From: Edaphobacter lichenicola
GTDB taxonomy: Bacteria > Acidobacteriota > Terriglobia > Terriglobales > Acidobacteriaceae
Length of the DNA: 64,000 bases
Reading direction: 5' to 3'
Assembly: GCF_014201315.1 (NCBI RefSeq)
Contig: NZ_JACHDY010000001.1
Span: 186,001-250,000, forward strand
Shown: positions 1 to 64,000 of the stretch, piece after piece
Numbering within the stretch: the stretch's first letter is position 1
Layout of the letters: each line of letters begins with the position of its first letter
The notes under the pieces: model-generated
What the model was told of the DNA's origin: nothing
Databases searched by the model: none
Seen by the model: the letters and a program-made list of their open reading frames with translations, nothing else
Position numbers and translations under genes: made by a program

Positions 1-2291
1 CTGGTCACGCTCCAGACATCGGCATGCACGTTGTACTTCGAAGCCAGAATCTCCTGCGCCCGCAGCACCTCGTTCAAAATCGGCCCGCTGCCAAACAACT
101 GCACCGTCGCCTCGCCGCTCGCAGGCTTCAGCTTGTACATCCCGCGCAGAATGCCCTCGGCCGAACCCTCCGGCATCGCAGGCATCGCATAGTCCTCGTT
201 GTACATCGTGATGTAGTAGAAGCAGTCCTCGCCCTTCTCATACATCCGCCGAATCCCATCCTGAATCACCACTGCCAGCTCATACACAAATGCCGGATCA
301 TAGGTAACGCAAGTCGGCACAGTGCTCGCCAGCACGATGCTGTGGCCATCCTGATGCTGCAATCCTTCACCCAGCATCGTCGTGCGCCCAGCCGTGCCGC
401 CCATCAAAAAGCCCTTGCCGCGCGAGTCCGCAAACGCCCACACCATATCCCCGATGCGCTGGAATCCAAACATCGAGTAGTACATATAGAAGGGAATCGC
501 CGGCACCTTGTAGTTCACATAAGCCGTGCCCGCCGCGGTAAACGAGGCCATCGACCCCGCCTCCGTAATCCCTTCCTCGAGAATCTGTCCATCCTTATCC
601 TCGCGGTAGTACAGCAGCATATCCGCATCATGCGGGCTGTACTTCTGGCCCTCCGGCGCATAGATCCCTACCTGTCGAATCGCCGATTCCAGCCCAAACG
701 TCCTGCCTTCATCCGGCACAATAGGCACAATCAACTTCCCAATCGCCGGGTCCTTCATCAGGTGCCGCAGTATGCTCACAAACCCCATCGTCGTCGACAC
801 AGCGCGTTTATTCGACCCCGCCGTCCACTCGCCGAAGTACTCCAGCCCCGGAGCCTTGAACTCAGTCTTCGGCACCTCACGCGTCGGCAGATATCCGCCC
901 AGCTCCCTGCGCCGCTCCTGCATGTAAACAATCTCGGGAGAGTCCTGCGCCGGCCGATACGGTGTACCCGACTTCGCCGCCTCCTCCGGAATCGGAATCT
1001 CAAACCGCTTCACAAACGCCGCCAGCCCCTCATCGGCCAGCTTCTTCTCGGAGTGTGTCGCATTCCGGGCCTGCGCCGAACCCAGCCCATAACCCTTCAC
1101 CGTCTTCGCCAGAATTACCGTCGGGCCGCCCTTGTGCTCCACCGCCCGCTTATACGCGTTATAGATCTTGGTCCGGTCATGCCCCCCGCGATGCAGCATC
1201 GCAAGCTGGTGATCGGTCATATCCTTCACCAGCTCCAGCAGCTCCGGATACTTCCCAAAGAAGTGCTCCCGCAGATAAGCCCCATCCTTCGCCTTGAACC
1301 TCTGGAAGTCCCCATCCACGCACTCTTCCATCCGTCGCAGAAGCAGCCCGGTATGGTCGCGCTCAAACAGCGCATCCCAGTCCGAACCCCAGATCACCTT
1401 GATCACATTCCATCCAGCCCCGCGGAAGACACCCTCCAGCTCGTCGATGATCCGCTTGTTCCCGCGCACCGGGCCGTCAAGCCTTTGTAAGTTGCAGTTG
1501 ACGACGAAGATCAAATTATCCAGCTTCTCCCGCGCCGCCACCGAGATCGCCCCCAGGCTATCGACCTCATCCGTCTCGCCATCGCCCACAAACGCCCACA
1601 CCTTGCGCTCAGTCGGCTCAATCAGCTTGCGGTTCTCCAGATACCGCATAAACCGCGCCTGGTAGATCGCATTCAGCGGCCCAATCCCCATCGACACCGT
1701 CGGGAAATTCCAGAAGTTCGGCATCAGCCACGGATGCGGATACGAGCTCAGCCCCGGTGTCTCTCTCAGCTCATGCCGAAAGTTCTTCAGCCGATCGTCG
1801 TCCAGGCGCCCTTCGAGATAAGCCCGCGCATACACCCCCGGCGAAGCATGCCCCTGGAAGTAGACAAAGTCTCCCGGCTGCTCCTGCCCACTGGCCGTGT
1901 ACTTCGCATGGAAGAAGTGATTGAAGCCAACCTCAAGCAGCGTAGCCAGCGACGAGTAGGTCGAGATATGCCCACCGATCCCTGCGTCTTTCTTGTTCTG
2001 GCCATGCACCATCGCCATCGCGTTCCAGCGAATCAGGCTCTCGACCCGGCGCTCCAGCGCTCTGTCGCCCGGATACGCAATCTCGTCATGCTTCGGAATA
2101 GTGTTGCGATAGGGAGTTGTCAGCTCGCTCGGCGTTGGAACTCCGGCCTCGTGGGCGCGCTTTCGGAGAGCCTCAAGCAGCTCGGATCCCTGCTCCCAGT
2201 CTGCGGCGACGACGTCGTCAAACGCCTCGATCCACTCGGAGACTTCTGCGGTAAAGTCCTGCTTGGCGGCTTCTTGCAGTTTCGTTGTCAT
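1..2291 (-). CDS. aceE: pyruvate dehydrogenase E1 component, homodimeric type (3' end cut by window)
   Basis: ThDP-dependent E1 of the pyruvate dehydrogenase complex. It decarboxylates pyruvate and hands the acetyl group to the lipoyl E2. About 763 residues are visible of roughly 890 usual for the family; the C-terminus lies beyond base 1. The translation starts MTTKLQEAAKQDF and includes the ThDP/Mg motif GDGETDEVDS followed about 25 residues later by NCN, at roughly residues 235-265. It also has the typical AceE stretches GGHISTYSS, GHASPGVYARAYLEGR and DPAFVYELAVVIQDG. No E2 or E3 gene is in the window. The start ATG is at 2289-2291, and a repeat element separates it from argJ upstream. 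Family identity is secure. Confidence 0.95.
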   Translation of the reverse strand, partial: MTTKLQEAAKQDFTAEVSEWIEAFDDVVAADWEQGSELLEALRKRAHEAGVPTPSELTTPYRNTIPKHDEIAYPGDRALERRVESLIRWNAMAMVHGQNKKDAGIGGHISTYSSLATLLEVGFNHFFHAKYTASGQEQPGDFVYFQGHASPGVYARAYLEGRLDDDRLKNFRHELRETPGLSSYPHPWLMPNFWNFPTVSMGIGPLNAIYQARFMRYLENRKLIEPTERKVWAFVGDGETDEVDSLGAISVAAREKLDNLIFVVNCNLQRLDGPVRGNKRIIDELEGVFRGAGWNVIKVIWGSDWDALFERDHTGLLLRRMEECVDGDFQRFKAKDGAYLREHFFGKYPELLELVKDMTDHQLAMLHRGGHDRTKIYNAYKRAVEHKGGPTVILAKTVKGYGLGSAQARNATHSEKKLADEGLAAFVKRFEIPIPEEAAKSGTPYRPAQDSPEIVYMQERRRELGGYLPTREVPKTEFKAPGLEYFGEWTAGSNKRAVSTTMGFVSILRHLMKDPAIGKLIVPIVPDEGRTFGLESAIRQVGIYAPEGQKYSPHDADMLLYYREDKDGQILEEGITEAGSMASFTAAGTAYVNYKVPAIPFYMYYSMFGFQRIGDMVWAFADSRGKGFLMGGTAGRTTMLGEGLQHQDGHSIVLASTVPTCVTYDPAFVYELAVVIQDGIRRMYEKGEDCFYYITMYNEDYAMPAMPEGSAEGILRGMYKLKPASGEATVQLFGSGPILNEVLRAQEILASKYNVHADVWSVT

Positions 2292-2356
2292 AGGTCTTCC
2301 ATGCTCCCACGCTTATAACGATATAAGGCTTGGGCTAAAACGTAAAACCTGTGTTC

Positions 2357-2530
2357 TGCCGGGCGGGCCTCCTGCGCGGAGGGCGGGCGTTCGCACGCCT
2401 TTTTAAAGCTTCGCGCGGTCCTCCCGTTGGTCGGAATCATCTTCCCTCGCGACCAACGGGAGCGCCAACCGAAGGGGTATACAAATCACGAAGTGACCGC
2501 CCTCGCGCAGGAGGCCCGTCCGGCAGGACA
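2357..2530. repeat. intergenic composite palindromic repeat, family 1 copy A
   Basis: A non-coding element between aceE and argJ. Its ends are near-perfect 21-nt inverted repeats (2357-2377 and 2505-2525, one mismatch). Inside is a perfect 13-bp hairpin, CTCCCGTTGGTCG (2421-2433) with its complement at 2450-2462. A GTATAC palindrome and a motif TCACGAAGTGACCGCC lie near the right end, which closes with CCCGTCCGGCAGGACA. Related copies are at 9941-10076, 40331-40390 and 47208-47370. Confidence 0.85.
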
Positions 2531-2536
2531 GCATCT

Positions 2537-3775
2537 CTAAGTCGAGTAATCCGCATTAATCCGCACATACTCTTCCGTCAGATCACAAGTCAGAAACCGG
2601 CACTCCGCCTCACCCAATCCCAGATCCATCGTGATCGTGTAATCCCGAGCCTGCATCTCCGCATGCGCCGCCGACTCCTGGAACGCAGCCGACCGCACTC
2701 CAAGCTCAAACACCGGCTGGCTCCCAATCGTGATATTCACCAGAGCCGGATCAAACACCACTCCACTGTATCCAGCCGCAGCCAGCAGCCGCCCCCAGTT
2801 CGGGTCCGCACTCGACCACGCCGTCTTGCACAACGGCGAATGAGCAATCGCCTTCGCCACCTGCTTCGCCTCAGCCTCAGTCCGCGCACCGGTAATGTGC
2901 AGCGTGACGACATGACCTACGCCCTCGCCGTCATCCACAATCTGGTACGCCAGCGACCCACACACCAGCTTCAGCGCATTCGCAAACGGCTCCTGCGTCC
3001 GTGCATCCAGCTTTACTCCACTCGCTCCGCTGGCCAGCAGCAACACCGTATCGTTAGTCGAAGTATCGCCATCGATCGAGATCGAATTGAAGCTCCGCTC
3101 AACCGCCGGCTCCAGCACCCCGCGCAGTTGTTCACTCTCCGCCGCAATATCGGTAAACAGATAAACCAGCATCGTCGCATGTGCCGGCCCCACCGGTGCA
3201 CCCAGCTGCGGATGAATCATCCCCGCACCCTTCGCCACGCCAAAGATCCGTACCTCGACGCCATCGACATCGACCAAAGCTCGCGCCACCTTCATCTTCG
3301 TATCGGTCGTCATAATGGCACGCGCAAATGAGTCCGCATGCTCCGGCGTCGCACCCATCTCCTGCTCCAACTCAGGCAGCGCGGCCACTACCTTCTCGGA
3401 AGGGAACGGCACGCCAATAATCCCAGTTGAAGAAGGGAAGACCTCGTCGAAGATGCAGTGAAACCTCTCCGCCGCCGCGACACAGGTCTGCACGCAGGCG
3501 TCGACTCCAGGCTGCCCGGTCGCGCAGTTCGCATTCCCAGCATTCACCAGCACCACGCCCACGCGCCCGCCGGTCGAGGCCATATGCCGCCGCCCCACCG
3601 TCACCGGCGCCGCCACCACCTGGTTCTTCGTAAACATCGCCGCGCCGTTCGCACCTTTAGCCGCGACCGCAATCGCAACATCCGCGTTGCCGCTCGCCTT
3701 GATTCCCGCCTTCACCGCGCCCCAAACAAATCCCTGCGGCAACCCCTGCGACTTCACGATCTCGTCACTCTGCAT
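2537..3775 (-). CDS. argJ: bifunctional glutamate N-acetyltransferase / N-acetylglutamate synthase
   Basis: ArgJ moves the acetyl group from N-acetylornithine to glutamate and can acetylate glutamate with acetyl-CoA (cyclic arginine biosynthesis). The precursor cleaves itself at an Ala-Thr bond, and the new N-terminal Thr is the nucleophile. Here the site is HATMLV, Thr at about residue 199 from the chosen start. The family signatures GMIHPQ and DGDTSTNDT flank it. Start choice: ATG at 3775 gives MQSDEIVKSQGLPQGF, close to the usual ArgJ N-terminus. A GTG at 3802 would add nine residues. No other arg gene is adjacent. Length (412 aa) is normal. Confidence 0.95.
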   Translation of the reverse strand: MQSDEIVKSQGLPQGFVWGAVKAGIKASGNADVAIAVAAKGANGAAMFTKNQVVAAPVTVGRRHMASTGGRVGVVLVNAGNANCATGQPGVDACVQTCVAAAERFHCIFDEVFPSSTGIIGVPFPSEKVVAALPELEQEMGATPEHADSFARAIMTTDTKMKVARALVDVDGVEVRIFGVAKGAGMIHPQLGAPVGPAHATMLVYLFTDIAAESEQLRGVLEPAVERSFNSISIDGDTSTNDTVLLLASGASGVKLDARTQEPFANALKLVCGSLAYQIVDDGEGVGHVVTLHITGARTEAEAKQVAKAIAHSPLCKTAWSSADPNWGRLLAAAGYSGVVFDPALVNITIGSQPVFELGVRSAAFQESAAHAEMQARDYTITMDLGLGEAECRFLTCDLTEEYVRINADYST

Positions 3776-3834
3776 ACCCTTTACTCTACAATCTCCCTGC
3801 ACCTGAACCTGTCATAACAACTACAGGGGGACCT

Positions 3835-4908
3835 TCAGAAGGAGATAGGCAGCGTGCGACCCTCCAGAGAACTCTGCCGCGCCATCTCGAGCAGCTTGAT
3901 CGTCCGATAGCCGTCCTCCGGCTTCACGGCCAGCTCAGCCGTACCGTTGATCGCATCGCGAACATTGGCGTAGTAGAAGCGGTAGTCTCCCAGCTCGGTC
4001 CTCACCTTAGTCCGGGTCAGGGTGCCAGGATCATTCGGGTCGGGAGCGACCGTCAGCGTGCCCCAGTGCTCCTCGGCGTCGGCCAGCCACTCCCCCTCGC
4101 CCATGCGTGGCAGCTTCGCTCCACCCAGCAGCGCCGGCTCCTGCGGATCAAGACCAAACTTCTTGAAGCTCCCCCTAGTTCCATGCAGCAGGAACCTCGG
4201 CGCAGCGTCGCAGGCCAACATGCTCGACCGGCAGTGCGCCCGCATCTTCGGATACTCCAGCGTAATGTCGAACGCATCTTCGATATCGGTCGAGTCCCGA
4301 TCCATCCGAACGCTCGCCGTGATCCCCTCCGGCGCGCCAAACAGCGTCAGCACCTGGTCCACAAGGTGAGGAGCAAGGTCGAACAGCAGACCATTACAGC
4401 CGCTCGCTCCCTCCTTCCACGTATTCTCGCGAGGCACCGGCCGGAACCGGTCGAAGTGCGACTCGTACGTCACCAGCCGCCCCACCGACTCGTTCTGCAA
4501 GATCTTCTTCACCGTCAAAAAGTCGCCATCCCAGCGCCGATTATGAAACGGAGCCAGCACTCGCCGCTGCTTCTGCCCAAGCTCCTTCAGCTCCAGCGTC
4601 TCTTCGCTGGTCGCAGCAAAGGGCTTGTCGACGACCACATGCTTGCCCGCCAGCAAAGCCTGCTTCGCCAGGTCGAAGTGAGTCTCGTTCGGTGTTCCCA
4701 CCACCACAAGCTGCACCGCGGGATCGCTCAACGCCTCCTCAAACGACCGCAGAATCCGCGCCGAAGGGTAGGCCTTCGCAGCCTCGTCGCCCCTGCGCTG
4801 GACAATCGCCTCCAGCTTCAGCCCAGGAACAGCACTCACAAAAGGTGCGTGAAACACCTGCCCTGCCAACCCAAACCCGATTACCGCAACGCCAATCTCA
4901 GCAGCCAT
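3835..4908 (-). CDS. Gfo/Idh/MocA family NAD(P)-dependent oxidoreductase
   Basis: A 357-residue dehydrogenase of unknown sugar or polyol substrate. The N-terminus carries a Rossmann motif (GVAVIGFGLAGQ) and the family lysine segment GKHVVVDKPFA at about residues 90-100. The C-terminal half has the alpha/beta dimer and substrate domain, including the HNRRWDGDF segment. It resembles the YdgJ/inositol dehydrogenase-like branch. The start ATG at 4908 is preceded by GAGGAG six bases upstream. A TTG two codons earlier is less likely. It lies 59 bp upstream of argJ on the same strand, but no shared pathway is apparent. Substrate cannot be predicted. Confidence 0.88.
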   Translation of the reverse strand: MAAEIGVAVIGFGLAGQVFHAPFVSAVPGLKLEAIVQRRGDEAAKAYPSARILRSFEEALSDPAVQLVVVGTPNETHFDLAKQALLAGKHVVVDKPFAATSEETLELKELGQKQRRVLAPFHNRRWDGDFLTVKKILQNESVGRLVTYESHFDRFRPVPRENTWKEGASGCNGLLFDLAPHLVDQVLTLFGAPEGITASVRMDRDSTDIEDAFDITLEYPKMRAHCRSSMLACDAAPRFLLHGTRGSFKKFGLDPQEPALLGGAKLPRMGEGEWLADAEEHWGTLTVAPDPNDPGTLTRTKVRTELGDYRFYYANVRDAINGTAELAVKPEDGYRTIKLLEMARQSSLEGRTLPISF

Positions 4909-5201
4909 TCCCAACTCCTCGCAATCTCGCGCAACGCCGGATTGATCCGGGCGTTACGGTTCATAAACCTCATCCACTACAGCTCTGTTCTTTGTCACCA
5001 ACTAAAGCAAAAAAGCAACAAAAATCTCTTCGCGCAAGCTGAAATCCCGAAACAAAGTTGATGAGAGTGTACCGAATGCATCTTTTGAAGATTTTCCGCA
5101 ATCGAGTGCATCATTAACTCATACAAGTAGTTTGTGACAAAGCCAATAAGCTCCTGCCGTTATGGCGGCCTTGCCATAAACTAGTCCGTGAATCTAACAA
5201 G
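4909..5201. other. intergenic region upstream of the efflux genes
   Basis: The 293-base divergent gap between the Gfo/Idh gene and the TolC-like gene. It is AT-richer than the flanks, as expected for two promoters. The only clear element is the inverted repeat at 5160-5179, annotated separately. A small palindrome TTGTGACAA occurs near 5132. No convincing small gene was seen. Confidence 0.5.
5160..5179. promoter_or_regulatory. 20-bp inverted repeat, candidate operator for the TolC/EmrA genes
   Basis: TTATGGC (5160-5166), six-base spacer, GCCATAA (5173-5179): a perfect 7+7 inverted repeat centred about 33 bp before the start codon at 5202. Size and place suit a dimeric repressor of the TetR or MarR type, commonly found at efflux genes, but no such regulator gene is adjacent. 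Its half-site shares CCATAA with the ArsR-gene palindrome at 51910-51929, in the opposite relative orientation. Confidence 0.45.
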
Positions 5202-6746
5202 ATGCAGGTTACGATTAACCGTATGAGCAAAAGCAAAACAGTGGGCGCTGCTCAGGCGTCAGTTCGTTATCTCGGGTTCTGCCTCTTTCTAGCCTGCAGT
5301 CTGCCGCATGCACAAGGGCAGGGCAGTCAGGCGGCGCAGACCCCAGCCAGCGGCCCCGGCACAGCCACCAATAGCTCTGCCGTAGCGAACGCACAGCAAA
5401 ATCTGTACACCGCCTCCGGCCAGAACGGCGCCCAGCCAACACAGGACTCCTTCAAGGGCAGCGTGGTCACCGGCAAGGCGACCGAGGGGGTTCTCGACCT
5501 CTCGCTCGATGACGCCATCCAGCGCGGTCTGCGCCAGAACCTCGGCCTCATCCTGCAAACCTCATCCGTCAAGAACGCCGCCGGCCAGCGCCTCGAGGAG
5601 CTGCAGCCGCTCCTGCCCACCGTCACCGCATCGGCAAGCGTCGAGGTCGAGCAGGTCAACCTCGCCGCCTTCGGCCTGAAGTTTCCTGGCCTCCAGCCCA
5701 TCATCGGCCCTTTTCAGGTGGTCGACTTCCGCGCCTACCTCACCCAGAACCTGGTCAACGTCTCAGCGCTCAAGAACTACCTCGCCGCGAAGCATAACTT
5801 CCAGGGCGCACGCCTCACCGCGGAGGATGCACGCGACCTCGTAGCCCTGACCGTAGGCAACGCCTATCTGCTGTGCATTGCAGACACCGCCCGCATCGAA
5901 GCGGTCACCGCGGAGTTGGCCACATCAAAGGTCTCGCTCGATCAGGCCGTAGCCGCACACGATGCCGGCACCAGCCCCAAGCTCGACGTCCTCCGCGCCC
6001 AGGTGGACTACCAGAACGAGGAGCAGACCCTGATCTCGGCGAAGAACAGCCTCGAAAAGGACAAGCTGGCCCTGGCGCGAACCATCGGGCTGCCCCTCGA
6101 CCAGGTCTTCCGCCTCACCGACCTCGTCCCCTTTCAGGCGCTCGACAACGTCGATCCGCAGGCCGCATTTGTGCAGGCTCTCAAGACGCGGAAAGACCTG
6201 AAGGCCTACGCCGAACAGGTGAAGTCTGCCAGCGATGAAAAGACCTCGGCCTGGGCCTACCAGCTTCCCGTCGCCAGCTTCTCGGGAGACTACGGCGACA
6301 TCGGCACCACGCCCGGCCACTCCCATGGAACCTTCACCGCAACCGGCTTGGTCAGCGCCCCCGTCCTTCAGATCGCCAAGACCAGGGGACAGGAGCAGGT
6401 CGCCGACGCCCAGTATGAACAGGCGCGTGCGAAGCTCTCCGACCAGGTCCAGCAGGTCAATCAGGATGTGCGCGACAGTCTGCTCGATATTCAGTCCGCG
6501 GCAAAGCTGGTCGAATCCACGCACTCGAATGTGGATCTCGCCAACGAGGCCCTCAGCGAGGCGCAGCAGCGCTTCCACGCCGGGGTTTCGGACAACCTGC
6601 CCGTCTCGCAGGCGCAGTCCCAGACCGAGCAGGCGAACGACCAATACATCAGTGCGCTCTACCAGCACAACGTCGCCAAGCTTGCCCTGGCCCGTGCCCT
6701 CGGCATAGCGCAGACCAACTACAAAGATTATCTCGGAGGAAAGTAA
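5202..6746 (+). CDS. TolC-family outer-membrane efflux protein
   Basis: Trimeric outer-membrane channel component of a tripartite efflux or type I secretion system. It has an N-terminal signal sequence (hydrophobic LGFCLFLACSLPHAQG after a basic stretch), a low-complexity Ala/Gln/Gly linker to about residue 75, then two OEP repeats rich in Ala, Gln and Leu with coiled-coil character. Typical motifs include NAYLLCIAD, LDQAVAAHDAGTSPKLDVLRA and its second-repeat equivalent EAQQRFHAGVSDNLPVSQAQ. Length (514 aa) is normal. ATG at 5202 was chosen; ATG at 5223 is possible and neither has a strong ribosome site. It is followed two bases later by the EmrA-like gene, so the two are co-transcribed. Confidence 0.92.
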   Translation: MQVTINRMSKSKTVGAAQASVRYLGFCLFLACSLPHAQGQGSQAAQTPASGPGTATNSSAVANAQQNLYTASGQNGAQPTQDSFKGSVVTGKATEGVLDLSLDDAIQRGLRQNLGLILQTSSVKNAAGQRLEELQPLLPTVTASASVEVEQVNLAAFGLKFPGLQPIIGPFQVVDFRAYLTQNLVNVSALKNYLAAKHNFQGARLTAEDARDLVALTVGNAYLLCIADTARIEAVTAELATSKVSLDQAVAAHDAGTSPKLDVLRAQVDYQNEEQTLISAKNSLEKDKLALARTIGLPLDQVFRLTDLVPFQALDNVDPQAAFVQALKTRKDLKAYAEQVKSASDEKTSAWAYQLPVASFSGDYGDIGTTPGHSHGTFTATGLVSAPVLQIAKTRGQEQVADAQYEQARAKLSDQVQQVNQDVRDSLLDIQSAAKLVESTHSNVDLANEALSEAQQRFHAGVSDNLPVSQAQSQTEQANDQYISALYQHNVAKLALARALGIAQTNYKDYLGGK

Positions 6747-6748
6747 AC

Positions 6749-8032
6749 TTGCCAGACCAAATAGATCAGCAGCAAGAAGGCCAGACCGCGCAGATCAGCG
6801 GCGCCAAGCAGAACCCAGGCGCGGATTCCCAGAAGCAGGAAGACGATGACGCTCCGGAGAAGAAATCCGGCCGTAAGTTCATCGTCATCGCGGTCATCAT
6901 TCTTCTTGTCATTGGAGCCGGAATCTTCTATTGGCGCTCCACCTTCAGCGAGGACACTGACGACGCCCAGGTAGACGGCGATCTCTACCAGGTAAGCTCC
7001 CGCGTCACCGGTCAGGTCATCAAGGTCTACGTGGAAGACAATCAGCAGATCAAAGTAGGCGATCCTATCGCCGAGATCGACCCACGTGACTATCAGGTAG
7101 CCCTCGAGCAGGCACAGGCGAACCTCGCCAGCTCGCAGGCCGCTGCCATCCAGGCTACGGTTAACGTGCCCATCATAGGCGTCAATGTAAACACCAGCGT
7201 AAGCACCACCGGCTCCGATGTCACTGGCAGTACCGCGGCGGTCGAGCAGGCCCGTAAGCAGGCTCAGGCCGCAGAGGCCCGTGTCGTCGCAGCCAAGGCT
7301 ACCGCGGTCAAATCGCACCTCGACGTAGAGCGCTACACGCCGCTGGTAGAAAAAGACGTCATCTCCAAGCAGCAGTATGATGCTGCCGTAGCTACCGATG
7401 CCGCCAACCAGGCCTCTGTCCTCGAGGCCGAAGCGACCGTCATTGGCCAGCAGGCTGCGGTCAATCAGGCGATCCAGAAGCTGGCCCAGTCGCGTTTTTC
7501 GGCCGCGCAATCGGTAAAAACGGGCCCCGATCAGGTGCGGGTCCAGCAAGCCAAGGCTAACTCCGCCCTCGCTGACGTCAAGCAGGCCCAGGCCAGGGTC
7601 GATCAGGCCCTGCTGAACCTCGGCTACACCCACATCACCGCTCCCACCACCGGTATCGTCAATAAAAAGAACGTTCAGGTGGGCGCAAATCTCAGCATCG
7701 GGCAAGACGTCCTGACCATCATCCCCCTGACCAACCTCTGGGTCACGGCGAACTTCAAAGAGACACAGCTCTCCAAGATGAAGCCCGGGCAGTCGGTCAC
7801 CCTCAAGGTGGACGCTCTCGGAGGACGCAAGTTCCACGGCAAGGTGACGCAGATCGGCGGCGCTACCGGTTCCAGGCTCTCCCTCTTTCCCCCTGAAAAC
7901 GCGACTGGAAACTACGTCAAGGTCGTCCAGCGAATTCCCGTCCGTGTCGATTTCACCAATCTGCAACAGGAAAACGGCGACTACGCCCTGCGTCCGGGCA
8001 TGTCGGTTACGCCGGATGTAGAGGTCAAATAA
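6749..8032 (+). CDS. HlyD/EmrA-type periplasmic adaptor (membrane fusion protein)
   Basis: Links an inner-membrane pump to the TolC channel. It has a short cytoplasmic tail rich in Gln/Glu/Lys, one membrane segment (FIVIAVIILLVIGAGIFYW, about residues 45-63), a lipoyl-like half motif (VSSRVTGQVIKVYVEDNQQI), a long Ala/Gln coiled-coil hairpin at about residues 120-300, the second lipoyl half (HITAPTTGIVNKKNVQVG) and a beta-barrel domain. It most resembles EmrA. It starts with TTG at 6749, with GGAGGA eight bases upstream inside the end of the TolC gene. No EmrB-type transporter follows; the next gene encodes a Dps protein. Confidence 0.92.
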   Translation: MPDQIDQQQEGQTAQISGAKQNPGADSQKQEDDDAPEKKSGRKFIVIAVIILLVIGAGIFYWRSTFSEDTDDAQVDGDLYQVSSRVTGQVIKVYVEDNQQIKVGDPIAEIDPRDYQVALEQAQANLASSQAAAIQATVNVPIIGVNVNTSVSTTGSDVTGSTAAVEQARKQAQAAEARVVAAKATAVKSHLDVERYTPLVEKDVISKQQYDAAVATDAANQASVLEAEATVIGQQAAVNQAIQKLAQSRFSAAQSVKTGPDQVRVQQAKANSALADVKQAQARVDQALLNLGYTHITAPTTGIVNKKNVQVGANLSIGQDVLTIIPLTNLWVTANFKETQLSKMKPGQSVTLKVDALGGRKFHGKVTQIGGATGSRLSLFPPENATGNYVKVVQRIPVRVDFTNLQQENGDYALRPGMSVTPDVEVK

Positions 8033-8099
8033 TCGAGGGGAAACCGACGCCGTCGCCACGGCATCTGAGAACTGACAGCAGGTTCTTGCGAGGTGGAAG

Positions 8100-8696
8100 A
8101 TGGCAGTTGTAATCAAGAAGGCAAGTTCGAGCGCCGCGAAGGTAGCGCCGCACTGGCATGCACAGGCGAAGGAGATCCAGAAGTACGGCTCGGTGGTCGA
8201 GGACATGCCTCACCCATTGAGCGCGAAGGTCCGGGCCGACATGGTCGCCCAGCTTAACCAGCTCCTGGCTGACTCCATCACACTGCGCGATATGTACAAG
8301 AAGCACCACTGGCAGGTAGCAGGACCGACCTTCTACCAGCTTCATCTTCTCTTCGACAAGCACTTCGACGAACAGATCGAGATGGTCGACACCATTGGGG
8401 AGCGCATTCAGCTTCTGGGCGGCGTCACCATTGCCATGGGCAGCGACGTGGCGGAGATCACCCGTATCCAGCCGCCGCCTCGCGGCAGGGAAGAGGTGCC
8501 CGTCCAGATCTCCCGCCTCCTCGACGCCCACAAGATCATCATCCAAAGCTGCCTCGACATCTCCGAGGCAGCCGATAAGGCGGGCGACCAGGGCACCAAC
8601 GATCTGGTCGTCAGCGATATTCTTCGTCCCAATGAACTGCAATCCTGGTTCATCGGCCAGCATCTGGTAGAGATGCCTTTGGTCCTGGAAAAGTAG
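8100..8696 (+). CDS. dps: Dps-family ferritin-like DNA-protection protein
   Basis: Twelve-subunit mini-ferritin that oxidises and stores iron with hydrogen peroxide and may bind DNA. The core segment MYKKHHWQVAGPTFYQLH and the following FDKHFDEQIEMVD supply the His, Asp and Glu ligands of the inter-subunit ferroxidase site. The N-terminus is basic (VVIKKASSSAAKVAPHWHAQAK), consistent with DNA contact. At 198 residues it is longer than E. coli Dps (167), with extra sequence at both ends. A ribosome site (GAGGTGGAAG) directly precedes the ATG. It lies 67 bp after the adaptor gene on the same strand and may share its transcript. Confidence 0.9.
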   Translation: MAVVIKKASSSAAKVAPHWHAQAKEIQKYGSVVEDMPHPLSAKVRADMVAQLNQLLADSITLRDMYKKHHWQVAGPTFYQLHLLFDKHFDEQIEMVDTIGERIQLLGGVTIAMGSDVAEITRIQPPPRGREEVPVQISRLLDAHKIIIQSCLDISEAADKAGDQGTNDLVVSDILRPNELQSWFIGQHLVEMPLVLEK

Positions 8697-8793
8697 AACT
8701 TCGAATAGTAGGCCTCCTCGAATAAATAGGACGAGGAAAAAATAGACGAGGAGCGCCGGGAAGTCATGGAATCCTGGCTTTACGCTTCACGAA

Positions 8794-8824
8794 ACAGCCC
8801 GGTCGCGCGAAGCGTCCGGGCTGT
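8794..8824 (+). terminator. stem-loop after dps
   Basis: ACAGCCCGG (8794-8802) pairs with CCGGGCTGT (8816-8824), a 9-bp stem with a 13-base loop, about 100 bp after the dps stop. Only a weak T-rich tail follows, so termination is likely but not certain. Confidence 0.5.
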
Positions 8825-8890
8825 GTATGTTAAAGGGCAAGGGCTCGCATCCAACTGTCGGGTCCAATCATCTGTAATAAGTACACTCCT

Positions 8891-9913
8891 ATGCCGATCG
8901 CACTCGCATTCTTCGTCCACTACGCCTACCTGATCGTATTCCTTTGGGTACTGGTGGAGCAGGTCGGCATCCCGATCCCAAGCATCCCGATCCTGCTCAC
9001 CGCAGGAACCCTCAGCGCGACCCACACCATCAGCCATCTCTATGTCGTGATTGCGGTTCTGTTCGCCTGCCTCATAGCGGACACCATCTGGTTCGCTCTT
9101 GGCCGGCGCTTCGGAAACAGTGTCCTAAAGCTGCTCTGCCGCCTGTCGTTTGAAGCCTCCACCTGCGTCAGCAAGACCGAGGGCTACTTCACCCGCCGCG
9201 GCCCAGTCACTCTGCTCTTCGCGAAGTTCGTTCCCGGCCTCAGCACCGTCGCAGCCCCCATCGCCGGCCAGACCGGGATGCCCTACGCCAAGTTCCTCAT
9301 GTGGGATCTCGCCGGCTCTCTCCTCTGGGGAGAGACCTTCATCCTCGCCGGCCGATTCTTCGGCGATGTCGCCAAAAAGAGCGCGCCCTTCCTGCACTGG
9401 CTCGGCCACTTTGCCTTCTTCATCTTCGCTCTGATGGTCCTGGGCTTCCTTGCTCACCGTATCTGGAAGCAGCGCAAGTTCCTCCAGCAGGTTCGCGAGC
9501 TGCGTCTGGAGCCAACTGAGTTGAAGGCGATGCTTGATGCAGCCGAAGCCAGTGGCAATACGCCTCCCTTCATCGTCGACCTGCGCCATCCCCTCGATTA
9601 CCTCCCCGACCCGCGCGTGCTTCCCGGAGCGCTCCGCATCGGCCCGAACGAACTCAAGGCTCACAGCGAGATCATCCCCCGCGATCGCGATGTCATCCTC
9701 TACTGCACCTGCCCCAGCGAAGAGACCAGCGCCAAGCTTGCCCTGCAGCTGCACAAGATGGGCGTCTACCGCGTCCGTCCCCTCCGCGGTGGCTTCGATG
9801 GCTGGAAGGAAGCAGGCTTCCCGTTGGTCGATTACGTCACCGAGGCGCCAAGCGCCGATGTCGTCCAGGAGATTCTTCCGGCTGACTCCAAATCCGCCGT
9901 CCCCTCCATGTAA
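8891..9913 (+). CDS. DedA-family membrane protein fused to a C-terminal rhodanese domain
   Basis: Residues 1-200 form a DedA/SNARE-associated domain with several membrane helices and the family signature RRGPVTLLFAKFVPGLSTVAAPIAG. DedA proteins are linked to lipid-carrier flipping and membrane homeostasis. After a basic cytoplasmic linker (RIWKQRKFLQQVRELRLEP), residues 215-320 form a rhodanese-like domain: FIVDLRHPLDYLPD, then the active-site loop YCTCPSEE with Cys272 as likely catalytic residue and a second Cys at 274, then RPLRGGFDGWKEAG. Rhodaneses carry sulfur as a Cys persulfide or act as redox/phosphatase-like modules. The ATG is at 8891; no strong ribosome site is seen. Fusion architecture is clear, joint function unknown. 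Confidence 0.9.
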   Translation: MPIALAFFVHYAYLIVFLWVLVEQVGIPIPSIPILLTAGTLSATHTISHLYVVIAVLFACLIADTIWFALGRRFGNSVLKLLCRLSFEASTCVSKTEGYFTRRGPVTLLFAKFVPGLSTVAAPIAGQTGMPYAKFLMWDLAGSLLWGETFILAGRFFGDVAKKSAPFLHWLGHFAFFIFALMVLGFLAHRIWKQRKFLQQVRELRLEPTELKAMLDAAEASGNTPPFIVDLRHPLDYLPDPRVLPGALRIGPNELKAHSEIIPRDRDVILYCTCPSEETSAKLALQLHKMGVYRVRPLRGGFDGWKEAGFPLVDYVTEAPSADVVQEILPADSKSAVPSM

Positions 9914-9940
9914 GTCGAGGGCAGTATCTGAGAGATTCCC

Positions 9941-10076
9941 GACCAACGGGAGGCCTATGTCGCTCCTGGCTGCAGGACAAGGTACACAAGTCACGAAGTG
10001 ACCGCCGAATCGGGTCCCCGCAAATAGGTCTTCGTTTGCGGGGTGACTGAGCGCAGGAGGCCCTTCCGGCAGGACC
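9941..10076. repeat. intergenic repeat, family 1 copy B (degenerate)
   Basis: Contains GACCAACGGGAGG, then CACAAGTCACGAAGTGACCGCC, and ends with GCGCAGGAGGCCCTTCCGGC, matching the right side of copy A. It has its own extra perfect 9-bp hairpin CCCCGCAAA (10016-10024) with TTTGCGGGG (10035-10043). It sits between the convergent DedA and TonB-like genes, where the hairpin could terminate transcription. Confidence 0.75.
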
Positions 10077-10093
10077 AGGGTTATTCTGTTGCT

Positions 10094-10831
10094 TCAACCT
10101 CCCATCCGAAAATTAACCGTGATCGTCGTCTGAACATCCACAGCCTCCCCGTTCAACCGGTAAGGCCGGTATCGCGCCACTCGTATGGCATCCATTGCCG
10201 CGCTTTGCAGCATCACCGGCCCGCTCAGTACGTGCAGACTCTCGATGGTTCCGCCTCGCGAGATCACCGCCTCCACGACCACCGTCCCCTCCACATGAGC
10301 AGCCCTGGCAATCGCCGGATACACCGGACGAATCGGCGCAATCAACAATCCCTGCGAGACCCCTGTCGAGACGTTAATCGTCTTATGCAGAGCTCCCCCC
10401 GAACCCACTCCCGGCCCAACCGACACACCAGGATGCGGCCCACACTCTCTCACGCTAAGCCCAATCGGCAACCCATAGGGCATCCCCATGCTGCCGGGAT
10501 CGAGGAGCGAAGGCTCTTCCTCCGCCGCAACCCCTCTGCCCGGTAGCCGCGCCGGGAGGATCGCCGGCTGAGGCGGAGCCGCCGCCGCAAAACTCGAAGC
10601 AGCCTCCGTAACCCGCTCCACCCGCAACGGAGGCGCAGGCGGCTTCGGCAACAACGGCAGCAGCATCTTCGGCGCTTCCACAGAAAACGGCAGCACCTCC
10701 GGATGCAGCAAGGGCAAAGCGATCACAAGGCCGGCAAAGGCAAACTGCAAGCCGATCGACGCCACGGTCGTCCAACGTTTGCTCGACGACACTACACCAA
10801 CACGCGACTCAACAAGACTCTCCTCAAACAT
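10094..10831 (-). CDS. TonB-family energy-transducing protein
   Basis: TonB-like protein of 245 residues. A short N-terminal tail leads into one membrane segment (VASIGLQFAFAGLVIALPLL, about residues 25-44), then a Pro-rich periplasmic linker (LLPLLPKPPAPPLRVERV), then a C-terminal TonB domain with RPVYPAIARAAHVEGTVVVE, GGTIESLHVLSG and AAMDAIRVARYRPYRLNGEAV. It would couple the proton motive force to outer-membrane receptors or have a related role; no exbB/exbD or receptor gene is nearby. The start ATG at 10831 was chosen because GGAGGT lies six bases upstream; the frame stays open further upstream but without support. Confidence 0.88.
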   Translation of the reverse strand: MFEESLVESRVGVVSSSKRWTTVASIGLQFAFAGLVIALPLLHPEVLPFSVEAPKMLLPLLPKPPAPPLRVERVTEAASSFAAAAPPQPAILPARLPGRGVAAEEEPSLLDPGSMGMPYGLPIGLSVRECGPHPGVSVGPGVGSGGALHKTINVSTGVSQGLLIAPIRPVYPAIARAAHVEGTVVVEAVISRGGTIESLHVLSGPVMLQSAAMDAIRVARYRPYRLNGEAVDVQTTITVNFRMGG

Positions 10832-11211
10832 GGAAGCACCTCCAACGTTCGGATCTGGTTCGGATCTAGGGTGCGCATCCAGCGAGGAATACGGCTGTAC
10901 CTCGTTAGACACCCATGACGTATGCATATGTTCCCGAAGCGGGCGCCTGCCCGCACCAGCCTGGAATGCGGCCATTCGCGCCTCAACCCTTCCCAAAACA
11001 GGCAAGGACGATCGCTCTCTCAAACACAAGCCGCGGTACTTGACACAACCAGCGGCTCCCAGCAGCTAAACTGAAAAGAGCAAGTCTCTAAGTCCACTTG
11101 CAAATACACTAAGTCCACCCTTAAGATGTTTCGTTCGAAGACTTTGCACACTTTTCAAGGGGGGAGGGGGATACACCCGCCCGCCGTACCAGCATCAGCC
11201 AGGAGAGGGAA
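10832..11211. other. divergent intergenic region (TonB-like / UbiD)
   Basis: A 380-base gap holding two divergent promoters. Visible items are a direct repeat CTAAGTCCAC (two copies about 21 bp apart near 11088 and 11109), a small GC palindrome near 10937, and a G-rich run just before the UbiD ribosome site. A TTGACA occurs near 11040, but no well-spaced -10 could be assigned. No gene is seen. Confidence 0.4.
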
Positions 11212-12801
11212 TTGGCCTACAACGATCTACGCGAATGGATTAAGCAGCTTGAGAAGGCCGGAGAACTGAAGCGCATCACCATCGAGGTCTCGCCCGATCT
11301 CGAGATGGCGGAGATCGCCGACCGCACCGCCAAACTCGGCCGAGGCACAGGCAGGGCAGGCGGCCCCGCGCTCCTCTTCGAGAACGTAGAAGGCTATCCC
11401 GGCGCTCGTGTCCTGATGAATCAGTTCGGCAGCGAACGCCGCATGAGGCTTGCGCTCGAGACTGACTCGCTCGACGCCATCGCCGACCGCATCCGCACCC
11501 TCATCAAACCGCAGACTCCAACCAGCTTCATGGACAAGCTCAAGCTCCTGCCGATGCTGTCCGAGGTAGGCAACTTCTTCCCGAAGGTCGTCTCCGCCAA
11601 AGACGCCCCCTGCAAACAAGTCATCCATCGTGGCGAAGAGGTCAATCTCCTCGAACTACCCATCCTCAAAACCTGGCCACAGGATGGCGGCCCTTTCATC
11701 ACCCTCCCCTGTGTCATCACGCGCGACCCAAAGTCCGGCAAGCGCAACGTAGGTATGTACCGCATGCAGGTCTACGACGGCAAGACCACCGGCATGCACT
11801 GGCAGCGCCAGAAGGTCGCCGCAGAACACATGCGCGAGCGCCTCCGCGAAGCCTCTCCTGACTCTGCCGCCCGCGTCGACCTGATGGCCATCACCGCCGG
11901 CGGCACCGCTGCCGCATCCTCCCTCGACACCCTCACCGCCACCACCGTCACCAGGATCCGCGAAGACCGCATGGAGGTCGCCGTAGCCATCGGCACCGAC
12001 CCCGCCACCACCTTCAGCGCCATCGTGCCCGCCCCCCCCGACGTCGAGGAGTACCTCATCGCCGGCTTCCTCCGCCAGAAGCCGCTCGAAATCGTCAAAG
12101 CCGAGACCGTAGACCTTGAAGTTCCGGCCAACGCCGAGTACATCCTCGAAGGCTACGTCGAGCTGGGCGAACTCCGCACCGAAGGCCCCTTCGGCGACCA
12201 CACCGGCTTCTACACCATGCAGGACGAGTACCCCGTCTTCCACATCACCTGCATCACTCATCGCAAAGACCCCATCTATGCGGCCACCATCGTCGGCAAG
12301 CCGCCCATGGAGGACGCCTGGATGGGCAAGGCCGTCGAACGCATCTTCCTCCCGCTCATGCAGCTCACCCTGCCGGAGATCGTCGACGTCAATCTTCCCG
12401 CCGAAGGCGTCTTCCACAACCTCATGATCGTCTCGATCAAAAAATCCTACGCGGGTCACGCACGCAAGATCATGAACGGAATCTGGGCCATGGGCCAGGC
12501 GATGTTCACCAAGTGCATCATCGTCGTCGACGAAGACTGCGACGTGCAGGACCTCGCCGAAGTCACCCTCCGCACCGCCAACAACATCGACCCCGAGCGC
12601 GACATCCAGTTCACCCTTGGCCCCGTCGACTCACTCGACCACGCCAGCCGCCTGCCCAACTTCGGCAGCAAGATGGGCATCGACGCCACGCGCAAGTGGG
12701 CCGCCGAAGGCTTCGATCGCCCCTGGCCGCCCATGCTCACCATGGATGCCGAAGTAAAGACCAAAGTCGATGCCCTCTGGAAGAAGCTTGGCATCGAGTA
12801 A
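11212..12801 (+). CDS. UbiD-family (de)carboxylase
   Basis: Prenylated-FMN-dependent decarboxylase family (UbiD type). The 529-residue length and the sequence fit 4-hydroxy-3-polyprenylbenzoate decarboxylase: N-terminal LREWIKQLEKAGELKRI, ITRDPKSGKRNVGMYRMQVYD in the pFMN-binding domain, and EGPFGDHTGFY. The C-terminal part has FTKCIIVVDEDCDVQD and FGSKMGIDATRKW. The start is TTG at 11212 preceded by CAGGAGAGGG. No ubiX flavin prenyltransferase is in the window, so cofactor supply is encoded elsewhere. It could act in ubiquinone/menaquinone metabolism or aromatic-acid decarboxylation; substrate is uncertain. Confidence 0.92.
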   Translation: MAYNDLREWIKQLEKAGELKRITIEVSPDLEMAEIADRTAKLGRGTGRAGGPALLFENVEGYPGARVLMNQFGSERRMRLALETDSLDAIADRIRTLIKPQTPTSFMDKLKLLPMLSEVGNFFPKVVSAKDAPCKQVIHRGEEVNLLELPILKTWPQDGGPFITLPCVITRDPKSGKRNVGMYRMQVYDGKTTGMHWQRQKVAAEHMRERLREASPDSAARVDLMAITAGGTAAASSLDTLTATTVTRIREDRMEVAVAIGTDPATTFSAIVPAPPDVEEYLIAGFLRQKPLEIVKAETVDLEVPANAEYILEGYVELGELRTEGPFGDHTGFYTMQDEYPVFHITCITHRKDPIYAATIVGKPPMEDAWMGKAVERIFLPLMQLTLPEIVDVNLPAEGVFHNLMIVSIKKSYAGHARKIMNGIWAMGQAMFTKCIIVVDEDCDVQDLAEVTLRTANNIDPERDIQFTLGPVDSLDHASRLPNFGSKMGIDATRKWAAEGFDRPWPPMLTMDAEVKTKVDALWKKLGIE

Positions 12802-12828
12802 AACCAGACAACTCTCCCGCCGGACGAT

Positions 12829-14097
12829 TCAGCTTACCGTGTAGGTGGCGAGCGCAATCGTCACTACATCTTTAGGCGTCTTGGTGGTGGCCCCGTCGCT
12901 CTCCGGATGATATTCGACCGTCATCGTCGTCGCATTCACGATCACACGAAGATACCCGTAGTCGGTTGCATCGTAGCTCTCCAGCGTCAGCGTGTTGTCG
13001 ATCTTGTATGGTGTTCGGAATGTGCCCCGCATCGGCGAAAGCGGATTATGCCCTCCGCAACCCGCGACGATAAACGGTATCTGGAGTTTGTTGACCGTGC
13101 GCGTGTATCGCTGGTAGTTATGCGCATGGCCGGAGAAGACCGCATGGGGCCACACTCCCGCCGCTTTACAGGCTACATCAATATCCGCAAGCATCAGCGG
13201 ACTGCCTCCATGCTCCACACCTCCTGTGAACGGAGGATGATGCACTGCGATGATCACCGCCCCCGCAAATTTATCGCTCTTCACCCGCTTCAGAGCAGCC
13301 GTTAGAAACGCAATCTGCCGACTATCCAGCACAGTGTTCTGCCCGTTCTCACCTGAGATTACGCCGGGATCTTCCAGCACATTGCTATACAGGCCGAGGA
13401 TGCGCACAAACGGAGCCTCCAGCGTGAAGTACACGCCCGGCTGAATCATCGTCGTACGAAGAAGATTCCCCGAGTCCGGCGATTGGGCCGCTGTAGCCGA
13501 GCAGAAGTTGCGCAGGAATGCATCCAGCGTAGGCGCGGGATCGTTCGGGTAGACCACCCCATCATGGTTGCCCGCGATCGCGAAGATCGGTGCGGGATAG
13601 TCGCGGTAGGGCTCGAAGAACTGGTCGTAGTAGTAAGTGCTTTCGCCAAAGTAATAGACCACGTCGCCCAGGTGGAAGAAGAACGACGGAACATCGGCCG
13701 CGTTCGCTTCGCTGAAGTCTGAGACCATCTTGTCGGCCACCAGCGACTGAGTGTCAGGCCCGGTTACGCTGCCGGTGTCGCCGACCGAGTGAAACACAAT
13801 CTGCTTCGCCTGTTGAATCGCCTTGATGACTCCAGCGCCTGCCTGCCCGTAAGCCTGCTCCAGGGTGACGATCGGCTCGACCGCGCCACCGGCAGGTTGC
13901 GGCACGGGCTCAACCTTGGCGATTCCTTGATACTTCTGGTCCGTAACCGGATCTTTGAAACCAATCGGATCGGGAGAAGGTTTAGGCTGCGAAAAGATCG
14001 GCTGATCGTTCGCCGTGCCCGGTTGCAGTGGCTTGGCATTGGCACCGAAGTTCTTGGTGGCGTAGTGCAGAGTCTGACGAGGTGTTTTTTTTCGCAT
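12829..14097 (-). CDS. purple-acid-phosphatase-like metallophosphoesterase
   Basis: Calcineurin-superfamily hydrolase of 422 residues. The five metal-ligand blocks fit the purple acid phosphatase pattern in order: GDTG (GDxG), GDVVYY (GDxxY), GNHD, VHH and GHAHNY (GHxH). It would hydrolyse phosphomonoesters using a dinuclear metal centre. No obvious signal peptide follows the basic N-terminus MRKKTPRQ. The start ATG at 14097 has GGAGAGG five bases upstream; the upstream open frame is discarded. It is convergent with the UbiD gene, with 27 bases between stops. Substrate unknown. Confidence 0.85.
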   Translation of the reverse strand: MRKKTPRQTLHYATKNFGANAKPLQPGTANDQPIFSQPKPSPDPIGFKDPVTDQKYQGIAKVEPVPQPAGGAVEPIVTLEQAYGQAGAGVIKAIQQAKQIVFHSVGDTGSVTGPDTQSLVADKMVSDFSEANAADVPSFFFHLGDVVYYFGESTYYYDQFFEPYRDYPAPIFAIAGNHDGVVYPNDPAPTLDAFLRNFCSATAAQSPDSGNLLRTTMIQPGVYFTLEAPFVRILGLYSNVLEDPGVISGENGQNTVLDSRQIAFLTAALKRVKSDKFAGAVIIAVHHPPFTGGVEHGGSPLMLADIDVACKAAGVWPHAVFSGHAHNYQRYTRTVNKLQIPFIVAGCGGHNPLSPMRGTFRTPYKIDNTLTLESYDATDYGYLRVIVNATTMTVEYHPESDGATTKTPKDVVTIALATYTVS

Positions 14098-14222
14098 CGG
14101 GACCTCTCCGGCGGTCAGAGAATGCAACCCAGAATACGCGCCCCTGGGACGAAGAATTGTGAAACTTGGAATATTTGGATGACATGCAAAGCCTGTCACA
14201 TACAAGACACGAGAGCCACGCC

Positions 14223-14774
14223 TTACTCCGCGCTCTTCACCGTAATCGCACTCAGATTCCGCACCCAACGCTGCGGCTTCTTGTCTTCACTATCGACAAG
14301 CTTGAACTGTCCATCTTCCCCCAGCGGCTTGCCTCCCATACCGGTCGCAACGATCACAGTGCCGTTATGCTCTGACCCCTCTATCTCCGTAACCGAATAC
14401 AGCACCCAATACTTATCCGTCCCCTCCGCGACGAGGTAGCTTCGCAACATCTTCTGGTGGGTCGTCTTATCGACCGGCAATCCATACTTCGCCAGCAGCG
14501 CCCCCAGCAACACACCGGAGTACATCTCATCCGCCTTGGTGTGCTCGTTGTGAACAGTGATCGTCGTCTGCGGCATCGCCGACAGATCCGCAACGGACAG
14601 CGTCGTCGCCTTGCCATCCACCGTCAGCACCAGGCTCGTCGAAGGCTGCGCCGGAGCGTGCTGATGCTCCGCCATCACCCCCATCGGAACCGTCTGTGCG
14701 GGCGCCTCGACGGCGATCACTCCAGCAAAGCAAAGACTTACCAGCATCGAGAGGGTCAGGGAGGCGGTTTTCAT
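14223..14774 (-). CDS. secreted molybdopterin-oxidoreductase-fold (SUOX-like) protein
   Basis: A 183-residue exported protein. The signal peptide (MKTASLTLSMLVSLCFAGVI to about residue 27) is followed by a His-containing linker and a domain resembling the small sulfite-oxidase-type molybdopterin domain: LVLTVDGKATTLSVADLSAMPQ, then the segment around MYSGVLLGALLAKYG, GTDKYWVLYSVTEIE and a C-terminal WVRNLSAITV. In true sulfite oxidases a conserved Cys ligates Mo; the equivalent stretch here shows no Cys, and no Cys occurs after the signal sequence. It may therefore bind something else or be non-catalytic. It lies divergent from nuoI with 39 bp between starts. Confidence 0.72.
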   Translation of the reverse strand: MKTASLTLSMLVSLCFAGVIAVEAPAQTVPMGVMAEHQHAPAQPSTSLVLTVDGKATTLSVADLSAMPQTTITVHNEHTKADEMYSGVLLGALLAKYGLPVDKTTHQKMLRSYLVAEGTDKYWVLYSVTEIEGSEHNGTVIVATGMGGKPLGEDGQFKLVDSEDKKPQRWVRNLSAITVKSAE

Positions 14775-14813
14775 GGCTTTCAGCCTACCGCGCCCCCGTC
14801 GTATACTCAAGGC

Positions 14814-15317
14814 ATGTCTATCGTCCGCGACGCCGCAGCCATTGCCAAGGGAATGAGCATCACGATGAAGCAGGTCTTCCAGCCGACTGAAGTCGAGAAC
14901 TATCCCGACGGCAAAGGTCCCATGCGCGGAGCCAAATTTGAGGAGCGCTTCCGCGGCAAGCACCAGCTCCAGCGCGACGAGAATGGCCTTGAAAAGTGTG
15001 TCGCCTGCTTCCTCTGCGCCGCCGCCTGCCCCTCGAACTGCATCTACATCGAGGCCGCCGAGAACACCGAGGAGACTCGCATCTCCTCCGCCGAGCGCTA
15101 CGCCAAGGTCTACAACATCGACTACAACCGCTGCATCTTCTGCGGCTACTGTGTCGAGGCCTGCCCCACCGACGCCATCACCCACGGTCACGGCTTCGAG
15201 CTCGCCAGCCTCAACGCCACCACCCTCGTCATGCGCAAGGAAGACCTGCTCATTCCCACACCAGCGCTTCCCGATGCCGTGCGGTCCCAGAAAGACCAGG
15301 CAGAGATCCTCGCCTAA
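14814..15317 (+). CDS. nuoI: NADH-quinone oxidoreductase subunit I (ferredoxin-type)
   Basis: Peripheral-arm subunit of respiratory complex I carrying two [4Fe-4S] clusters (N6a, N6b). Both motifs are intact: CVACFLCAAACP at about residues 62-73 and CIFCGYCVEACP at about 106-117. The 167-residue length is normal for short NuoI. The start ATG at 14814 gives MSIVRDAAAIAKGMSITMKQ; the frame runs open upstream but is antisense to the neighbour there. No other nuo gene is adjacent, so this copy is separate from any main nuo operon. Confidence 0.93.
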   Translation: MSIVRDAAAIAKGMSITMKQVFQPTEVENYPDGKGPMRGAKFEERFRGKHQLQRDENGLEKCVACFLCAAACPSNCIYIEAAENTEETRISSAERYAKVYNIDYNRCIFCGYCVEACPTDAITHGHGFELASLNATTLVMRKEDLLIPTPALPDAVRSQKDQAEILA

Positions 15318-15419
15318 AAGATCCACGTTGATGTTTACAGAACCTGACGGAGAGCTTCCGCGGCTCTCCGCACTACGACCGGCGCGACAACGCACCGCGC
15401 AACCAGTGAAGGACATCAA

Positions 15420-16544
15420 ATGAAGATGACGACAGCTAACCAACATCCCCTTGAAAAGATCTTCGAGAGCCGAATTGCCATAATCGACGGCGCGATGGGC
15501 ACGACGATCCGCACCTACGGCATGAAGGAAGCTGACATCCGCGGCGAGCGATTCAAGGACTCGACCAAGGACCTGCTCAACAACGGTGACCTCTTCTCGT
15601 TGACGCAGCCGAAGATGATCTCCGACATTCATCGCAGGTTCCTGGAAGCCGGAGCGGACATCATCGAGACTAATACCTTCGGCGCGACCAGCATCACCCA
15701 GAGCGAATTCTTCGTAGACGATCCCCGCGAGCACGGCGGCCGCAAAGACCCAGAGTTCTACCAGAAGATCATCGACGATCCGATGCTCAACAATCTCGCA
15801 TGGGAGATCAACGAGCAGTCGTCACGGCAGTGCCGCGAATGGGCCGACCGTGTCGCGAATGAAACCGGACGCCCGCGCTTTGTGGCGGGAGCAATCGGCC
15901 CGCTGACCGTCTCTCTCTCGAACTCCCCCGACGCCGACGACGCCGGCTTCCGTGTCGTCACGTTCGATCAGGTGAAAAACGCCTACATGCAGCAGGTGCG
16001 TGCGCTCATCGCAGGCGGCTCTGATCTCTTGCTGGTCGAGACAATCTTCGACTCTCTGAACGCCAAGGCCGCACTCGTCGCTATCCGCGAGGTCTTCGAT
16101 CAGGACGGCCTCACTGCGAGCAACAAGGAACTGCCAGTGATGATCTCCGCAGCAGTCGGACGCGGCGGCGAGACGCTCATCTCCGCGCAGACCACGGAAG
16201 CCTTCTGGAACGCAGTCCAGCACGTGAAGCCCCTGTCCGTCGGGCTCAACTGCTCTCTCGGCCCCGATCTGATGTATCCGTTCCTGGACGAGCTCGCAAC
16301 GAAGGCGGACGTGGCGATCTCGTGCTACCCGAATGCAGGCCTGCCGAATCCTCTCTCCGAGACCGGGTTCGATCTAGGGCCGCAGGACATGGCCCGTTAT
16401 CTCGGTGACTTTGCGCGGGCAGGCTTGATCAACATCGCCGGCGGCTGCTGCGGCAACACGCCCGAGCACATCGCAGCGATCGCCAAGGCACTCGAAGGCC
16501 AGCCGCCGCGACAATTGACCCGCCAGATCGAGCGTGCCGCGTGA
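15420..16544 (+). CDS. metH: methionine synthase, homocysteine-binding half (split MetH, N-terminal part)
   Basis: Homocysteine S-methyltransferase domain of cobalamin-dependent methionine synthase, 374 residues. Hallmarks are [15 protein letters not shown], the [15 protein letters not shown] segment, and the zinc cysteines in GLNCSLG (about residue 276) and GGCCGN (about 343-344). In most bacteria this domain is fused to the folate, B12 and activation domains. Here those are the next gene, whose GTG overlaps this stop in GTGA. The leader (15318-15419) contains a 7-bp hairpin GGAGAGC/GCTCTCC, but no riboswitch class could be assigned. Confidence 0.93.
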
Positions 16545-19258
16545 GTGTAAGCGCAGCCGAGCCCATCAACCCCAAGCCGCTCCGCCTCTCTGGATCACAG
16601 CCCTTCACCCAGCAGGCTGGCGTCTTCATCATGATCGGCGAACGGACCAACGTTGCAGGCTCGCCGAAGTTCGCGAAGCTGGTCAAAGAGGGCAAGTACG
16701 AAGAAGCAGTCAGGATTGCCCGGCAGCAGGTTGAGAACGGCGCCAACGTCCTCGACATCTGCATGGACGAAGGTATGATCGACGGCGTTGCCGCCATGAC
16801 GCGCTACCTGCAGTTGCTGGCGAGCGAGCCCGAAGTCGCCAAGGTCCCCTTCATGATCGACTCCTCAAAGTGGGAGGTCATCGAAGCCGGACTCAAATGC
16901 CTGCAGGGCAAGGGCATCGTGAACTCGATCTCGCTCAAAGAGGGCGAAGAGAAGTTTAGCCAGAACGCTGCGACTGTGCTGAAGTACGGCGCAGCCGTCG
17001 TCGTGATGGCCTTCGACGAGCAGGGCCAGGCTGCAACGTACGAGGAGAAGATCCGTATCTGCCAACGCGCTCACCGGATCCTCGTTGACGAGGTAGGCTT
17101 CCCGCCCGAAGACATCATCTTCGATCCAAACATCCTTACCGTCGCCACCGGCATGGAGGAGCACAACAACTATGCCGTCGACTTCATCAATGCCACGCGC
17201 TGGATCAAGGCCAACCTGCCTCACGCGAAGGTGAGTGGCGGCGTCTCGAACATCTCCTTCAGCTTCCGCGGCAACAACAAGGTTCGCGAGGCCATGCACT
17301 CGGCGTTTCTCTATCACGCCATCGCCGCCGGCCTGGACATGGGAATCGTGAACGCCGGAATCCTCGAGGTCTACGAGGAGATCGACCCCGAGCTGAAAGT
17401 CTTAGTCGAAGACGTTCTACTCAACCGCCGTCCCGACGCGACCGAGCGTCTGGTGGAGCACGGCGAATCGCTGAAGCACGTTGGTTCGGTGGTAAGCGAA
17501 AAGAAGGCCGAAGAGTGGCGCAACGGCACGGTCGAGGAGCGTCTCTCCCACGCCCTCGTCAAAGGGATCGACACCTTCATCGAGCTCGACGCCGAAGAAG
17601 CTCGCGTCAAGCTTGGCCGTCCTCTGTTGGTCATCGAAGGTCCGCTGATGGACGGAATGGGCGTAGTAGGCGATCTCTTCGGAGCCGGAAAGATGTTCCT
17701 CCCCCAGGTCGTCAAGTCCGCCCGTGTCATGAAGAAGGCCGTCGCGCATCTGACCCCGTTCATGGAGGCCGAAAAAGCCGAGATGGCCGCCTCGGGCCAG
17801 GTCGTCAAGGCCCAGGGAAAGATCCTTCTCGCAACCGTCAAGGGTGACGTTCACGACATCGGCAAGAACATCGTCGGCGTCGTCCTGGCCTGCAATAACT
17901 ACGAGGTCATCGACATGGGCGTGATGGTCTCCTCCGAGAAGATCCTCGAACGCGCCAAAGCGGAGAAGGTAGATCTCATCGGCCTCAGCGGTCTCATCAC
18001 GCCCTCTCTCGATGAGATGGTCCATGTGGCCCGCGAGATGGAACGCCAGGGCTTCAAACTGCCGTTGCTCATCGGCGGCGCAACCACCAGCCGCAGACAC
18101 ACAGCCATCAAGATCGCGCCGCACTACAGCGAGCCGGTGGTCCACATCCTCGACGCCAGCCGCGCAGTACCCGTCACGACCAGCCTTCTCAGCGACGAAG
18201 GCAAGCCCGCGTTCGTCGCGCAGCACCGCACCGAATACGAGGCCCTCCGCGCCGCCCACTCCGCGCCACGCCAGACGGTAATTTCCCTTGAGGCCGCTCG
18301 CACCAGACGGACTCCGATTGAGTGGCGCGCCGAAGACGTACCCGCACCCGCGTTCACCGGTGTACGTGTGCTCGACAACTTTCCTCTGGCCACGCTGCGC
18401 GAGTACATCGACTGGTCGCCGCTCTTTCACGCCTGGGGCCTGAAGGGCGTCTACCCTCGCATCCTCGAACACGAGCAGCAGGGCGAGCAGGCCCGTCAGA
18501 TCTTCGCCGACGCCAATACTCTGCTTGATCGCATCATCGAGAAGAACCTGATCAATGCGCGCGGCGTCTACGGCTTCTTTCCCGCCAGCGCAGTTGGCGA
18601 CGATGTGGCGCTCTACTCAGACGACACACGCAAGACAGAGCTCGACCGCTTTCACTTCCTACGCCAGCAGGCAAACAAGGAAGGGAGCGAGCCATGTCGA
18701 TCTCTCGCCGACTTCATTGCTCCCAAAGAAACGGAGTTGCCCGATCACATCGGCGCCTTCGCTGTGACCACCGGCATCGGCCTGAAGGAGCTCTGCGATC
18801 GCTTCCGGGCCGACAATGACGACTACAACGCCATCATGGCCGAGGCTGTCGCTGATCGCCTCGCAGAAGCCTTCGCTGAGTGCCTGCACAAGCGCGTCCG
18901 GGATGAGTGGGGTTACGGGCTTGAAGAAGGTCTCACTCCCGCCGATCTCATTCAGGAGAAGTATCGCGGTATCCGGCCTGCCGCGGGTTATCCGGCCTGC
19001 CCCGACCACACCGAGAAGGGCATCCTCTGGCGTCTGCTCGACGTGCAAGCCAACACCGGCATGTTGATTACGGAGTCGTTTGCGATGTGGCCCGGCTCGA
19101 GCGTAAGTGGACTCTACTTCGCGCACCCGGAATCGCGTTACTTCAGCCTTGGCAAGATCGACCGCGATCAGGTGGCCGACTATCATGAGCGCAAGGGGAT
19201 GAGCGTGGCTGAGGTCGAACGGTGGCTAGGCCAGAACCTGAACTACGATCCCGAGTAA
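16541..19258 (+). CDS. metH: methionine synthase, folate/B12/SAM-activation half (split MetH, C-terminal part)
   Basis: A 905-residue protein with the remaining three MetH modules. Residues 1-300 are the methyltetrahydrofolate (pterin-binding) domain ([31 protein letters not shown]). About 330-620 is the cobalamin module with the cap helices and DVHDIGKN (DxHxxG, about 436-441), [13 protein letters not shown] and GGATTS. The C-terminal activation domain ends in [10 protein letters not shown] and [15 protein letters not shown]. It catalyses methyl transfer from methyl-THF via methylcobalamin to homocysteine presented by the partner gene. It starts at GTG 16541, overlapping the upstream stop by four bases, which implies tight translational coupling and assembly of the two chains. 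Confidence 0.94.
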
Positions 19259-19329
19259 GAAATCTATCGAGATCGAGGAAGCTGCGTAGCGCGTTCGCTC
19301 CCCAAGGTGACCCACAGCAATGTCTCCGG

Positions 19330-19393
19330 TAAAATAAAGACGACCCCTTTTCAAGCGCGGTCGGTCTGGGAGAGTCCCTTCAACCCGCCGACC
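19330..19393 (+). promoter_or_regulatory. possible promoter and structured leader of the receiver-like gene
   Basis: A -10-like TAAAAT (19330-19335) is followed by a two-stem structure: GGTCGG (19359-19364) with CCGACC (19388-19393) enclosing GGGA-GAG-TCCC (19368-19378). It resembles parts of known riboswitch leaders but lacks any complete consensus, so no class is given. Confidence 0.3.
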
Positions 19394-19452
19394 AGCGTTG
19401 CTTCGATTCGAAGACGGGGCGTACGGCCTCAGTGAAAGTTGTTAGAGAACCA

Positions 19453-19842
19453 ATGGAAATCCCCATCAGCAGCACCCGGTCCATCCTGCACATCTGCACC
19501 CGCGAAACCATCCGGCCACTCCGCGACCAGGTTCTCCGCCTCTCAGGATTTCATGTTGACTCCACCCTCGACCATACCGAAGGCCTGTCCATGTTTTGGT
19601 CGCGTCACTACGATCTCGTGCTGATCGACGTGGAAGGCGAAGAGGGAATCCCGCGCGCCGAACATATGTGCTCCGAGATCAAGACCGCCCAGCATCATCA
19701 GCTCGTCGCCTTCGTCTGCAACTGGCGCGTCGCCATCCTCACCGACTGCCCCGACGAGATCGTTCGGACGGAGTTTGACCCCGCCGCTTTCGCCAAGGGA
19801 GTCAAGGACATCATCCCGCCGCCGAATACCACTTCAAATTAA
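19453..19842 (+). CDS. response-regulator receiver-like protein, short
   Basis: About 129 residues with a CheY-like fold pattern: ILHICTRETIRPLRDQVLRL (first strand and helix), then DLVLIDVEG, where the Asp after LVLI would be the phosphorylation site. The usual acidic pair near the N-terminus is not evident (His-Ile-Cys-Thr there), and the later conserved Thr/Lys are unclear, so phosphotransfer capacity is doubtful. There is no output domain and no neighbouring kinase. Start uncertain: ATG 19453 preferred, in-frame GTG at 19432 possible. Its stop TAA shares bases with the stop of the convergent gene. Confidence 0.65.
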   Translation: MEIPISSTRSILHICTRETIRPLRDQVLRLSGFHVDSTLDHTEGLSMFWSRHYDLVLIDVEGEEGIPRAEHMCSEIKTAQHHQLVAFVCNWRVAILTDCPDEIVRTEFDPAAFAKGVKDIIPPPNTTSN

Positions 19843-20162
19843 ATCTGTGGAACCGGAATCGTCCGCTTATCCGCGCTGACCATCGTCTTAGGCTTAGTTG
19901 TTGTCGTTGCGGTCGTTGCGGTCGTCGCGGTCGTCGCGGTCGTTGCGGCGGCGCCGTTAGCCTGCCCACTGGCAGCTGGAGCCACCTGCACATTCGCAGC
20001 CGGGACCCCGCTCTGAGCAGTGGTGCTCGTAGTCGCGGCTATTGTTGTAGCCGCAGACTTCTTCGCCTTCGCCGTCGTAGCACTCTGCGCCACCGCGAAC
20101 GAACCAGCCAGCAGCAGCACGCTCATCGCAAAACTCCCAGCAAACTCGATCTCTCTTTTCAT
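19839..20162 (-). CDS. small secreted Ala/Thr-rich low-complexity protein
   Basis: A 107-residue protein with a clear signal peptide (MKREIEFAGSFAMSVLLLAGSFAVAQS). The mature part is almost entirely Ala, Thr, Ser, Gly and Gln, including a tandem run of an Ala-Thr-Thr tripeptide (five units, from a 9-base DNA repeat at about 19900-19945). The C-terminus is more ordinary (KTMVSADKRTIPVPQI). The start ATG at 20162 is supported by GAGGAGAG eight bases upstream. No function recognised; it may be a cell-surface or unstructured periplasmic protein. Its stop overlaps that of the receiver-like gene in the palindrome TTAA. Confidence 0.7.
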   Translation of the reverse strand: MKREIEFAGSFAMSVLLLAGSFAVAQSATTAKAKKSAATTIAATTSTTAQSGVPAANVQVAPAASGQANGAAATTATTATTATTATTTTKPKTMVSADKRTIPVPQI

Positions 20163-20326
20163 CGGCGATTCTCTCCTCAACCAGATTCGTGCACTTACCA
20201 CCTGCCCAGTACACTCACCCACCCGCATCCCGTCGATACAACTTCCGCGTCAAAAATCTCCACAAGGTTGCCACCCTGTCCGGCCTGTGGTACAAACGAT
20301 ATATTCCAGTCTGCTTCGGCAGATTT

Positions 20327-20450
20327 GAATTTCATGCAGAGTGGTTGAGGGACGAGCCCTTTGACGCCACGACAACCGGACAGAACAAAGGCGTACCGGT
20401 GTCAACTCTCTCCTGGGGGCTTTTGGGCTGCTACAGGGAACATGAGATTC
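20327..20450 (+). promoter_or_regulatory. SAM-I-type (S-box) riboswitch aptamer
   Basis: All four aptamer helices can be drawn. P1: GAATTTCATG (20327-20336) with CATGAGATTC (20441-20450), ten pairs with one wobble. Then AGAG and P2 GTGG (20341-20344) with CCAC (20367-20370), closing the conserved core GAGGGACGAGCCC with GGG/CCC as inner stem. P3: GACaACC (20371-20377) with GGTGTC (20398-20403), a compensated version of the usual GCaACC/GGUGC. P4: CCTG (20412-20415) with CAGG (20434-20437). The conserved ACAACC and GGTGTCAA segments match S-box RNAs. The element would sense S-adenosylmethionine and control thrC, 120 bases downstream. Confidence 0.87.
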
Positions 20451-20548
20451 GGAGCACGCAAGCCCGAAATCCAGGTTTGCACCCCGCATTTCATCTTCCT
20501 AGCCTATCCGGCGCCCCCCAAAAAGAGAGTAAGCGCAAAAAGTTCACC

Positions 20549-20564
20549 CTTTCCCCTCGGAAAG
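20549..20564 (+). promoter_or_regulatory. hairpin masking the thrC ribosome-binding site
   Basis: CTTTCC (20549-20554) pairs with GGAAAG (20559-20564) across a four-base loop. GGAAAG is the Shine-Dalgarno sequence, six bases before the ATG at 20571. No intrinsic terminator is visible between aptamer and gene, so control of translation initiation is the likelier mode. Confidence 0.6.
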
Positions 20565-20570
20565 AGCACG

Positions 20571-21857
20571 ATGAACTACTCCTGTAGCCGGTACGAGCTG
20601 AAGTGCAACGAGTGCGGCAAGCGGTTCGGCAACCAACCCCTCTCCGCCTGCCCCGATTGCCTCGCCCCCCTTGAAATCGCCTATGACCTCGAGGCCGCCC
20701 GAGGCATCTTCACCAAGGAAAACATCGCAGCCGGCCCGGCCAGCATCTGGCGTTACACCGCTCTCCTCCCCATCCCCGAAGGCTTCGAGCCCGATCTTCC
20801 GGTAGGCTTCACCCCGCTCGTTCGCGCAAAGAATCTCGGCAAGCGCATCGGCGCCTCCAATCTCTACATCAAGAACGACGCCGTCTGCTTCCCGACTCTC
20901 AGCTTCAAAGATCGTGTCGTCTCCGTCGCGCTCGCCAATGCGCAGAAGTTCGGCTTCGAGATCGTCGGCTGCTCCTCGACCGGCAACCTCGCTAACTCCG
21001 TCGCCGCGCAGGCCGCCCGTCTCGGCCTCAAGGCCACCATCCTCGTCCCCGCCGACCTCGAACCCGCCAAGATTCTCAACACCCTGGTCTACGGCGCGCG
21101 CCTCATCCGCATCGACGGCAACTACGACCACGTCAACCGCCTCTGCACCCAGATCGCCGACGAGTACGCCTGGGGTCTCGTCAACGTAAACCTCCGTCCC
21201 TACTACGCCGAAGGCTCGAAGACCGTAGGCTACGAGATCGCCGAGCAACTCGGGTGGCGTCTCCCCGACAACGTCGTCGTCCCCATGGCCGGCGGTTCAC
21301 TCATCCGCAAAATTCGCAAGGCCTTTCAGGAGTTGATCGATCTGGGGTTGGTTGACGCCAAGCCCGTCCGCTTCTTCGGTGCCCAGGCCTCCGGCTGCTC
21401 GCCCATCTCGGTCGCCGTCAAAGAGGGAACCGACTACATCGAGCCGCAGCGCCCCAACACTATCGCCCGCTCACTAGCCATCGGCAACCCAGCTGACGGC
21501 CCCGCTGCGGCGAAGATGATCCGCAGCACAGGCGGCTGGGCAGAGGATGTCTCCGACGTCGAAATCGTCTCAGGCATCCAGGAACTCGCCGAAACCGAAG
21601 GCATCTTCACCGAAACCGCCGGCGGCGTCACCACCGCCGTCACCGCGCGCCTCTACGCCGACGGCCGCATCTCCCCCGACGAAATCACGGTCACCTGCAT
21701 CACCGGCAACGGGCTCAAAACCACCGACGCACTCGCCCACAGCTACTCGCATCTCAACGCCCGTGCCGTCCGCCCGCGACTCGCAGACTTCGACGCCTAC
21801 CTTCGCGAACTCGATGGAATCACAGAGCCAGAACTGGCCACAGCAGGAGCCCTCTAA
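20571..21857 (+). CDS. thrC: threonine synthase-like PLP enzyme under a SAM riboswitch
   Basis: A 428-residue fold-type II PLP enzyme. An N-terminal zinc-ribbon-like pair (CNECGKRF and CPDC, residues about 11-30) precedes the catalytic core. The Schiff-base lysine is in LSFKDR (Lys113). The phosphate-loop region reads CSSTGNLANSVAA, and GGSLIRKI lies later. Classical threonine synthases convert O-phosphohomoserine to threonine and usually show GNTSAS rather than GNLANS, so this belongs to a divergent subgroup. Control by a SAM riboswitch and a one-base overlap (TAATG) with a sulfur-carrier gene suggest a link to sulfur amino acids. Threonine synthase is the standard call; a role in homocysteine formation is a hypothesis. 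Confidence 0.85.
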   Translation: MNYSCSRYELKCNECGKRFGNQPLSACPDCLAPLEIAYDLEAARGIFTKENIAAGPASIWRYTALLPIPEGFEPDLPVGFTPLVRAKNLGKRIGASNLYIKNDAVCFPTLSFKDRVVSVALANAQKFGFEIVGCSSTGNLANSVAAQAARLGLKATILVPADLEPAKILNTLVYGARLIRIDGNYDHVNRLCTQIADEYAWGLVNVNLRPYYAEGSKTVGYEIAEQLGWRLPDNVVVPMAGGSLIRKIRKAFQELIDLGLVDAKPVRFFGAQASGCSPISVAVKEGTDYIEPQRPNTIARSLAIGNPADGPAAAKMIRSTGGWAEDVSDVEIVSGIQELAETEGIFTETAGGVTTAVTARLYADGRISPDEITVTCITGNGLKTTDALAHSYSHLNARAVRPRLADFDAYLRELDGITEPELATAGAL

Positions 21858-22138
21858 TGTCTATCAAAGTCACCCTCCCCACTGCCTTCGTCCGCCACAC
21901 CGATGGCCGCAAGCACTTCAACTCCGCAGCCTCCAATCTCCCCGGCCTCATCGCCGACATCGACCAGACGTTCCCCGCGCTCTCGACCCAGATCAAGGAT
22001 GAAGAAGGCAAGCTCCGCCGCTTCATCAACATCTACGTCAACGACGAAGACATCCGCTTCCTCGGTGGCGAAACCTACGCTTTCCAGGATGGCGACGAGA
22101 TAATGCTCATCCCCTCCATCGCCGGTGGCTGCATCTAG
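21857..22138 (+). CDS. MoaD/ThiS-like sulfur-carrier protein with a C-terminal Cys-Ile extension
   Basis: A 93-residue ubiquitin-fold protein. Motifs FINIYVNDEDIRFL and DGDEIMLIPSIAGG match the CysO/MoaD group, whose terminal Gly-Gly is adenylated and turned into a thiocarboxylate sulfur donor. Here Gly90-Gly91 is followed by Cys92-Ile93, so the tail would need trimming before activation. QbsE, which ends GGCF and is processed by the JAMM protease QbsD, is a known parallel. No ThiF/MoeB-like activator or JAMM protease is in the window. It starts one base into the thrC stop, implying coupled translation and function with that enzyme. Confidence 0.88.
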   Translation: MSIKVTLPTAFVRHTDGRKHFNSAASNLPGLIADIDQTFPALSTQIKDEEGKLRRFINIYVNDEDIRFLGGETYAFQDGDEIMLIPSIAGGCI

Positions 22139-22150
22139 CCGCATAAATCA

Positions 22151-24427
22151 TCACTGTGCCGGGAGCAGTCCAAAGACCGCGACACCACTCTGCGTCCCAA
22201 CATAGACCTTGCCGTTGACGATCAGCGGCGTAATAAATTTGTTGCCGTTTCCGAAGCTGTCCCGCCCTTTGGGTGCCTGGTTGCTGTTATAAAACTCACG
22301 TGTCAGGTTCGACGGGTCATACGCATGCAGCACGCCTGCCGCGGACAAACCCGACTCGAGCGCCCACACAATACCGTTTTGAGTCCTGTTCGCGGAGATT
22401 GACGGCGTCGGGCCGGGATGCGAAAACTTTACCGTCGTCTGGCTCGATGGACTCGTGGCCAGCACCGCATTCGTCAAAGGAAACGCCTTAAGTGTGTCCC
22501 CGTCGGAGGAGTAGTACAGCGTCCCGTTGAAGTACGCAGGAGTCGAATAGACCATGCCGGTCATAGCTCCAGGAATCTCCTGGTAGATGTTACTGTCCAT
22601 CGGTGCGCTCGCCGGATTGAACTTGCCAAGATTGTCTCTGTCCGCGAGATAGATATTCTTATCCTTGCCTGCACCCACAATCAAATGATGCACGTGTCCG
22701 CTGGCATCCGTCTGGTCGGGCAGAAGCATCTCACCACCTGAACCAAGATCCAAATCTTCACTCGACTCCGTGGTCCCGTTATAGGTCTCAAAATAATCTG
22801 CCACCGCCAGCCTTCCAGTGGTCGAAAGCTTCACCATGGCATTGCCGTAGTCTCCCGACGCAGGAAATCCATTCGAGTTCAGCGTCGTATCGAAGGTTCC
22901 ATTCGCCTGCAGCAGATAGAGGAACCCACTGCTATCGGCCGCCAAACCATCGCCGCTCATCCAGATCGAGCCCTCGTTGCCGTTCGGCGTAAGGTTCAAC
23001 ACCTGCGTCTGTGCCAGCGTCGACTCGCTGTAGCCAATCACCCACCCCGTATAAGGTCCGGAGTCGCAGTGAGACGTCCACCCCGTGTAGATGTTGCCGT
23101 TTAGAAGCAGCAGGGCCGCGCGTTCCGCATATTGCACAGGGTCGAACACCACATTGCCATTCTGGCTATTGTCTCCATTGCCAGGATAGGTCGCGGCGAT
23201 GTCGGTCGGGCTGCCGGTATCCAGGCCCGTTGTGAGGTCAAGGGCATGCAGTCGCTGATGGTATCCCCCGTTCGCATCTTTACTCATTCCAATGGTAAAC
23301 AGGCTCCCATTCGTACCCTGCCTGCGATCGATCACCGGGGTGGAGGTGATGCCGATCTCCGGCGTAATCTGTGAACAGCCGCGATCGTCGCTCGTCGTCT
23401 CTCCGCTTCCAAGGATCGACGTCTTCCAAATCTGCGTTCCGTTATCTGCATCGAACGCGTAGACACTGTTGTGTTCGGTCGCCACATACAGCACATTATG
23501 AAGCTGCCCTCCGACAAACACATTGGCAAGAAAAAGAGGCTGCGCGTCTACTTTGCCGTCGACAGCATCGAAGCCGATCTTGCCGAACTGTGTCGAGTTC
23601 ACATTACTCTGCGTCAGGATCGTCTCCTGCGCATTCAGTCCATCTCGTGCAACATCATAGTGAAACGTCGTCACGTCCGGTGCATTGGTCATCGCAATGG
23701 TCTGCACAGTCAAAGCAAGCGTTGACGAATGGGTAAGGCTGCCGGATGTTCCCGTGAAGGTAACGGTCGCCGTGGCCGCAGCTGCAGTTGGCGCTGCCGT
23801 AATCACCACGCTTTGCGCCGCTCCCGGTGTCAGGCTCAGAGTCGCCGGATTTGCCGTCACCCCAGAAGGAAGATCCGTGATCGCAACCGCAACCGTGCCC
23901 GTAAGCGAGTTGACCGCAGCAGCGGCCACACTCACCGGCAAGCCAGTCGAGCCGCCAACAACCGTCAAGGAAGCCGGCGTCAGCGTCAGAGCGAAGTCTG
24001 GAGGTGGCGCAGAGACGTTGGCCGCAACGGTAGAGCTATGAGTCAGCGATCCCGAAGTTCCAGTAACGGTCAACGTGGCGCTTCCAGCAACAGCCCCCGA
24101 CGATGCCGTAACAGTTATGCTCTGCGCGATCCCCGGAGTCAGCGTAAAGGTGGATGGCTGTGTGGATACGCCTCCAGGTAGCCCGGAGAGGATGATCGTC
24201 ACCACCCCCGTAAAGCCATTGGCTGCGGTCGCATTCACGCTCAGCTGTTGGCCCGGTCCACCCGGAACAAGCGTAATTGCCGTCGGCGCAGCTGACAAAG
24301 AAAAGTCTGCCGCAGGTGTAGGTAAAGGAGCGGGTGCAGGTGTAGATCTTCCCCCACAAGACATCAAACCCACACAAAGAAGCAACCCGAAACCAGCGTC
24401 CGCGATCTTCAGAACAGAACCACCCAT
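22151..24427 (-). CDS. lipoprotein with two Ig-like repeats and a PQQ-type beta-propeller
   Basis: A 758-residue exported lipoprotein. The signal ends in the lipobox-like GLMSCGG (Cys about 24). Residues about 40-240 contain two copies of a domain of about 95 residues: LSAAPTAITLVPGGPGQQLS to TLTVTGTSGSLTHSS, then LTLTPASLTVVGGSTGLPVS to TVTFTGTSGSLTHSS. The rest is a propeller with quinoprotein-like blades (LHNVLYVATEHNSVYAFDAD, GTQIWKTS, GTLYYSSDGDTLKAFPL, GKVYVGTQSGVAVFG). Residues needed to bind PQQ as a dehydrogenase could not be confirmed. The start ATG has GGAGG six bases upstream. Probably a surface protein of unknown role. Confidence 0.8.
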   Translation of the reverse strand: MGGSVLKIADAGFGLLLCVGLMSCGGRSTPAPAPLPTPAADFSLSAAPTAITLVPGGPGQQLSVNATAANGFTGVVTIILSGLPGGVSTQPSTFTLTPGIAQSITVTASSGAVAGSATLTVTGTSGSLTHSSTVAANVSAPPPDFALTLTPASLTVVGGSTGLPVSVAAAAVNSLTGTVAVAITDLPSGVTANPATLSLTPGAAQSVVITAAPTAAAATATVTFTGTSGSLTHSSTLALTVQTIAMTNAPDVTTFHYDVARDGLNAQETILTQSNVNSTQFGKIGFDAVDGKVDAQPLFLANVFVGGQLHNVLYVATEHNSVYAFDADNGTQIWKTSILGSGETTSDDRGCSQITPEIGITSTPVIDRRQGTNGSLFTIGMSKDANGGYHQRLHALDLTTGLDTGSPTDIAATYPGNGDNSQNGNVVFDPVQYAERAALLLLNGNIYTGWTSHCDSGPYTGWVIGYSESTLAQTQVLNLTPNGNEGSIWMSGDGLAADSSGFLYLLQANGTFDTTLNSNGFPASGDYGNAMVKLSTTGRLAVADYFETYNGTTESSEDLDLGSGGEMLLPDQTDASGHVHHLIVGAGKDKNIYLADRDNLGKFNPASAPMDSNIYQEIPGAMTGMVYSTPAYFNGTLYYSSDGDTLKAFPLTNAVLATSPSSQTTVKFSHPGPTPSISANRTQNGIVWALESGLSAAGVLHAYDPSNLTREFYNSNQAPKGRDSFGNGNKFITPLIVNGKVYVGTQSGVAVFGLLPAQ

Positions 24428-24713
24428 CGCAAACCTCCAAAACCAGCAAACACCTACACCCCGCTACGTGGTTCACCTGCAGGATCAGATCGAACTTACA
24501 CCGATCGCCCCGCAAATTTGTCACGCAGATGTCACTTGTTTTTTACCTGAGGGAAGCGGCCGCACTTCTTTCGACCCTGATCCCAATGCCTTCCATTACC
24601 TGTGCTTGGCCAATATCTTTGAACCGAAGCAACGGATAGGGAGCATTTTAGCTCTTATGGCCTGTAGACATTCGCGCATTGGCGCAACTCTGTTCTGAGA
24701 AAGCAGGTCAACG

Positions 24714-24863
24714 ATGTTCCTCATTCTTGCCGTCGTACTAGTATTGCTTTGGCTGGGTGGCTTTTTCGTTCTTCATGTCAGCAGCTTCCTAATTCATCTA
24801 CTGCTGATCTTTGCCTTGATCTCAATCATCATGAACTTCGTCAGTGGCAGGCGCGCTGTCTGA
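24714..24863 (+). CDS. Lmo0937-family small membrane protein
   Basis: A 49-residue protein, almost wholly two hydrophobic helices (FLILAVVLVLLWLGGFFVLH and LIHLLLIFALISIIMNF) with a basic end SGRRAV. The pattern, including WLGGFF in the middle and an I-x-N-F near the end, fits the Lmo0937 family, often stress-inducible in other bacteria. ATG at 24714, AGGT eight bases upstream. It ends just before a strong terminator shared with lon. Confidence 0.8.
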   Translation: MFLILAVVLVLLWLGGFFVLHVSSFLIHLLLIFALISIIMNFVSGRRAV

Positions 24864-24885
24864 GCGTCTGCGAACCCTTACAAGG

Positions 24886-24919
24886 AAAAGGCCGAACCTG
24901 AGAACAGGTTCGGCCTTTT
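24886..24919. terminator. bidirectional rho-independent terminator
   Basis: AAAAGGCCGAACCTG (24886-24900), loop AGAA, CAGGTTCGGCCTTTT (24905-24919): a perfect 15-bp stem with A-run and T-run at opposite ends, so it can serve both the Lmo0937-type gene (plus) and lon (minus). Confidence 0.92.
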
Positions 24920-24936
24920 GCGTTACGAGAGCTGAT

Positions 24937-27363
24937 CTACTGATGCGCCACCGGCTGAGGAATCTCGATCCCCGCCGCAGGTATTACGCTCGCCAGCGCC
25001 TCAGGTGTCTCTTCCTGTAGCTCAGGCAGATTGCCCTCAAGCGCCAGCTTCAGCACCTGATCCATCTCCTCGACAAAGTGCAGCTTCATGCTCGTCTTCA
25101 GCAACTCCGGCAGATCCGCCATATCCTTGCGGTTCTCTTCCGGCAGAATCGCCTCGAATATCCCCGCACGATGCGCCGCCAGCAACTTCTCCTTCAGCCC
25201 GCCAATCGGAAGCACCTTACCCCGCAGCGTAATCTCACCAGTCATCGCAATATCGCGCCGCACCTTGATCTTGGTTAGCGCACTCGCAAGCCCGGTAGCC
25301 AGCGTAATGCCTGCCGACGGACCATCCTTCGGAATCGCTCCCTCCGGCACGTGGACATGGATATCGACGTTCTTATAAAAGTCCTTGGCCAACCCAAGAT
25401 GATGCGAGCGCGAACGAATATAAGTCAGTGCCGCCTGGGCGGACTCCTGCATCACATCGCCAAGCTGCCCGGTCGCCGTCATCTTGCCCTTGCCGTCGAG
25501 CACCTGCACCTCGGTCTGCAGAATTGTACCGCCCATCTCGGTCCAAGCGAGGCCCGTGACCAGGCCAACCTCACTCTTCTCGTGCACCTGCGAGTCGCGG
25601 AACTTCGCCACGCCGAGAATATCCCCAATGTTCTGTCCGGTGATCGTCTCCCTGTGCTCGGCGCCGTTCTTCACCACGCGGCGCGCAACCTTGCGGCACA
25701 CATTCCCAATCTCGCGCTCCAGGTTCCTGACACCGGCCTCGCGCGTATAACCGCGAATGATCTGCCTCAGCGCATCGTCCTCGAAGACGATCTGCTCTTC
25801 CGTCAGCCCGGTGCCTTCCCTCTGCTTCTTCACCAGGTACTGCTTGGCAATCTCCAGCTTCTCGATCTCGGTATACCCATGCAGCCGCAGAATCTCCATA
25901 CGGTCCTGCAGCGGCCCCGGAATCGTATGCAGGACATTCGCCGTAGCGACAAACAATACCTGCGACAGATCGTACTCAACATCCAGGTAGTGGTCCTGGA
26001 ACGAAGTATTCTGCTCCGGATCCAGCACCTCAAGCAAAGCACTAGCTGGGTCGCCGCGGAAGTCCGAAGCCATCTTGTCGATCTCATCGAGCATGAACAC
26101 CGGGTTCTTCGTCCCAGCCTTCTTCATCGACTGAATGATCTGTCCCGGCAGCGCGCCAATGTACGTCCGCCGATGACCACGAATCTCCGCCTCGTCCCGA
26201 ACGCCGCCCAGCGACATCCTCACGAACTTGCGACCCGTAGCCTTGGCAATCGACATTCCCAGCGAAGTCTTACCCACACCCGGAGGCCCAACAAAGCAGA
26301 GAATAGATCCCTTCGGATTCTTCACCAGCTGCCGAACCGCAAGGAACTCCAGAATTCGCTCCTTGATCTTCTCCAACCCATAGTGATCTTCGTTCAGAAT
26401 CTGTTCCGCATGCTCGATCGAGCGAATCTCCTTCGACCGCTTCTTCCACGGCACCGCCAGCAGCCAGTCCAGGTAGTTCCGCGACACCGTCGACTCGGCC
26501 GACATCGGCGGCATCGCCTCAAGCTTCTTCAGCTCCTGCAACGACTTCTCAAGAACATCCTTCGGCATTCCAGCCGCTTCAATCTTCTTCTTCAGCTCAT
26601 CGAACTCGGACTTCTCTCCGCGACCAAGCTCCTTCTGGATAGCCTTGATCTTCTCGTTGAGGTAGTACTCCTTCTGAGCCTTCTCCATCTGCCGCTTCAC
26701 GCGGGACTGAATGGTGCGATCCATATTCAGTTTCTCGATCGCCACATCCAGCACGTCCGCAACCTTGGTCAGCCTGTTCTCCGGATCGAAGACCTCAAGC
26801 AGTTGCTGCTTCTCTTCAATCGAGAGCTGCAGGTTTGCTGCAATCGTGTCCGCCAGCTTGGCAGGCTCATCCGCACGCACACTCGCCGCCATCGTCTCGT
26901 AATTCAACGACTGCTGCAGCTTCACATACTGCTCAAAGAGCGAGTGAACCCGCTGCATCAGCTGCTCCACCTGCGGCGTCATCTCCAGCTGCGTCTGGCC
27001 CGTACGTACCGTCGCGACAAAGAAACCATCGACGTCGTTGATCTCGGTAGCGTGGGCCCGCTCCACACCTTCAACCAGCACTTTAATGTTTCCGTCCGGC
27101 ATCTTCACGCTTTGGACGATATTGCCAATCGTGCCCGTCTCATAGATATCATCAGCGTTCGGCTCGTCCACGGAAGCATCGTGCTGGGTCGCGAGAAAAA
27201 TCTTACGGTCACCCGACAGAGCCTCTTCCAAAGCCCGAACACTGGACTCACGTCCAACAACGAAGGGCGTCATCATATGAGGAAAGATGACCATGTCACG
27301 AATGGGCATCATCGGAAGCTTGCGAACATCGCCGCTTAGCGCTTTTTTTGGTTGATTTGTCAT
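24937..27363 (-). CDS. lon: ATP-dependent protease Lon (LonA)
   Basis: Cytosolic AAA+ serine protease removing damaged and regulatory proteins. About 808 residues: N-terminal LAN domain ([23 protein letters not shown]), central coiled coil ([17 protein letters not shown]), AAA+ module with Walker [12 protein letters not shown] and Walker [10 protein letters not shown], and protease domain with the catalytic serine in PKDGPSAGI and the later partner lysine in [14 protein letters not shown]. The start ATG at 27363 ([12 protein letters not shown]) has GGAGAG just upstream. It is the last gene of tig-clpP-clpX-lon, but 237 bases separate it from clpX. Confidence 0.96.
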
Positions 27364-27510
27364 CTCTCTCCAATTAGACGTTAAAACGCCGGAAATGATG
27401 CAACGGCGTTGCGGCTTCAGGTGATTGTAATTCCTCACGCCTCATAAAGGTATTCCACAAATACAACTGGAAGGGAATTGAAAAATATACTCGGCTGTTA
27501 AAGCAGCAAT

Positions 27511-27535
27511 CGCAACGACAAGCGATATCGTTGCG
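27511..27535 (-). terminator. stem-loop between clpX and lon
   Basis: CGCAACGA (27511-27518) with TCGTTGCG (27528-27535), a perfect 8-bp stem about 65 bases beyond the clpX stop on the minus strand. The tail is only moderately T-rich, so it may be a weak terminator for clpX or part of the lon leader. Confidence 0.4.
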
Positions 27536-27600
27536 ACCCACTGAACATCAAAGCTAATCTCTCCTGTCAGGCAATCTATGCGCCAGACCGATGATCTAGC

Positions 27601-28887
27601 CTAGCCTGCTTTTTCCAGCAGCATCGGCAGCGTCAGGCTGTGCTTCTTCACCATCTCCGCCGTGATCGAAAGTTCCTTGACCTTCTTGTTTCCTGGAACG
27701 TAGTACATCAGATCCAGCATCAGCTCTTCGAGAATCATCCGCAGACCACGCGCCCCGACCTTCCGTTGCAGCGCCTCGCGAGCGATCTCTCGCGCAGCCT
27801 CGTCCGTAAAGATCACCTTCACGCCTTCGAAGTCAAACAGCTTCGTATACTGCTTCAAGATCGCATTGCGCGGCTTGGTCAGAATCTCAACCAGGGCCAC
27901 CTCATCCAGCTCGTCGAGGATTCCCAGCACGGGCAGCCGCCCAACAAACTCCGGAATCAACCCATACTTCAGCAGATCCTGAGGCTCCGCCTGACGCAGC
28001 AACTCCGCATCTCGCTGTGCCCGGATCGGCGTCACATCGCCGTCCTTTGCATCCGGATCGGCAATCGCCTTGAACCCAAGCGCCTTCTTGCCAATCCGTC
28101 GCCCGATCACCTTCTCCAGCCCGACAAAGGCCCCGCCGCAGATGAAGAGGATGTTCGTCGTATCAACAGCAGTAAACTCCTGGTGCGGATGCTTCCGTCC
28201 ACCCTGTGGCGGCACATTGGCGACCGTTCCTTCCAGCAGCTTCAACAGCGCCTGCTGGACCCCCTCACCCGAAACATCACGCGTAATCGAGGGGTTCTCA
28301 TCCTTCCGGCCAATCTTGTCGATCTCGTCGATGTAGATGATCCCGCTCTGTGCCCGCTGTACGTCGCCATCTGCAGCCTGCAGCAGCTTCAGGATGATGT
28401 TCTCAACGTCCTCGCCCACATACCCGGCCTCGGTCAGCGTCGTGGCATCGACAATCGCAAACGGCACGTCGAGCATCTTCGCCATCGTCTGTGCCAGCAG
28501 CGTCTTACCCGACCCGGTCGGTCCCACCAGCAGAATGTTCGACTTCGCCAACTCCACATCGTTGCCGCGTGTCTTGTTCATCTGAATCCGCTTGTAGTGG
28601 TTATAAACCGCCACCGCGAGCTTCTTCTTCGTCTGGTCCTGCCCGATCACATACTCATCCAGAAAGGCCTTTACCTCCTGCGGCTTAGGCAGATGCGCCG
28701 GCGCAGCGCCCGGCTGGGTCTCGGTGCGGTCGTCTTCCAGAATCGAGTTGCAAACCGCCACGCACTCATCGCAGATATACGCCCGCGGATAGTCCGAAGG
28801 CGACGAGATCAGCTTGGCAACGGCGTCCTGCGATTTATGGCAGAAAGAACAACGAAGAGATTCGTCTGAGCCCCGTGAAGTTTTCAT
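27601..28887 (-). CDS. clpX: ATP-dependent Clp protease ATP-binding subunit ClpX
   Basis: AAA+ unfoldase that feeds substrates to ClpP. 428 residues with the N-terminal zinc-binding domain (CSFCHKS and CDECVAVC, the four Cys ligands at about residues 12-44), Walker [14 protein letters not shown] at about 127, Walker [11 protein letters not shown], and the ClpX-specific [11 protein letters not shown] and RKVGARGLR (sensor 2 region). The C-terminus is short. Separated from clpP by a terminator-like hairpin at 29007-29033, so it probably has its own promoter in the 165-base gap. Confidence 0.97.
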
Positions 28888-29006
28888 AGATGCGACTACT
28901 CCTGAGTCCTGCGCGCAACAAAGTCTTACTGTAAGTTTACACCCGATTCAACTTACAAAGCATGGTCCGAAAGGCACCGCAGTACCCCAAAATGGTCATA
29001 TGCGAA

Positions 29007-29033
29007 AGAGCCCGAACCAGTGGCCCGGGCTCT
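29007..29033 (-). terminator. stem-loop after clpP
   Basis: AGAGCCCG (29007-29014) pairs with CGGGCTCT (29026-29033). On the minus strand it lies about 20 bases after the clpP stop and is followed by TTTCGCA. It should end or attenuate the tig-clpP transcript before clpX. Confidence 0.65.
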
Positions 29034-29052
29034 CCCAATAGCACTGCGGTAA

Positions 29053-29643
29053 CTAGGTGCGGGGCCGATCGATGATGTCGTCGATGATCCCGTACTCCTT
29101 CGACTGCGCGGCTGTCATGATGAAGTCGCGCTCCACATCCCGCTCGATCCGCTCCAGCGTCTGGCCCGTGCTGGCGCTCATCAGCTTGTTCGTGATCTCG
29201 CGAATCCGCAGAATCTCCCGCGCATGGATGTCGATATCGGTAGCCTGTCCGCTCAACCCGCCCATCGACGGCTGGTGGATCAGAATCCGCGAGTTCGGCA
29301 GAGCAAACCGCTTGCCCTTCTTGCCCGCCATCAGCAGAAACGCCCCCATGCTGGCAGCCTGCCCGATGCAGAACGTCACGACATCGTTCTTGATGTACTG
29401 CATCGTGTCGTAGATCGCCAGACCGGCCGTGATCGATCCGCCCGGCGAGTTGATGTAAAGCTGAATGTCCTTCTCCGGATCCTCGCCGCTCAGAAACAGC
29501 ATCTGCGCAATGATCACATTGGCGATGTTGTCATCGATCGGCGTGCCCAGAAAAATGATGTTGTCCCGCAGCAGACGGCTGTAAATGTCGTAGGCGCGTT
29601 CGCCCCGGCTCGTCTGCTCGATCACCATCGGTACTAGTCCCAT
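29053..29643 (-). CDS. clpP: ATP-dependent Clp protease proteolytic subunit
   Basis: Serine peptidase forming the 14-subunit chamber used by ClpX and ClpC. 196 residues with [20 protein letters not shown] at the N-terminus, the catalytic serine in GQAASMGA, the histidine in [10 protein letters not shown] and the aspartate in the segment preceding [17 protein letters not shown]. The ATG at 29643 has AGAAAGAGAG upstream. It lies 55 bases after tig, in the classical tig-clpP order. Confidence 0.97.
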
Positions 29644-29698
29644 AACGCTCTCTTTCTAAAAGATCTTTAAACAGAATCCTCTGTTTTGTTTTTTATAT

Positions 29699-31141
29699 CT
29701 ACGAAGCCAGCTTCTCGTAGAGCACGCTTCCAGTCTTCTCGCGCCGCATCTGCTCGCGAATCCGGTCCAGCCCGCCATCGTTCGACAGCCTGTCACGAAG
29801 CGTCTCCAGCGGCTCACGCGACTGAATCGAGAGCAGCAGCAACTCGCGCTCCAGATCCTCTTCGCTCAACGTGACGCCCTCCACCTCGGCGATGCGATCG
29901 AGGATCATCGAAACCTTCACCTCGTTCACCGCCAGGTCGCGCTGCGAGGCACGCAGCTGCTGAAAGTCCAGCTTGCGCATATCCTCCACCTTCATGCCCT
30001 GTTGCGCCAGAGCCCGCAGCCCGCGATCCAGCCGCGCCTCGATCTGCTGCTGTACAAACGCCTCGGGAACAGGGAACTGGAACTTCTCAATGAACTCGCC
30101 GAGCATCTTGTCCTTGGCGGCGCTCTCGAGCGCGCTCTTCTTGCGATCCGAAGCATGCTCGCGCAGCTTGTTCTCGAACTCCTCCCAGCTCTCGTAGTTA
30201 CCCAGCTGCTTGGCGAACTCCGCATCGCGCTCCGGGAAGCTCTTGTATTTGATCCCCTTCACGGTCACGTCATAGCTCACCGTCTGGCCCGCAAGCCGCC
30301 GCTCGCCGAAGTCCGCCGGATATTCCACTTCGAACTTCAGCTCCTGCGCAGGCTTCGCTCCACGCAACGCTTCGTTGAAGGCAGCCAGTGTATTCTTTCC
30401 GCCAATCTCGATCAGCACATTCTCGCCCGTAATCGGCTCGGTGTTCGAGACGCTCTGCACGCCATCTGCGGTCACCGTCTGCGCCAGGTCTTTCACCTCG
30501 CCGCGAAACTGAATCTCCGCCCAGTCGCCGTCCACCAGAGGCCGATCCTCCTCCACCGGCTCGACCGTTGCATGGCCATCCAGCACGCGCGCCAACTCGG
30601 CACTGTACTCCTCATCGGTCAGCGCAGCCTCAGGCTTCGTCACCGAAACGTTGTCATAGCCGGCAACGTCGATCTCCGGCGCAACCTCAAACGCAGCCTT
30701 GAACTTCAACGGCTGTCCGTCGAACAGCTGCAGGTCCAGCAGCTGCGGCTCCGACACCGGGCGCAGCTGCTGCTCATCAATCGCCTTGCGGAAGCGCTCC
30801 GACACCAGGCTCTCCAGAACCTCCTGCCGAATCTCCTTCGCAAACTTCGAGCGCACCAGCGTCTCCGGCACCTTCCCGGCACGGAAGCCAGGAATCCTCG
30901 CCAGCTTCTGATACTTCTTCACCACGCTCTTGAAGCTCTTCGATACTTCATCAGCGCCAACCTCAACGTCGATCTCCCGGGTCAGCTCCGGGTTCAGCGC
31001 GGGTGCATGCTGATGGGTGTGCTCGTGATCGTGGTGGTCATGAGCGTGGTCATGATGCTCATGGTCATGCGTCGTCGTTACTTCTGGCTGCAGCTCTGCA
31101 GTCTCATTGGTCTCTGTCATCTCAGTCGGGGTCAAATCCAT
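29699..31141 (-). CDS. tig: trigger factor with an N-terminal histidine-rich extension
   Basis: Ribosome-associated chaperone and peptidyl-prolyl isomerase. 480 residues. The ribosome-binding domain carries KLARIPGFRAGKVP (family signature GFRxGxxP), followed by the FKBP-like domain and the long helical C-terminal domain (EKFQFPVPEAFVQQQIEARL). Before the conserved start of the family there is an extra tail of about 50 residues. Residues 25-45 alternate His with Asp/Glu and contain 12 His, likely a metal-binding segment. The start ATG at 31141 has AAGG very close to it; Met8 is an alternative that keeps the His run. Followed by clpP. Confidence 0.95.
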   Translation of the reverse strand: MDLTPTEMTETNETAELQPEVTTTHDHEHHDHAHDHHDHEHTHQHAPALNPELTREIDVEVGADEVSKSFKSVVKKYQKLARIPGFRAGKVPETLVRSKFAKEIRQEVLESLVSERFRKAIDEQQLRPVSEPQLLDLQLFDGQPLKFKAAFEVAPEIDVAGYDNVSVTKPEAALTDEEYSAELARVLDGHATVEPVEEDRPLVDGDWAEIQFRGEVKDLAQTVTADGVQSVSNTEPITGENVLIEIGGKNTLAAFNEALRGAKPAQELKFEVEYPADFGERRLAGQTVSYDVTVKGIKYKSFPERDAEFAKQLGNYESWEEFENKLREHASDRKKSALESAAKDKMLGEFIEKFQFPVPEAFVQQQIEARLDRGLRALAQQGMKVEDMRKLDFQQLRASQRDLAVNEVKVSMILDRIAEVEGVTLSEEDLERELLLLSIQSREPLETLRDRLSNDGGLDRIREQMRREKTGSVLYEKLAS

Positions 31142-31330
31142 GCCTTCTAAAGTGCGCCTGTGTATGCCGCGCCGTCGCCGTTATCCTGACGAGCGCGAAC
31201 CACGCCTCTTATCTACTGTACGAGTCCCGGTACGAGGGGGTCAAACCAGCGTCGCCCTTCGCGCCGTTCCGGATCTCCGCAAAGTCTCCGCAAACTCCGC
31301 CCCAAAACTCCAGACCCCGAAAATCCAACC

Positions 31331-32635
31331 CTAAAAGCGTTCCGGCTGGGCCGAATCTAAGGAAAATATCTCCAGCCTCACCCTCCACTGCGTGGACTCG
31401 CCCGGCTGCAGCATGACCATCCCGGTATCTTCCCCCCTGGCCCACTCATGCCCGAAGGGATCGTCGTAGTTGAACTGTGGCTCTATCGAAATATAGGATC
31501 CGTCCAGCGGGGCATACACTCGCAAAGCCTTGATGGTAGCCGAGGTCGCAGTAATTCGCAGCCCGTAGCCGCTCTCAGGATCGCGCAACTCCGCCACCGG
31601 ACCATCGGCCATCATTCCGCGCTTCAGTTCCACAAAGCTGTCGTCGAGATTCAGCGCACCCAACTGCGCCCCCTGCCCGGTAAAGTCATACTCGGTCCCC
31701 GCCACCGGCAGCAGTCTTCCACTCAACTCACCTGTGCGGCGATCCTTCACCTCCGCGCGAAGGCCCTCCGGCAACCGCAGCATCATCTGCCCGCGATGTC
31801 CGCTCAAAATCGCAAACCGAGGATGCCAGCCAATCCCGATCGGCTCCGCGGTATCGCCGATATTGTGGGCGACGATCTTCATCTCAATCACCCTGCCGCT
31901 CAACACCACGGTCGTATTGATCTCAGTCTGCGAGAGCCAGTGGCCGTCGAAGTCCCCCGGACGAAACGTCGCCCTTGCCTCTCCTCCATCCGGCATAATG
32001 TTGGTGCTCGTCGTAGTCGACGGCTCCTTCAGCAGCAAGCCGCCGGCAGCAACCGCACTGTCCAGCCCATAGCTATCCTTCACCCCCGTCGGCAGGTTCA
32101 GATGAACTCCGCGCCACATGGACATCAGTCCACCATCCGGCGTCCGCGCCCCATAGATCCGGCCCGCCCACGGAGCCTCAATCGCCGCGCCCATCGCAAG
32201 GCTCTTTGTCCCCGTAGCGTCCGCCCCACTGCCGCTCAACTGCTCCGCCGCACTCTCCAGCGGCGGCGAAGCCAGCAGATTCACCTCGCCCTTGTCTGGA
32301 AGATAGGCCGAGATCTGCAGCATATTCATCCCGCGCCCCGGCATCAACGTCGTTGACAGAAACTCAGGGCCGCTCCCACCCACCAGCTGGGTGCGCTGCA
32401 GCGTGATCACATCCTGCCCACCCGGTCGAAAGACAATATCCTGCTTCGGCTTGGCCCGCAGCTGCTTCTTCAGCAGCGCAAACTGTCCCAGCCTGTGGGT
32501 CCGCCAGCCAAACGCCAGACCCGCAATCAGCAGTCCCAGAACCAGCACCGTCAGCAGGCCGGAGCGCATCACCGCGGCATGCCAGATACTTCTACGCCGT
32601 CGGACCGCCCACTGCTTCAGAAGCGCCCAGTACAT
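31331..32635 (-). CDS. membrane-anchored aldose-1-epimerase-like protein
   Basis: About 434 residues. A basic N-terminus (KQWAVRRRRSIWHAA) leads into one membrane helix (SGLLTVLVLGLLIAGLAFGW, about residues 24-43), placing the rest in the periplasm. The body has galactose-mutarotase-like features: APWAGRIYG, VVLSGRVIEMKIVAHNIGDTAEPIGIGWHPRFAI with the conserved His after GW, and C-terminal GSYISIEPQFNYDDPFG and VMLQPGESTQWRVRL. It may interconvert or bind sugars outside the cytoplasm. Start uncertain: ATG 32635 chosen; TTG at 32659 is possible. Confidence 0.75.
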   Translation of the reverse strand: MYWALLKQWAVRRRRSIWHAAVMRSGLLTVLVLGLLIAGLAFGWRTHRLGQFALLKKQLRAKPKQDIVFRPGGQDVITLQRTQLVGGSGPEFLSTTLMPGRGMNMLQISAYLPDKGEVNLLASPPLESAAEQLSGSGADATGTKSLAMGAAIEAPWAGRIYGARTPDGGLMSMWRGVHLNLPTGVKDSYGLDSAVAAGGLLLKEPSTTTSTNIMPDGGEARATFRPGDFDGHWLSQTEINTTVVLSGRVIEMKIVAHNIGDTAEPIGIGWHPRFAILSGHRGQMMLRLPEGLRAEVKDRRTGELSGRLLPVAGTEYDFTGQGAQLGALNLDDSFVELKRGMMADGPVAELRDPESGYGLRITATSATIKALRVYAPLDGSYISIEPQFNYDDPFGHEWARGEDTGMVMLQPGESTQWRVRLEIFSLDSAQPERF

Positions 32636-32759
32636 CCTGCTCAATCTTGGATCTTCCAACTTTCCGCCTATTCCCGTCGTGATATACGAACATCATTCTA
32701 CCGAGTTGTTTGACGCACCAATCTCCCATCCCGTCTCCCACCAACTATCATTGGAAGCA

Positions 32760-33476
32760 GTGACCCCGGCCAACCCACAAAGTACGTCTCCCCTCCTGCA
32801 ACAGATTCGCGAAACCATCATCACCTGCGAACGTTGCCCTCGACTTCGTGACTACTGCCGCGGCATCGGCGCGACCAAACGCCGCGCCTACCTCGACCAG
32901 ACCTACTGGTCCCGCCCCGTTCCCGGCTTCGGCGACTCGCGCGCCCGTATCCTCATCCTCGGCCTCGCCCCAGGCGCCCACGGAGCCAACCGCACCGGCC
33001 GCCCCTTCACCGGCGACGGCTCCGGCGACTTCATGTACCCCGTCCTCCACGAGCTTGGCCTCGCCAGCAAACCCCGCGCCATCACCCGCGACGACGGCCT
33101 CAGGCTTCGTCACGCCTGGATCGCCTCCGTCGTCCGCTGCGCCCCGCCCGGCGACAAGCCGCTCCCTCAAGAGATTCGCAACTGCAGCACCCACCTCGCC
33201 CAGGAGATTCAGGCTCTGCCCCGAGTGCGCGTCGTCGTCTGTCTCGGAAAGATAGCCTTCGACGGATACATGGCCTTCCTCCTCGAAACCGGCGTCATCG
33301 CTCGCAAATCGGACTACCGCTTCTCCCACGGGGCAGAGTACCTCCTCCCCAGCGGCCTACATCTGCTCGCCAGCTACCACCCATCCCTGCGCAACACCAA
33401 CACCGGCCGCCTCAACCGAGTCATGTTCACACGCATCTTCCTGCGGGCAAGGGAACTGGCCGGACTCGTCGTCTAA
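32760..33476 (+). CDS. uracil-DNA glycosylase, family 5 (UdgB-like)
   Basis: Fe-S uracil-DNA glycosylase starting base-excision repair of uracil or deaminated bases. Cluster cysteines are visible as CERCPRLRDYC near the N-terminus, with later Cys in VVRCAPPGDKP and IRNCSTHLA. The active-site motif is GLAPGAHGANRTGRPFTGDG; it lacks the Asn/Asp typical of families 1 and 4 and matches UdgB. The second motif is LLASYHPSLRNTNTG. About 238 residues from the GTG at 32760. The frame is open further upstream (GTG 32679), so the start is unsure. The stop overlaps that of a tiny gene on the other strand. Confidence 0.85.
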   Translation: MTPANPQSTSPLLQQIRETIITCERCPRLRDYCRGIGATKRRAYLDQTYWSRPVPGFGDSRARILILGLAPGAHGANRTGRPFTGDGSGDFMYPVLHELGLASKPRAITRDDGLRLRHAWIASVVRCAPPGDKPLPQEIRNCSTHLAQEIQALPRVRVVVCLGKIAFDGYMAFLLETGVIARKSDYRFSHGAEYLLPSGLHLLASYHPSLRNTNTGRLNRVMFTRIFLRARELAGLVV

Positions 33477-33568
33477 AGTTCGTTCTTTTCTCCAAACACA
33501 TCCAAGGCAAAAAACGCCGGCCCCACGATCATTGCAAGAAAAACCAGCCCGATCACCACGTCTTTCAT
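33473..33568 (-). CDS. 31-residue single-helix membrane peptide
   Basis: Too short for usual gene finders but well formed: ATG at 33568, GAGGTG four bases upstream, stop TAG at 33473-33475. The product is mostly one hydrophobic helix (VVIGLVFLAMIVGPAFFALD) with a charged tail VFGEKNEL. No homologue recognised. Its stop overlaps the UdgB stop in CTAA. It could be a small stress or membrane-complex peptide; coding status rests on the ribosome site and helix. Confidence 0.55.
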   Translation of the reverse strand: MKDVVIGLVFLAMIVGPAFFALDVFGEKNEL

Positions 33569-33769
33569 CGTTCACCTCTACCTCACTCTAGCCCGCGCCT
33601 CCCCTCCGCTGCGCAGCATGGGAAAGCGGGGCAACCGCGTCGCCATTACCTCGAAAGATTCCCTCTAACTGCTTCAAAACCTTCACCATGTCAAATAAAA
33701 AGCCAACCAATTGGCGCTTCGGCGAATCATACTTTTCAGGAAAGCGAAATCTCGCACGAGGTACTTCGA

Positions 33770-34066
33770 ATGAGTGCAAAGAACTACTGGTTTGCGTTTG
33801 GCATCGGCGTCAGCGCAGGAGCCGCAATCGCTCTCCTCTACGCTCCGCAAACAGGAATCAAGACGCGCAAGCAACTCCGCAAACGTGCGGAGGATGCAGG
33901 CGACTATCTCGAAGATGCAGGCAACTATCTCAAAGCCCAGGCCGAGCGTCTCAGCGACGAGGCCCAGAAGGCCATCAAACGCAGCAAAGGCCAAGTGGAT
34001 TACGCCATCGACAAAGCAGGCGACGCCGTAAACAGTGCCGTCAAGACCGCTCAATCGCTAGTCTAG
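33770..34066 (+). CDS. YtxH-domain protein
   Basis: A 98-residue protein with a short membrane segment (YWFAFGIGVSAGAAIALLYAP) followed at once by the YtxH signature GIKTRKQLRKRAEDAGDYL and a helical, highly charged tail (EDAGNYLKAQAERLSDEAQKAIKR), likely coiled coil. Members are general-stress membrane-associated proteins of unclear mechanism. ATG at 33770 with CGAGGTAC upstream. A 200-base gap precedes it. Confidence 0.85.
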   Translation: MSAKNYWFAFGIGVSAGAAIALLYAPQTGIKTRKQLRKRAEDAGDYLEDAGNYLKAQAERLSDEAQKAIKRSKGQVDYAIDKAGDAVNSAVKTAQSLV

Positions 34067-34146
34067 CTCTCACGATCTAGCTCTGCTGGTCTGATTCTCT
34101 TCCTCCCAACAGGTCTGGATTTTCTGCACCAATCTGCCTTCTCTGG

Positions 34147-34184
34147 AACGCGAACATCCCGGGCCCCTCCGGGTTGTTCGCGTT
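34147..34184. terminator. stem-loop after the YtxH gene
   Basis: AACGCGAAC (34147-34155) pairs with GTTCGCGTT (34176-34184), with an inner CCCGG/CCGGG. It lies 80 bases after the YtxH stop and may terminate that transcript; no T-run follows. Confidence 0.5.
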
Positions 34185-34204
34185 AACTTCATTCCCCGAA
34201 ACAG

Positions 34205-34373
34205 CCGTAATTTTGACCCTGAGCGTAGTCGAAGGGGAAGAATCCCTGTATTTTGTATTTGCATTTGTTGTTGTCTGTTCTTTCACTCACCCTCAAAAAA
34301 ACATCGTCATTTCGACCGAAGCTGTTCACGGCCTCATCATGAACAGCGCAGTGGAGAAACCTCCGTATTTCGT
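34205..34373. repeat. dispersed-repeat region including family 2 copy 1
   Basis: A gene-free stretch. 34207-34240 holds the widespread short repeat type CCTGAGCGTAGTCGAAGG. 34302-34373 is family 2: GTCATTTCGACCGAA, then a stem GCTGTTCA (34321-34328) with TGAACAGC (34340-34347), then GCAGTGGAGAAACCTCCG. Other copies are at 38421-38477 and 56191-56260. Confidence 0.75.
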
Positions 34374-34441
34374 CTTTGTGTTGTCTGTTCTTCACCTCAC
34401 ACCACTTCAAGTATCTGAAGCTTCGGCACACTCCAAAAAAT

Positions 34442-34472
34442 CAAACGCCCCGGCGGTCAGCCGAGGCGTTTG
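34442..34472 (-). terminator. rho-independent terminator of clpC
   Basis: CAAACGCC and CGGC pair with GCCG and GGCGTTTG across GGTCA. On the minus strand the stem is followed by ATTTTTTGG. It lies 24 bases after the clpC stop. Confidence 0.88.
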
Positions 34473-34495
34473 AAGTCGAATCCGTACTAACAGCA

Positions 34496-36964
<2,469 letters not shown>

Positions 36965-37465
36965 ATATCCCCTTCAAGCCGGCCACCACTTAGCCCGAAG
37001 GCCGCATAGCGCCGTTGGTCCCTACAACCATCTCCGTGCCGCTCACTCCCGGAGACAAATCAGGCTACTTCAACCTGCGAAGCATCCATCCCACTACTTC
37101 CTAGTGTAGTCGTCCCCGCAAAATATTCGAAATCCCTCGAAAGTTATGCATAACTTAGCACTCTTTTAGACGAAGCCTGTGCAAAACCAGCACCAAATTA
37201 GGTGCACTTCTAGGAACTGTGCTTCCTTCTCTTGATTAGATGATTTGCCAAACAGGGAAGAAGCAGGATTGCAACTCGCTGAGGGATCGTAAGATCGCGA
37301 ACCGAAGCCGGGCCGAAAGCTATCTCAGCCGAACCGTCCTTCCCGAAAAAGAACACGAAGTCGAATCAATCGCTGCGGCAAAATCTGCGAATCAACTCTT
37401 ACGTACGTGAAGTTTCAAACCGTGGACGCCCAAAACAGTCCGTGAGAGCCCAAGCACAGTCGCGT
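36965..37465. other. 501-base gene-free region with a possible structured RNA
   Basis: Holds the clpC promoter region and, at 37255-37344, nested pairing. Outer stem GGGAAG (37255-37260)/CTTCCC (37339-37344). Inner stem GCTGAG (37278-37283)/CTCAGC (37324-37329). A GATC-GTAA-GATC hairpin (37285-37296) with a GNRA-type loop lies inside. No named RNA family was recognised. No credible reading frame. Confidence 0.4.
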
Positions 37466-38329
37466 TCAATCCCGCGCACTCTCTTCCGTTCGCGCTCGAC
37501 CGTCCCCCGCTCGCCCATCCACCAGCCGCCCCTCCCGCAGCTTCAGCACCCGATCGCACCTCTCCGCAAACTCCAGATTATGCGTCACCAGCACGCTCGT
37601 CAGCCCATGCGCCTCATGCAGCCGCTGAATCAAGCTGAACACCGCCTCCGCCGTCTTCCCATCCAGATCGCCCGTCGGCTCATCGGCCAGCAGCAGCCTC
37701 GGTTCCGTCACCAGCGCCCGCGCCAGGCTCACCCTCTGCTGCTCCCCCCCACTCAACTCCCCCGAGCGATGCTCCGCCCGATCCCCCAGCCCCACCTCCG
37801 CCAGCCAGAACTGCGCCTTCTCCAGCGCCTCCGCCCGCCTCATCCCGCGAGCCAGCAGAGGCATGGCAGCATTCTCCAGCGCAGAAAACTCCGGCAACAA
37901 ATAATGAAACTGCCACACATACCCCACATCCCGATTGCGAAACTCCGCCGCCTGCTTCGGCGTAAACGAGCTCAACCGGCTCTCCCCGCACCAAACCTCA
38001 CCTGCCGTCGGCGTATCCAGCGCCGCCAGCAGATGCAGCAGCGAGCTCTTCCCCGCGCCGCTCTCCCCCACAATTGCAACCATCTCGCCCGCATGAACCT
38101 TCAGATCCAGCCCTCGAAACAACTCCAGCGCCGGCCGCGCCGCACTTGTGCTTGAAGACCCTTGGCTCGCCGAACCTGTGCGTGAAGACCCACCACTCGA
38201 AGCAACCGCCGCATAGATCTTCGTCAGCCCAACCGCCCGCATCACCACCGTCCGCTCCCGCACCACCGGCAGCGGCTCCAGCGTCCCCTCATTCTCAAAC
38301 CGAACATCGCCATCCAGCGAATCGCTCAA
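37466..38329 (-). CDS. lolD: LolD-type ABC transporter ATP-binding protein
   Basis: ATPase of a MacB/LolCDE-class ABC system, which extracts lipoproteins from the inner membrane or acts in mechanotransmission. Walker A GESGAGKSS, Q-loop WQFHYLLPEFSALEN (typical of LolD), signature LSGGEQQRVSLARAL, Walker B LLLADEPTGDLD and switch His in VTHNLEF. A Ser/Gly-rich low-complexity insert (about residues 42-65) splits the first strand region, which is unusual. Start: TTG at 38329 with GAGG seven bases upstream; an internal ATG at 38242 is an alternative. Same strand as the permease and AhpD-like genes, 162 bp downstream of the latter. Confidence 0.88.
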   Translation of the reverse strand: MSDSLDGDVRFENEGTLEPLPVVRERTVVMRAVGLTKIYAAVASSGGSSRTGSASQGSSSTSAARPALELFRGLDLKVHAGEMVAIVGESGAGKSSLLHLLAALDTPTAGEVWCGESRLSSFTPKQAAEFRNRDVGYVWQFHYLLPEFSALENAAMPLLARGMRRAEALEKAQFWLAEVGLGDRAEHRSGELSGGEQQRVSLARALVTEPRLLLADEPTGDLDGKTAEAVFSLIQRLHEAHGLTSVLVTHNLEFAERCDRVLKLREGRLVDGRAGDGRARTEESARD

Positions 38330-38374
38330 CCCTTCACCTCATCCATCTCCAAAGAAACCGTTATCTCCGAGGAA

Positions 38375-38477
38375 ACATCCTCTCAACCCCAAGAAAGCAT
38401 CCTCTCAACCCAAAGAAGCGTCGTCTCGACCGGAGGCGGCGCTTTTTGCCGCCGTAGTGGAGAGACCCTCGCATTTC
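38375..38477. repeat. tandem repeat and family 2 copy 3
   Basis: Two to three imperfect tandem units of about 23 bases built on CATCCTCTCAACCC (38380-38420) run into family 2 copy 3: CGTCTCGACCGGAG, stem GGCGGC (38435-38440) with GCCGCC (38448-38453), then GTAGTGGAGAGACC. It lies between the AhpD-like gene and lolD, so it would be part of their transcript. Confidence 0.65.
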
Positions 38478-38491
38478 TTCTTCTCCGCCAC

Positions 38492-38983
38492 TTACCTCTC
38501 CATTGACGATTGTTCGACACTCGTCCCCCCGCCGTCGCCATGTCCCAAGTGCGTCCCCAGCGCAATCGAGATCCGGTTCCAAGCATTGATCGTCGTAATC
38601 ACCAGCGTCAAATTCACCGTCTCCACCTCGGTGAACTCCGCCCTCACTGCCTCATACAAAACATCCGGAGCATGACCCTCCTGAATATTCGTCACCGCCT
38701 CCGCCCACGCCAGCGCCGCCCGCTCCCGCTTCGTATAAATCTCCGAGTTCCGCCAATCCTCCACACCCGCAATCCGCTCCGCCGTCTCATTCATCTTCCG
38801 CAGCTCCGACGTATGCAGACGAATGCAGTACTCACACCCATTCATCAACGAAGCCCTTAGCCTCACCAACTCCCGCAACGAAGCCTCAAGCCCCGTCTCC
38901 GTATTCAGGTAATGCTCCAACGCCGACATCTTCGCCAAACCCTCAGGCGCCAACTGCCCATACTTCAATCTCGGATTACTCAT
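38492..38983 (-). CDS. AhpD-like / carboxymuconolactone decarboxylase family protein
   Basis: A 163-residue CMD-domain protein. The motif CEYCIRLH (ExxCxxCxxxH type) carries the CxxC redox pair of alkylhydroperoxidase-D-like proteins, followed by the helical pattern ERAALAWAEAVTNIQEGH typical of this family. It likely reduces peroxides or is a thiol-based stress protein. The ATG at 38983 overlaps the permease stop by eight bases and has GGAGG nine bases upstream, so it is translated with the Lol-type permease. Downstream comes the ATPase gene. Confidence 0.87.
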   Translation of the reverse strand: MSNPRLKYGQLAPEGLAKMSALEHYLNTETGLEASLRELVRLRASLMNGCEYCIRLHTSELRKMNETAERIAGVEDWRNSEIYTKRERAALAWAEAVTNIQEGHAPDVLYEAVRAEFTEVETVNLTLVITTINAWNRISIALGTHLGHGDGGGTSVEQSSMER

Positions 38984-40265
38984 ACCGTAAAGCCTCCGCT
39001 GGCAACACCTTCGCCGCACTCCCACTCGGATAAATCGTAGCAATCAAACTCACGCCCAAACTCACCGCCGCAACAATCACCGCATCCAAAACCCGCGGCG
39101 CGAACGGCAGATAATCAATCGAATAAACCGCCGCATCCAGCCGAATAAATCGGTAATGCCCACCCAGCCAACTCAATCCATAGCCAAGAATCAACCCAAG
39201 CACCGTCCCAATCACCGAGATCAACAACCCCTGCATCAGAAAAATCCGCCGCACCTGGGTCCCACTCACCCCAAAGCTCATCAGCACCGCAATATCGCGC
39301 GTCTTCTCCATCACCATCATGGTCAGCGCAATCAGAATATTCAACGCAGCCACACAAACAATCAGCGCCAGCACAATAAACGTCACCACCTGCTCCAGCT
39401 TCAGCGCACGAAACAGCTCACGATTCTGCTCCATCCAGTTTGTCGTCTGAAACCCCTTGCCAGCCGCATCTTCAATCGCCCTTCCCACGCGATCCGCATG
39501 ATAAAGATCATCCACCTTGAAGCTGATCACTGAGATCAGATCCGGTTCACTGAACAACCTCTGCGCATCCGCCAACCGAAGAAACGCATAGCTCGAGTCA
39601 TACTGATAAAACCCCGACTTGAAGATTCCCGCCACCTGAAACCGCTCATACTTCGGCACCAGCCCCAGCGGCGTCAACTCCCCCTGCGGACTCGTCACCA
39701 GCACCCCATCCCCCACCTTCGCCCCCAGCGACTCCGCCATATCCTGCCCAATCACAATCGGCGGAATCTCCCGCGACACACCTCCTCCGCAATCATTCCG
39801 CGCACTCGTCCCACCCCCACAAGGAGCAGCCGCAGCAACCGGCTCCAACGCCGCAGCCGACCCCTGCACCACACTCTGCAGCAGATCCCCCACCGTCTTC
39901 TCATCCTTCGGAATCACGCCCTTCACCAACCCGCCCCCACTCCGCGCACCCTTCGAGATCAGCACCTGCCCATACAACCCCGGAGCCGCCGCCACCACAT
40001 GCGGCACGCCACGAAGCCGCGCCAGCAGCGGCCGCCAGTCCCGTATCCCATCCCCCGCAACCCGCATCAGGTCCACGTGCGAGGTCGACCCCACCAGCCG
40101 CTCCTGCAGATCCCGTCTCATCCCATTCGTAATCGCCAGCGCAATAATCAGCGAAGCCACACCAGCAGCCACGCCGATCACCGAGATAGCCGTGATCACT
40201 CCCACCACAGCCTGCCGCCGCTTCGCCCGCAGATAACGCGCCGCAATAAAAAATTCAAATCGCAT
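38976..40265 (-). CDS. LolC/LolE-type ABC transporter permease
   Basis: A 429-residue permease with an N-terminal FtsX-like membrane helix (VVGVITAISVIGVAAGVASLIIALAI), a large periplasmic MacB-type domain (about residues 50-290) and three C-terminal helices (VVTFIVLALIVCVAALNILIALTMMVMEK; GLLISVIGTVLGLILGYGLS; VIVAAVSLGVSLIATIYPS). MRFEFFIAARYLRAKRRQ is typical of LolC/E. The periplasmic part has a Pro/Gly/Cys-containing insert (ALEPVAAAAPCGGGTSARND). The ATG at 40265 was chosen; the frame continues upstream into a repeat. Only one permease gene is present, so it may work as a homodimer. Confidence 0.88.
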   Translation of the reverse strand: MRFEFFIAARYLRAKRRQAVVGVITAISVIGVAAGVASLIIALAITNGMRRDLQERLVGSTSHVDLMRVAGDGIRDWRPLLARLRGVPHVVAAAPGLYGQVLISKGARSGGGLVKGVIPKDEKTVGDLLQSVVQGSAAALEPVAAAAPCGGGTSARNDCGGGVSREIPPIVIGQDMAESLGAKVGDGVLVTSPQGELTPLGLVPKYERFQVAGIFKSGFYQYDSSYAFLRLADAQRLFSEPDLISVISFKVDDLYHADRVGRAIEDAAGKGFQTTNWMEQNRELFRALKLEQVVTFIVLALIVCVAALNILIALTMMVMEKTRDIAVLMSFGVSGTQVRRIFLMQGLLISVIGTVLGLILGYGLSWLGGHYRFIRLDAAVYSIDYLPFAPRVLDAVIVAAVSLGVSLIATIYPSGSAAKVLPAEALRYE

Positions 40266-40330
40266 CGAGTTCCAGCTTACTATCCGCCCCAGCCGAGCAA
40301 CGCGAGGCCCCAAGCCTCTAACCCACCAAG

Positions 40331-40390
40331 ACAAGGTATACAAGTCACGAAGTGACCGCCCCACGCGAAGTGGGCCCGTCCGGCAGGACA
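40331..40390. repeat. intergenic repeat, family 1 copy C (right part only)
   Basis: GGTATACAAGTCACGAAGTG followed by ACCGCC, a short CCACGCGAAGTGGG hairpin and the terminal CCCGTCCGGCAGGACA. It corresponds to the right third of copies A and D and lies between the permease and TRIC genes. Confidence 0.8.
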
Positions 40391-40397
40391 ACCAGTC

Positions 40398-41045
40398 TCA
40401 GTGCGCCACCACCTTCGGCAGATTCCAATGCCGCGCCACCGCCACCATCCGCAGCACAAAGCAACAAACCCCACCCACCGTCATCGCAATCGTCCTCGGC
40501 ACCTTCAGCCACAGCCCGATCACCATCACCACCGCACCCGCCAGCGCCGCCGATGCATAAATATCCGTATTCAAAATCCCCGGCACCCGCGTCATCAGCA
40601 CATCCCGAATCGTTCCGCCGCCCACACCAGTCAGCACACCCATCAGCACCGCGATCATCGGATTGATCCCAAACTCCAGCGCCTTCGCTGCACCCGCCAT
40701 CGCAAACAGCGCCAACCCCGCCGCATCCAGCGTAATCAACAACTGCTGAGGCACATGCTGAAACGACTGATAAAAACAGAACACCGCACCACCACCCGCA
40801 AACGCTGTAGCTCCATACCGCCAGTCGCGAATGCTATTCGGAGGCACCGCACCAATCAGCAGATCCCTCACTGTCCCACCACCCAGCGCCGTCACAAACG
40901 ACACCACCAGCAGCCCCAGCAGATCCAGCTCGCCACGAATCCCCGCCAGCGCCCCCTCCACCGCGAACACAAACGTCCCCACCAGGTCCACCGCCAGCAG
41001 CACCACATCCTGCCTGTACTTCGGGAACCAGTCCCGCACCGCCAT
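40398..41045 (-). CDS. trimeric intracellular cation channel (TRIC/UPF0126) family protein
   Basis: A 215-residue membrane protein with two repeated UPF0126 units, each with three helices. Repeat hallmarks are VEGALAGIRGELDLLGLLVV then ALGGGTVRDLLIG, and AGAAKALEFGINPMIAVLMG then VGGGTIRDVLMTRVPGI. Bacterial TRIC homologues are potassium-permeable channels. The start ATG shares its A with the stop of the upstream propeller gene (TAATG), so the two are co-translated. Confidence 0.9.
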   Translation of the reverse strand: MAVRDWFPKYRQDVVLLAVDLVGTFVFAVEGALAGIRGELDLLGLLVVSFVTALGGGTVRDLLIGAVPPNSIRDWRYGATAFAGGGAVFCFYQSFQHVPQQLLITLDAAGLALFAMAGAAKALEFGINPMIAVLMGVLTGVGGGTIRDVLMTRVPGILNTDIYASAALAGAVVMVIGLWLKVPRTIAMTVGGVCCFVLRMVAVARHWNLPKVVAH

Positions 41046-43273
41046 TACCGCACCACCGCCTTCACCGCGACGACATTCTCATACCGGTCATACACCCTCA
41101 CCGCCAACACATGCTCCTTCGCATCATTCACCGGAGCAGTCGCCGCAGGCACAGCCACGGTAAAGTCATATCGCTCCGCCAACGAATCCGAAACCTTCCC
41201 CACCGGCTCAAGATACTGCCAAGGTCCCGCATCAATCGAGTACTCCGCGTGCGCGATCGGCGAAGTAGCATCCCGCACCTCCAACGTCGCATGAATAAAA
41301 GTCGAGGCAGCTTTGTTCGGACCGCTTTGTTCAAATAAAGTCTGTTTCGTGGCCGTTAACACCCCAGGCACCGGCGGCGTCGTATCCACCACAAACACCT
41401 CGCTCGCCCGCTCTCCCGTCAGCGCCTCCGCATCCGTATGCACCGGAGCATCGCTCGCCACCACCTTCACCTCATAGCTCCCATCAGGCAGCAGCGCCGA
41501 ATCGAAGCTATAGACCCTCTCCGAGATCTTGTCCTTCAGCAACCGCCAGTTCGCCTCACTCACCCCGCGATACCACACCGCGAACATCAGTTCATCGCCG
41601 TTATCGTCATGCGCCATCCACCGCACCGTCACCGCGGTCTTATCCTTCTGCGCCATCAGCGGAGCAGCGTTAGCATCCGTAGAAAAACTCACCGCAGGCG
41701 TAGCCCCCGCAGCAGCAGGGAAGGCCACCTGCACCGTAGCATTCGCCGCAACCGGAGCCACCGGCGTCACCCGCGCCCCCGGCTGCACCACCACCTCATC
41801 CACCACCGGAGCCAGGTTTCGCTGCAGATAGTTCAACCCCACCGCATCCACCGATCCACCACTGCGCAGCACTGCCTTCCACTGCACAAATCGTCCCGGC
41901 GGAACCGCAAAGCTCCCATCCGCGCTCACGCGAGCCCACTCGCTCCACCCCATCACCGGGCTCTCCACATTTCCGCTCCGCACAAACAGATCGAACCCCG
42001 CAGCCCCACCAGATCGGACCTCCGCGCGCCCCCACCGCGAAAAGCTCTGCGCATCGAACACATCACTCGTATAAGTCGCCGCCTGCGCAACCCCATCTCC
42101 CAGCCGAAACACCTTGCCGCTATTACTCGTCGCCACCAACAGCCCATCCTTCACCGCAGCAAACGCCATCCCCTGCGAAGCCTCCAGATGCGCCACATCA
42201 CTAAACCGCCCACTACCATTGGTATCGACCCGATACACACGCCCACGATTCCCCGTAGCCGCCAGCAAGCTCCCACCCCGGACCGCCAGCGCATACACCA
42301 CATCATCCTTCAGCGTCAGCAGCTTCTGCGGAGCACCATCCGCCCCAATCCTGTAAATCTCCGACCCATCCGGCACCAGCGTATTCGTCCCCGCCGCCGT
42401 CGACGACCCCGGCTGCACAAACGTAATCGTCACCCCCACGCCCCCCGTCACCGGCAGCTGCGGCAGCGCCGAGTGTCCCTTCGTCCCCACTCCCGCCGCA
42501 TACACATCGCCCGCTGCATCCATCGCCAGCGCCGTGATCTCCCGCCGCCCCGCAGCGTAGGCCGCAAACGGCTTCGCCCCCGCCGTCCCCGTCGCAAACC
42601 GATACACCACACCCGCGCCATCCGACCCAGCCCACAACGTCCCATCCGCCGCCAGCAACAGGCAACGAATATGCTGATCCGCCGTCCTGAACAAAACCTC
42701 CGCCTTACCGCCGCCCGCCGCCACCCGGTACACCACCGCCGGAGCCCCCGCCGCCACATAAACCTCGCCGCCTTTACCCACCGCCAGATCCCAGAGATAC
42801 TTCGGCCTCTCCTCCGTAGTCGAAGGATCGAACACCACCGCCGCCGCCCCACCACCCGCAGGAATCCGATACACCTTCCCATCCGGCGAGGTCGCCGCCA
42901 GCACACTTCCATCCGCCGCCACGCGGACCGCCTGCACCGCCAGCTCCTTCCCCGCAAAGATCTCCGTCGCCTTCCCCTCAGGCGTCACCTTCATCACCAC
43001 GGCCGACCCCGCCGCCGTTCCACCCAGCCCCACATAGCCGTTCCCCGCAGCATCGCTCACCAGCGCCCACGCATAGCTCTTTCCCGTCTCATATACCAGC
43101 GAAGCAGCCGGCCCCGCCTCCAGTCGTCCATCGCTGCGGATCGTCACCCCCTCCGCATTGCCTTTCTCCATCTCGTCGTAGCGTTCCACGCTCCACAGCT
43201 TCGTACCCTGCGCGCTCGCCCACCCAGACAGCAGGGAAGACACCACTAATCCCGTAACCAACACTCGTCGCAT
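41045..43273 (-). CDS. secreted beta-propeller protein (NHL/WD-like) with C-terminal Ig-like segments
   Basis: About 742 residues. Signal peptide RRVLVTGLVVSSLLSGWASAQG. Residues about 50-420 are repeated propeller blades (GNGYVGLGGTAAGSAVVMKV, GSVLAATSPDGKVYRIPAGG, GTLWAGSDGAGVVYRFATG, GSLLAATGNRGRVYRVDTNG). The later part looks like beta-sandwich domains (VRWMAHDDNGDELMFAVWYR; HATLEVRDATSPIAHAEYSI). No enzyme motif seen. Start: of two adjacent ATGs, the one at 43273 has AGGG at suitable distance. Overlaps the TRIC gene by one base, which is the only functional hint. Confidence 0.75.
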   Translation of the reverse strand: MRRVLVTGLVVSSLLSGWASAQGTKLWSVERYDEMEKGNAEGVTIRSDGRLEAGPAASLVYETGKSYAWALVSDAAGNGYVGLGGTAAGSAVVMKVTPEGKATEIFAGKELAVQAVRVAADGSVLAATSPDGKVYRIPAGGGAAAVVFDPSTTEERPKYLWDLAVGKGGEVYVAAGAPAVVYRVAAGGGKAEVLFRTADQHIRCLLLAADGTLWAGSDGAGVVYRFATGTAGAKPFAAYAAGRREITALAMDAAGDVYAAGVGTKGHSALPQLPVTGGVGVTITFVQPGSSTAAGTNTLVPDGSEIYRIGADGAPQKLLTLKDDVVYALAVRGGSLLAATGNRGRVYRVDTNGSGRFSDVAHLEASQGMAFAAVKDGLLVATSNSGKVFRLGDGVAQAATYTSDVFDAQSFSRWGRAEVRSGGAAGFDLFVRSGNVESPVMGWSEWARVSADGSFAVPPGRFVQWKAVLRSGGSVDAVGLNYLQRNLAPVVDEVVVQPGARVTPVAPVAANATVQVAFPAAAGATPAVSFSTDANAAPLMAQKDKTAVTVRWMAHDDNGDELMFAVWYRGVSEANWRLLKDKISERVYSFDSALLPDGSYEVKVVASDAPVHTDAEALTGERASEVFVVDTTPPVPGVLTATKQTLFEQSGPNKAASTFIHATLEVRDATSPIAHAEYSIDAGPWQYLEPVGKVSDSLAERYDFTVAVPAATAPVNDAKEHVLAVRVYDRYENVVAVKAVVR

Positions 43274-43391
43274 CATCACCCTGAGTCTAAAGTATCTACG
43301 CGGTCCCCAACGCGATCCCCGACGCAATCTCAGACGCGATCTCCGAACGACGAGGTCGACGCACTCCCAACCTCAGCCTAAAATCGATCAC

Positions 43392-44075
43392 GTGACGAAA
43401 CCCGCCACCATCCAGGCAGTCTTCACCGGCCAGCCCAAATCCATCACCGACAAGCGCGGCACCTGGACCTCCTCCATCTTTCGCGATCGTGTCGATGGCC
43501 CCGTACGGGTCTCCCTCCGCGGACTAGCCGGAGACAAGGTCGCCCAGCCCTATCATGGAGGTCCAGGCGCAGCCCTCTGCGTCCATCTCACCGATCACTA
43601 CGCCTTCTGGAACACCCGATACAACATGAACCTCGAAGCCGGGAATGTCGGCGAAAATCTCACCCTCGACGACCTCGCCGAAGATCAGGTCTGCGTAGGC
43701 GATCGCGTCCGTCTCGGCACTGCGCTCGCTCAAGTCAGCGGCCCGCGCATCCCGTGCGCCAATCAAGCACGTCGAATCGGACGCCCCGACTGGATCAAGC
43801 TCACCATTCAAGAGAATCGCACGGGCTTTTATCTGCGCGTCCTTGAGCCGGGCACACTTCAGCCGGCAGACCCCTGGATCATCGAGGAACGACTCAACCC
43901 CGAAGGCTCGATCCCCGCAATCAACCGCTGCATGTATCTGAAGTTCGATCCAGACTACGCCCGCCGAATGCAGGAGATGTCCGGCCTCGAATCATGGTGG
44001 AAAGACCAGGCACGCGAAAAGATCGAAGACCGAACCGGCCACTGGACCTCGACCATGAAGAACGGAGGCGACTAG
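43392..44075 (+). CDS. MOSC-domain protein (YiiM-like)
   Basis: A 227-residue protein with the MOSC fold used by molybdenum-cofactor sulfurases and by YiiM, which reduces hydroxylamino compounds using Moco. Motifs are LAGDKVAQPYHGGPGAALCV, GNVGENLTLDDL and the conserved Cys in GPRIPCANQARRIGRPDW. The last 60 residues form a 3-alpha-like extension. Starts with GTG at 43392; no clear ribosome site. Divergent from the propeller gene, convergent with the alcohol dehydrogenase, with a 5-bp hairpin between them. Confidence 0.88.
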   Translation: MTKPATIQAVFTGQPKSITDKRGTWTSSIFRDRVDGPVRVSLRGLAGDKVAQPYHGGPGAALCVHLTDHYAFWNTRYNMNLEAGNVGENLTLDDLAEDQVCVGDRVRLGTALAQVSGPRIPCANQARRIGRPDWIKLTIQENRTGFYLRVLEPGTLQPADPWIIEERLNPEGSIPAINRCMYLKFDPDYARRMQEMSGLESWWKDQAREKIEDRTGHWTSTMKNGGD

Positions 44076-44091
44076 CAGCAGCTAGCCTGCT

Positions 44092-45099
44092 CTAGTTCGT
44101 CAAAACCGCCCGATACCTCACCTGGTTCTTCTTCACCTTGGTCACCGCATCATTTGCTTTGGCCATCGCAAACCGCTCCGTAATCGCCTTCACCCCATGC
44201 CGAGCCGCAACGTCCAGCATCTCGCTGATCTCCTGCGGACTCCCGGTATTGCTCCCCGCAACAGCCTTCTGGTGCGTAATCAGCGACCCCCCCAGAATCG
44301 GCATCGGAGAAGGCGGCGCCCCAACAATACACAGAGTCCCCTTCGGCCGCAGCGCATTCACATAAGCCTGCCACTCCTGATCCGCGCCCACCGTCGAAAG
44401 CAGCAGATCAAACGATCCCGCAACCTTCTTCAGCGCTCCCGTATCGCGTGTATTCACGAAGTGATGCGCACCCAGCTCCTTCGCCTCGGCCTCTTTGTCC
44501 TTCGAGGTTGAAAACGCCGTCACCTCCGCGCCAAACGCCTTCGCAAACTGCACCCCAAGATGCCCCAGCCCGCCAATCCCGATCACGCCCACGCGCGACG
44601 ACGGCCGCACCTCATAGTTCCTCAGCGGAGCGTACACCGTAATTCCACCGCACAGCAGCGGAGCCGCATTCTCGCTCTCAAGCGCCGCAGGCAAGGGAAT
44701 CGCAAACCGCGAATTCACCCGGACCCTGTCGGCAAACCCGCCATTGCGTCCCACGCACGTTGGTTGTGCCTTCGCGCACAGCTGCTCCTGCCCCTGCCGG
44801 CACCACTCGCAGATTCCGCAGCTATCGGCCTGCCAGCCAATCCCCACGCGCTCGCCCATCGCGCGGTCCTTCACACCCGAGCCCACTCCCACAACAGTTC
44901 CCACAATCTCATGGCCCGGAATAAACGGATACTTGCTGATCCCCCAATCGTTATCGATCAGGTAGACATCGCTGTGACATACGCCGCAGTGCGAGATCTT
45001 TACCTCGACCTCATTGGCTTGCAGCGCGCCCGGATCGTATTTATAGGCTAGTAAGTGTGCGCCGGCCGCATGCACAGCGAGACCATGTATTTCACTCAT
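44092..45099 (-). CDS. zinc-dependent alcohol dehydrogenase (CAD/YahK-like)
   Basis: A 335-residue medium-chain dehydrogenase that probably reduces aldehydes with NADPH. Catalytic zinc ligands are in SHCGVCHSD and GHEIVG; the structural zinc site is CGICEWCRQGQEQLC; the nucleotide motif is GIGGLGHLG at about residue 175. The sequence is closest in style to the cinnamyl-alcohol-dehydrogenase/YahK group. ATG at 45099 with GGGAAAG seven bases upstream. The 213-base gap upstream carries a short direct repeat GATGCTAC (three times near 45150-45185). Confidence 0.92.
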   Translation of the reverse strand: MSEIHGLAVHAAGAHLLAYKYDPGALQANEVEVKISHCGVCHSDVYLIDNDWGISKYPFIPGHEIVGTVVGVGSGVKDRAMGERVGIGWQADSCGICEWCRQGQEQLCAKAQPTCVGRNGGFADRVRVNSRFAIPLPAALESENAAPLLCGGITVYAPLRNYEVRPSSRVGVIGIGGLGHLGVQFAKAFGAEVTAFSTSKDKEAEAKELGAHHFVNTRDTGALKKVAGSFDLLLSTVGADQEWQAYVNALRPKGTLCIVGAPPSPMPILGGSLITHQKAVAGSNTGSPQEISEMLDVAARHGVKAITERFAMAKANDAVTKVKKNQVRYRAVLTN

Positions 45100-45312
45100 T
45101 CGAAGTCTTTCCCTTTTGGCGCAGAACATATCCGCCGCGCCGACCCTTTGATGCTATCTACCCTTTGATGCTACCTGATGCTACAACACCCAACCGGAGC
45201 AAAAAAACATCCGCACGCTAATCGCACCCGATCGCAACAATCGTGTAACAAGACCTGCCTCAGCACTTAGAAAACTGGCAGGACAGTCTCTGGCCCGACC
45301 TCATTCCACCCA

Positions 45313-47142
45313 CTACCGCACCACCAGGTTCAGCACCTGGTAGCCACTCACCGCATATCCCGCCTCCACCGACCCCGCACTCACAACACTCTCTCCTGTC
45401 AGCTGCATCTTCTGCGCCTCTTTCAACGGCTCGAAGATATTCGCCATCGACAACGGAACCTCAGGCAGAGCCTCGCCCTCCAGCACCACCTGCGCCGAAT
45501 GATTCAGCAGCGTCACATAAACCCGATCGTTCTCATGAATCCTGTTCAGCGCCGCCACCGTATCGGCCAGCCCCACCGACCGCTCCGCCCCCGTCTTCGT
45601 TGTCAGCTTGTCCACCGTCGCGCCATCGCTCACCACCACCCGCATCGACCCCGCGCTCACATCCTCCGGCAACCTCACCTTCACCCGCACCATCCGAGCC
45701 TCAGCCTGGTAAGGATGCACCACCGCCTCCACCTCAATCTCATCCCCCGCCCGAGCCTCCATCCTGCTCAAACGCGCCGACTCCAGCACCGCCGACATCC
45801 TCGCCGGAATCGCCTCCACCCTCAGCCTCACCCCCGTTACCACCGGCTGATCCAGCGCATTCCCATACACCTTGCTGAACCGGTCATTCACCAGCAGAGC
45901 CGCGTTGATCGTAGCCGGATTGAGCTCGTTCTGCGTCATCAACCCCTGCATCGCAACCGGCGGCAACCCCTTCAGCTCAATCTCGCCCGACAGCCGATAG
46001 CTCAACTCCTCCGCCGCCGTGTTATTCGTCTGCAAACTCTGATACACCGACACCACCATCGCCGACGGAGTCAGTTGCCGGTTATCCAACACCTCAAAGT
46101 GCAGCGTCCTAGTCTTGGCCTGCACTCCCTTATCCATTGGAGGAGGCACCACCTCTACCACCACCGGAATCATCCGCGCCTCCACCCCAAACCGCCCCAT
46201 AATCGCCGAAGCGCGATCCTCCGTAAACGCCCCCACCGTCTCGGTTGTATTGATAATCTTGAACGCATTCAGCGGCGACGCCAGCGAAGCCAGTACCGTA
46301 GCCTTAGTCATCGGCATATCCACCGGCCCATACTGCGTAATCGGATGCCCGCACGCCAGCAGTCTCGTCGGGTCCACATACGTCACCGTGCAAGTCCCCG
46401 CCATCGACAGATCCCCCCGCACCAGAACCGCGCTCACCGCACTGCCCGGCACCAGCGGCTCCGGCTGCACCGCGGCAGAGTCCGCCCCGCCCAGCCCAAC
46501 CACCGGCGTCAAACCCATCGCCCGGAACCGATCCCCAAACCGCTCCACCGTCTCCTGGCTGAACCCGCCCATCACCAGCGGAGTCTCCATCGCCCGCATC
46601 TCCGGCTGCCCCTCAAACTCCCGGCTCACAGAAGCCAGTTTCATCCCCGCCGCGCCATCCTCATCCCGCACCTGCAGCATCGACTCGATCGGCGTAATCC
46701 CCGCAATCGGCTCCTTGCTGAACTGCCCAATCCGATAACTCAGCGCCCCCACCAGCCGCCCATCGATGTACACCGGGCTTCCGCTCATCCCCGCCACCAC
46801 GCCCGTGTACTCCGGCTTATCCCCATGCAGCCGAGCCAGAATCATGTCCTGCCCCGGCCCCAGCGCATCCTTCAACAGCCCAAGAATCTCCACCTGCATC
46901 GGCTCCGGGTTCACCCCTTCGAAGACCGTATAAGCCACCCCGCGCATCCCCCGCCTCACCTCAGCCAGAGGAAAAAATTTAGTCACCGCCGGAGCCACCG
47001 AAGGCGCTGCCACCGCAGTCCACCCGCCCGCTCCACTCACAGCCTGCGCCGCCGCCCGCGGCCCACCCAAAAGCACAGAACTCCCCAACACCCCGCCCAC
47101 CATCAGGCCAGCCATCCCCAACCGAGTCTTTACCGCATCCAT
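45313..47142 (-). CDS. SpoIVB-type (S55) peptidase domain protein, secreted
   Basis: About 609 residues. Signal peptide MDAVKTRLGMAGLMVGGVLG onward to AAAQA. Residues about 50-300 match the S55 domain: MRGVAYTVFEG, then GMSGSPVYIDGRLVGALSYR with the likely catalytic serine at about 121, and TYVDPTRLLACGHPI with GH as in SpoIVB. The remainder is beta-rich with no named domain. SpoIVB cleaves a membrane protein in Bacillus sporulation; in a non-sporulating acidobacterium this must serve another envelope role. A GTG one codon upstream is possible. Monocistronic. Confidence 0.85.
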   Translation of the reverse strand: MDAVKTRLGMAGLMVGGVLGSSVLLGGPRAAAQAVSGAGGWTAVAAPSVAPAVTKFFPLAEVRRGMRGVAYTVFEGVNPEPMQVEILGLLKDALGPGQDMILARLHGDKPEYTGVVAGMSGSPVYIDGRLVGALSYRIGQFSKEPIAGITPIESMLQVRDEDGAAGMKLASVSREFEGQPEMRAMETPLVMGGFSQETVERFGDRFRAMGLTPVVGLGGADSAAVQPEPLVPGSAVSAVLVRGDLSMAGTCTVTYVDPTRLLACGHPITQYGPVDMPMTKATVLASLASPLNAFKIINTTETVGAFTEDRASAIMGRFGVEARMIPVVVEVVPPPMDKGVQAKTRTLHFEVLDNRQLTPSAMVVSVYQSLQTNNTAAEELSYRLSGEIELKGLPPVAMQGLMTQNELNPATINAALLVNDRFSKVYGNALDQPVVTGVRLRVEAIPARMSAVLESARLSRMEARAGDEIEVEAVVHPYQAEARMVRVKVRLPEDVSAGSMRVVVSDGATVDKLTTKTGAERSVGLADTVAALNRIHENDRVYVTLLNHSAQVVLEGEALPEVPLSMANIFEPLKEAQKMQLTGESVVSAGSVEAGYAVSGYQVLNLVVR

Positions 47143-47207
47143 CACGTCTACAGACTACTAGTGTTCCGTCTTTAAAGTTCTTTTCAGACACAAGACCAGA
47201 AGATAGG

Positions 47208-47370
47208 TCCTGCCGGACGGGCGGTCACTTCGTGACGTGTATACCGGCTTCGCCCGGTCCTCCCGTTGGTCGGAATCAACTTCCATCGCGACCAACGGGA
47301 GCGCCAACCGAAGGGGTATACCCGCCACGAAGTGGCCGCAGCCCGGGCAGGGCGCCCGTCCGGCAGGACA
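47208..47370. repeat. intergenic composite palindromic repeat, family 1 copy D
   Basis: Ends are inverted TCCTGCCGGACGGG (47208-47221) and CCCGTCCGGCAGGA (47356-47369). The internal 13-bp hairpin CTCCCGTTGGTCG (47260-47272) with its complement (47289-47301) is identical to copy A. It also has GTCACTTCGTGAC near the left end. It sits between the S55 peptidase and VWA genes. Confidence 0.87.
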
Positions 47371-47431
47371 AGTCCCAGCGTCTCTCACAATTGCACTTAA
47401 ACCCCGTCCAACATTCGGAGTAAAGTTTCAG

Positions 47432-48598
47432 ATGATGACTATCCTTCCGCATCCCAGGGCTCGCATCCTCCTCCTTCTCTCCTGCTTCCTCATTCTCACC
47501 CTGCCCGCAGCCGCCCCCGCGCAGGAAGCCCCCGCGCAAAACCCGCCCCAGCAGACCAAGCCCACCCCCGACGACGCCGGCCCCGACACCGACAACGGCT
47601 CCATCATCCTCAAGAAAAAGAAAGAAGCCGACGAGCCCCCCCCACCCGCCGCGCCCGTCGCCCCCAAGGTCAAAAATCCCGACAACGAGACCTTCTCCCT
47701 CCGCGTCGACGTCCCCATCGTCAACATCGACGCCAGCGTCATCCTCGACAAGACCCACCAGTTCGTCCCCGGCCTCAAAGCCAACAACTTCCTCATCCTC
47801 GAGGACGGCGTCCCCCAGACCATCACCAGCGTCCGCACCACCCAGACCCCCATCACCGCCGTCATGCTGCTTGAGTTCGCCGCCAACAGCTACTACCTCA
47901 TCAACGACATGCGGAACGCCTCCTACTACTTCTTCCGCTCCCTGCGCCCCGACGACTACATCGCCGTCATCACCTACGACCTACGCACCCACATCCTCAC
48001 CGACTTCACCAACAACAAGGACCTCATCGCCCAGTCCCTCCAGTCCCTCATGATCCCCGGCTTCTCCGACACCAACATGTTCGACGCCCTCTACGAGACC
48101 CTCGACCGCACCAGCCGCATCGAAGGCCGCAAGTACATCATCCTCATCGGCTCCGGCCGCGACACCTTCTCCAAGCTCACCCTTGACAAGATCCTCGCCA
48201 AAGTAAAGAACACCCCCAACATCACCATCTTCACCATCTCCACCGGCGCGCTCCTCAACGAGCTCCGCTCCGGCGGGGGCCCACGCGAACTCGACTACCT
48301 CCAGGCCCAGAATCAGATGAGGACCTTCGCCTCCATGACCGGCGGCCTCAGCTTCGCCCCCATCTTCCAGGGCGAACTCCCCGACATCTTCGCTCAGATC
48401 AACCAGTCCATCCGCAACGAGTACATCCTCACCTACCGACCCACCAACAACAAGAACGACGGCACCTACCGCAAGGTCAAGGTCCTCCTCGTCGACAACG
48501 AAGGCCACCCCTTGCGCATGCAGGACGAAAAGGGCAAGCCGCAAAAGTACTCCGTCATCGCCCGCGACGGCTACAGCGCCAAACTCCCCGTCGAATAG
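47432..48598 (+). CDS. VWFA-related acidobacterial-type secreted protein
   Basis: 388 residues. Signal peptide (ILLLLSCFLILTLPAAAPAQ) followed by a Pro/Gln/Asp-rich linker (about residues 30-75), then a von Willebrand A-type domain: VNIDASVILDKTHQFVPGLK, NFLILEDGVPQTITSVRT, YIAVITYDLRTHILTDFTNN, KYIILIGSGRDTFSKLTLDK. The MIDAS position usually reads DxSxS; here the equivalent strand is AVMLLEFAANS, so the metal site looks degenerate. The C-terminus has ILTYRPTNNKNDGTYRKVKV. ATG at 47432 with GGAG 11 bases upstream. The family is expanded in acidobacteria; function unknown. Confidence 0.83.
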   Translation: MMTILPHPRARILLLLSCFLILTLPAAAPAQEAPAQNPPQQTKPTPDDAGPDTDNGSIILKKKKEADEPPPPAAPVAPKVKNPDNETFSLRVDVPIVNIDASVILDKTHQFVPGLKANNFLILEDGVPQTITSVRTTQTPITAVMLLEFAANSYYLINDMRNASYYFFRSLRPDDYIAVITYDLRTHILTDFTNNKDLIAQSLQSLMIPGFSDTNMFDALYETLDRTSRIEGRKYIILIGSGRDTFSKLTLDKILAKVKNTPNITIFTISTGALLNELRSGGGPRELDYLQAQNQMRTFASMTGGLSFAPIFQGELPDIFAQINQSIRNEYILTYRPTNNKNDGTYRKVKVLLVDNEGHPLRMQDEKGKPQKYSVIARDGYSAKLPVE

Positions 48599-48840
48599 TG
48601 CAGGGCATGCCGATACGCAAGAAAAAACTCTCCAACTTGATCTCTGATCAGAGCAATGCCATCACTGACGAGAAGCCGACTTACCGCTACGAATCGGGTA
48701 AGTGAGTGCATCGGCGATTTGGCAACAGCTGAGAATAGGCAGAGGCTTTGAAGGTCTGGCGCTCACTGGAGTTTCGCTGGGTCTTCGAAGCTAATGATAA
48801 TACGCGATGCCGTAGCACTTTCGGTCTTCGTTGTCGCTAA

Positions 48841-51696
48841 TCATTGAACATTCGAAGCAGTTGTGACGTGCGTCTCGTTTGAGATGGTGTAGCTGGTGAC
48901 ACGCTGGTCGGCGGTGAGTACGAGGAGTTGGGTTCCGTGGTTGCGGAACTCGGCAAAGCGGAGGGGGCTGTCGAGGGTAAGATGCACAAGTTCAGCGCCA
49001 GTCTTGTCGGAGACGGTGGTCTCGTTGCGGCGGTTGTGGGTGCAGATGGTCTGCGAGGCGATATCGGCGGCGACGACTGATCCGTAGAGCTGGCGGAGTT
49101 GGACGCCTGTCTTGAGCGAGTAGACGATGATGCGGTTGTCGCCGGTGGAGAGGTAGAGGAGGTCGCCGAGCCTGCTGAAGCCGTCGACGCCTTCGTACGT
49201 GAGTGGTACCTGGACCACGACCTGGGCACGAACGGTGCCGTCCTCTGCGTTGACGATCTCGATAAGACGTCCGGCGGGCTTTTGTTTGATTGCGTCTGTC
49301 TGCTCTTTGAGGATGGCATTGCTGCGGAGTTTCTCCTTCGCTGCTGAGGACAGCAGCAGGTCGCTGAAGATGAGGTCTGTGTCGCCGTAGTTGGTGGTGT
49401 AGCCAGGACGGCCCTCTGGGAACTGGCGGGTCCACTTTACGGCGAGGTCAGCGGGCGAGTAGGCCGTGAGGGTCCAGGCTTTCTTGTTCTGCGACTTCCA
49501 CTCGAGGAGGTCATTATTCTCGAGATGGGCTTGGTCGGGGAGCTTGTAGGCCATATTTTTGGCGAGACGAGGCTCGGGCGTGAGTTCCCCGATGACGGCG
49601 GGGTGCTCCTTGTCGGTTGCGGTGAATTCGGCGAGGAGCTTGCCATCGGGGGTCCACCAGGAAGAGCGGAAGCCTCTCATGAGGAAGATTTGTTTGCCTG
49701 TTGCGAGGTCCCACACGGCGCCGCGAGTCCGGGCGGAGAGGGCAAGATAGCGACCATCGGGTGAGATCGCGGTGGAGCGGGCCGGAGCCAGGGGGCTGAG
49801 CGGCATGTTGGCGCTGAGGATATGCATCGGATTCGGATCGCTGAGCTTTCCAAGAACAATGGAGCCGGCCAGATTTTCAACGACAAATGAGTCGCCAAAA
49901 ACGTCGATCGCCGGGGACTTGGAGCCGAGGACATATTTTGTCGCGTTCACATCGACGACCCCCACTACGGCCTCGTTGGAACCTGAGGTGGTGACGTATC
50001 CGGCGGTGGTGGTGGCGTTCATGAAGGGAAGGCCGAGCTTGAGCGATTGGAGACGTTTACCGTCGGGGAAGCTGAAGACACCTGAATTTGCGGCCTGGAG
50101 GGCGTGGACGGCAACGATCTTGTCGTTGCCCTCGAAGCAGTAGGTGATGGGGAAGTCGTAGCTGGTCAGTGCTCCGGAGATCTTGATAGGAGTTCGGGTG
50201 CGGAGATCGAAGGCGAGGCGGTCGGCACCGGGACCGAGGAGGAGGGTGTTGCCATCGGCTGAGAACGCAGAGGTCAGGACGCCGGACGTGTCTTTTTCGA
50301 GCTGGCGGACGAAGACCGACATCTCGAAGTTGAAGTTGGGGTGAAACCAGTCTTTCTTCTCGAAGACAACTTGCCCGGTTTCGATGTCGATGAGGAGGGC
50401 CCTAAGGTTGACCTCGGCCGCTGGATACGCGATGCAGATGAGGGTCCGGGCGTCGGGCGACAGGAGGGTCTGGAGGCAATTTTCCTGAGTGACGACCTCA
50501 TGGGCGGAGACGAGTTTTTGTTGGGCGATGTTCCAGAGCTCCACATGGAGGTTGGGGGTGTAGAAGGCAATCTGTTTGGAGTCGGGGGTGAAGTCCGCGG
50601 GCAGGCCGCGCTCGGCGTCGAAGCGAAAGAGCTCTCGGAAGGGGCTGCGGGAGAGGACGAAGATGGAGCTTTCATCCTGGGCGAGAATGTATTGGCCGTC
50701 GCGGCTGAAGCGGAGGTGGTCGATATTGAGGCGCAGTGGCGGGTTGAGTTGGATTGGCGTGGTGTTAGTCGATATTGCGGTGGCAGCGGGCGCAGTGGGA
50801 GTGGCCCCGACTTGGTCCTCGAGCACCAGAGTGTGCCAGTGCTCGAAGGCTGTGGAGGTGTTGTCAGCGACGGCGCCGCAACCGGAAGGGAGTTCGGCGA
50901 TGATGCCGCGGATGCGGCGCAGACGCTTCTGCGAGGGAGTGGTGGTTTGGAAGAAATCGCCTAAGCGGCCGCCGGTCTTGCCGCCGACGAAGAAGGAACG
51001 GTCCCAGAACTCGGCATAGGCCTGGGCCCGGTAGCCGGCGGCGGCAGCAGCGTAGACGGCCACGCGGTCCGCCCCGTCCTGCTTGTCGTCCGAGTCGACA
51101 GCGATGGCGTGCTTGTCGTGCTGGCGGGCATCGGTAAGGCGCTGGAACTTGGTGTAGATGTCTGCCCGGTCGGTGACGGAGGTGACGCCGAGCAGGCGAC
51201 GAAGATCTGCGGTGGTCTCGATGGCGAATTGGTGGGAGAGGATGTGGCCCATCTCATGGGCGACGACACCCGCGACCTCGTCTTCGCTGTGAGCGCTGGC
51301 GACGAGCTTGCGAGTGAGATAGACGCGGCCGCCGGCGAGCGAAAAGCCGTTAACTTCGGGAGATTCGACCAGGAGGAAGTGAAACTGGATTTTGGTGGGT
51401 GGCAGTGCGGCAAGGAGGCGGCCACCGATCGTATCCAGGTAGGCATTTTCTTTGGGATTCTTGACGGGACGGTTTTCGGTTTCGATGTAGTCAGCCATGG
51501 CTTCGCCGAGCCATTGCTCCTGTTGTTCGGAGAAGATGTTGGCTTGGGTAGATTGGAGAGCTGCTGGTGGTGCTCCGCAGGCTGATTGGGGCGTCGATTG
51601 CGGGAAGGCATGAGAGATCATGCTTAGGTGAAGCAGCGGCAGAGACAGCAGCAGGTGCAAACATGAGCGCATTGGAGGACCAGGGTTAGGAATCAT
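48841..51696 (-). CDS. M48-type zinc metallopeptidase fused to a beta-propeller
   Basis: About 951 residues. Signal sequence RSCLHLLLSLPLLHLSMISHA. Residues about 50-260 are an M48 peptidase: GEAMADYIETENRPVKNPKENAYLDTIGGRL, VNGFSLAGGRVYLTRKLV and the zinc motif HEMGH (about 147-151). From about 290 to the end are WD/PQQ-like propeller blades (LRFSRDGQYILAQDESSIFV, AISPDGRYLALSARTRGAVW, DLLYLSTGDNRIIVYSLKTG). It is probably periplasmic, with the propeller a binding platform. Start uncertain (51696, or the ATG at 51672 just before the signal peptide). The flanking 242-base gap (48599-48840) shows no gene. Confidence 0.85.
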   Translation of the reverse strand: MIPNPGPPMRSCLHLLLSLPLLHLSMISHAFPQSTPQSACGAPPAALQSTQANIFSEQQEQWLGEAMADYIETENRPVKNPKENAYLDTIGGRLLAALPPTKIQFHFLLVESPEVNGFSLAGGRVYLTRKLVASAHSEDEVAGVVAHEMGHILSHQFAIETTADLRRLLGVTSVTDRADIYTKFQRLTDARQHDKHAIAVDSDDKQDGADRVAVYAAAAAGYRAQAYAEFWDRSFFVGGKTGGRLGDFFQTTTPSQKRLRRIRGIIAELPSGCGAVADNTSTAFEHWHTLVLEDQVGATPTAPAATAISTNTTPIQLNPPLRLNIDHLRFSRDGQYILAQDESSIFVLSRSPFRELFRFDAERGLPADFTPDSKQIAFYTPNLHVELWNIAQQKLVSAHEVVTQENCLQTLLSPDARTLICIAYPAAEVNLRALLIDIETGQVVFEKKDWFHPNFNFEMSVFVRQLEKDTSGVLTSAFSADGNTLLLGPGADRLAFDLRTRTPIKISGALTSYDFPITYCFEGNDKIVAVHALQAANSGVFSFPDGKRLQSLKLGLPFMNATTTAGYVTTSGSNEAVVGVVDVNATKYVLGSKSPAIDVFGDSFVVENLAGSIVLGKLSDPNPMHILSANMPLSPLAPARSTAISPDGRYLALSARTRGAVWDLATGKQIFLMRGFRSSWWTPDGKLLAEFTATDKEHPAVIGELTPEPRLAKNMAYKLPDQAHLENNDLLEWKSQNKKAWTLTAYSPADLAVKWTRQFPEGRPGYTTNYGDTDLIFSDLLLSSAAKEKLRSNAILKEQTDAIKQKPAGRLIEIVNAEDGTVRAQVVVQVPLTYEGVDGFSRLGDLLYLSTGDNRIIVYSLKTGVQLRQLYGSVVAADIASQTICTHNRRNETTVSDKTGAELVHLTLDSPLRFAEFRNHGTQLLVLTADQRVTSYTISNETHVTTASNVQ

Positions 51697-51901
51697 CCTA
51701 TTACGAAAGGGTAGCTGTCCGAACCTCCCGAAAGTCGCACTTGGCAACTACAATTCTCAGCGGTTGATAACAGGACAAAGCACTCATCGACACACGTTTG
51801 GGGAAGATTCGGGATGAGTCCTCAAAAACGCGCTTCTGTTGAGTGGCCTCTATGGCCGGCGGCCTCAGCTTCGCCAATTGAAAAATAGTGTGACATCTCT
51901 C

Positions 51902-51930
51902 TTGACAATCCATAACCAAACAGTTATGGT
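51902..51930 (+). promoter_or_regulatory. promoter with overlapping palindromic operator of the ArsR-type gene
   Basis: -35 TTGACA (51902-51907), 17-base spacer, -10 TATGGT (51925-51930). A perfect inverted repeat CCATAAC (51910-51916), six bases, GTTATGG (51923-51929) fills the spacer and enters the -10. A repressor bound there would block RNA polymerase, consistent with autoregulation by the ArsR-type protein encoded immediately downstream. Confidence 0.75.
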
Positions 51931-51937
51931 TTTGCCT

Positions 51938-52264
51938 GTGAAGCCGACCAGCGCCCATCACGTCTTCCGTGCCCTATCCGACCCGACCCGCCGGGCCATC
52001 TTCGAGGAGTTAACCCGGCAGGGCGAGCAGACCGTCCACGCATTGACCAGCTTTGCCGGCGTCTCCCAGCCCGCTGTCTCCAAGCACCTCACCGTACTGA
52101 AGCGCGCAAAGCTGGTACGGCATCGCCGTGCGGGACGAGAGACTCACTACCGCGCGCAGCCCGATGCCCTGGCCCCCATGGTCGACTGGCTGCGTCACTA
52201 CGGCGCCTTCTGGCGCGACCGGTTCGACAAGCTTGAAGCACTTTTGGAAAGGATGGAGCCATGA
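51938..52264 (+). CDS. ArsR-family transcriptional regulator (SRPBCC-associated type)
   Basis: Small winged-helix repressor, about 108 residues: HVFRALSDPTRRAIFEEL, recognition helix region GVSQPAVSKHLTVLKRAKLV and the wing VRHRRAGRETHYRAQP. No metal-binding cysteines, as in SdpR-like regulators paired with SRPBCC proteins. Start: an in-frame ATG at 51926 falls inside the -10 box, so GTG at 51938, right at the expected transcript start, is preferred (leaderless); TTG 51932 is also possible. The stop overlaps the SRPBCC start in ATGA. It likely represses its own operon of four overlapping genes. Confidence 0.88.
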   Translation: MKPTSAHHVFRALSDPTRRAIFEELTRQGEQTVHALTSFAGVSQPAVSKHLTVLKRAKLVRHRRAGRETHYRAQPDALAPMVDWLRHYGAFWRDRFDKLEALLERMEP

Positions 52265-52719
52265 GCCAGAGATCAACGACCAATCCAGCAGAAGCAGAGA
52301 GTACCCGTACCCTTGTCATCGAGCGAGTCTTCCCCCACACACCGGAGAAGCTCTGGCGCGCACTCACCGAGAGCCCGCTCCTCGCGCAATGGATGATGAA
52401 CAACGACTTCGAGCCGGTGGTCGGGCGCAAGTTCCAGTTCCGCGCCGACCCCATGCCGAACTGGAACGGCATCGTCGACTGCGAGGTGCTCGTCGTCGAC
52501 CCACTCCAACGTCTCTCCTACAACTGGGGTGTTGGAGGAGGCGAAGCCGGCCTTCAATGGGTCGTGCTCTTCACCTTGACTCCAGCCGACGGCGGCACCC
52601 ACCTACGCATGGAGCAGTCCGGCTTCGGTCCCGATCAGCAGGCAGCGTATCAGGGCGCAAACTACGGTTGGCAGAAGTTCTTCGGCGGCCTCGAGCGTGT
52701 CCTTGGAGAGGTGCAATGA
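52261..52719 (+). CDS. SRPBCC / AHSA1-like domain protein
   Basis: A 152-residue START-like ligand-binding protein. RTLVIERVFPHTPEKLWRAL at the start, AQWMMNNDFEPVVGRKFQFR and the C-terminal GANYGWQKFFGGLERVL are typical of the AHSA1-like group. It is regularly paired with ArsR regulators of the type encoded upstream. Ligand unknown. It overlaps both neighbours by four bases. Confidence 0.88.
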   Translation: MSQRSTTNPAEAESTRTLVIERVFPHTPEKLWRALTESPLLAQWMMNNDFEPVVGRKFQFRADPMPNWNGIVDCEVLVVDPLQRLSYNWGVGGGEAGLQWVVLFTLTPADGGTHLRMEQSGFGPDQQAAYQGANYGWQKFFGGLERVLGEVQ

Positions 52720-53141
52720 CCACGAGAGCAAAAAACATTACTTACTGGACAACGACCGGACTCATAGCATTTTTTATCGGAGGCGGCGGCGCCGGGCAGC
52801 TGATACAGTTTCAGCGCAACCCCCACGGCGTCGTGCCCGTCCTCGGCTACCCACTGTACTTCTTCGCCATCCTGGGCATCTGGAAGGTGCTTGGCGCCAT
52901 CGCCATCCTCGTGCCACGCTATCCGCGCCTCAAGGAATGGGCCTACGCCGGCATCTTCTTCGACCTGACCGGCGCAGCCGCATCCTGCGCAGCAGTCGGC
53001 GGCTACGGCGCCTACGCCTTCCACGTCCTCGCCCCGCTCATCCTCACCGGTATCACCGTGGCATCCTGGGCCCTTCGACCCCAAAGCCGCACCATCGGCC
53101 TCCTCTTTCCCGCAAGTCGCGGCCAAGGAGGTATCGAGTGA
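52716..53141 (+). CDS. DoxX-like family membrane protein
   Basis: A 141-residue protein with four membrane helices; the pattern GGGGAGQLIQFQRNPHGVVPVLGYPLYFFAILGIWK and the following AIAILVPRYPRLKEWAYAG fit the DoxX-like group often found in ArsR-SRPBCC operons. Role unknown, perhaps redox or membrane stress. ATG overlaps the upstream stop (ATGA) and its own stop overlaps the next start (GTGA). Confidence 0.86.
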   Translation: MTTRAKNITYWTTTGLIAFFIGGGGAGQLIQFQRNPHGVVPVLGYPLYFFAILGIWKVLGAIAILVPRYPRLKEWAYAGIFFDLTGAAASCAAVGGYGAYAFHVLAPLILTGITVASWALRPQSRTIGLLFPASRGQGGIE

Positions 53142-53785
53142 CGATTCCGACTGCCTCCGTTTCCGACGCGTCTCACATCGCTGCCCGTGGCGCGATAGTT
53201 GCCGCAGGGCTAGCATTGCTCGCGCTGGGCGCTTTACACATACTCCGCCCCGATTTGGACCCATCGCGTCAAATGATAAGCGAATATGCGATTGGCCGGT
53301 TCGGTTGGCTCATGACCGTCTGCTTCGCGCTGTTCGCAGCTGCCAGTGCCTCCTTGTTTCTTGCCCTGATGGGGAACACATCGACACTTGTCGGACGAAT
53401 AGGTCTGATCTTCCTTTTGGTGGCAGCCACCGGACTTGCGATGGGCGCCGCCTTCCGCACGGATCCTCTATCTACGGCACCCGAAGCCATGACCTTTTCT
53501 GGGCGCATGCACGGTGTGTCCTTTATGATCGGCGTTCCAGGTGTGCTTGTCGCGACTCTTCTCTTATCCTTCGCGCTCCGGACTCACGAAACCTGGATTG
53601 GCCTGCCACTTCTTTCGCTCATGGCGATTACCTGGCTGAGCCTGGCTGCAATGGCTATCGCCATCGCCGTCACCATGAAGCACTTGGGAGTCGATGTATC
53701 CAGCATTGTTGGATGGACCAATAGGCTGTTTATGGCTGGTTACGCCCTGTGGGTCATCGTCGTAGCTTGGCCGATGGCACGATAA
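53138..53785 (+). CDS. DUF998-family membrane protein
   Basis: A 215-residue protein with about six helices. The early HILRPDLDPSRQMISEYAIGRFGWLM segment is the DUF998 signature. The GTG at 53138 has AAGGAGGT seven bases upstream and overlaps the DoxX stop by four bases, so it is the fourth gene of the operon. Function unknown. Confidence 0.85.
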   Translation: MTIPTASVSDASHIAARGAIVAAGLALLALGALHILRPDLDPSRQMISEYAIGRFGWLMTVCFALFAAASASLFLALMGNTSTLVGRIGLIFLLVAATGLAMGAAFRTDPLSTAPEAMTFSGRMHGVSFMIGVPGVLVATLLLSFALRTHETWIGLPLLSLMAITWLSLAAMAIAIAVTMKHLGVDVSSIVGWTNRLFMAGYALWVIVVAWPMAR

Positions 53786-53852
53786 AAGCCGCCTCCAATA
53801 GCAAGCCGAGCGCAGCTAAATTACGATTACGTCCAAGAGTTTGGAGCTATAC

Positions 53853-54296
53853 ATGAAAAAAGCCATCCCGGTGGAATCAACCTCTGCCTTCATCGATGCG
53901 AAGATCAACGAACTCGGCGACTGGCGCGGCAAGACGTTCGCGAAGGTCCGCGCCATCATCCACAAGGCAGACCCTGAGATCGTCGAAGAGTGGAAGTGGA
54001 TGGGCACTCCCGTCTTCTCTCACGAAGGCATCGTCTGCACGGGAGAGACCTACAAGAGCGTCGTCAAGCTGACCTTTGCCAAAGGAGCTGCGCTGCCGGA
54101 CCCATCCGGTCTATTCAACTCCAGCCTCGAAGGAAATGTCCGTCGCGCCATCGATATCCACGAAGGCGACAAGATCAATGAGGCGGCCTTGAAGGATCTC
54201 ATCCGCGCTGCCGTCGCGCTCAATCTCGATCTCAAGACCGCCAAAGCCAAGCCCAAGCCGAAGCCCAAACCTGTGAGCAGCAAGCAGGCCGATTAG
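53853..54296 (+). CDS. DUF1801 (YdhG-like) domain protein
   Basis: A 147-residue soluble protein: FIDAKINELGDWRGKTFAKVRAIIHKADPEIVEEWKWMGTPVFSHEGIVC is the DUF1801 core with the conserved Trp-Lys-Trp; the C-terminus is a Lys/Pro tail (KAKPKPKPKPVSSKQAD). ATG at 53853 has GGAG six bases upstream; a TTG at 53841 is rejected. It could be a distal member of the ArsR operon (67-base gap). Function unknown; related proteins bind iron or nucleic acid. Confidence 0.85.
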   Translation: MKKAIPVESTSAFIDAKINELGDWRGKTFAKVRAIIHKADPEIVEEWKWMGTPVFSHEGIVCTGETYKSVVKLTFAKGAALPDPSGLFNSSLEGNVRRAIDIHEGDKINEAALKDLIRAAVALNLDLKTAKAKPKPKPKPVSSKQAD

Positions 54297-54329
54297 CTCA
54301 TTCGCAGCCCGCGGCACCAGCGAAGCGAA

Positions 54330-55364
54330 TCACCGAGCGTTCTTCGCCAACAGCTCCCTCATCGCGGCCGCAACCTCCTCCACATGCGTCTCCAGCGCAA
54401 AGTGTCCTGTGTCCAGAAACTGCACCGTAGCGTTTGGATTATCTCGCTTGAAAGCCTCAGCACCCGGAGGAATAAAGAATGGATCGTTCTTCCCCCAGAT
54501 CGCCAGCAGCGGCGGCTTCGACGTCCGGAAGTACTCCTGAAACTTCGGATATAGCTTCACGTTGTTCTGATAGTCGAAAAACAGATCCAGCTGAATGTCG
54601 GTATTCCCAAGCCGGCTCACCAGCGCATAGTCCAGCCAGTAAGCCTCCGGCCCAATCGTCTCAGGATTCTTCACCCCATGCACATACTGAAACTTGATCC
54701 CTTCAAAACTGACCGCGGCCTTGCGTACCTCCTCGCGATTCGCCGCCGAAGGATCGCTCCAGTACTTACGAATCGGCCCCCACGCATCGCCCAGCCCCTC
54801 TTCATACGCATTCCCGTTCTGCGAGACGATCGCCGTCACCCGCTCCGGATGCGCCATCGCCATGCGAAACCCCGTCGGCGCGCCATAGTCAAACACATAT
54901 AGCGCATACCGCTTCAGATCGAGCGCATCGGTAAAGGCCAGCATCGTCTTCGCCAGCGCATCGAAGCTGTACCTGTACTGCCGCGCCTCCGGCACCTCGG
55001 TAAATCCAAACCCCGGAAGATCCGGCGCAATCACCCGATACTTATCCGCCAGCCGCGGAATCAACTCACGATACTGAAACGAAGAAGCAGGGAAGCCGTG
55101 CAGCAGCAGCAGCACAGGCGCACCCGCCGGCCCAGCCTCACGATAGAACACACTCACCCCATCGGCCTCAACGCGGTGAACGGTAGTCAGCGGAACTCCT
55201 GAACCTGTCACTCTTGAACCAGGTACTCCTGAACTAGTAGACATACTCTCTCCTCTCCCGAAACTTCGTGTGTCTTCCAACCAACCTTGTGAAAGGGCAG
55301 CAGGAGCAGCACCCGCCAGGGCAAGCAGACTCCCGCCTCCCGCCAAAAAGCCTCGACGATCCAT
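54330..55364 (-). CDS. alpha/beta hydrolase with Tat-type signal (epoxide hydrolase/dehalogenase-like)
   Basis: 344 residues. The N-terminus MDRRGFLAGGGSLLALAGAA has a twin-arginine pattern, so export of a folded enzyme is likely. Core motifs are LLLHGFPASSFQYRELIPRL (oxyanion HGFP), the nucleophile elbow VFDYGAPTGFR with Asp as nucleophile (as in epoxide hydrolases and haloalkane dehalogenases), and catalytic His in DTGHFALETH. An internal ATG at 55244 (MSTSSG) could make a cytoplasmic form. GGAGGG precedes the chosen ATG. Divergent from the CGNR gene across a 123-base gap with GTTACA half-sites. Confidence 0.87.
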   Translation of the reverse strand: MDRRGFLAGGGSLLALAGAAPAALSQGWLEDTRSFGRGESMSTSSGVPGSRVTGSGVPLTTVHRVEADGVSVFYREAGPAGAPVLLLLHGFPASSFQYRELIPRLADKYRVIAPDLPGFGFTEVPEARQYRYSFDALAKTMLAFTDALDLKRYALYVFDYGAPTGFRMAMAHPERVTAIVSQNGNAYEEGLGDAWGPIRKYWSDPSAANREEVRKAAVSFEGIKFQYVHGVKNPETIGPEAYWLDYALVSRLGNTDIQLDLFFDYQNNVKLYPKFQEYFRTSKPPLLAIWGKNDPFFIPPGAEAFKRDNPNATVQFLDTGHFALETHVEEVAAAMRELLAKNAR

Positions 55365-55419
55365 TCCGCCCTCCCATGTAGTTCAAATTATGCGAAACCG
55401 CTGAACGCATCATTCAGCA

Positions 55420-55465
55420 GTTACAGGTAAGATGTAACCCAGCAGGATAGGTTTCACAAGTTACA
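55420..55465. promoter_or_regulatory. three GTTACA half-sites in the hydrolase/CGNR divergent promoter
   Basis: GTTACA (55420-55425), seven bases, TGTAAC (55433-55438) make a perfect inverted repeat; a third GTTACA lies at 55460-55465. The arrangement suits binding by the CGNR regulator encoded next to it, controlling itself and the hydrolase. Confidence 0.45.
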
Positions 55466-55487
55466 ATAAAACAGAAGAAAAATCCCC

Positions 55488-56081
55488 ATGCCGACACCCA
55501 CCCATCTCCCTCCATCCATCGAGCCACCAAAGGCAGGGGATCATCCTGCGCTCGATCTCCTCAACACCGTCTTCCTTCTCAACGGCACAATCGTAGACTC
55601 CCTCCAGACCGATCAGGATGTACTTCTGTGGCTCGCCGGCGCTGGCTGGCCAGTCGAGCACGACCTCGCAAGATCAAAGCCCGGCGCCCTCCTGCGCAGC
55701 GCCCGGACTCTCCGCGAAGCAATCCGCCGACTCGTCGAAGCCAGAAAAGCCGGCAAGCGCGCCGACCCGGCTCCCCTCAACGCCTTCCTCGCCCAGTCGC
55801 AGAGCCATCTCAAGCTATCGCCCGCCAAGGGTCGAACCCTCCACCTCGAACGTCAGTGGAGACAGCGCACCCCCGAAGAGATCCTCGCCCCCATCGCCGA
55901 AGCCGCCGCCGAGCTCCTCGCCACCGGCGACTTCAACCTCGTCCGCCACTGCGAAGCCCCCGAGTGCGTCCTCTGGTTCTACGACCGAACCCGCTCCCAC
56001 CATCGCCGCTGGTGCAGCATGGCCACCTGCGGCAACCGCAACAAGGTAGCCGCCTTCCGCCACCGCCAATCCACCACCTAA
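55488..56081 (+). CDS. CGNR zinc-finger (ABATE) regulator
   Basis: A 197-residue putative stress-responsive transcription regulator. The N-terminal ABATE domain (AGDHPALDLLNTVFLLNG) leads to the C-terminal CGNR finger: VRHCEAPECVLWFYDRTRSHHRRWCSMATCGNRNKVAAFR, with zinc ligands in C-x4-C and C-x4-C (CSMATC). ATG at 55488; no strong ribosome site. It is divergent from the alpha/beta hydrolase. Confidence 0.9.
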   Translation: MPTPTHLPPSIEPPKAGDHPALDLLNTVFLLNGTIVDSLQTDQDVLLWLAGAGWPVEHDLARSKPGALLRSARTLREAIRRLVEARKAGKRADPAPLNAFLAQSQSHLKLSPAKGRTLHLERQWRQRTPEEILAPIAEAAAELLATGDFNLVRHCEAPECVLWFYDRTRSHHRRWCSMATCGNRNKVAAFRHRQSTT

Positions 56082-56147
56082 CCACCACCTAGCGACCACA
56101 ACTCACCACCAAGCCGCCACGACGTGACCACAAACCACCACCGTTTT

Positions 56148-56260
56148 TTTGTCATCCCGCAGGGATCTGCTGTCTCTCACCTACCAACAACATCGTCATT
56201 TCGACCGAAGCGGACCACAGTCTCATCGTGGTCCGCGCAGTGGAGAAACCCCCGCATTTG
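56148..56260. repeat. dispersed repeats including family 2 copy 2
   Basis: GTCATCCCGCAGGGATCTG (56152-56170), a common dispersed repeat type, then family 2 copy 2: CGTCATTTCGACCGAAG, stem CGGACCAC (56211-56218) with GTGGTCCG (56228-56235), then CGCAGTGGAGAAACCCCCG. Confidence 0.77.
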
Positions 56261-56594
56261 CTTTTGCCGTTGCTGTTTCCCCGCAAGGAAATCCCAAAGC
56301 GCGAACAAAAACCCATGTCAAGCCCCAAACAAGCCTAAACTTCTCTATCCAAAGAACATCCACGTGGCGTATCAGATAACCCCACCGAACTATACTTAAG
56401 GAAGAACAGAAAGGAGAGATAGAAGAGATTTCAACAAACACCTCTCATGTCTCCATCTAACTCATTGATTACAAGTATTTTGCAAACAACTAACCCGCAA
56501 TCAATACCTTACAGACAGCCACCCCTCTTAAACCACTAAAAACAAACAGCTTCCCTGCAAGATACCCAGAGGGGGGAGGGGAGGGGCACCACCG
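56261..56594. other. gene-free stretch before the DinB gene
   Basis: AT-richer sequence with no credible reading frame and no recognised RNA. A G-run near 56571 lies just after the DinB stop on the minus strand. Confidence 0.4.
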
Positions 56595-57098
56595 CTACCT
56601 GGGCCGAGGAATCGTAAGGTCAAGATCCCCAGCAGTCATCTGCTTGGTCAGCAAAATAATCTGCCCCACATGCTGCTGCACATGTCCCACCACCTGGTAG
56701 ATCGCCTCCAGCACACTCACATCGCGCCCCTGCGGAGTAATCCTCTCCGACAGCCGCCCCGCCGGCACCGCCGCAATCACACCCTTCGCCTCCGCCATCG
56801 TCGACTGGAACAGTGCAATCAACTCCTCCGCACTCATCCCACCCTCCGCACTAAACTCCGCATCCCGAACCCTGACATCGGCCGCCCCACCCACCCCATG
56901 CATCACCCACTGCCGAGCATTCCCGCAAAGATGAAGCACAAGATTTCCCACGGCATTCTCATGGGCCCCCTGCCGCTGCCACACCTGATCGTAGGTCAGC
57001 TTTTTCAGACAAGCCACCAGGCACTCGCACATCATCTCCAGCCGGCGACACGAAACATCAAGAAAATCCGCAGCAACAGCATCAAGGGTCGTAGTCAT
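56595..57098 (-). CDS. DinB-family protein
   Basis: A 167-residue four-helix protein of the DinB/DUF1572 type, probably a metal-dependent enzyme or thiol transferase of unknown substrate. The three-His pattern is visible: His in GAHENAVGNLVLHLCGN, and the pair in VVGHVQQHVGQIILL. ATG at 57098. Confidence 0.85.
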   Translation of the reverse strand: MTTTLDAVAADFLDVSCRRLEMMCECLVACLKKLTYDQVWQRQGAHENAVGNLVLHLCGNARQWVMHGVGGAADVRVRDAEFSAEGGMSAEELIALFQSTMAEAKGVIAAVPAGRLSERITPQGRDVSVLEAIYQVVGHVQQHVGQIILLTKQMTAGDLDLTIPRPR

Positions 57099-57300
57099 CC
57101 CAGCATTCTAACCCGCCCAAAGGCGTCTGAATCCGTCGAGCCGTTGACGGGTAGGGGGATAGGAGCCGGGAAAAGTGCACCCCCTGAGATTAGGATAATA
57201 ACTCAACCAGACTGTTCGATAACGACAGGGTGGGATGAGTGTGGAGTGTCGCGTTGTCCTATAGTCGTCGAATTCGTCTCAGATCCTACCCGTCGAGCCG

Positions 57301-57329
57301 TTGACCTTCTCTCCCTCACCTCGTACACT
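57301..57329 (+). promoter_or_regulatory. promoter of tRNA-Gln
   Basis: -35 TTGACC (57301-57306), exactly 17 bases, -10 TACACT (57324-57329), about 55 bases before the tRNA. A 16-base direct repeat CCGTCGAGCCGTTGAC (57133-57148 and 57290-57305) includes the first five bases of the -35. Confidence 0.65.
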
Positions 57330-57391
57330 CATAAAAGGCAGTCAGCGAGCACCCTGTTCGCGACGCAAAAGCGCACCCACGCCAAGCACGT

Positions 57392-57465
57392 TGCCCCCTA
57401 GTTCAATGGTAGAACAGTCGGCTCTGAACCGATCAATCGGGGTTCGAATCCCTGGGGGGCAACCA
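57392..57465 (+). tRNA. tRNA-Gln (anticodon CTG)
   Basis: Complete cloverleaf: acceptor TGCCCCC with GGGGGCA, D-arm GTTC/GAAC, anticodon stem GTCGG/CCGAT (last pair non-standard), loop CTCTGAA with anticodon CTG at 57424-57426, T-arm CGGGG-TTCGAAT-CCCTG, discriminator A and encoded CCA (57463-57465). Confidence 0.96.
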
Positions 57466-57628
57466 ATCGTAACTACCCCCTGAATCCTCAGCCCAGACGG
57501 ATATTCGTTCGAGGTTGTTCGCAAGAGTTAGCGTGCATTATTTCCGCACACCCGCTCGTGCAAATGCAAAGAGGAAACAGGTTGTACGCGCCCTCGACGC
57601 GATGGTGAACAAGTGGGTGTGAAACGGC

Positions 57629-58666
57629 TCAGTTTTCAGCAAGTCTGGCGTAGTTGAGCGAGCAAACACATCGCTGACATGTTGGGTTTCGGGCAACGTC
57701 TAATGTGCGCCGGAATTGCTGCGCCTCTTCAGAATTAACGGCGTCTTCTAACGAGCCCCTCTCGACCGTGCCAATCTTATGATGAAAAAAACAAGGCCGA
57801 ATAGACCCGTCGACCTCCATTACCGCGGAAACCCAGGGTGCGTTGCAGACAGGCGACACTGGCGTCAGCTCGCCCAGATGTTCGCGAAATCGGCGCACGA
57901 TATGTCGTAGCTTCTCGGGCGGCTCTACGATGTAGCGCCGAGCGATTTCGTCGCGGAATTGTTCGAGCAGCAGTTCGATCTCGACTTCAAGGCACGCTAT
58001 TTCTGACCGTGTCAGCGCGACCTCGCTCTGCCGTTCTCCGGGCCAAATGAGCTCTCGGTTGAATGCGTGCGACGATACGTCAGTCGCCAGAAAAGAGATG
58101 GAATCAAAGCCCAGCCGTTTCGCCGCGGCTACCGTCTCGCGCAAAAAGAGAAAGTTGGCACGCTGCACTGTACTACGGGCTTGGATCGATATCCCCGGCC
58201 GATGGCACCGAATCGCTAGTATGCCCGCCCGAATTAGATCAAAGCCTCGAATTACCCGCCTGATACGATCATGGATCGCTTCTGGGCCGTCAAGCGAAAT
58301 GATGATTTCATCCACGGACCTTGCTACGATATCCGCTCGTTTCTCAAGCAGCAGTCCGGTCGTCAAAAGAGTAACTCGGGCCCCGCAGCTCTTGAGAAAG
58401 CTACATAATGCCTCAAAGTTCGAGTGAAGCAGGGGCTCGCCTCCCGTCAGTACGACCTGCTGTACTCCCAGGGCCATAATGGAATCACGGTGGTGTCTGA
58501 AGCTTGCGAGGTCGAGCCCCAAGCCAGGCGGCCTTTTCCAAATATCGCACATAAGGCAGCGGCAGTTGCAGTTCTCATGCATGTTCAGCAATAAAATCGG
58601 GAGCGATGTGAGTTTATGCGGCAACGCGTGAGAAAGTTGCGCCTTTGCTTCCAATTTAACTGACAT
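57629..58666 (-). CDS. radical SAM protein with SPASM-like C-terminus
   Basis: Radical SAM enzyme of about 345 residues. The cluster motif is CNCRCLMC read as C-x3-C-x2-C, followed by VVLTGGEPLLH (SAM-binding GGEP) and IIISLDGPE. The C-terminus has CNAPW, a Cys after GSIRP, and CQRCVCSL, resembling a SPASM/twitch auxiliary-cluster domain. Start: ATG at 58666 has AGGAG five bases upstream; ATG at 58714, three bases after the upstream stop, would add 16 residues. It is the last gene of the cluster, 163 bases before the end of tRNA-Gln on the other strand. Substrate unknown. Confidence 0.85.
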   Translation of the reverse strand: MSVKLEAKAQLSHALPHKLTSLPILLLNMHENCNCRCLMCDIWKRPPGLGLDLASFRHHRDSIMALGVQQVVLTGGEPLLHSNFEALCSFLKSCGARVTLLTTGLLLEKRADIVARSVDEIIISLDGPEAIHDRIRRVIRGFDLIRAGILAIRCHRPGISIQARSTVQRANFLFLRETVAAAKRLGFDSISFLATDVSSHAFNRELIWPGERQSEVALTRSEIACLEVEIELLLEQFRDEIARRYIVEPPEKLRHIVRRFREHLGELTPVSPVCNAPWVSAVMEVDGSIRPCFFHHKIGTVERGSLEDAVNSEEAQQFRRTLDVARNPTCQRCVCSLNYARLAEN

Positions 58667-58717
58667 GGCATCTCCTGCGGTAAAACTTATGTCGGGTAGC
58701 GGGTTCGTCGACATGGC

Positions 58718-60664
58718 TTATACCTGCATTCTGGAAACTCGGAGACCGCCGACACGAACGTTACCGTCACCCAGAACATTCTCCGTTGCTTCGAGCAACA
58801 CTGTGGCGGGAGCACGCAGCCAACGGACTTCCTTCTCAATCATGAGCGGGACAAGTGCTCGCCTCATCTGTGCTGTGAGCCTGTCGAAGATTTCAGATGA
58901 AGCTAGTTGTACCAAGCCGCCGACAATCACCAACTCCACATCCCGCCAACTCAACTCACTCAAAATATGTGCTGGGCTTCCAGCTCGCTGAGTTACAGCA
59001 ATAAGGTCGGCTACGGCACCTTCGCGCAGTGAACCCTCACCACCCTGCAGACGTAAAAGCTGTGCGGCTTCATCAGTAACCATTGAGAAGAGTCTGTCAT
59101 CGTTAAGGTCGCAGGCCCACCTAGTAAAACGAATCTCATCTAGAAGATCACCGTTTGAAGTCAACGGTGAGTCGCTCCCAAGTCCAAGCCTCTCGATGGA
59201 ATGTAATAGTTCACGTGTGAGGGCCTTTTCGAAGAGAAAGCTGTTTGAAGAAGGACAAATTACCAAGGCAGAGCGGCGCTCATTCAGGAGTGCCGCGCCT
59301 TTGGCATCCAGTGCTAATCCATGTATGAGGACGGTACGCTCCTCGATCGCGCCAACAGCATCGAGTATGTATAACTCTTCGGCTGCAACATGATCGACAC
59401 CTTCGCACGCATGGATGAGAAAGGGAGCATTGGCGGGAGTATCCTCTAGGGCGGACCGGATATCTTTTGCGAATGCCAGCGAGTGGTCCCATCCGTAGTT
59501 TGTGATCACCCGTATGGGAAAGTCCCTAGTCAGCAGCAACGGATCGACCGGGTTGTGCTGACATACGGTGGTGACCCCGCACAGCAGGTTGCGGATGCCA
59601 CCCCACCACAGGCGAACGTCTTTCGGCACTTTTTTGTGAAGCGCAATCTTCTCGGCCTCCTTCACTTGAATATCCAGCGCCCACTCGGTCGCGTTCTCGT
59701 ATGGAGGAGAGCCCAACCGGGGAAAGAGCGCAAACTCAAGGTGATCGTGTGCATTCACCAGCCCCGGAAAGACGAGATATCCAGTCAGGTCAATTTGATT
59801 CGTTCCGTTTCTACTGGCCGTCTGTGCAGTTTCTGTCGCAATTGAAGCAACTAGTCCGCTGTCCACGGTGACAGAGGTTGCAAGACTCTCATGTGCGCCC
59901 AAAACGCATTGCGCGCCTCGCAGATGAAGATCTTCATACTCCCTAATTGCAGGTGAAGACGCGGACATCCTGCGAAGATGAAGCAAGTAGATTGCAGGAT
60001 TTCCAGCCGCTTGCTGCCACGCTGCCTCTTTGCCCGCCGTCATGAACAATTCATGGTCACTCTCGTCGAACGGCGGTTCGAGGCACACGACAATCGCGAA
60101 ACCATGAGCGACAAACGTGCTGATCAGATCGGTCAGGGGCCGAGTATGTGCTTTGAGTCTGTATGTCTGGACGGGAGTATCAAAGCCACGTTTCCAGCCA
60201 AGTGTAGCCGCGGTGCCCGGATGCATGTCTGACAGAAATAAATCTCCACCAGGACGGATGACTCGCGCTAATTCGGACGCACATAGTTCGAGATCTTCCA
60301 CATAACTCAGAACGAACGAGGCGAGTACCAGATCCTTGCTGCCGGACGCAATCGGGATAATAGGAAGTGCGGCATGGATCAGTTCCGTATCCGAAAGCTC
60401 TTTGCGAGCGGCTATATCAATCATCTCGCTGGAACTATCGAGACCATGCAACGAGGCTGGTTCGCCGTGCACGAAACGCGACAGCCATCTTCCACTGCCA
60501 CAGCCTACATCTAAAACATGCCGGTCTTTCGTGTGCGGCAGAAGATGAGCGAAATAACGTTCCTCAAGCGCAAGCAGCGGATTCGGCTGCTTGTCATATA
60601 CTTTCGCCCAAGCTGCGAAGGCATGTTCGTTTTCCGTCTTTGTTCCACACTCAGCGATCCTCAC
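58718..60664 (-). CDS. fusion of a class I methyltransferase and an amidohydrolase
   Basis: About 648 residues. Residues 1-235 are a SAM-dependent methyltransferase (HVLDVGCGSGRW at about 50-60, then LVLASFVLSYVEDLE and VIRPGGDLFLSDMHPG). Residues about 240-648 are an amidohydrolase of the metal-dependent deaminase/chlorohydrolase type: LVFPGLVNAHDHLEF (HxH at about 304-306), HACEGVDH, TVLIHGLAL and GLGSDSPLTSNG with the conserved Asp, ending in GAVADLIAV. Start chosen at GTG 60664, overlapping the upstream stop in GTGA; GTG 60712 is possible. The domain pairing implies two steps on one substrate. Confidence 0.87.
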   Translation of the reverse strand: MRIAECGTKTENEHAFAAWAKVYDKQPNPLLALEERYFAHLLPHTKDRHVLDVGCGSGRWLSRFVHGEPASLHGLDSSSEMIDIAARKELSDTELIHAALPIIPIASGSKDLVLASFVLSYVEDLELCASELARVIRPGGDLFLSDMHPGTAATLGWKRGFDTPVQTYRLKAHTRPLTDLISTFVAHGFAIVVCLEPPFDESDHELFMTAGKEAAWQQAAGNPAIYLLHLRRMSASSPAIREYEDLHLRGAQCVLGAHESLATSVTVDSGLVASIATETAQTASRNGTNQIDLTGYLVFPGLVNAHDHLEFALFPRLGSPPYENATEWALDIQVKEAEKIALHKKVPKDVRLWWGGIRNLLCGVTTVCQHNPVDPLLLTRDFPIRVITNYGWDHSLAFAKDIRSALEDTPANAPFLIHACEGVDHVAAEELYILDAVGAIEERTVLIHGLALDAKGAALLNERRSALVICPSSNSFLFEKALTRELLHSIERLGLGSDSPLTSNGDLLDEIRFTRWACDLNDDRLFSMVTDEAAQLLRLQGGEGSLREGAVADLIAVTQRAGSPAHILSELSWRDVELVIVGGLVQLASSEIFDRLTAQMRRALVPLMIEKEVRWLRAPATVLLEATENVLGDGNVRVGGLRVSRMQV

Positions 60665-62124
60665 AGGCTTTCCCGCTTTGGCTTGCGTAGCTTGATAAAG
60701 CTGTTCGCCCACTGCAACTCAACCGGATAGCTGTACACCTGCAGCGTATACCGCCATGAGCTTAAGGTTTTCAGTAGAATGCGGCTCCACTTAGGCGCGC
60801 GAATGTCCTGAACGGTAGGCCATCGAGATGCTACAACTAATTCGAAGTTGTCGATCAGCTCCTTCGTCGTGGATTTCAGCCAAGGGGCACTAGTGTCGAT
60901 GCGAAGAGTGAAGTCCATCCACCGTTTTGTCGCCCATCCTGCCGGGCTGTCGGGAAAGGAAATCTTGTCGTCCACATCCCCGTACATAGAGCCTTTCTGC
61001 GGAGTGGGTGTGTAGTGCTGGACGATGATCTCCGAGTCCGGATTAATTCGTTTGATCCTTCGGATAAACCTCAGAGTTTCTCGCGTGTCCCGTTCAGGAT
61101 CTTTAGGGTTTCCGACCACGAACGAAAATTCAGGAATAATTCCGAATTTTCGCGTCCGCTTGGCCATGGTCAGGGTTTGTTCCGTGGTTATACCCTTCTG
61201 CATTTCTTCTAATGCCCAATCGGAGCCGGACTCGGCACCAAAGAAGATCATCGCGCAACCTGCACCGGCAATTGCGGCCATCGTCTCGTCCGAGTATCGT
61301 GACATGATGTCTACTCGTCCTTCACACCACCACCGCAGCTTCAGGGGAGCCATCAGATCGCAGAGCTTGCGTGCGTGGTCTTCGCGAAGGAAAAAGTTCA
61401 TATCGTAGAACTGCACAGAGTCCGCGCCATATTGGTCGATCAGATGCTTGAGGATTGCCACCGTACGTTCCGGCGATTCCATCTTTTCGTCGCGTCCATA
61501 GGCCGCATGAACGCCGCAGAAACTGCAGTTGAAAGGGCACCCAATGCTAGCGTGATGGACTGCCGTGCGCTTGCCGAAGAAGGAAGGCCGCAGATACCTC
61601 TCTACTGGCAGCCGATGGAACGGAGACCATGGAAAGCTATCCGGGCCTCTCATCGGACGTTCAGCATTGCTGCGATGCAGACCGAACGCATCTTTGTAGG
61701 AAAGCCCGCGGATTGAATCCAGGGGGCGATTGCCCCGAAGCGCATCGATCAATTCCAGCAGGGTATCCTCACCCTGTCCCCGCACGATAAAGTCTACATA
61801 CCTGGCGTTCAGTGCTGCATCCGGATAAATCGAAGGAAAGTATCCTCCCCATACGATCTTTACATGTGGCCGCAACTTGCGGATCTCACGCGAAACTTCC
61901 ATGGCTGAGACCATTTGCGGTCCAGGCATAGTGGAGACACCGAGTAACTGCACCGGATGCGCGTCGATAAGCTTCAATAGCGCTTCGACCGGTTTCTCCT
62001 CGAGGTTGCCGTCAACGATCTCGTACTCTTCACGCCCCTCCAAAACGGCGGCAAGGGCGAGCACCGCCAAAGGCAGCCGACAGTTGCGCGGTCTTGTAGC
62101 TCGTGGATGAAAAAGAAGAATCAT
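60661..62124 (-). CDS. B12-binding-domain radical SAM enzyme
   Basis: 487 residues. The N-terminal 150 residues form a cobalamin-binding-type Rossmann domain (MILLFHPRATRPRN, LLGVSTMPGPQ, VKIVWGGYFPSIYP, VDFIVRGQGEDTLLEL); it lacks a clear DxHxxG, as is common in class B radical SAM enzymes. The radical SAM core has CPFNCSFC (C-x3-C-x2-C, about 197-204) and FFGAESGSDWALEEMQKG. Such enzymes methylate unactivated carbons or carry out cyclisations, as in BchE. The ATG at 62124 overlaps the upstream stop (ATGA), with AGGAA upstream. Part of the minus-strand cluster. Confidence 0.88.
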   Translation of the reverse strand: MILLFHPRATRPRNCRLPLAVLALAAVLEGREEYEIVDGNLEEKPVEALLKLIDAHPVQLLGVSTMPGPQMVSAMEVSREIRKLRPHVKIVWGGYFPSIYPDAALNARYVDFIVRGQGEDTLLELIDALRGNRPLDSIRGLSYKDAFGLHRSNAERPMRGPDSFPWSPFHRLPVERYLRPSFFGKRTAVHHASIGCPFNCSFCGVHAAYGRDEKMESPERTVAILKHLIDQYGADSVQFYDMNFFLREDHARKLCDLMAPLKLRWWCEGRVDIMSRYSDETMAAIAGAGCAMIFFGAESGSDWALEEMQKGITTEQTLTMAKRTRKFGIIPEFSFVVGNPKDPERDTRETLRFIRRIKRINPDSEIIVQHYTPTPQKGSMYGDVDDKISFPDSPAGWATKRWMDFTLRIDTSAPWLKSTTKELIDNFELVVASRWPTVQDIRAPKWSRILLKTLSSWRYTLQVYSYPVELQWANSFIKLRKPKRESL

Positions 62125-63113
62125 GCGGATTTCCTGGCTGTATAAATCTGGAAACGTGACGGCTCGCGGCGACGATTCCAACGTGCAATCCACGGTCGCA
62201 TCGTCCAGCGGAATCCATAGAACGGATTGTGGCGTTCCCAGCGGATGCCGAGCTTTTCTTCCAGATCTCTAAGCCGCTCGTCTGTCAAAAACTCGAGGCT
62301 TCGAATTGAGTTCGAAGATGTGCCAAACCGCTTAAGAAACGCTGCCTGCCGTTCCGCAATCATCTGCTCACCGCTACTCTCGTTGGAGTACCACGGCGAG
62401 TCTGCCACGACGATTGTTCCACCGCTCCTAAGGCAGCGCAGCGCTTCCTGCAGGCTTGCCTCGTAACTCTCTGCATAGTGGAAGGAGGCGTTGAAGAAGA
62501 CCGCATCGAACTGGGCAGAGGCAAATGGCAGGGCCGTACTTTCGGCCTGTACACGCGGAAACATCTCCTGTAGGTGTTCGTGATAATGTTTTGCGGCACC
62601 GAGTCCGTCCTGATCATTGACCAGCAAGTCCACCGCAACAGGTCGAAGCCCCATCTGCGAAAACCGATAGCTCATCCATCCGTTACCGGCGCCCACATCC
62701 AGAACGCGTGCATTCACTCCCGCTTCTGTCTGAACCTTCGGAAGAATCTGCTTAGCAAGATAGGAATAAGTACGCGCACGGATTGTCCATTGCGCCTGAT
62801 TCTTGCCTGAAAGATCCTTGTATGGGAGTGCCAGATAGTAAGCCGCGTTTTGACCGCCACGCCCCTCGGCAGCGCGAATCATCTCATAATCTGTAATGAA
62901 CTGGGAATAGTGCGCCGTGCGATCTTCGCTGAGTGCAATCCAGATCCCTTCGCGAAGAACCACGGAATGGCGACATCCATTGCAGATGAGGCCGTTCTCT
63001 TCCCGCTGATTCTGTCTGACCTTGAGCGAGTCATCGCATCGTGGGCACCTCGATATCAGATCTGTAGCGCTTCTATCGCAACTCGCATTTGGGTGTTCCA
63101 TCACACTTGGCAT
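62121..63113 (-). CDS. methyltransferase with N-terminal zinc ribbon
   Basis: 330 residues. Cys23-x2-Cys26 and Cys44-x2-Cys47 make a Trm112-like zinc ribbon. The class I methyltransferase domain follows (ARVLDVGAGNGWMSYRF, AESTALPFASAQFDAVFFNASFHY, LRCLRSGGTIVVADSPWYSN). The C-terminus has FYGFRWTMRPWIARWNRR. Start ATG 63113 is preferred (GGAG 11 bases upstream); Met5 at 63101, with a one-base overlap of the upstream stop, is an alternative. Substrate unknown. Confidence 0.85.
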   Translation of the reverse strand: MPSVMEHPNASCDRSATDLISRCPRCDDSLKVRQNQREENGLICNGCRHSVVLREGIWIALSEDRTAHYSQFITDYEMIRAAEGRGGQNAAYYLALPYKDLSGKNQAQWTIRARTYSYLAKQILPKVQTEAGVNARVLDVGAGNGWMSYRFSQMGLRPVAVDLLVNDQDGLGAAKHYHEHLQEMFPRVQAESTALPFASAQFDAVFFNASFHYAESYEASLQEALRCLRSGGTIVVADSPWYSNESSGEQMIAERQAAFLKRFGTSSNSIRSLEFLTDERLRDLEEKLGIRWERHNPFYGFRWTMRPWIARWNRRREPSRFQIYTARKSA

Positions 63114-63922
63114 GGCCGCACTTTCTCCAGATGTAACAGCATGTGGTCTCCCAAAGTACGCAATCCTGGCCAGGTGCGTGCGGTCTCATCGATGACCTCG
63201 AGAAACTTCAAAAGACGTGGGCGAGACGTCACCCAGGATTCGACATAGGATGGGGGCACGGCGAGACCGACAGCAGTCGTTGAGACAAGGCGAAACTCAG
63301 GCGCGAAAGCGCTACGCAACTGTGCAATCGTCGGATAGTACACAGGGAACTCCAGACCATCGAGGCGTGCCTCTGATACGCCCTTCCATCGGCGAAGCGC
63401 CTTGCGCGGATCCCCACGCAGCAGAAAGTAAACGATCTCCCACAAGCAGTACCGAGTAGAAAAGCACAGCAGAAGCGGCGCGCCTGATGGCAGCCGCTCG
63501 GATAACTGTTGTGCGAGGCTAGTCAGATTCCCAACACAGTTCAGCCCAGAGAAGTTGGAGAATACGCCGTCAAAGCACTGTGTTTGTGGCAGAGTGCGGA
63601 TCTCTTCCGTACGAAGAGGGATAAACTCCACAGTGGCACTCGGGGCCTCTGCAGCCATTTTGTAGCGCGCTTGTTCGATCATGCCCAGCGAGGCATCGCA
63701 TGCAGTGACCGTCATGCCTGCCTTGGCGAGAAACAAGGCATCCTGCCCAGTCCCACAGTTTAGTTCGAGGATGTGGCTGCCTCTTGCGAATGCTTTTAGC
63801 GCAAGTTTCCAGACAACCTTTCGTTGTGATCTGCCGATCGCCGAAAATGTGAAGAGCGAGTCATAAGTAGTCGCCAGACGGTCAAATGCCAGTCCGGCTG
63901 TGGAGGTTTCGAAAGTATTCAT
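63101..63922 (-). CDS. class I SAM-dependent methyltransferase
   Basis: 273 residues: FDRLATTYDSLFTFSAIGRSQ, then motif I HILELNCGTGQDALFLA, CDASLGMIEQAR and FDGVFSNFSGLNCVGNL. The C-terminal region (about 180-240) is hydrophobic and aromatic-rich (FPVYYPTIAQLRSAFAPEFR), as in methyltransferases acting on larger or lipophilic substrates. ATG at 63922 shares one base with the stop of the upstream gene (TGATG). Confidence 0.88.
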   Translation of the reverse strand: MNTFETSTAGLAFDRLATTYDSLFTFSAIGRSQRKVVWKLALKAFARGSHILELNCGTGQDALFLAKAGMTVTACDASLGMIEQARYKMAAEAPSATVEFIPLRTEEIRTLPQTQCFDGVFSNFSGLNCVGNLTSLAQQLSERLPSGAPLLLCFSTRYCLWEIVYFLLRGDPRKALRRWKGVSEARLDGLEFPVYYPTIAQLRSAFAPEFRLVSTTAVGLAVPPSYVESWVTSRPRLLKFLEVIDETARTWPGLRTLGDHMLLHLEKVRPCQV

Positions 63923-64000
63923 CACCGCTCCACCTCGGCGTAGGTCGCTAGCAGAGCGGCGCGCTCGCTTGCAATGGCCTGCCGCAGCAAGGCTGCCTGT
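63922..64000 (-). CDS. C-terminal end of an upstream cluster gene (cut by window)
   Basis: Only the last 25 codons are visible, ending ALLATYAEVER and a TGA at 63922-63924 that overlaps the methyltransferase start by one base. The visible part is a helical Ala/Arg/Glu-rich tail; no family can be named. Confidence 0.55.
   Translation of the reverse strand, partial: QAALLRQAIASERAALLATYAEVER

Follow-up and report, generated by a model that had tools for sequence, protein, structure and literature searches.

The locus described here lies in a window of 64,000 nucleotides (the whole stretch of DNA that was analysed) from the soil acidobacterium Edaphobacter lichenicola. A SAM riboswitch precedes a gene pair for a PLP enzyme resembling threonine synthase (ThrC) and a small sulfur carrier. 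These features and the methionine synthase genes of their context are:

15420-16544, plus strand: split methionine synthase MetH, N-terminal segment that binds homocysteine (context; PRK09490, 405 bits, best stretch at profile positions 97-340)
16541-19258, plus strand: remainder of the split MetH (context; PRK09490 profile positions 339-1233; TIGR02082, 1196 bits, above cut-off)
20329-20448, plus strand: SAM-I (S-box) riboswitch aptamer, RF00162 (cmscan)
20549-20564, plus strand: SD hairpin CTTTCC-CCTC-GGAAAG (fold; comparable hairpin in related loci)
20571-21857, plus strand: metM-like gene, ThrC-like PLP enzyme, predicted homocysteine synthase (profiles, tree, identity)
21857-22138, plus strand: metO-like gene, CysO-like beta-grasp sulfur carrier ending AGG-CI (profile, structure match, identity)

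The complete S-box fold that the original prediction placed upstream of the ThrC-like gene is borne out by a covariance search, in which RF00162 aligns over its full length (model positions 1-108 of 108) with 64.9 bits (E 7.8e-13), above the curated gathering score of 44.4. A genome scan with stricter filters, in which weak matches may be lost, reported a single RF00162 match in E. lichenicola, the leader of metM. The predicted hairpin masking the SD sequence was likewise recovered and is probably the translational expression platform. A comparable hairpin scoring at least 10 occurs in 16 of 17 genus-level loci (mean 12.4), compared with a mean of 4.5 and a maximum of 7.1 in 200 mononucleotide shuffles; this conservation was scored by hairpin count, the MAFFT alignment being too gappy for pair counting. 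The promoter scan returned no sigma-70-type site, and two terminator-like sites were found, both on the minus strand, with 0.8 expected. The expected stop/start overlap is also there: the two genes share one base in TAATG.

A pair of this kind is known from Streptomyces. According to Hasebe et al. (2024, doi 10.1128/aem.01247-24), as cited in the available parts of PMC12172450, MetM is a homocysteine synthase and MetO the carrier. The same parts report that MetM activity prevents methionine auxotrophy and that metM of S. albulus has an upstream SAM riboswitch. The E. lichenicola enzyme matches PF00291 with 222 bits and carries pairs of cysteines near its N-terminus that recall a zinc ribbon. 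The curated threonine synthase model TIGR00260 is unable to separate it from ThrC, because it scores 281.6 bits (cut-off 167.1) and the organism's own ThrC scores 277.8. Its motifs are PTLSFKDRV and STGNLANS, whereas ThrC has PTGSFKD and a GNTS-type loop. In the tree, 23 MetM-like rows split from 9 ThrC rows (one of them, L286, long-branched) with support of 100/99; the MetM-like rows include an actinobacterial sequence under SAM-riboswitch control, and the E. lichenicola enzyme falls on their side. It is 53% identical to a SAM-riboswitch-controlled homologue from Nonomuraea and 32% identical to its own ThrC; the family assignment rests on this homologue and on reported identities, not on the S. 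albulus sequence. The GNLANS loop had been noted as atypical; it is indeed present, but as the normal signature of the MetM family.

The carrier matches PF02597 (E 1.7e-10), has M. tuberculosis CysO (3dwg_C, E 9.3e-21) as its best solved relative, and shares 37% identity with the Nonomuraea carrier, which ends in a bare Gly-Gly. Of 80 named metM loci, 78 were found to have a metO gene, which does not adjoin metM directly in all of them (L190 and L225 being exceptions); none was found beside metM in L195. The Cys-Ile cap after Gly-Gly is real, but the special status given to it does not hold, as tails vary freely in relatives and in other carriers. Several relatives do place Cys directly after Gly-Gly (CI, CV, CC, C), as would be expected if the tail were a functional element, for instance a sulfur-carrying Cys or a product mimic, instead of a discarded cap. 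We regard this as improbable, since other relatives end in SR, IA, A, TA, SA, R, K, AN or, in L166, 42 residues, and cyanobacterial carriers end in bare Gly-Gly in 38 of 38 named loci. Mimicry of the CysO-Cys product was considered in particular, and the freely varying tails argue against such a sequence-specific role. In the acidobacterial lineage tails vary in this way on four carrier types, sometimes as fused domains, which suggests that one JAMM peptidase trims all caps. Caps had been expected to track the presence of JAMM. Among 50 of the 80 named loci a strong JAMM match (E < 1e-15) accompanies 25 of 25 capped and 19 of 25 bare carriers (Fisher 0.022), a link that is weak because so many bare-carrier genomes also have the peptidase, including 15 of the 18 cyanobacteria in the set.

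The remaining sulfur and threonine genes of E. lichenicola place the pair in a wider context. A classical threonine synthase above the TIGR00260 cut-off, followed by thrB, is found elsewhere in the genome, which answers the question of a second thrC, and the JAMM peptidase and ThiF/MoeB-type activators for which a search had been proposed are both encoded. The one JAMM gene found and moeZ belong to a separate cysM-mec-cysO-moeZ cluster on contig C6, which has its own carrier. Besides MetO there are three further ThiS-family carriers, named ThiS, MoaD and CysO by eye, from neighbours and from fusion partners in relatives. In this genome HTS and HcyBio gave no matches, MetA was not found, and the single MetX match is partial (105.7 bits) and unconvincing. 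For both full-length Cys_Met_Meta_PP proteins the best-scoring family is one other than MetY, and nine further matches are partial.

Several sulfur-carrier systems invite comparison. CysM-CysO-Mec-MoeZ is the cysteine route of the M. tuberculosis type; its carrier is related to MetO in sequence, and E. lichenicola encodes both a JAMM and MoeZ, but MetO is paired with a ThrC-like enzyme and not with CysM and Mec. In HcyS-HcyD-HcyF, carrier-bound sulfide likewise goes into homocysteine, the carrier is JAMM-trimmed, and the acceptor is MetY with an acylhomoserine, whereas here the neighbouring acceptor enzyme is ThrC-like. The accessible part of PMC5764234 mentions this system in Wolinella. The closest counterpart is MetM-MetO of S. 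albulus, which by description (PMC12172450, in part) shares the ThrC-like homocysteine synthase, the carrier and the upstream SAM riboswitch; the present locus differs in being acidobacterial and in its capped carrier, and some of its relatives have a SAM-II-like switch in place of SAM-I. In QbsE-QbsD, which serves a different pathway, a similar GG-Cys-X tail is trimmed by a JAMM protein; the MetO tails vary in sequence.

We consider it highly probable, from sequence comparison, that these genes form an acidobacterial metM-metO operon that makes homocysteine from O-phosphohomoserine and carrier-bound sulfide under SAM control. Its anatomy, relatedness, co-occurrence and gene neighbourhoods are the basis of this reading, from which we infer the chemistry, the switching and the trimming. 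ThrB would supply O-phosphohomoserine, and MetM would form the PLP-bound beta,gamma-unsaturated intermediate, as in threonine synthase, adding sulfide from the C-terminal thiocarboxylate of MetO in place of water; MetH would then methylate the homocysteine. Before loading, MetO would have to lose its Cys-Ile, for which the one JAMM peptidase found in the genome is the likeliest agent, and MoeZ, with its E1-like and rhodanese domains, would load sulfur onto the trimmed carrier. With plentiful SAM, the S-box would fold and the SD hairpin block translation of the operon, leaving O-phosphohomoserine to ThrC.

Comparative evidence supports this prediction. Among 41 genomes, 32 have one RF00162 match each and all 32 encode MetM, while none of the seven MetM-less genomes has a match (Fisher 1.6e-6, the species not being independent); by coordinates, 30 of the 32 matches directly precede metM on its contig. 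ThrC is found in 38 of the 41; five of the seven MetM-less genomes are among these. A strong MetX (>340 bits) occurs in four of seven genomes without MetM and, together with it, in four of 34 (Fisher 0.018), a small contrast that may reflect one lineage. In each of the five neighbourhoods inspected (family scan of one), MetX has a MetY-type gene next to it, and four MetM-less relatives show this arrangement. Three further MetM-less genomes (54-85% complete) have neither strong MetX nor HTS, G007 giving a 147-bit MetX-family match, and the HcyBio route was found in 0 of 41. Gene orders include metM-metO-thrB (L193, L207), metM-metO-moeB type-thrB-aspartate-kinase-like (L192), metM-metO-moeB type-cysM (L191, L202) and metM-metO-metE-like (G040). 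MetH matches stand upstream of metM in at least 8 of 112 loci, the E. lichenicola window included, a lower bound given short flanks and with L058 and L161 probably from one genome. A SAM-I match is absent from 7 of 9 loci tested outside Acidobacteriota and cyanobacteria, and from 5 of 5 cyanobacteria.

Five acidobacterial loci without SAM-I, and the relative G040, instead carry a SAM-II-like switch before metM. The six leaders share a 38-nucleotide core, identical but for one position, with a terminator-like hairpin behind it (scan for five, alignment for L182). Scores against RF00521 are 25.7, 24.8, 23.3, 23.2 and 23.0 bits, all short of the gathering score (36), and L186 was recognised only through its core pattern, being absent from the listing at E up to 1. 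SAM-II (SAM_alpha) leaders are known before metA and metZ of S. meliloti, according to part of PMC9373788; the acidobacterial leaders share their core. Their position before metM is apparently new. We found no literature on SAM-II before metM or on capped MetO, an absence weakly supported given poor coverage of subscription papers.

Some observations count against the homocysteine route, among them the coexistence of MetM with strong MetX, the three MetM-less genomes with neither strong MetX nor HTS, the failure to find metO beside metM in L195 and the absence of a SAM-I match from most loci tested outside Acidobacteriota. The enzyme could be a second threonine synthase, with the SAM switch setting the split of O-phosphohomoserine between threonine and methionine, and the carrier serving another role. 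The TIGR00260 score fits this, as does the Microcystis homologue, 51.6% identical to Streptomyces MetM, which yields threonine from O-phosphohomoserine in vitro (PMC12172450, in part), its authors doubting in the same text that in vivo it fulfils the whole role of MetM. In G040, listed as 100% complete, MetM is present and nothing matches the E. lichenicola ThrC at E 1e-100, so that threonine synthesis there may fall to MetM or to another type of ThrC. Still, we judge this unlikely for E. lichenicola: it has a canonical thrC-thrB pair, ThrC is common with and without MetM, the enzyme does not group with the ThrC rows, metO is nearly constant at metM loci, and three more carriers are available for other roles. 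SAM repression of a threonine synthase would, moreover, not by itself serve methionine.

Homocysteine could also come from cystathionine if L010 were an O-phosphohomoserine-using cystathionine gamma-synthase, leaving metM-metO accessory or devoted to another thiol. L010 scores 501 bits as cystathionine gamma-lyase and 487 as gamma-synthase, both below the cut-offs (594 and 513). It adjoins the cysK-like gene L003, an arrangement typical of reverse transsulfuration, and the genome's one reported SAM-I match stands before metM; we consider this account improbable.

The homocysteine route from MetM and MetO is therefore preferred, and the original prediction was probably right on it, but the route was already known. 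Nor is SAM control the new part, given the riboswitches of S. albulus (PMC12172450, in part) and Nonomuraea. What appears to be added is the use of two different SAM switches in related bacteria and of carriers with removable end-caps. A broader proposal, which we hold to be evenly balanced, is that ThiS, MoaD, CysO and MetO of these Acidobacteriota are, with few exceptions, pre-proteins bearing free-form caps or fused enzymes after Gly-Gly, so that the supply of sulfur for thiamine, molybdopterin, cysteine and methionine would depend on a single JAMM, while two unrelated SAM riboswitch classes replace each other before metM.

For these bacteria, metM-metO suggests a methionine route where no MetA, strong MetX or HcyBio was found; pathway predictors may see a gap there because the curated model calls the gene threonine synthase. 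That one and the same gene is preceded by SAM-I in some genomes and by a SAM-II-like switch in others speaks strongly, and independently of any chemistry, for its role in methionine synthesis, and the capped carriers suggest that one peptidase may control several sulfur pathways.

The locus very probably represents a predicted MetM-MetO homocysteine synthase under putative SAM control. A covariance search recovered the S-box that the original prediction had placed upstream of the thrC-like gene, with RF00162 matching over the full model at 64.9 bits (window 20329-20448, + strand). The thrC-moaD stop/start overlap holds as well, TAATG giving the enzyme and carrier genes one common base, and folding bears out a hairpin of six pairs over the Shine-Dalgarno (SD) region (CTTTCC-CCTC-GGAAAG, 20549-20564). 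The two genes lie in the window as follows:

20571-21857, + strand, enzyme (metM-like)
21857-22138, + strand, carrier (metO-like)

Of 17 genus-level loci, 16 have a hairpin of the SD type (score 10 or more; mean score 12.4), whereas 200 mononucleotide shuffles average 4.5 and peak at 7.1; the hairpin sequence is altered between these loci, for example to CTCTCC/GGAGAG. The sole further Rfam match in the window at gathering threshold is a tRNA gene (57392-57462). MetH is encoded there by two overlapping genes (15420-19258), the homocysteine-binding part standing on its own.

The enzyme is a PALP-fold protein matching a threonine synthase model at 281.6 bits (cut-off 167.1). Its nearest named homologue among the matches listed is from Edaphobacter lichenicola (98%), and the best solved relative of the carrier is M. 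tuberculosis CysO. The host genome holds nine PALP matches, three of them ThrC-like. A second, classical thrC, which the original prediction had considered, is indeed present on contig C3 (TIGR00260, 277.8 bits) and is followed by ThrB (220.5 bits, cut-off 168.25). The third threonine-synthase-like gene, on host contig C6 (L151:7017-8291), matches PRK08197 at 514.6 against a cut-off of 303 and carries PTGTFKARG and AGNAAG. Identity of the enzyme is 32% to the host's own ThrC and 53% to a Nonomuraea homologue, and a maximum-likelihood tree of 32 rows splits 23 MetM-like proteins from nine ThrC at 100/99 (ThrC row L286 is long-branched; candidates L284 and L287 are absent, the motif not being matched). 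PTLSFKDR and STGNLAN are invariant in nine MetM-like proteins compared; therefore the GNLANS loop, present as described, is not atypical but usual for this family. The wider set of MetM-like tree rows shows the variants PTF, PTH, GNLGN and GNLAG.

MetM-MetO was described from Streptomyces albulus by Hasebe et al. 2024 (doi 10.1128/aem.01247-24), in a paper whose title names O-phospho-L-homoserine. Passages of a citing paper (PMC12172450) place a SAM riboswitch upstream of S. albulus metM and describe a Microcystis thrC neighbour, annotated as a sulfur carrier, as similar to S. albulus metO. Nonomuraea has the same layout as the host locus, namely RF00162 (68.7 bits), enzyme and carrier, although its carrier stops at a bare GG whereas that of the host is extended by Cys-Ile. 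The S. albulus passages and the Nonomuraea layout thus indicate that the hypothesis and the SAM control, which had been taken for the new part, are already in print for another phylum. In the same passages lies the main evidence contrary to the MetM reading: the Microcystis homologue produced threonine in vitro and, in the authors' view, does not fully serve as MetM in the cell.

The switch before metM comes in two forms. A collection scan found a relative encoded in at least 585 of 588 stretches, of which the 80 best loci were retained. RF00162 is present in 25 of their 33 named acidobacterial loci; L162, L173 and L190 are without a SAM-I match but offer at most about 210 bases of upstream sequence. 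No SAM-I match appeared in L171, L175, L176, L182 and L186, even at E up to 1, or in the relative G040 by RF00162 search. Common to these five loci and G040 is a 38-nt core upstream of metM, GATTTA(A/G)GGCAACTTGCTCCACGTAAAAAACTGCTAAA, a pattern that none of the other 75 named loci among the best 80 shows ahead of metM. Five of the six reach 23.0-25.7 bits against the full SAM-II model, under its gathering score of 36, and the stretch spans 45 aligned columns that are invariant except at one position.

SAM-II-like leaders in fetched loci, before metM and below the Rfam gathering score unless stated
L157:2339-2411, SAM-II-like leader
L171:3773-3844, SAM-II-like leader
L175:3772-3842, SAM-II-like leader
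L176:3779-3850, SAM-II-like leader
L182:3618-3688, SAM-II-like leader
L186, upstream of 4001, SAM-II-like leader by pattern only

Scanning placed a terminator-like hairpin after the core in G040, L171, L175, L176 and L186; L182 has similar sequence in the alignment, its switch lying further upstream than the scan's reach. In the sister family a terminator-like hairpin follows SAM-I in all ten loci scanned, and in the host's own genus such hairpins are rare (3 of 17), the SD hairpin being present instead. Switch class and expression platform therefore vary while the controlled gene, metM, stays constant. Outside the Acidobacteriota, SAM-I also precedes metM in L199, a planctomycete, and in L220 (RI_372); seven further non-acidobacterial loci gave no such match, and neither did the five cyanobacteria tested.

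A survey of the host and 40 relatives (MetM at E at most 1e-60, canonical ThrC at E at most 1e-100) found MetM in 34 of 41 genomes and RF00162 in 32, one apiece, under stricter filters that may miss weak matches. All 32 have MetM, and RF00162 is in none of the seven without a MetM match (Fisher 1.6e-6, kinship ignored). By coordinates the switch lies just upstream of metM on the same contig in 30 of the 32, the two being on separate contigs in G020 and G036; MetM without SAM-I occurs in G013, where the gene is cut at a contig end, and in G040. Canonical ThrC is present in 38 genomes and was not found at its threshold in G034, G038 and G040. That G040 has MetM without a ThrC match speaks against a strict split of tasks between the two enzymes. 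In six sister-family genomes (G029-G032, G036, G037) ThrC lies at most about 1.1 kb from the riboswitch, on the opposite strand.

MetA-type HTS is encoded in four of the 41 genomes, the host not among them, and HcyBio was found in none of the 41. MetX exceeds 340 bits in eight; the host offers no more than a partial match of 105.7 bits, and the protein that holds it has a hypothetical family as its best NCBIfam match, below cut-off. Strong MetX occurs in 4/7 genomes without MetM versus 4/34 with it (Fisher 0.018) and, when completeness of 90% or more is required (29 genomes), in 2/2 versus 4/27 (Fisher 0.037). metX adjoins a MetY-type gene in G004, G008, G017 and G022, which lack MetM and may be a single lineage, and in G011, which has it (G017 MetY passes its model's cut-off of 726 with 732.7; those of the remaining four genomes were identified by eye).

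Some metabolic neighbours of metM fit the proposed homocysteine pathway. SAM-I is followed by metM-metO-thrB in L193 and L207, and thrB follows metM in L195, where metO was not found beside metM. A moeB-type gene comes after metM-metO in L215, in L191 and L202 (then cysM) and in L192 (then thrB and, by eye, an aspartate-kinase-like gene). These E1-like neighbours match host MoeZ at 43-62% and are 267-304 residues long, so that the MoeZ rhodanese domain is seemingly absent. A small protein of about 80 residues, by eye possibly of the NIL-domain type, comes after these genes in L202 (7689-7931) and L215 (6313-6552). In G040 the gene after metM-metO encodes a protein whose cobalamin-independent methionine synthase domain is recognised at 105.7 bits (cut-off 21); NCBIfam's models for methionine synthase score it below cut-off. 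MetH matches lie upstream of metM in 8 of 112 loci, all in or near the Edaphobacter group; most of the 112 have none of 12 query genes alongside, in part because flanks are short.

The Gly-Gly-Cys-Ile tail, originally thought special, is one of many: of the carriers in 30 relative loci (L057-L086), that of G040 is bare, that of L073 is unreadable, and in the remaining 28 further residues follow GG. The L073 frame, from G009, a genome also with a strong MetX match, reads LIPVMLIPRLRAV in place of LIPSIAGG; either the gene is damaged or the assembly is in error. Among named loci of the best 80, MetO is extended in 0/38 cyanobacteria, 28/32 Acidobacteriota and 5/8 others, excluding one acidobacterial and one other locus without metO. 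Native ThiS ends at GGG. The lineage's other carriers, binned by best score with some sister-family CysO landing in the MetO bin, are extended in 23/23 (CysO bin), 33/35 (MoaD) and 32/40 (ThiS, beyond GGG; seven end at GGG, one unread) distinct C-termini; carrier L338 of G039, binned with MetO, is bare. Host tails are TSCRL on CysO, VESRFEGQDAG on MoaD and one residue past GGG on ThiS. Acidobacteriota also carry in-frame fusions after Gly-Gly: MoaD-MoaE (L026, L030, L312, L315), CysO with a MoeZ or ThiF part (L096, L098, L105) and ThiS-ThiG (L324), Pfam-confirmed in all eight tested, some frames being cut by the fetched stretch.

The JAMM protease and ThiF/MoeB-like activator that the original prediction suggested looking for are both in the genome, as one JAMM match and moeZ within a cysM-mec-cysO-moeZ cluster adjoining homoserine dehydrogenase. 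A Deinococcus JAMM is reported, in the part of PMC8832034 consulted, to cut a MoaD-MoaE fusion. On the simplest reading one JAMM is predicted to trim all four carriers; JAMM occurs in 25/25 genomes with capped carriers versus 19/25 with bare ones, a weak association. MetM-MetO is of a known kind, here extended to Acidobacteriota, with a putative pre-protein carrier and, in relatives, a second, SAM-II-like switch class.
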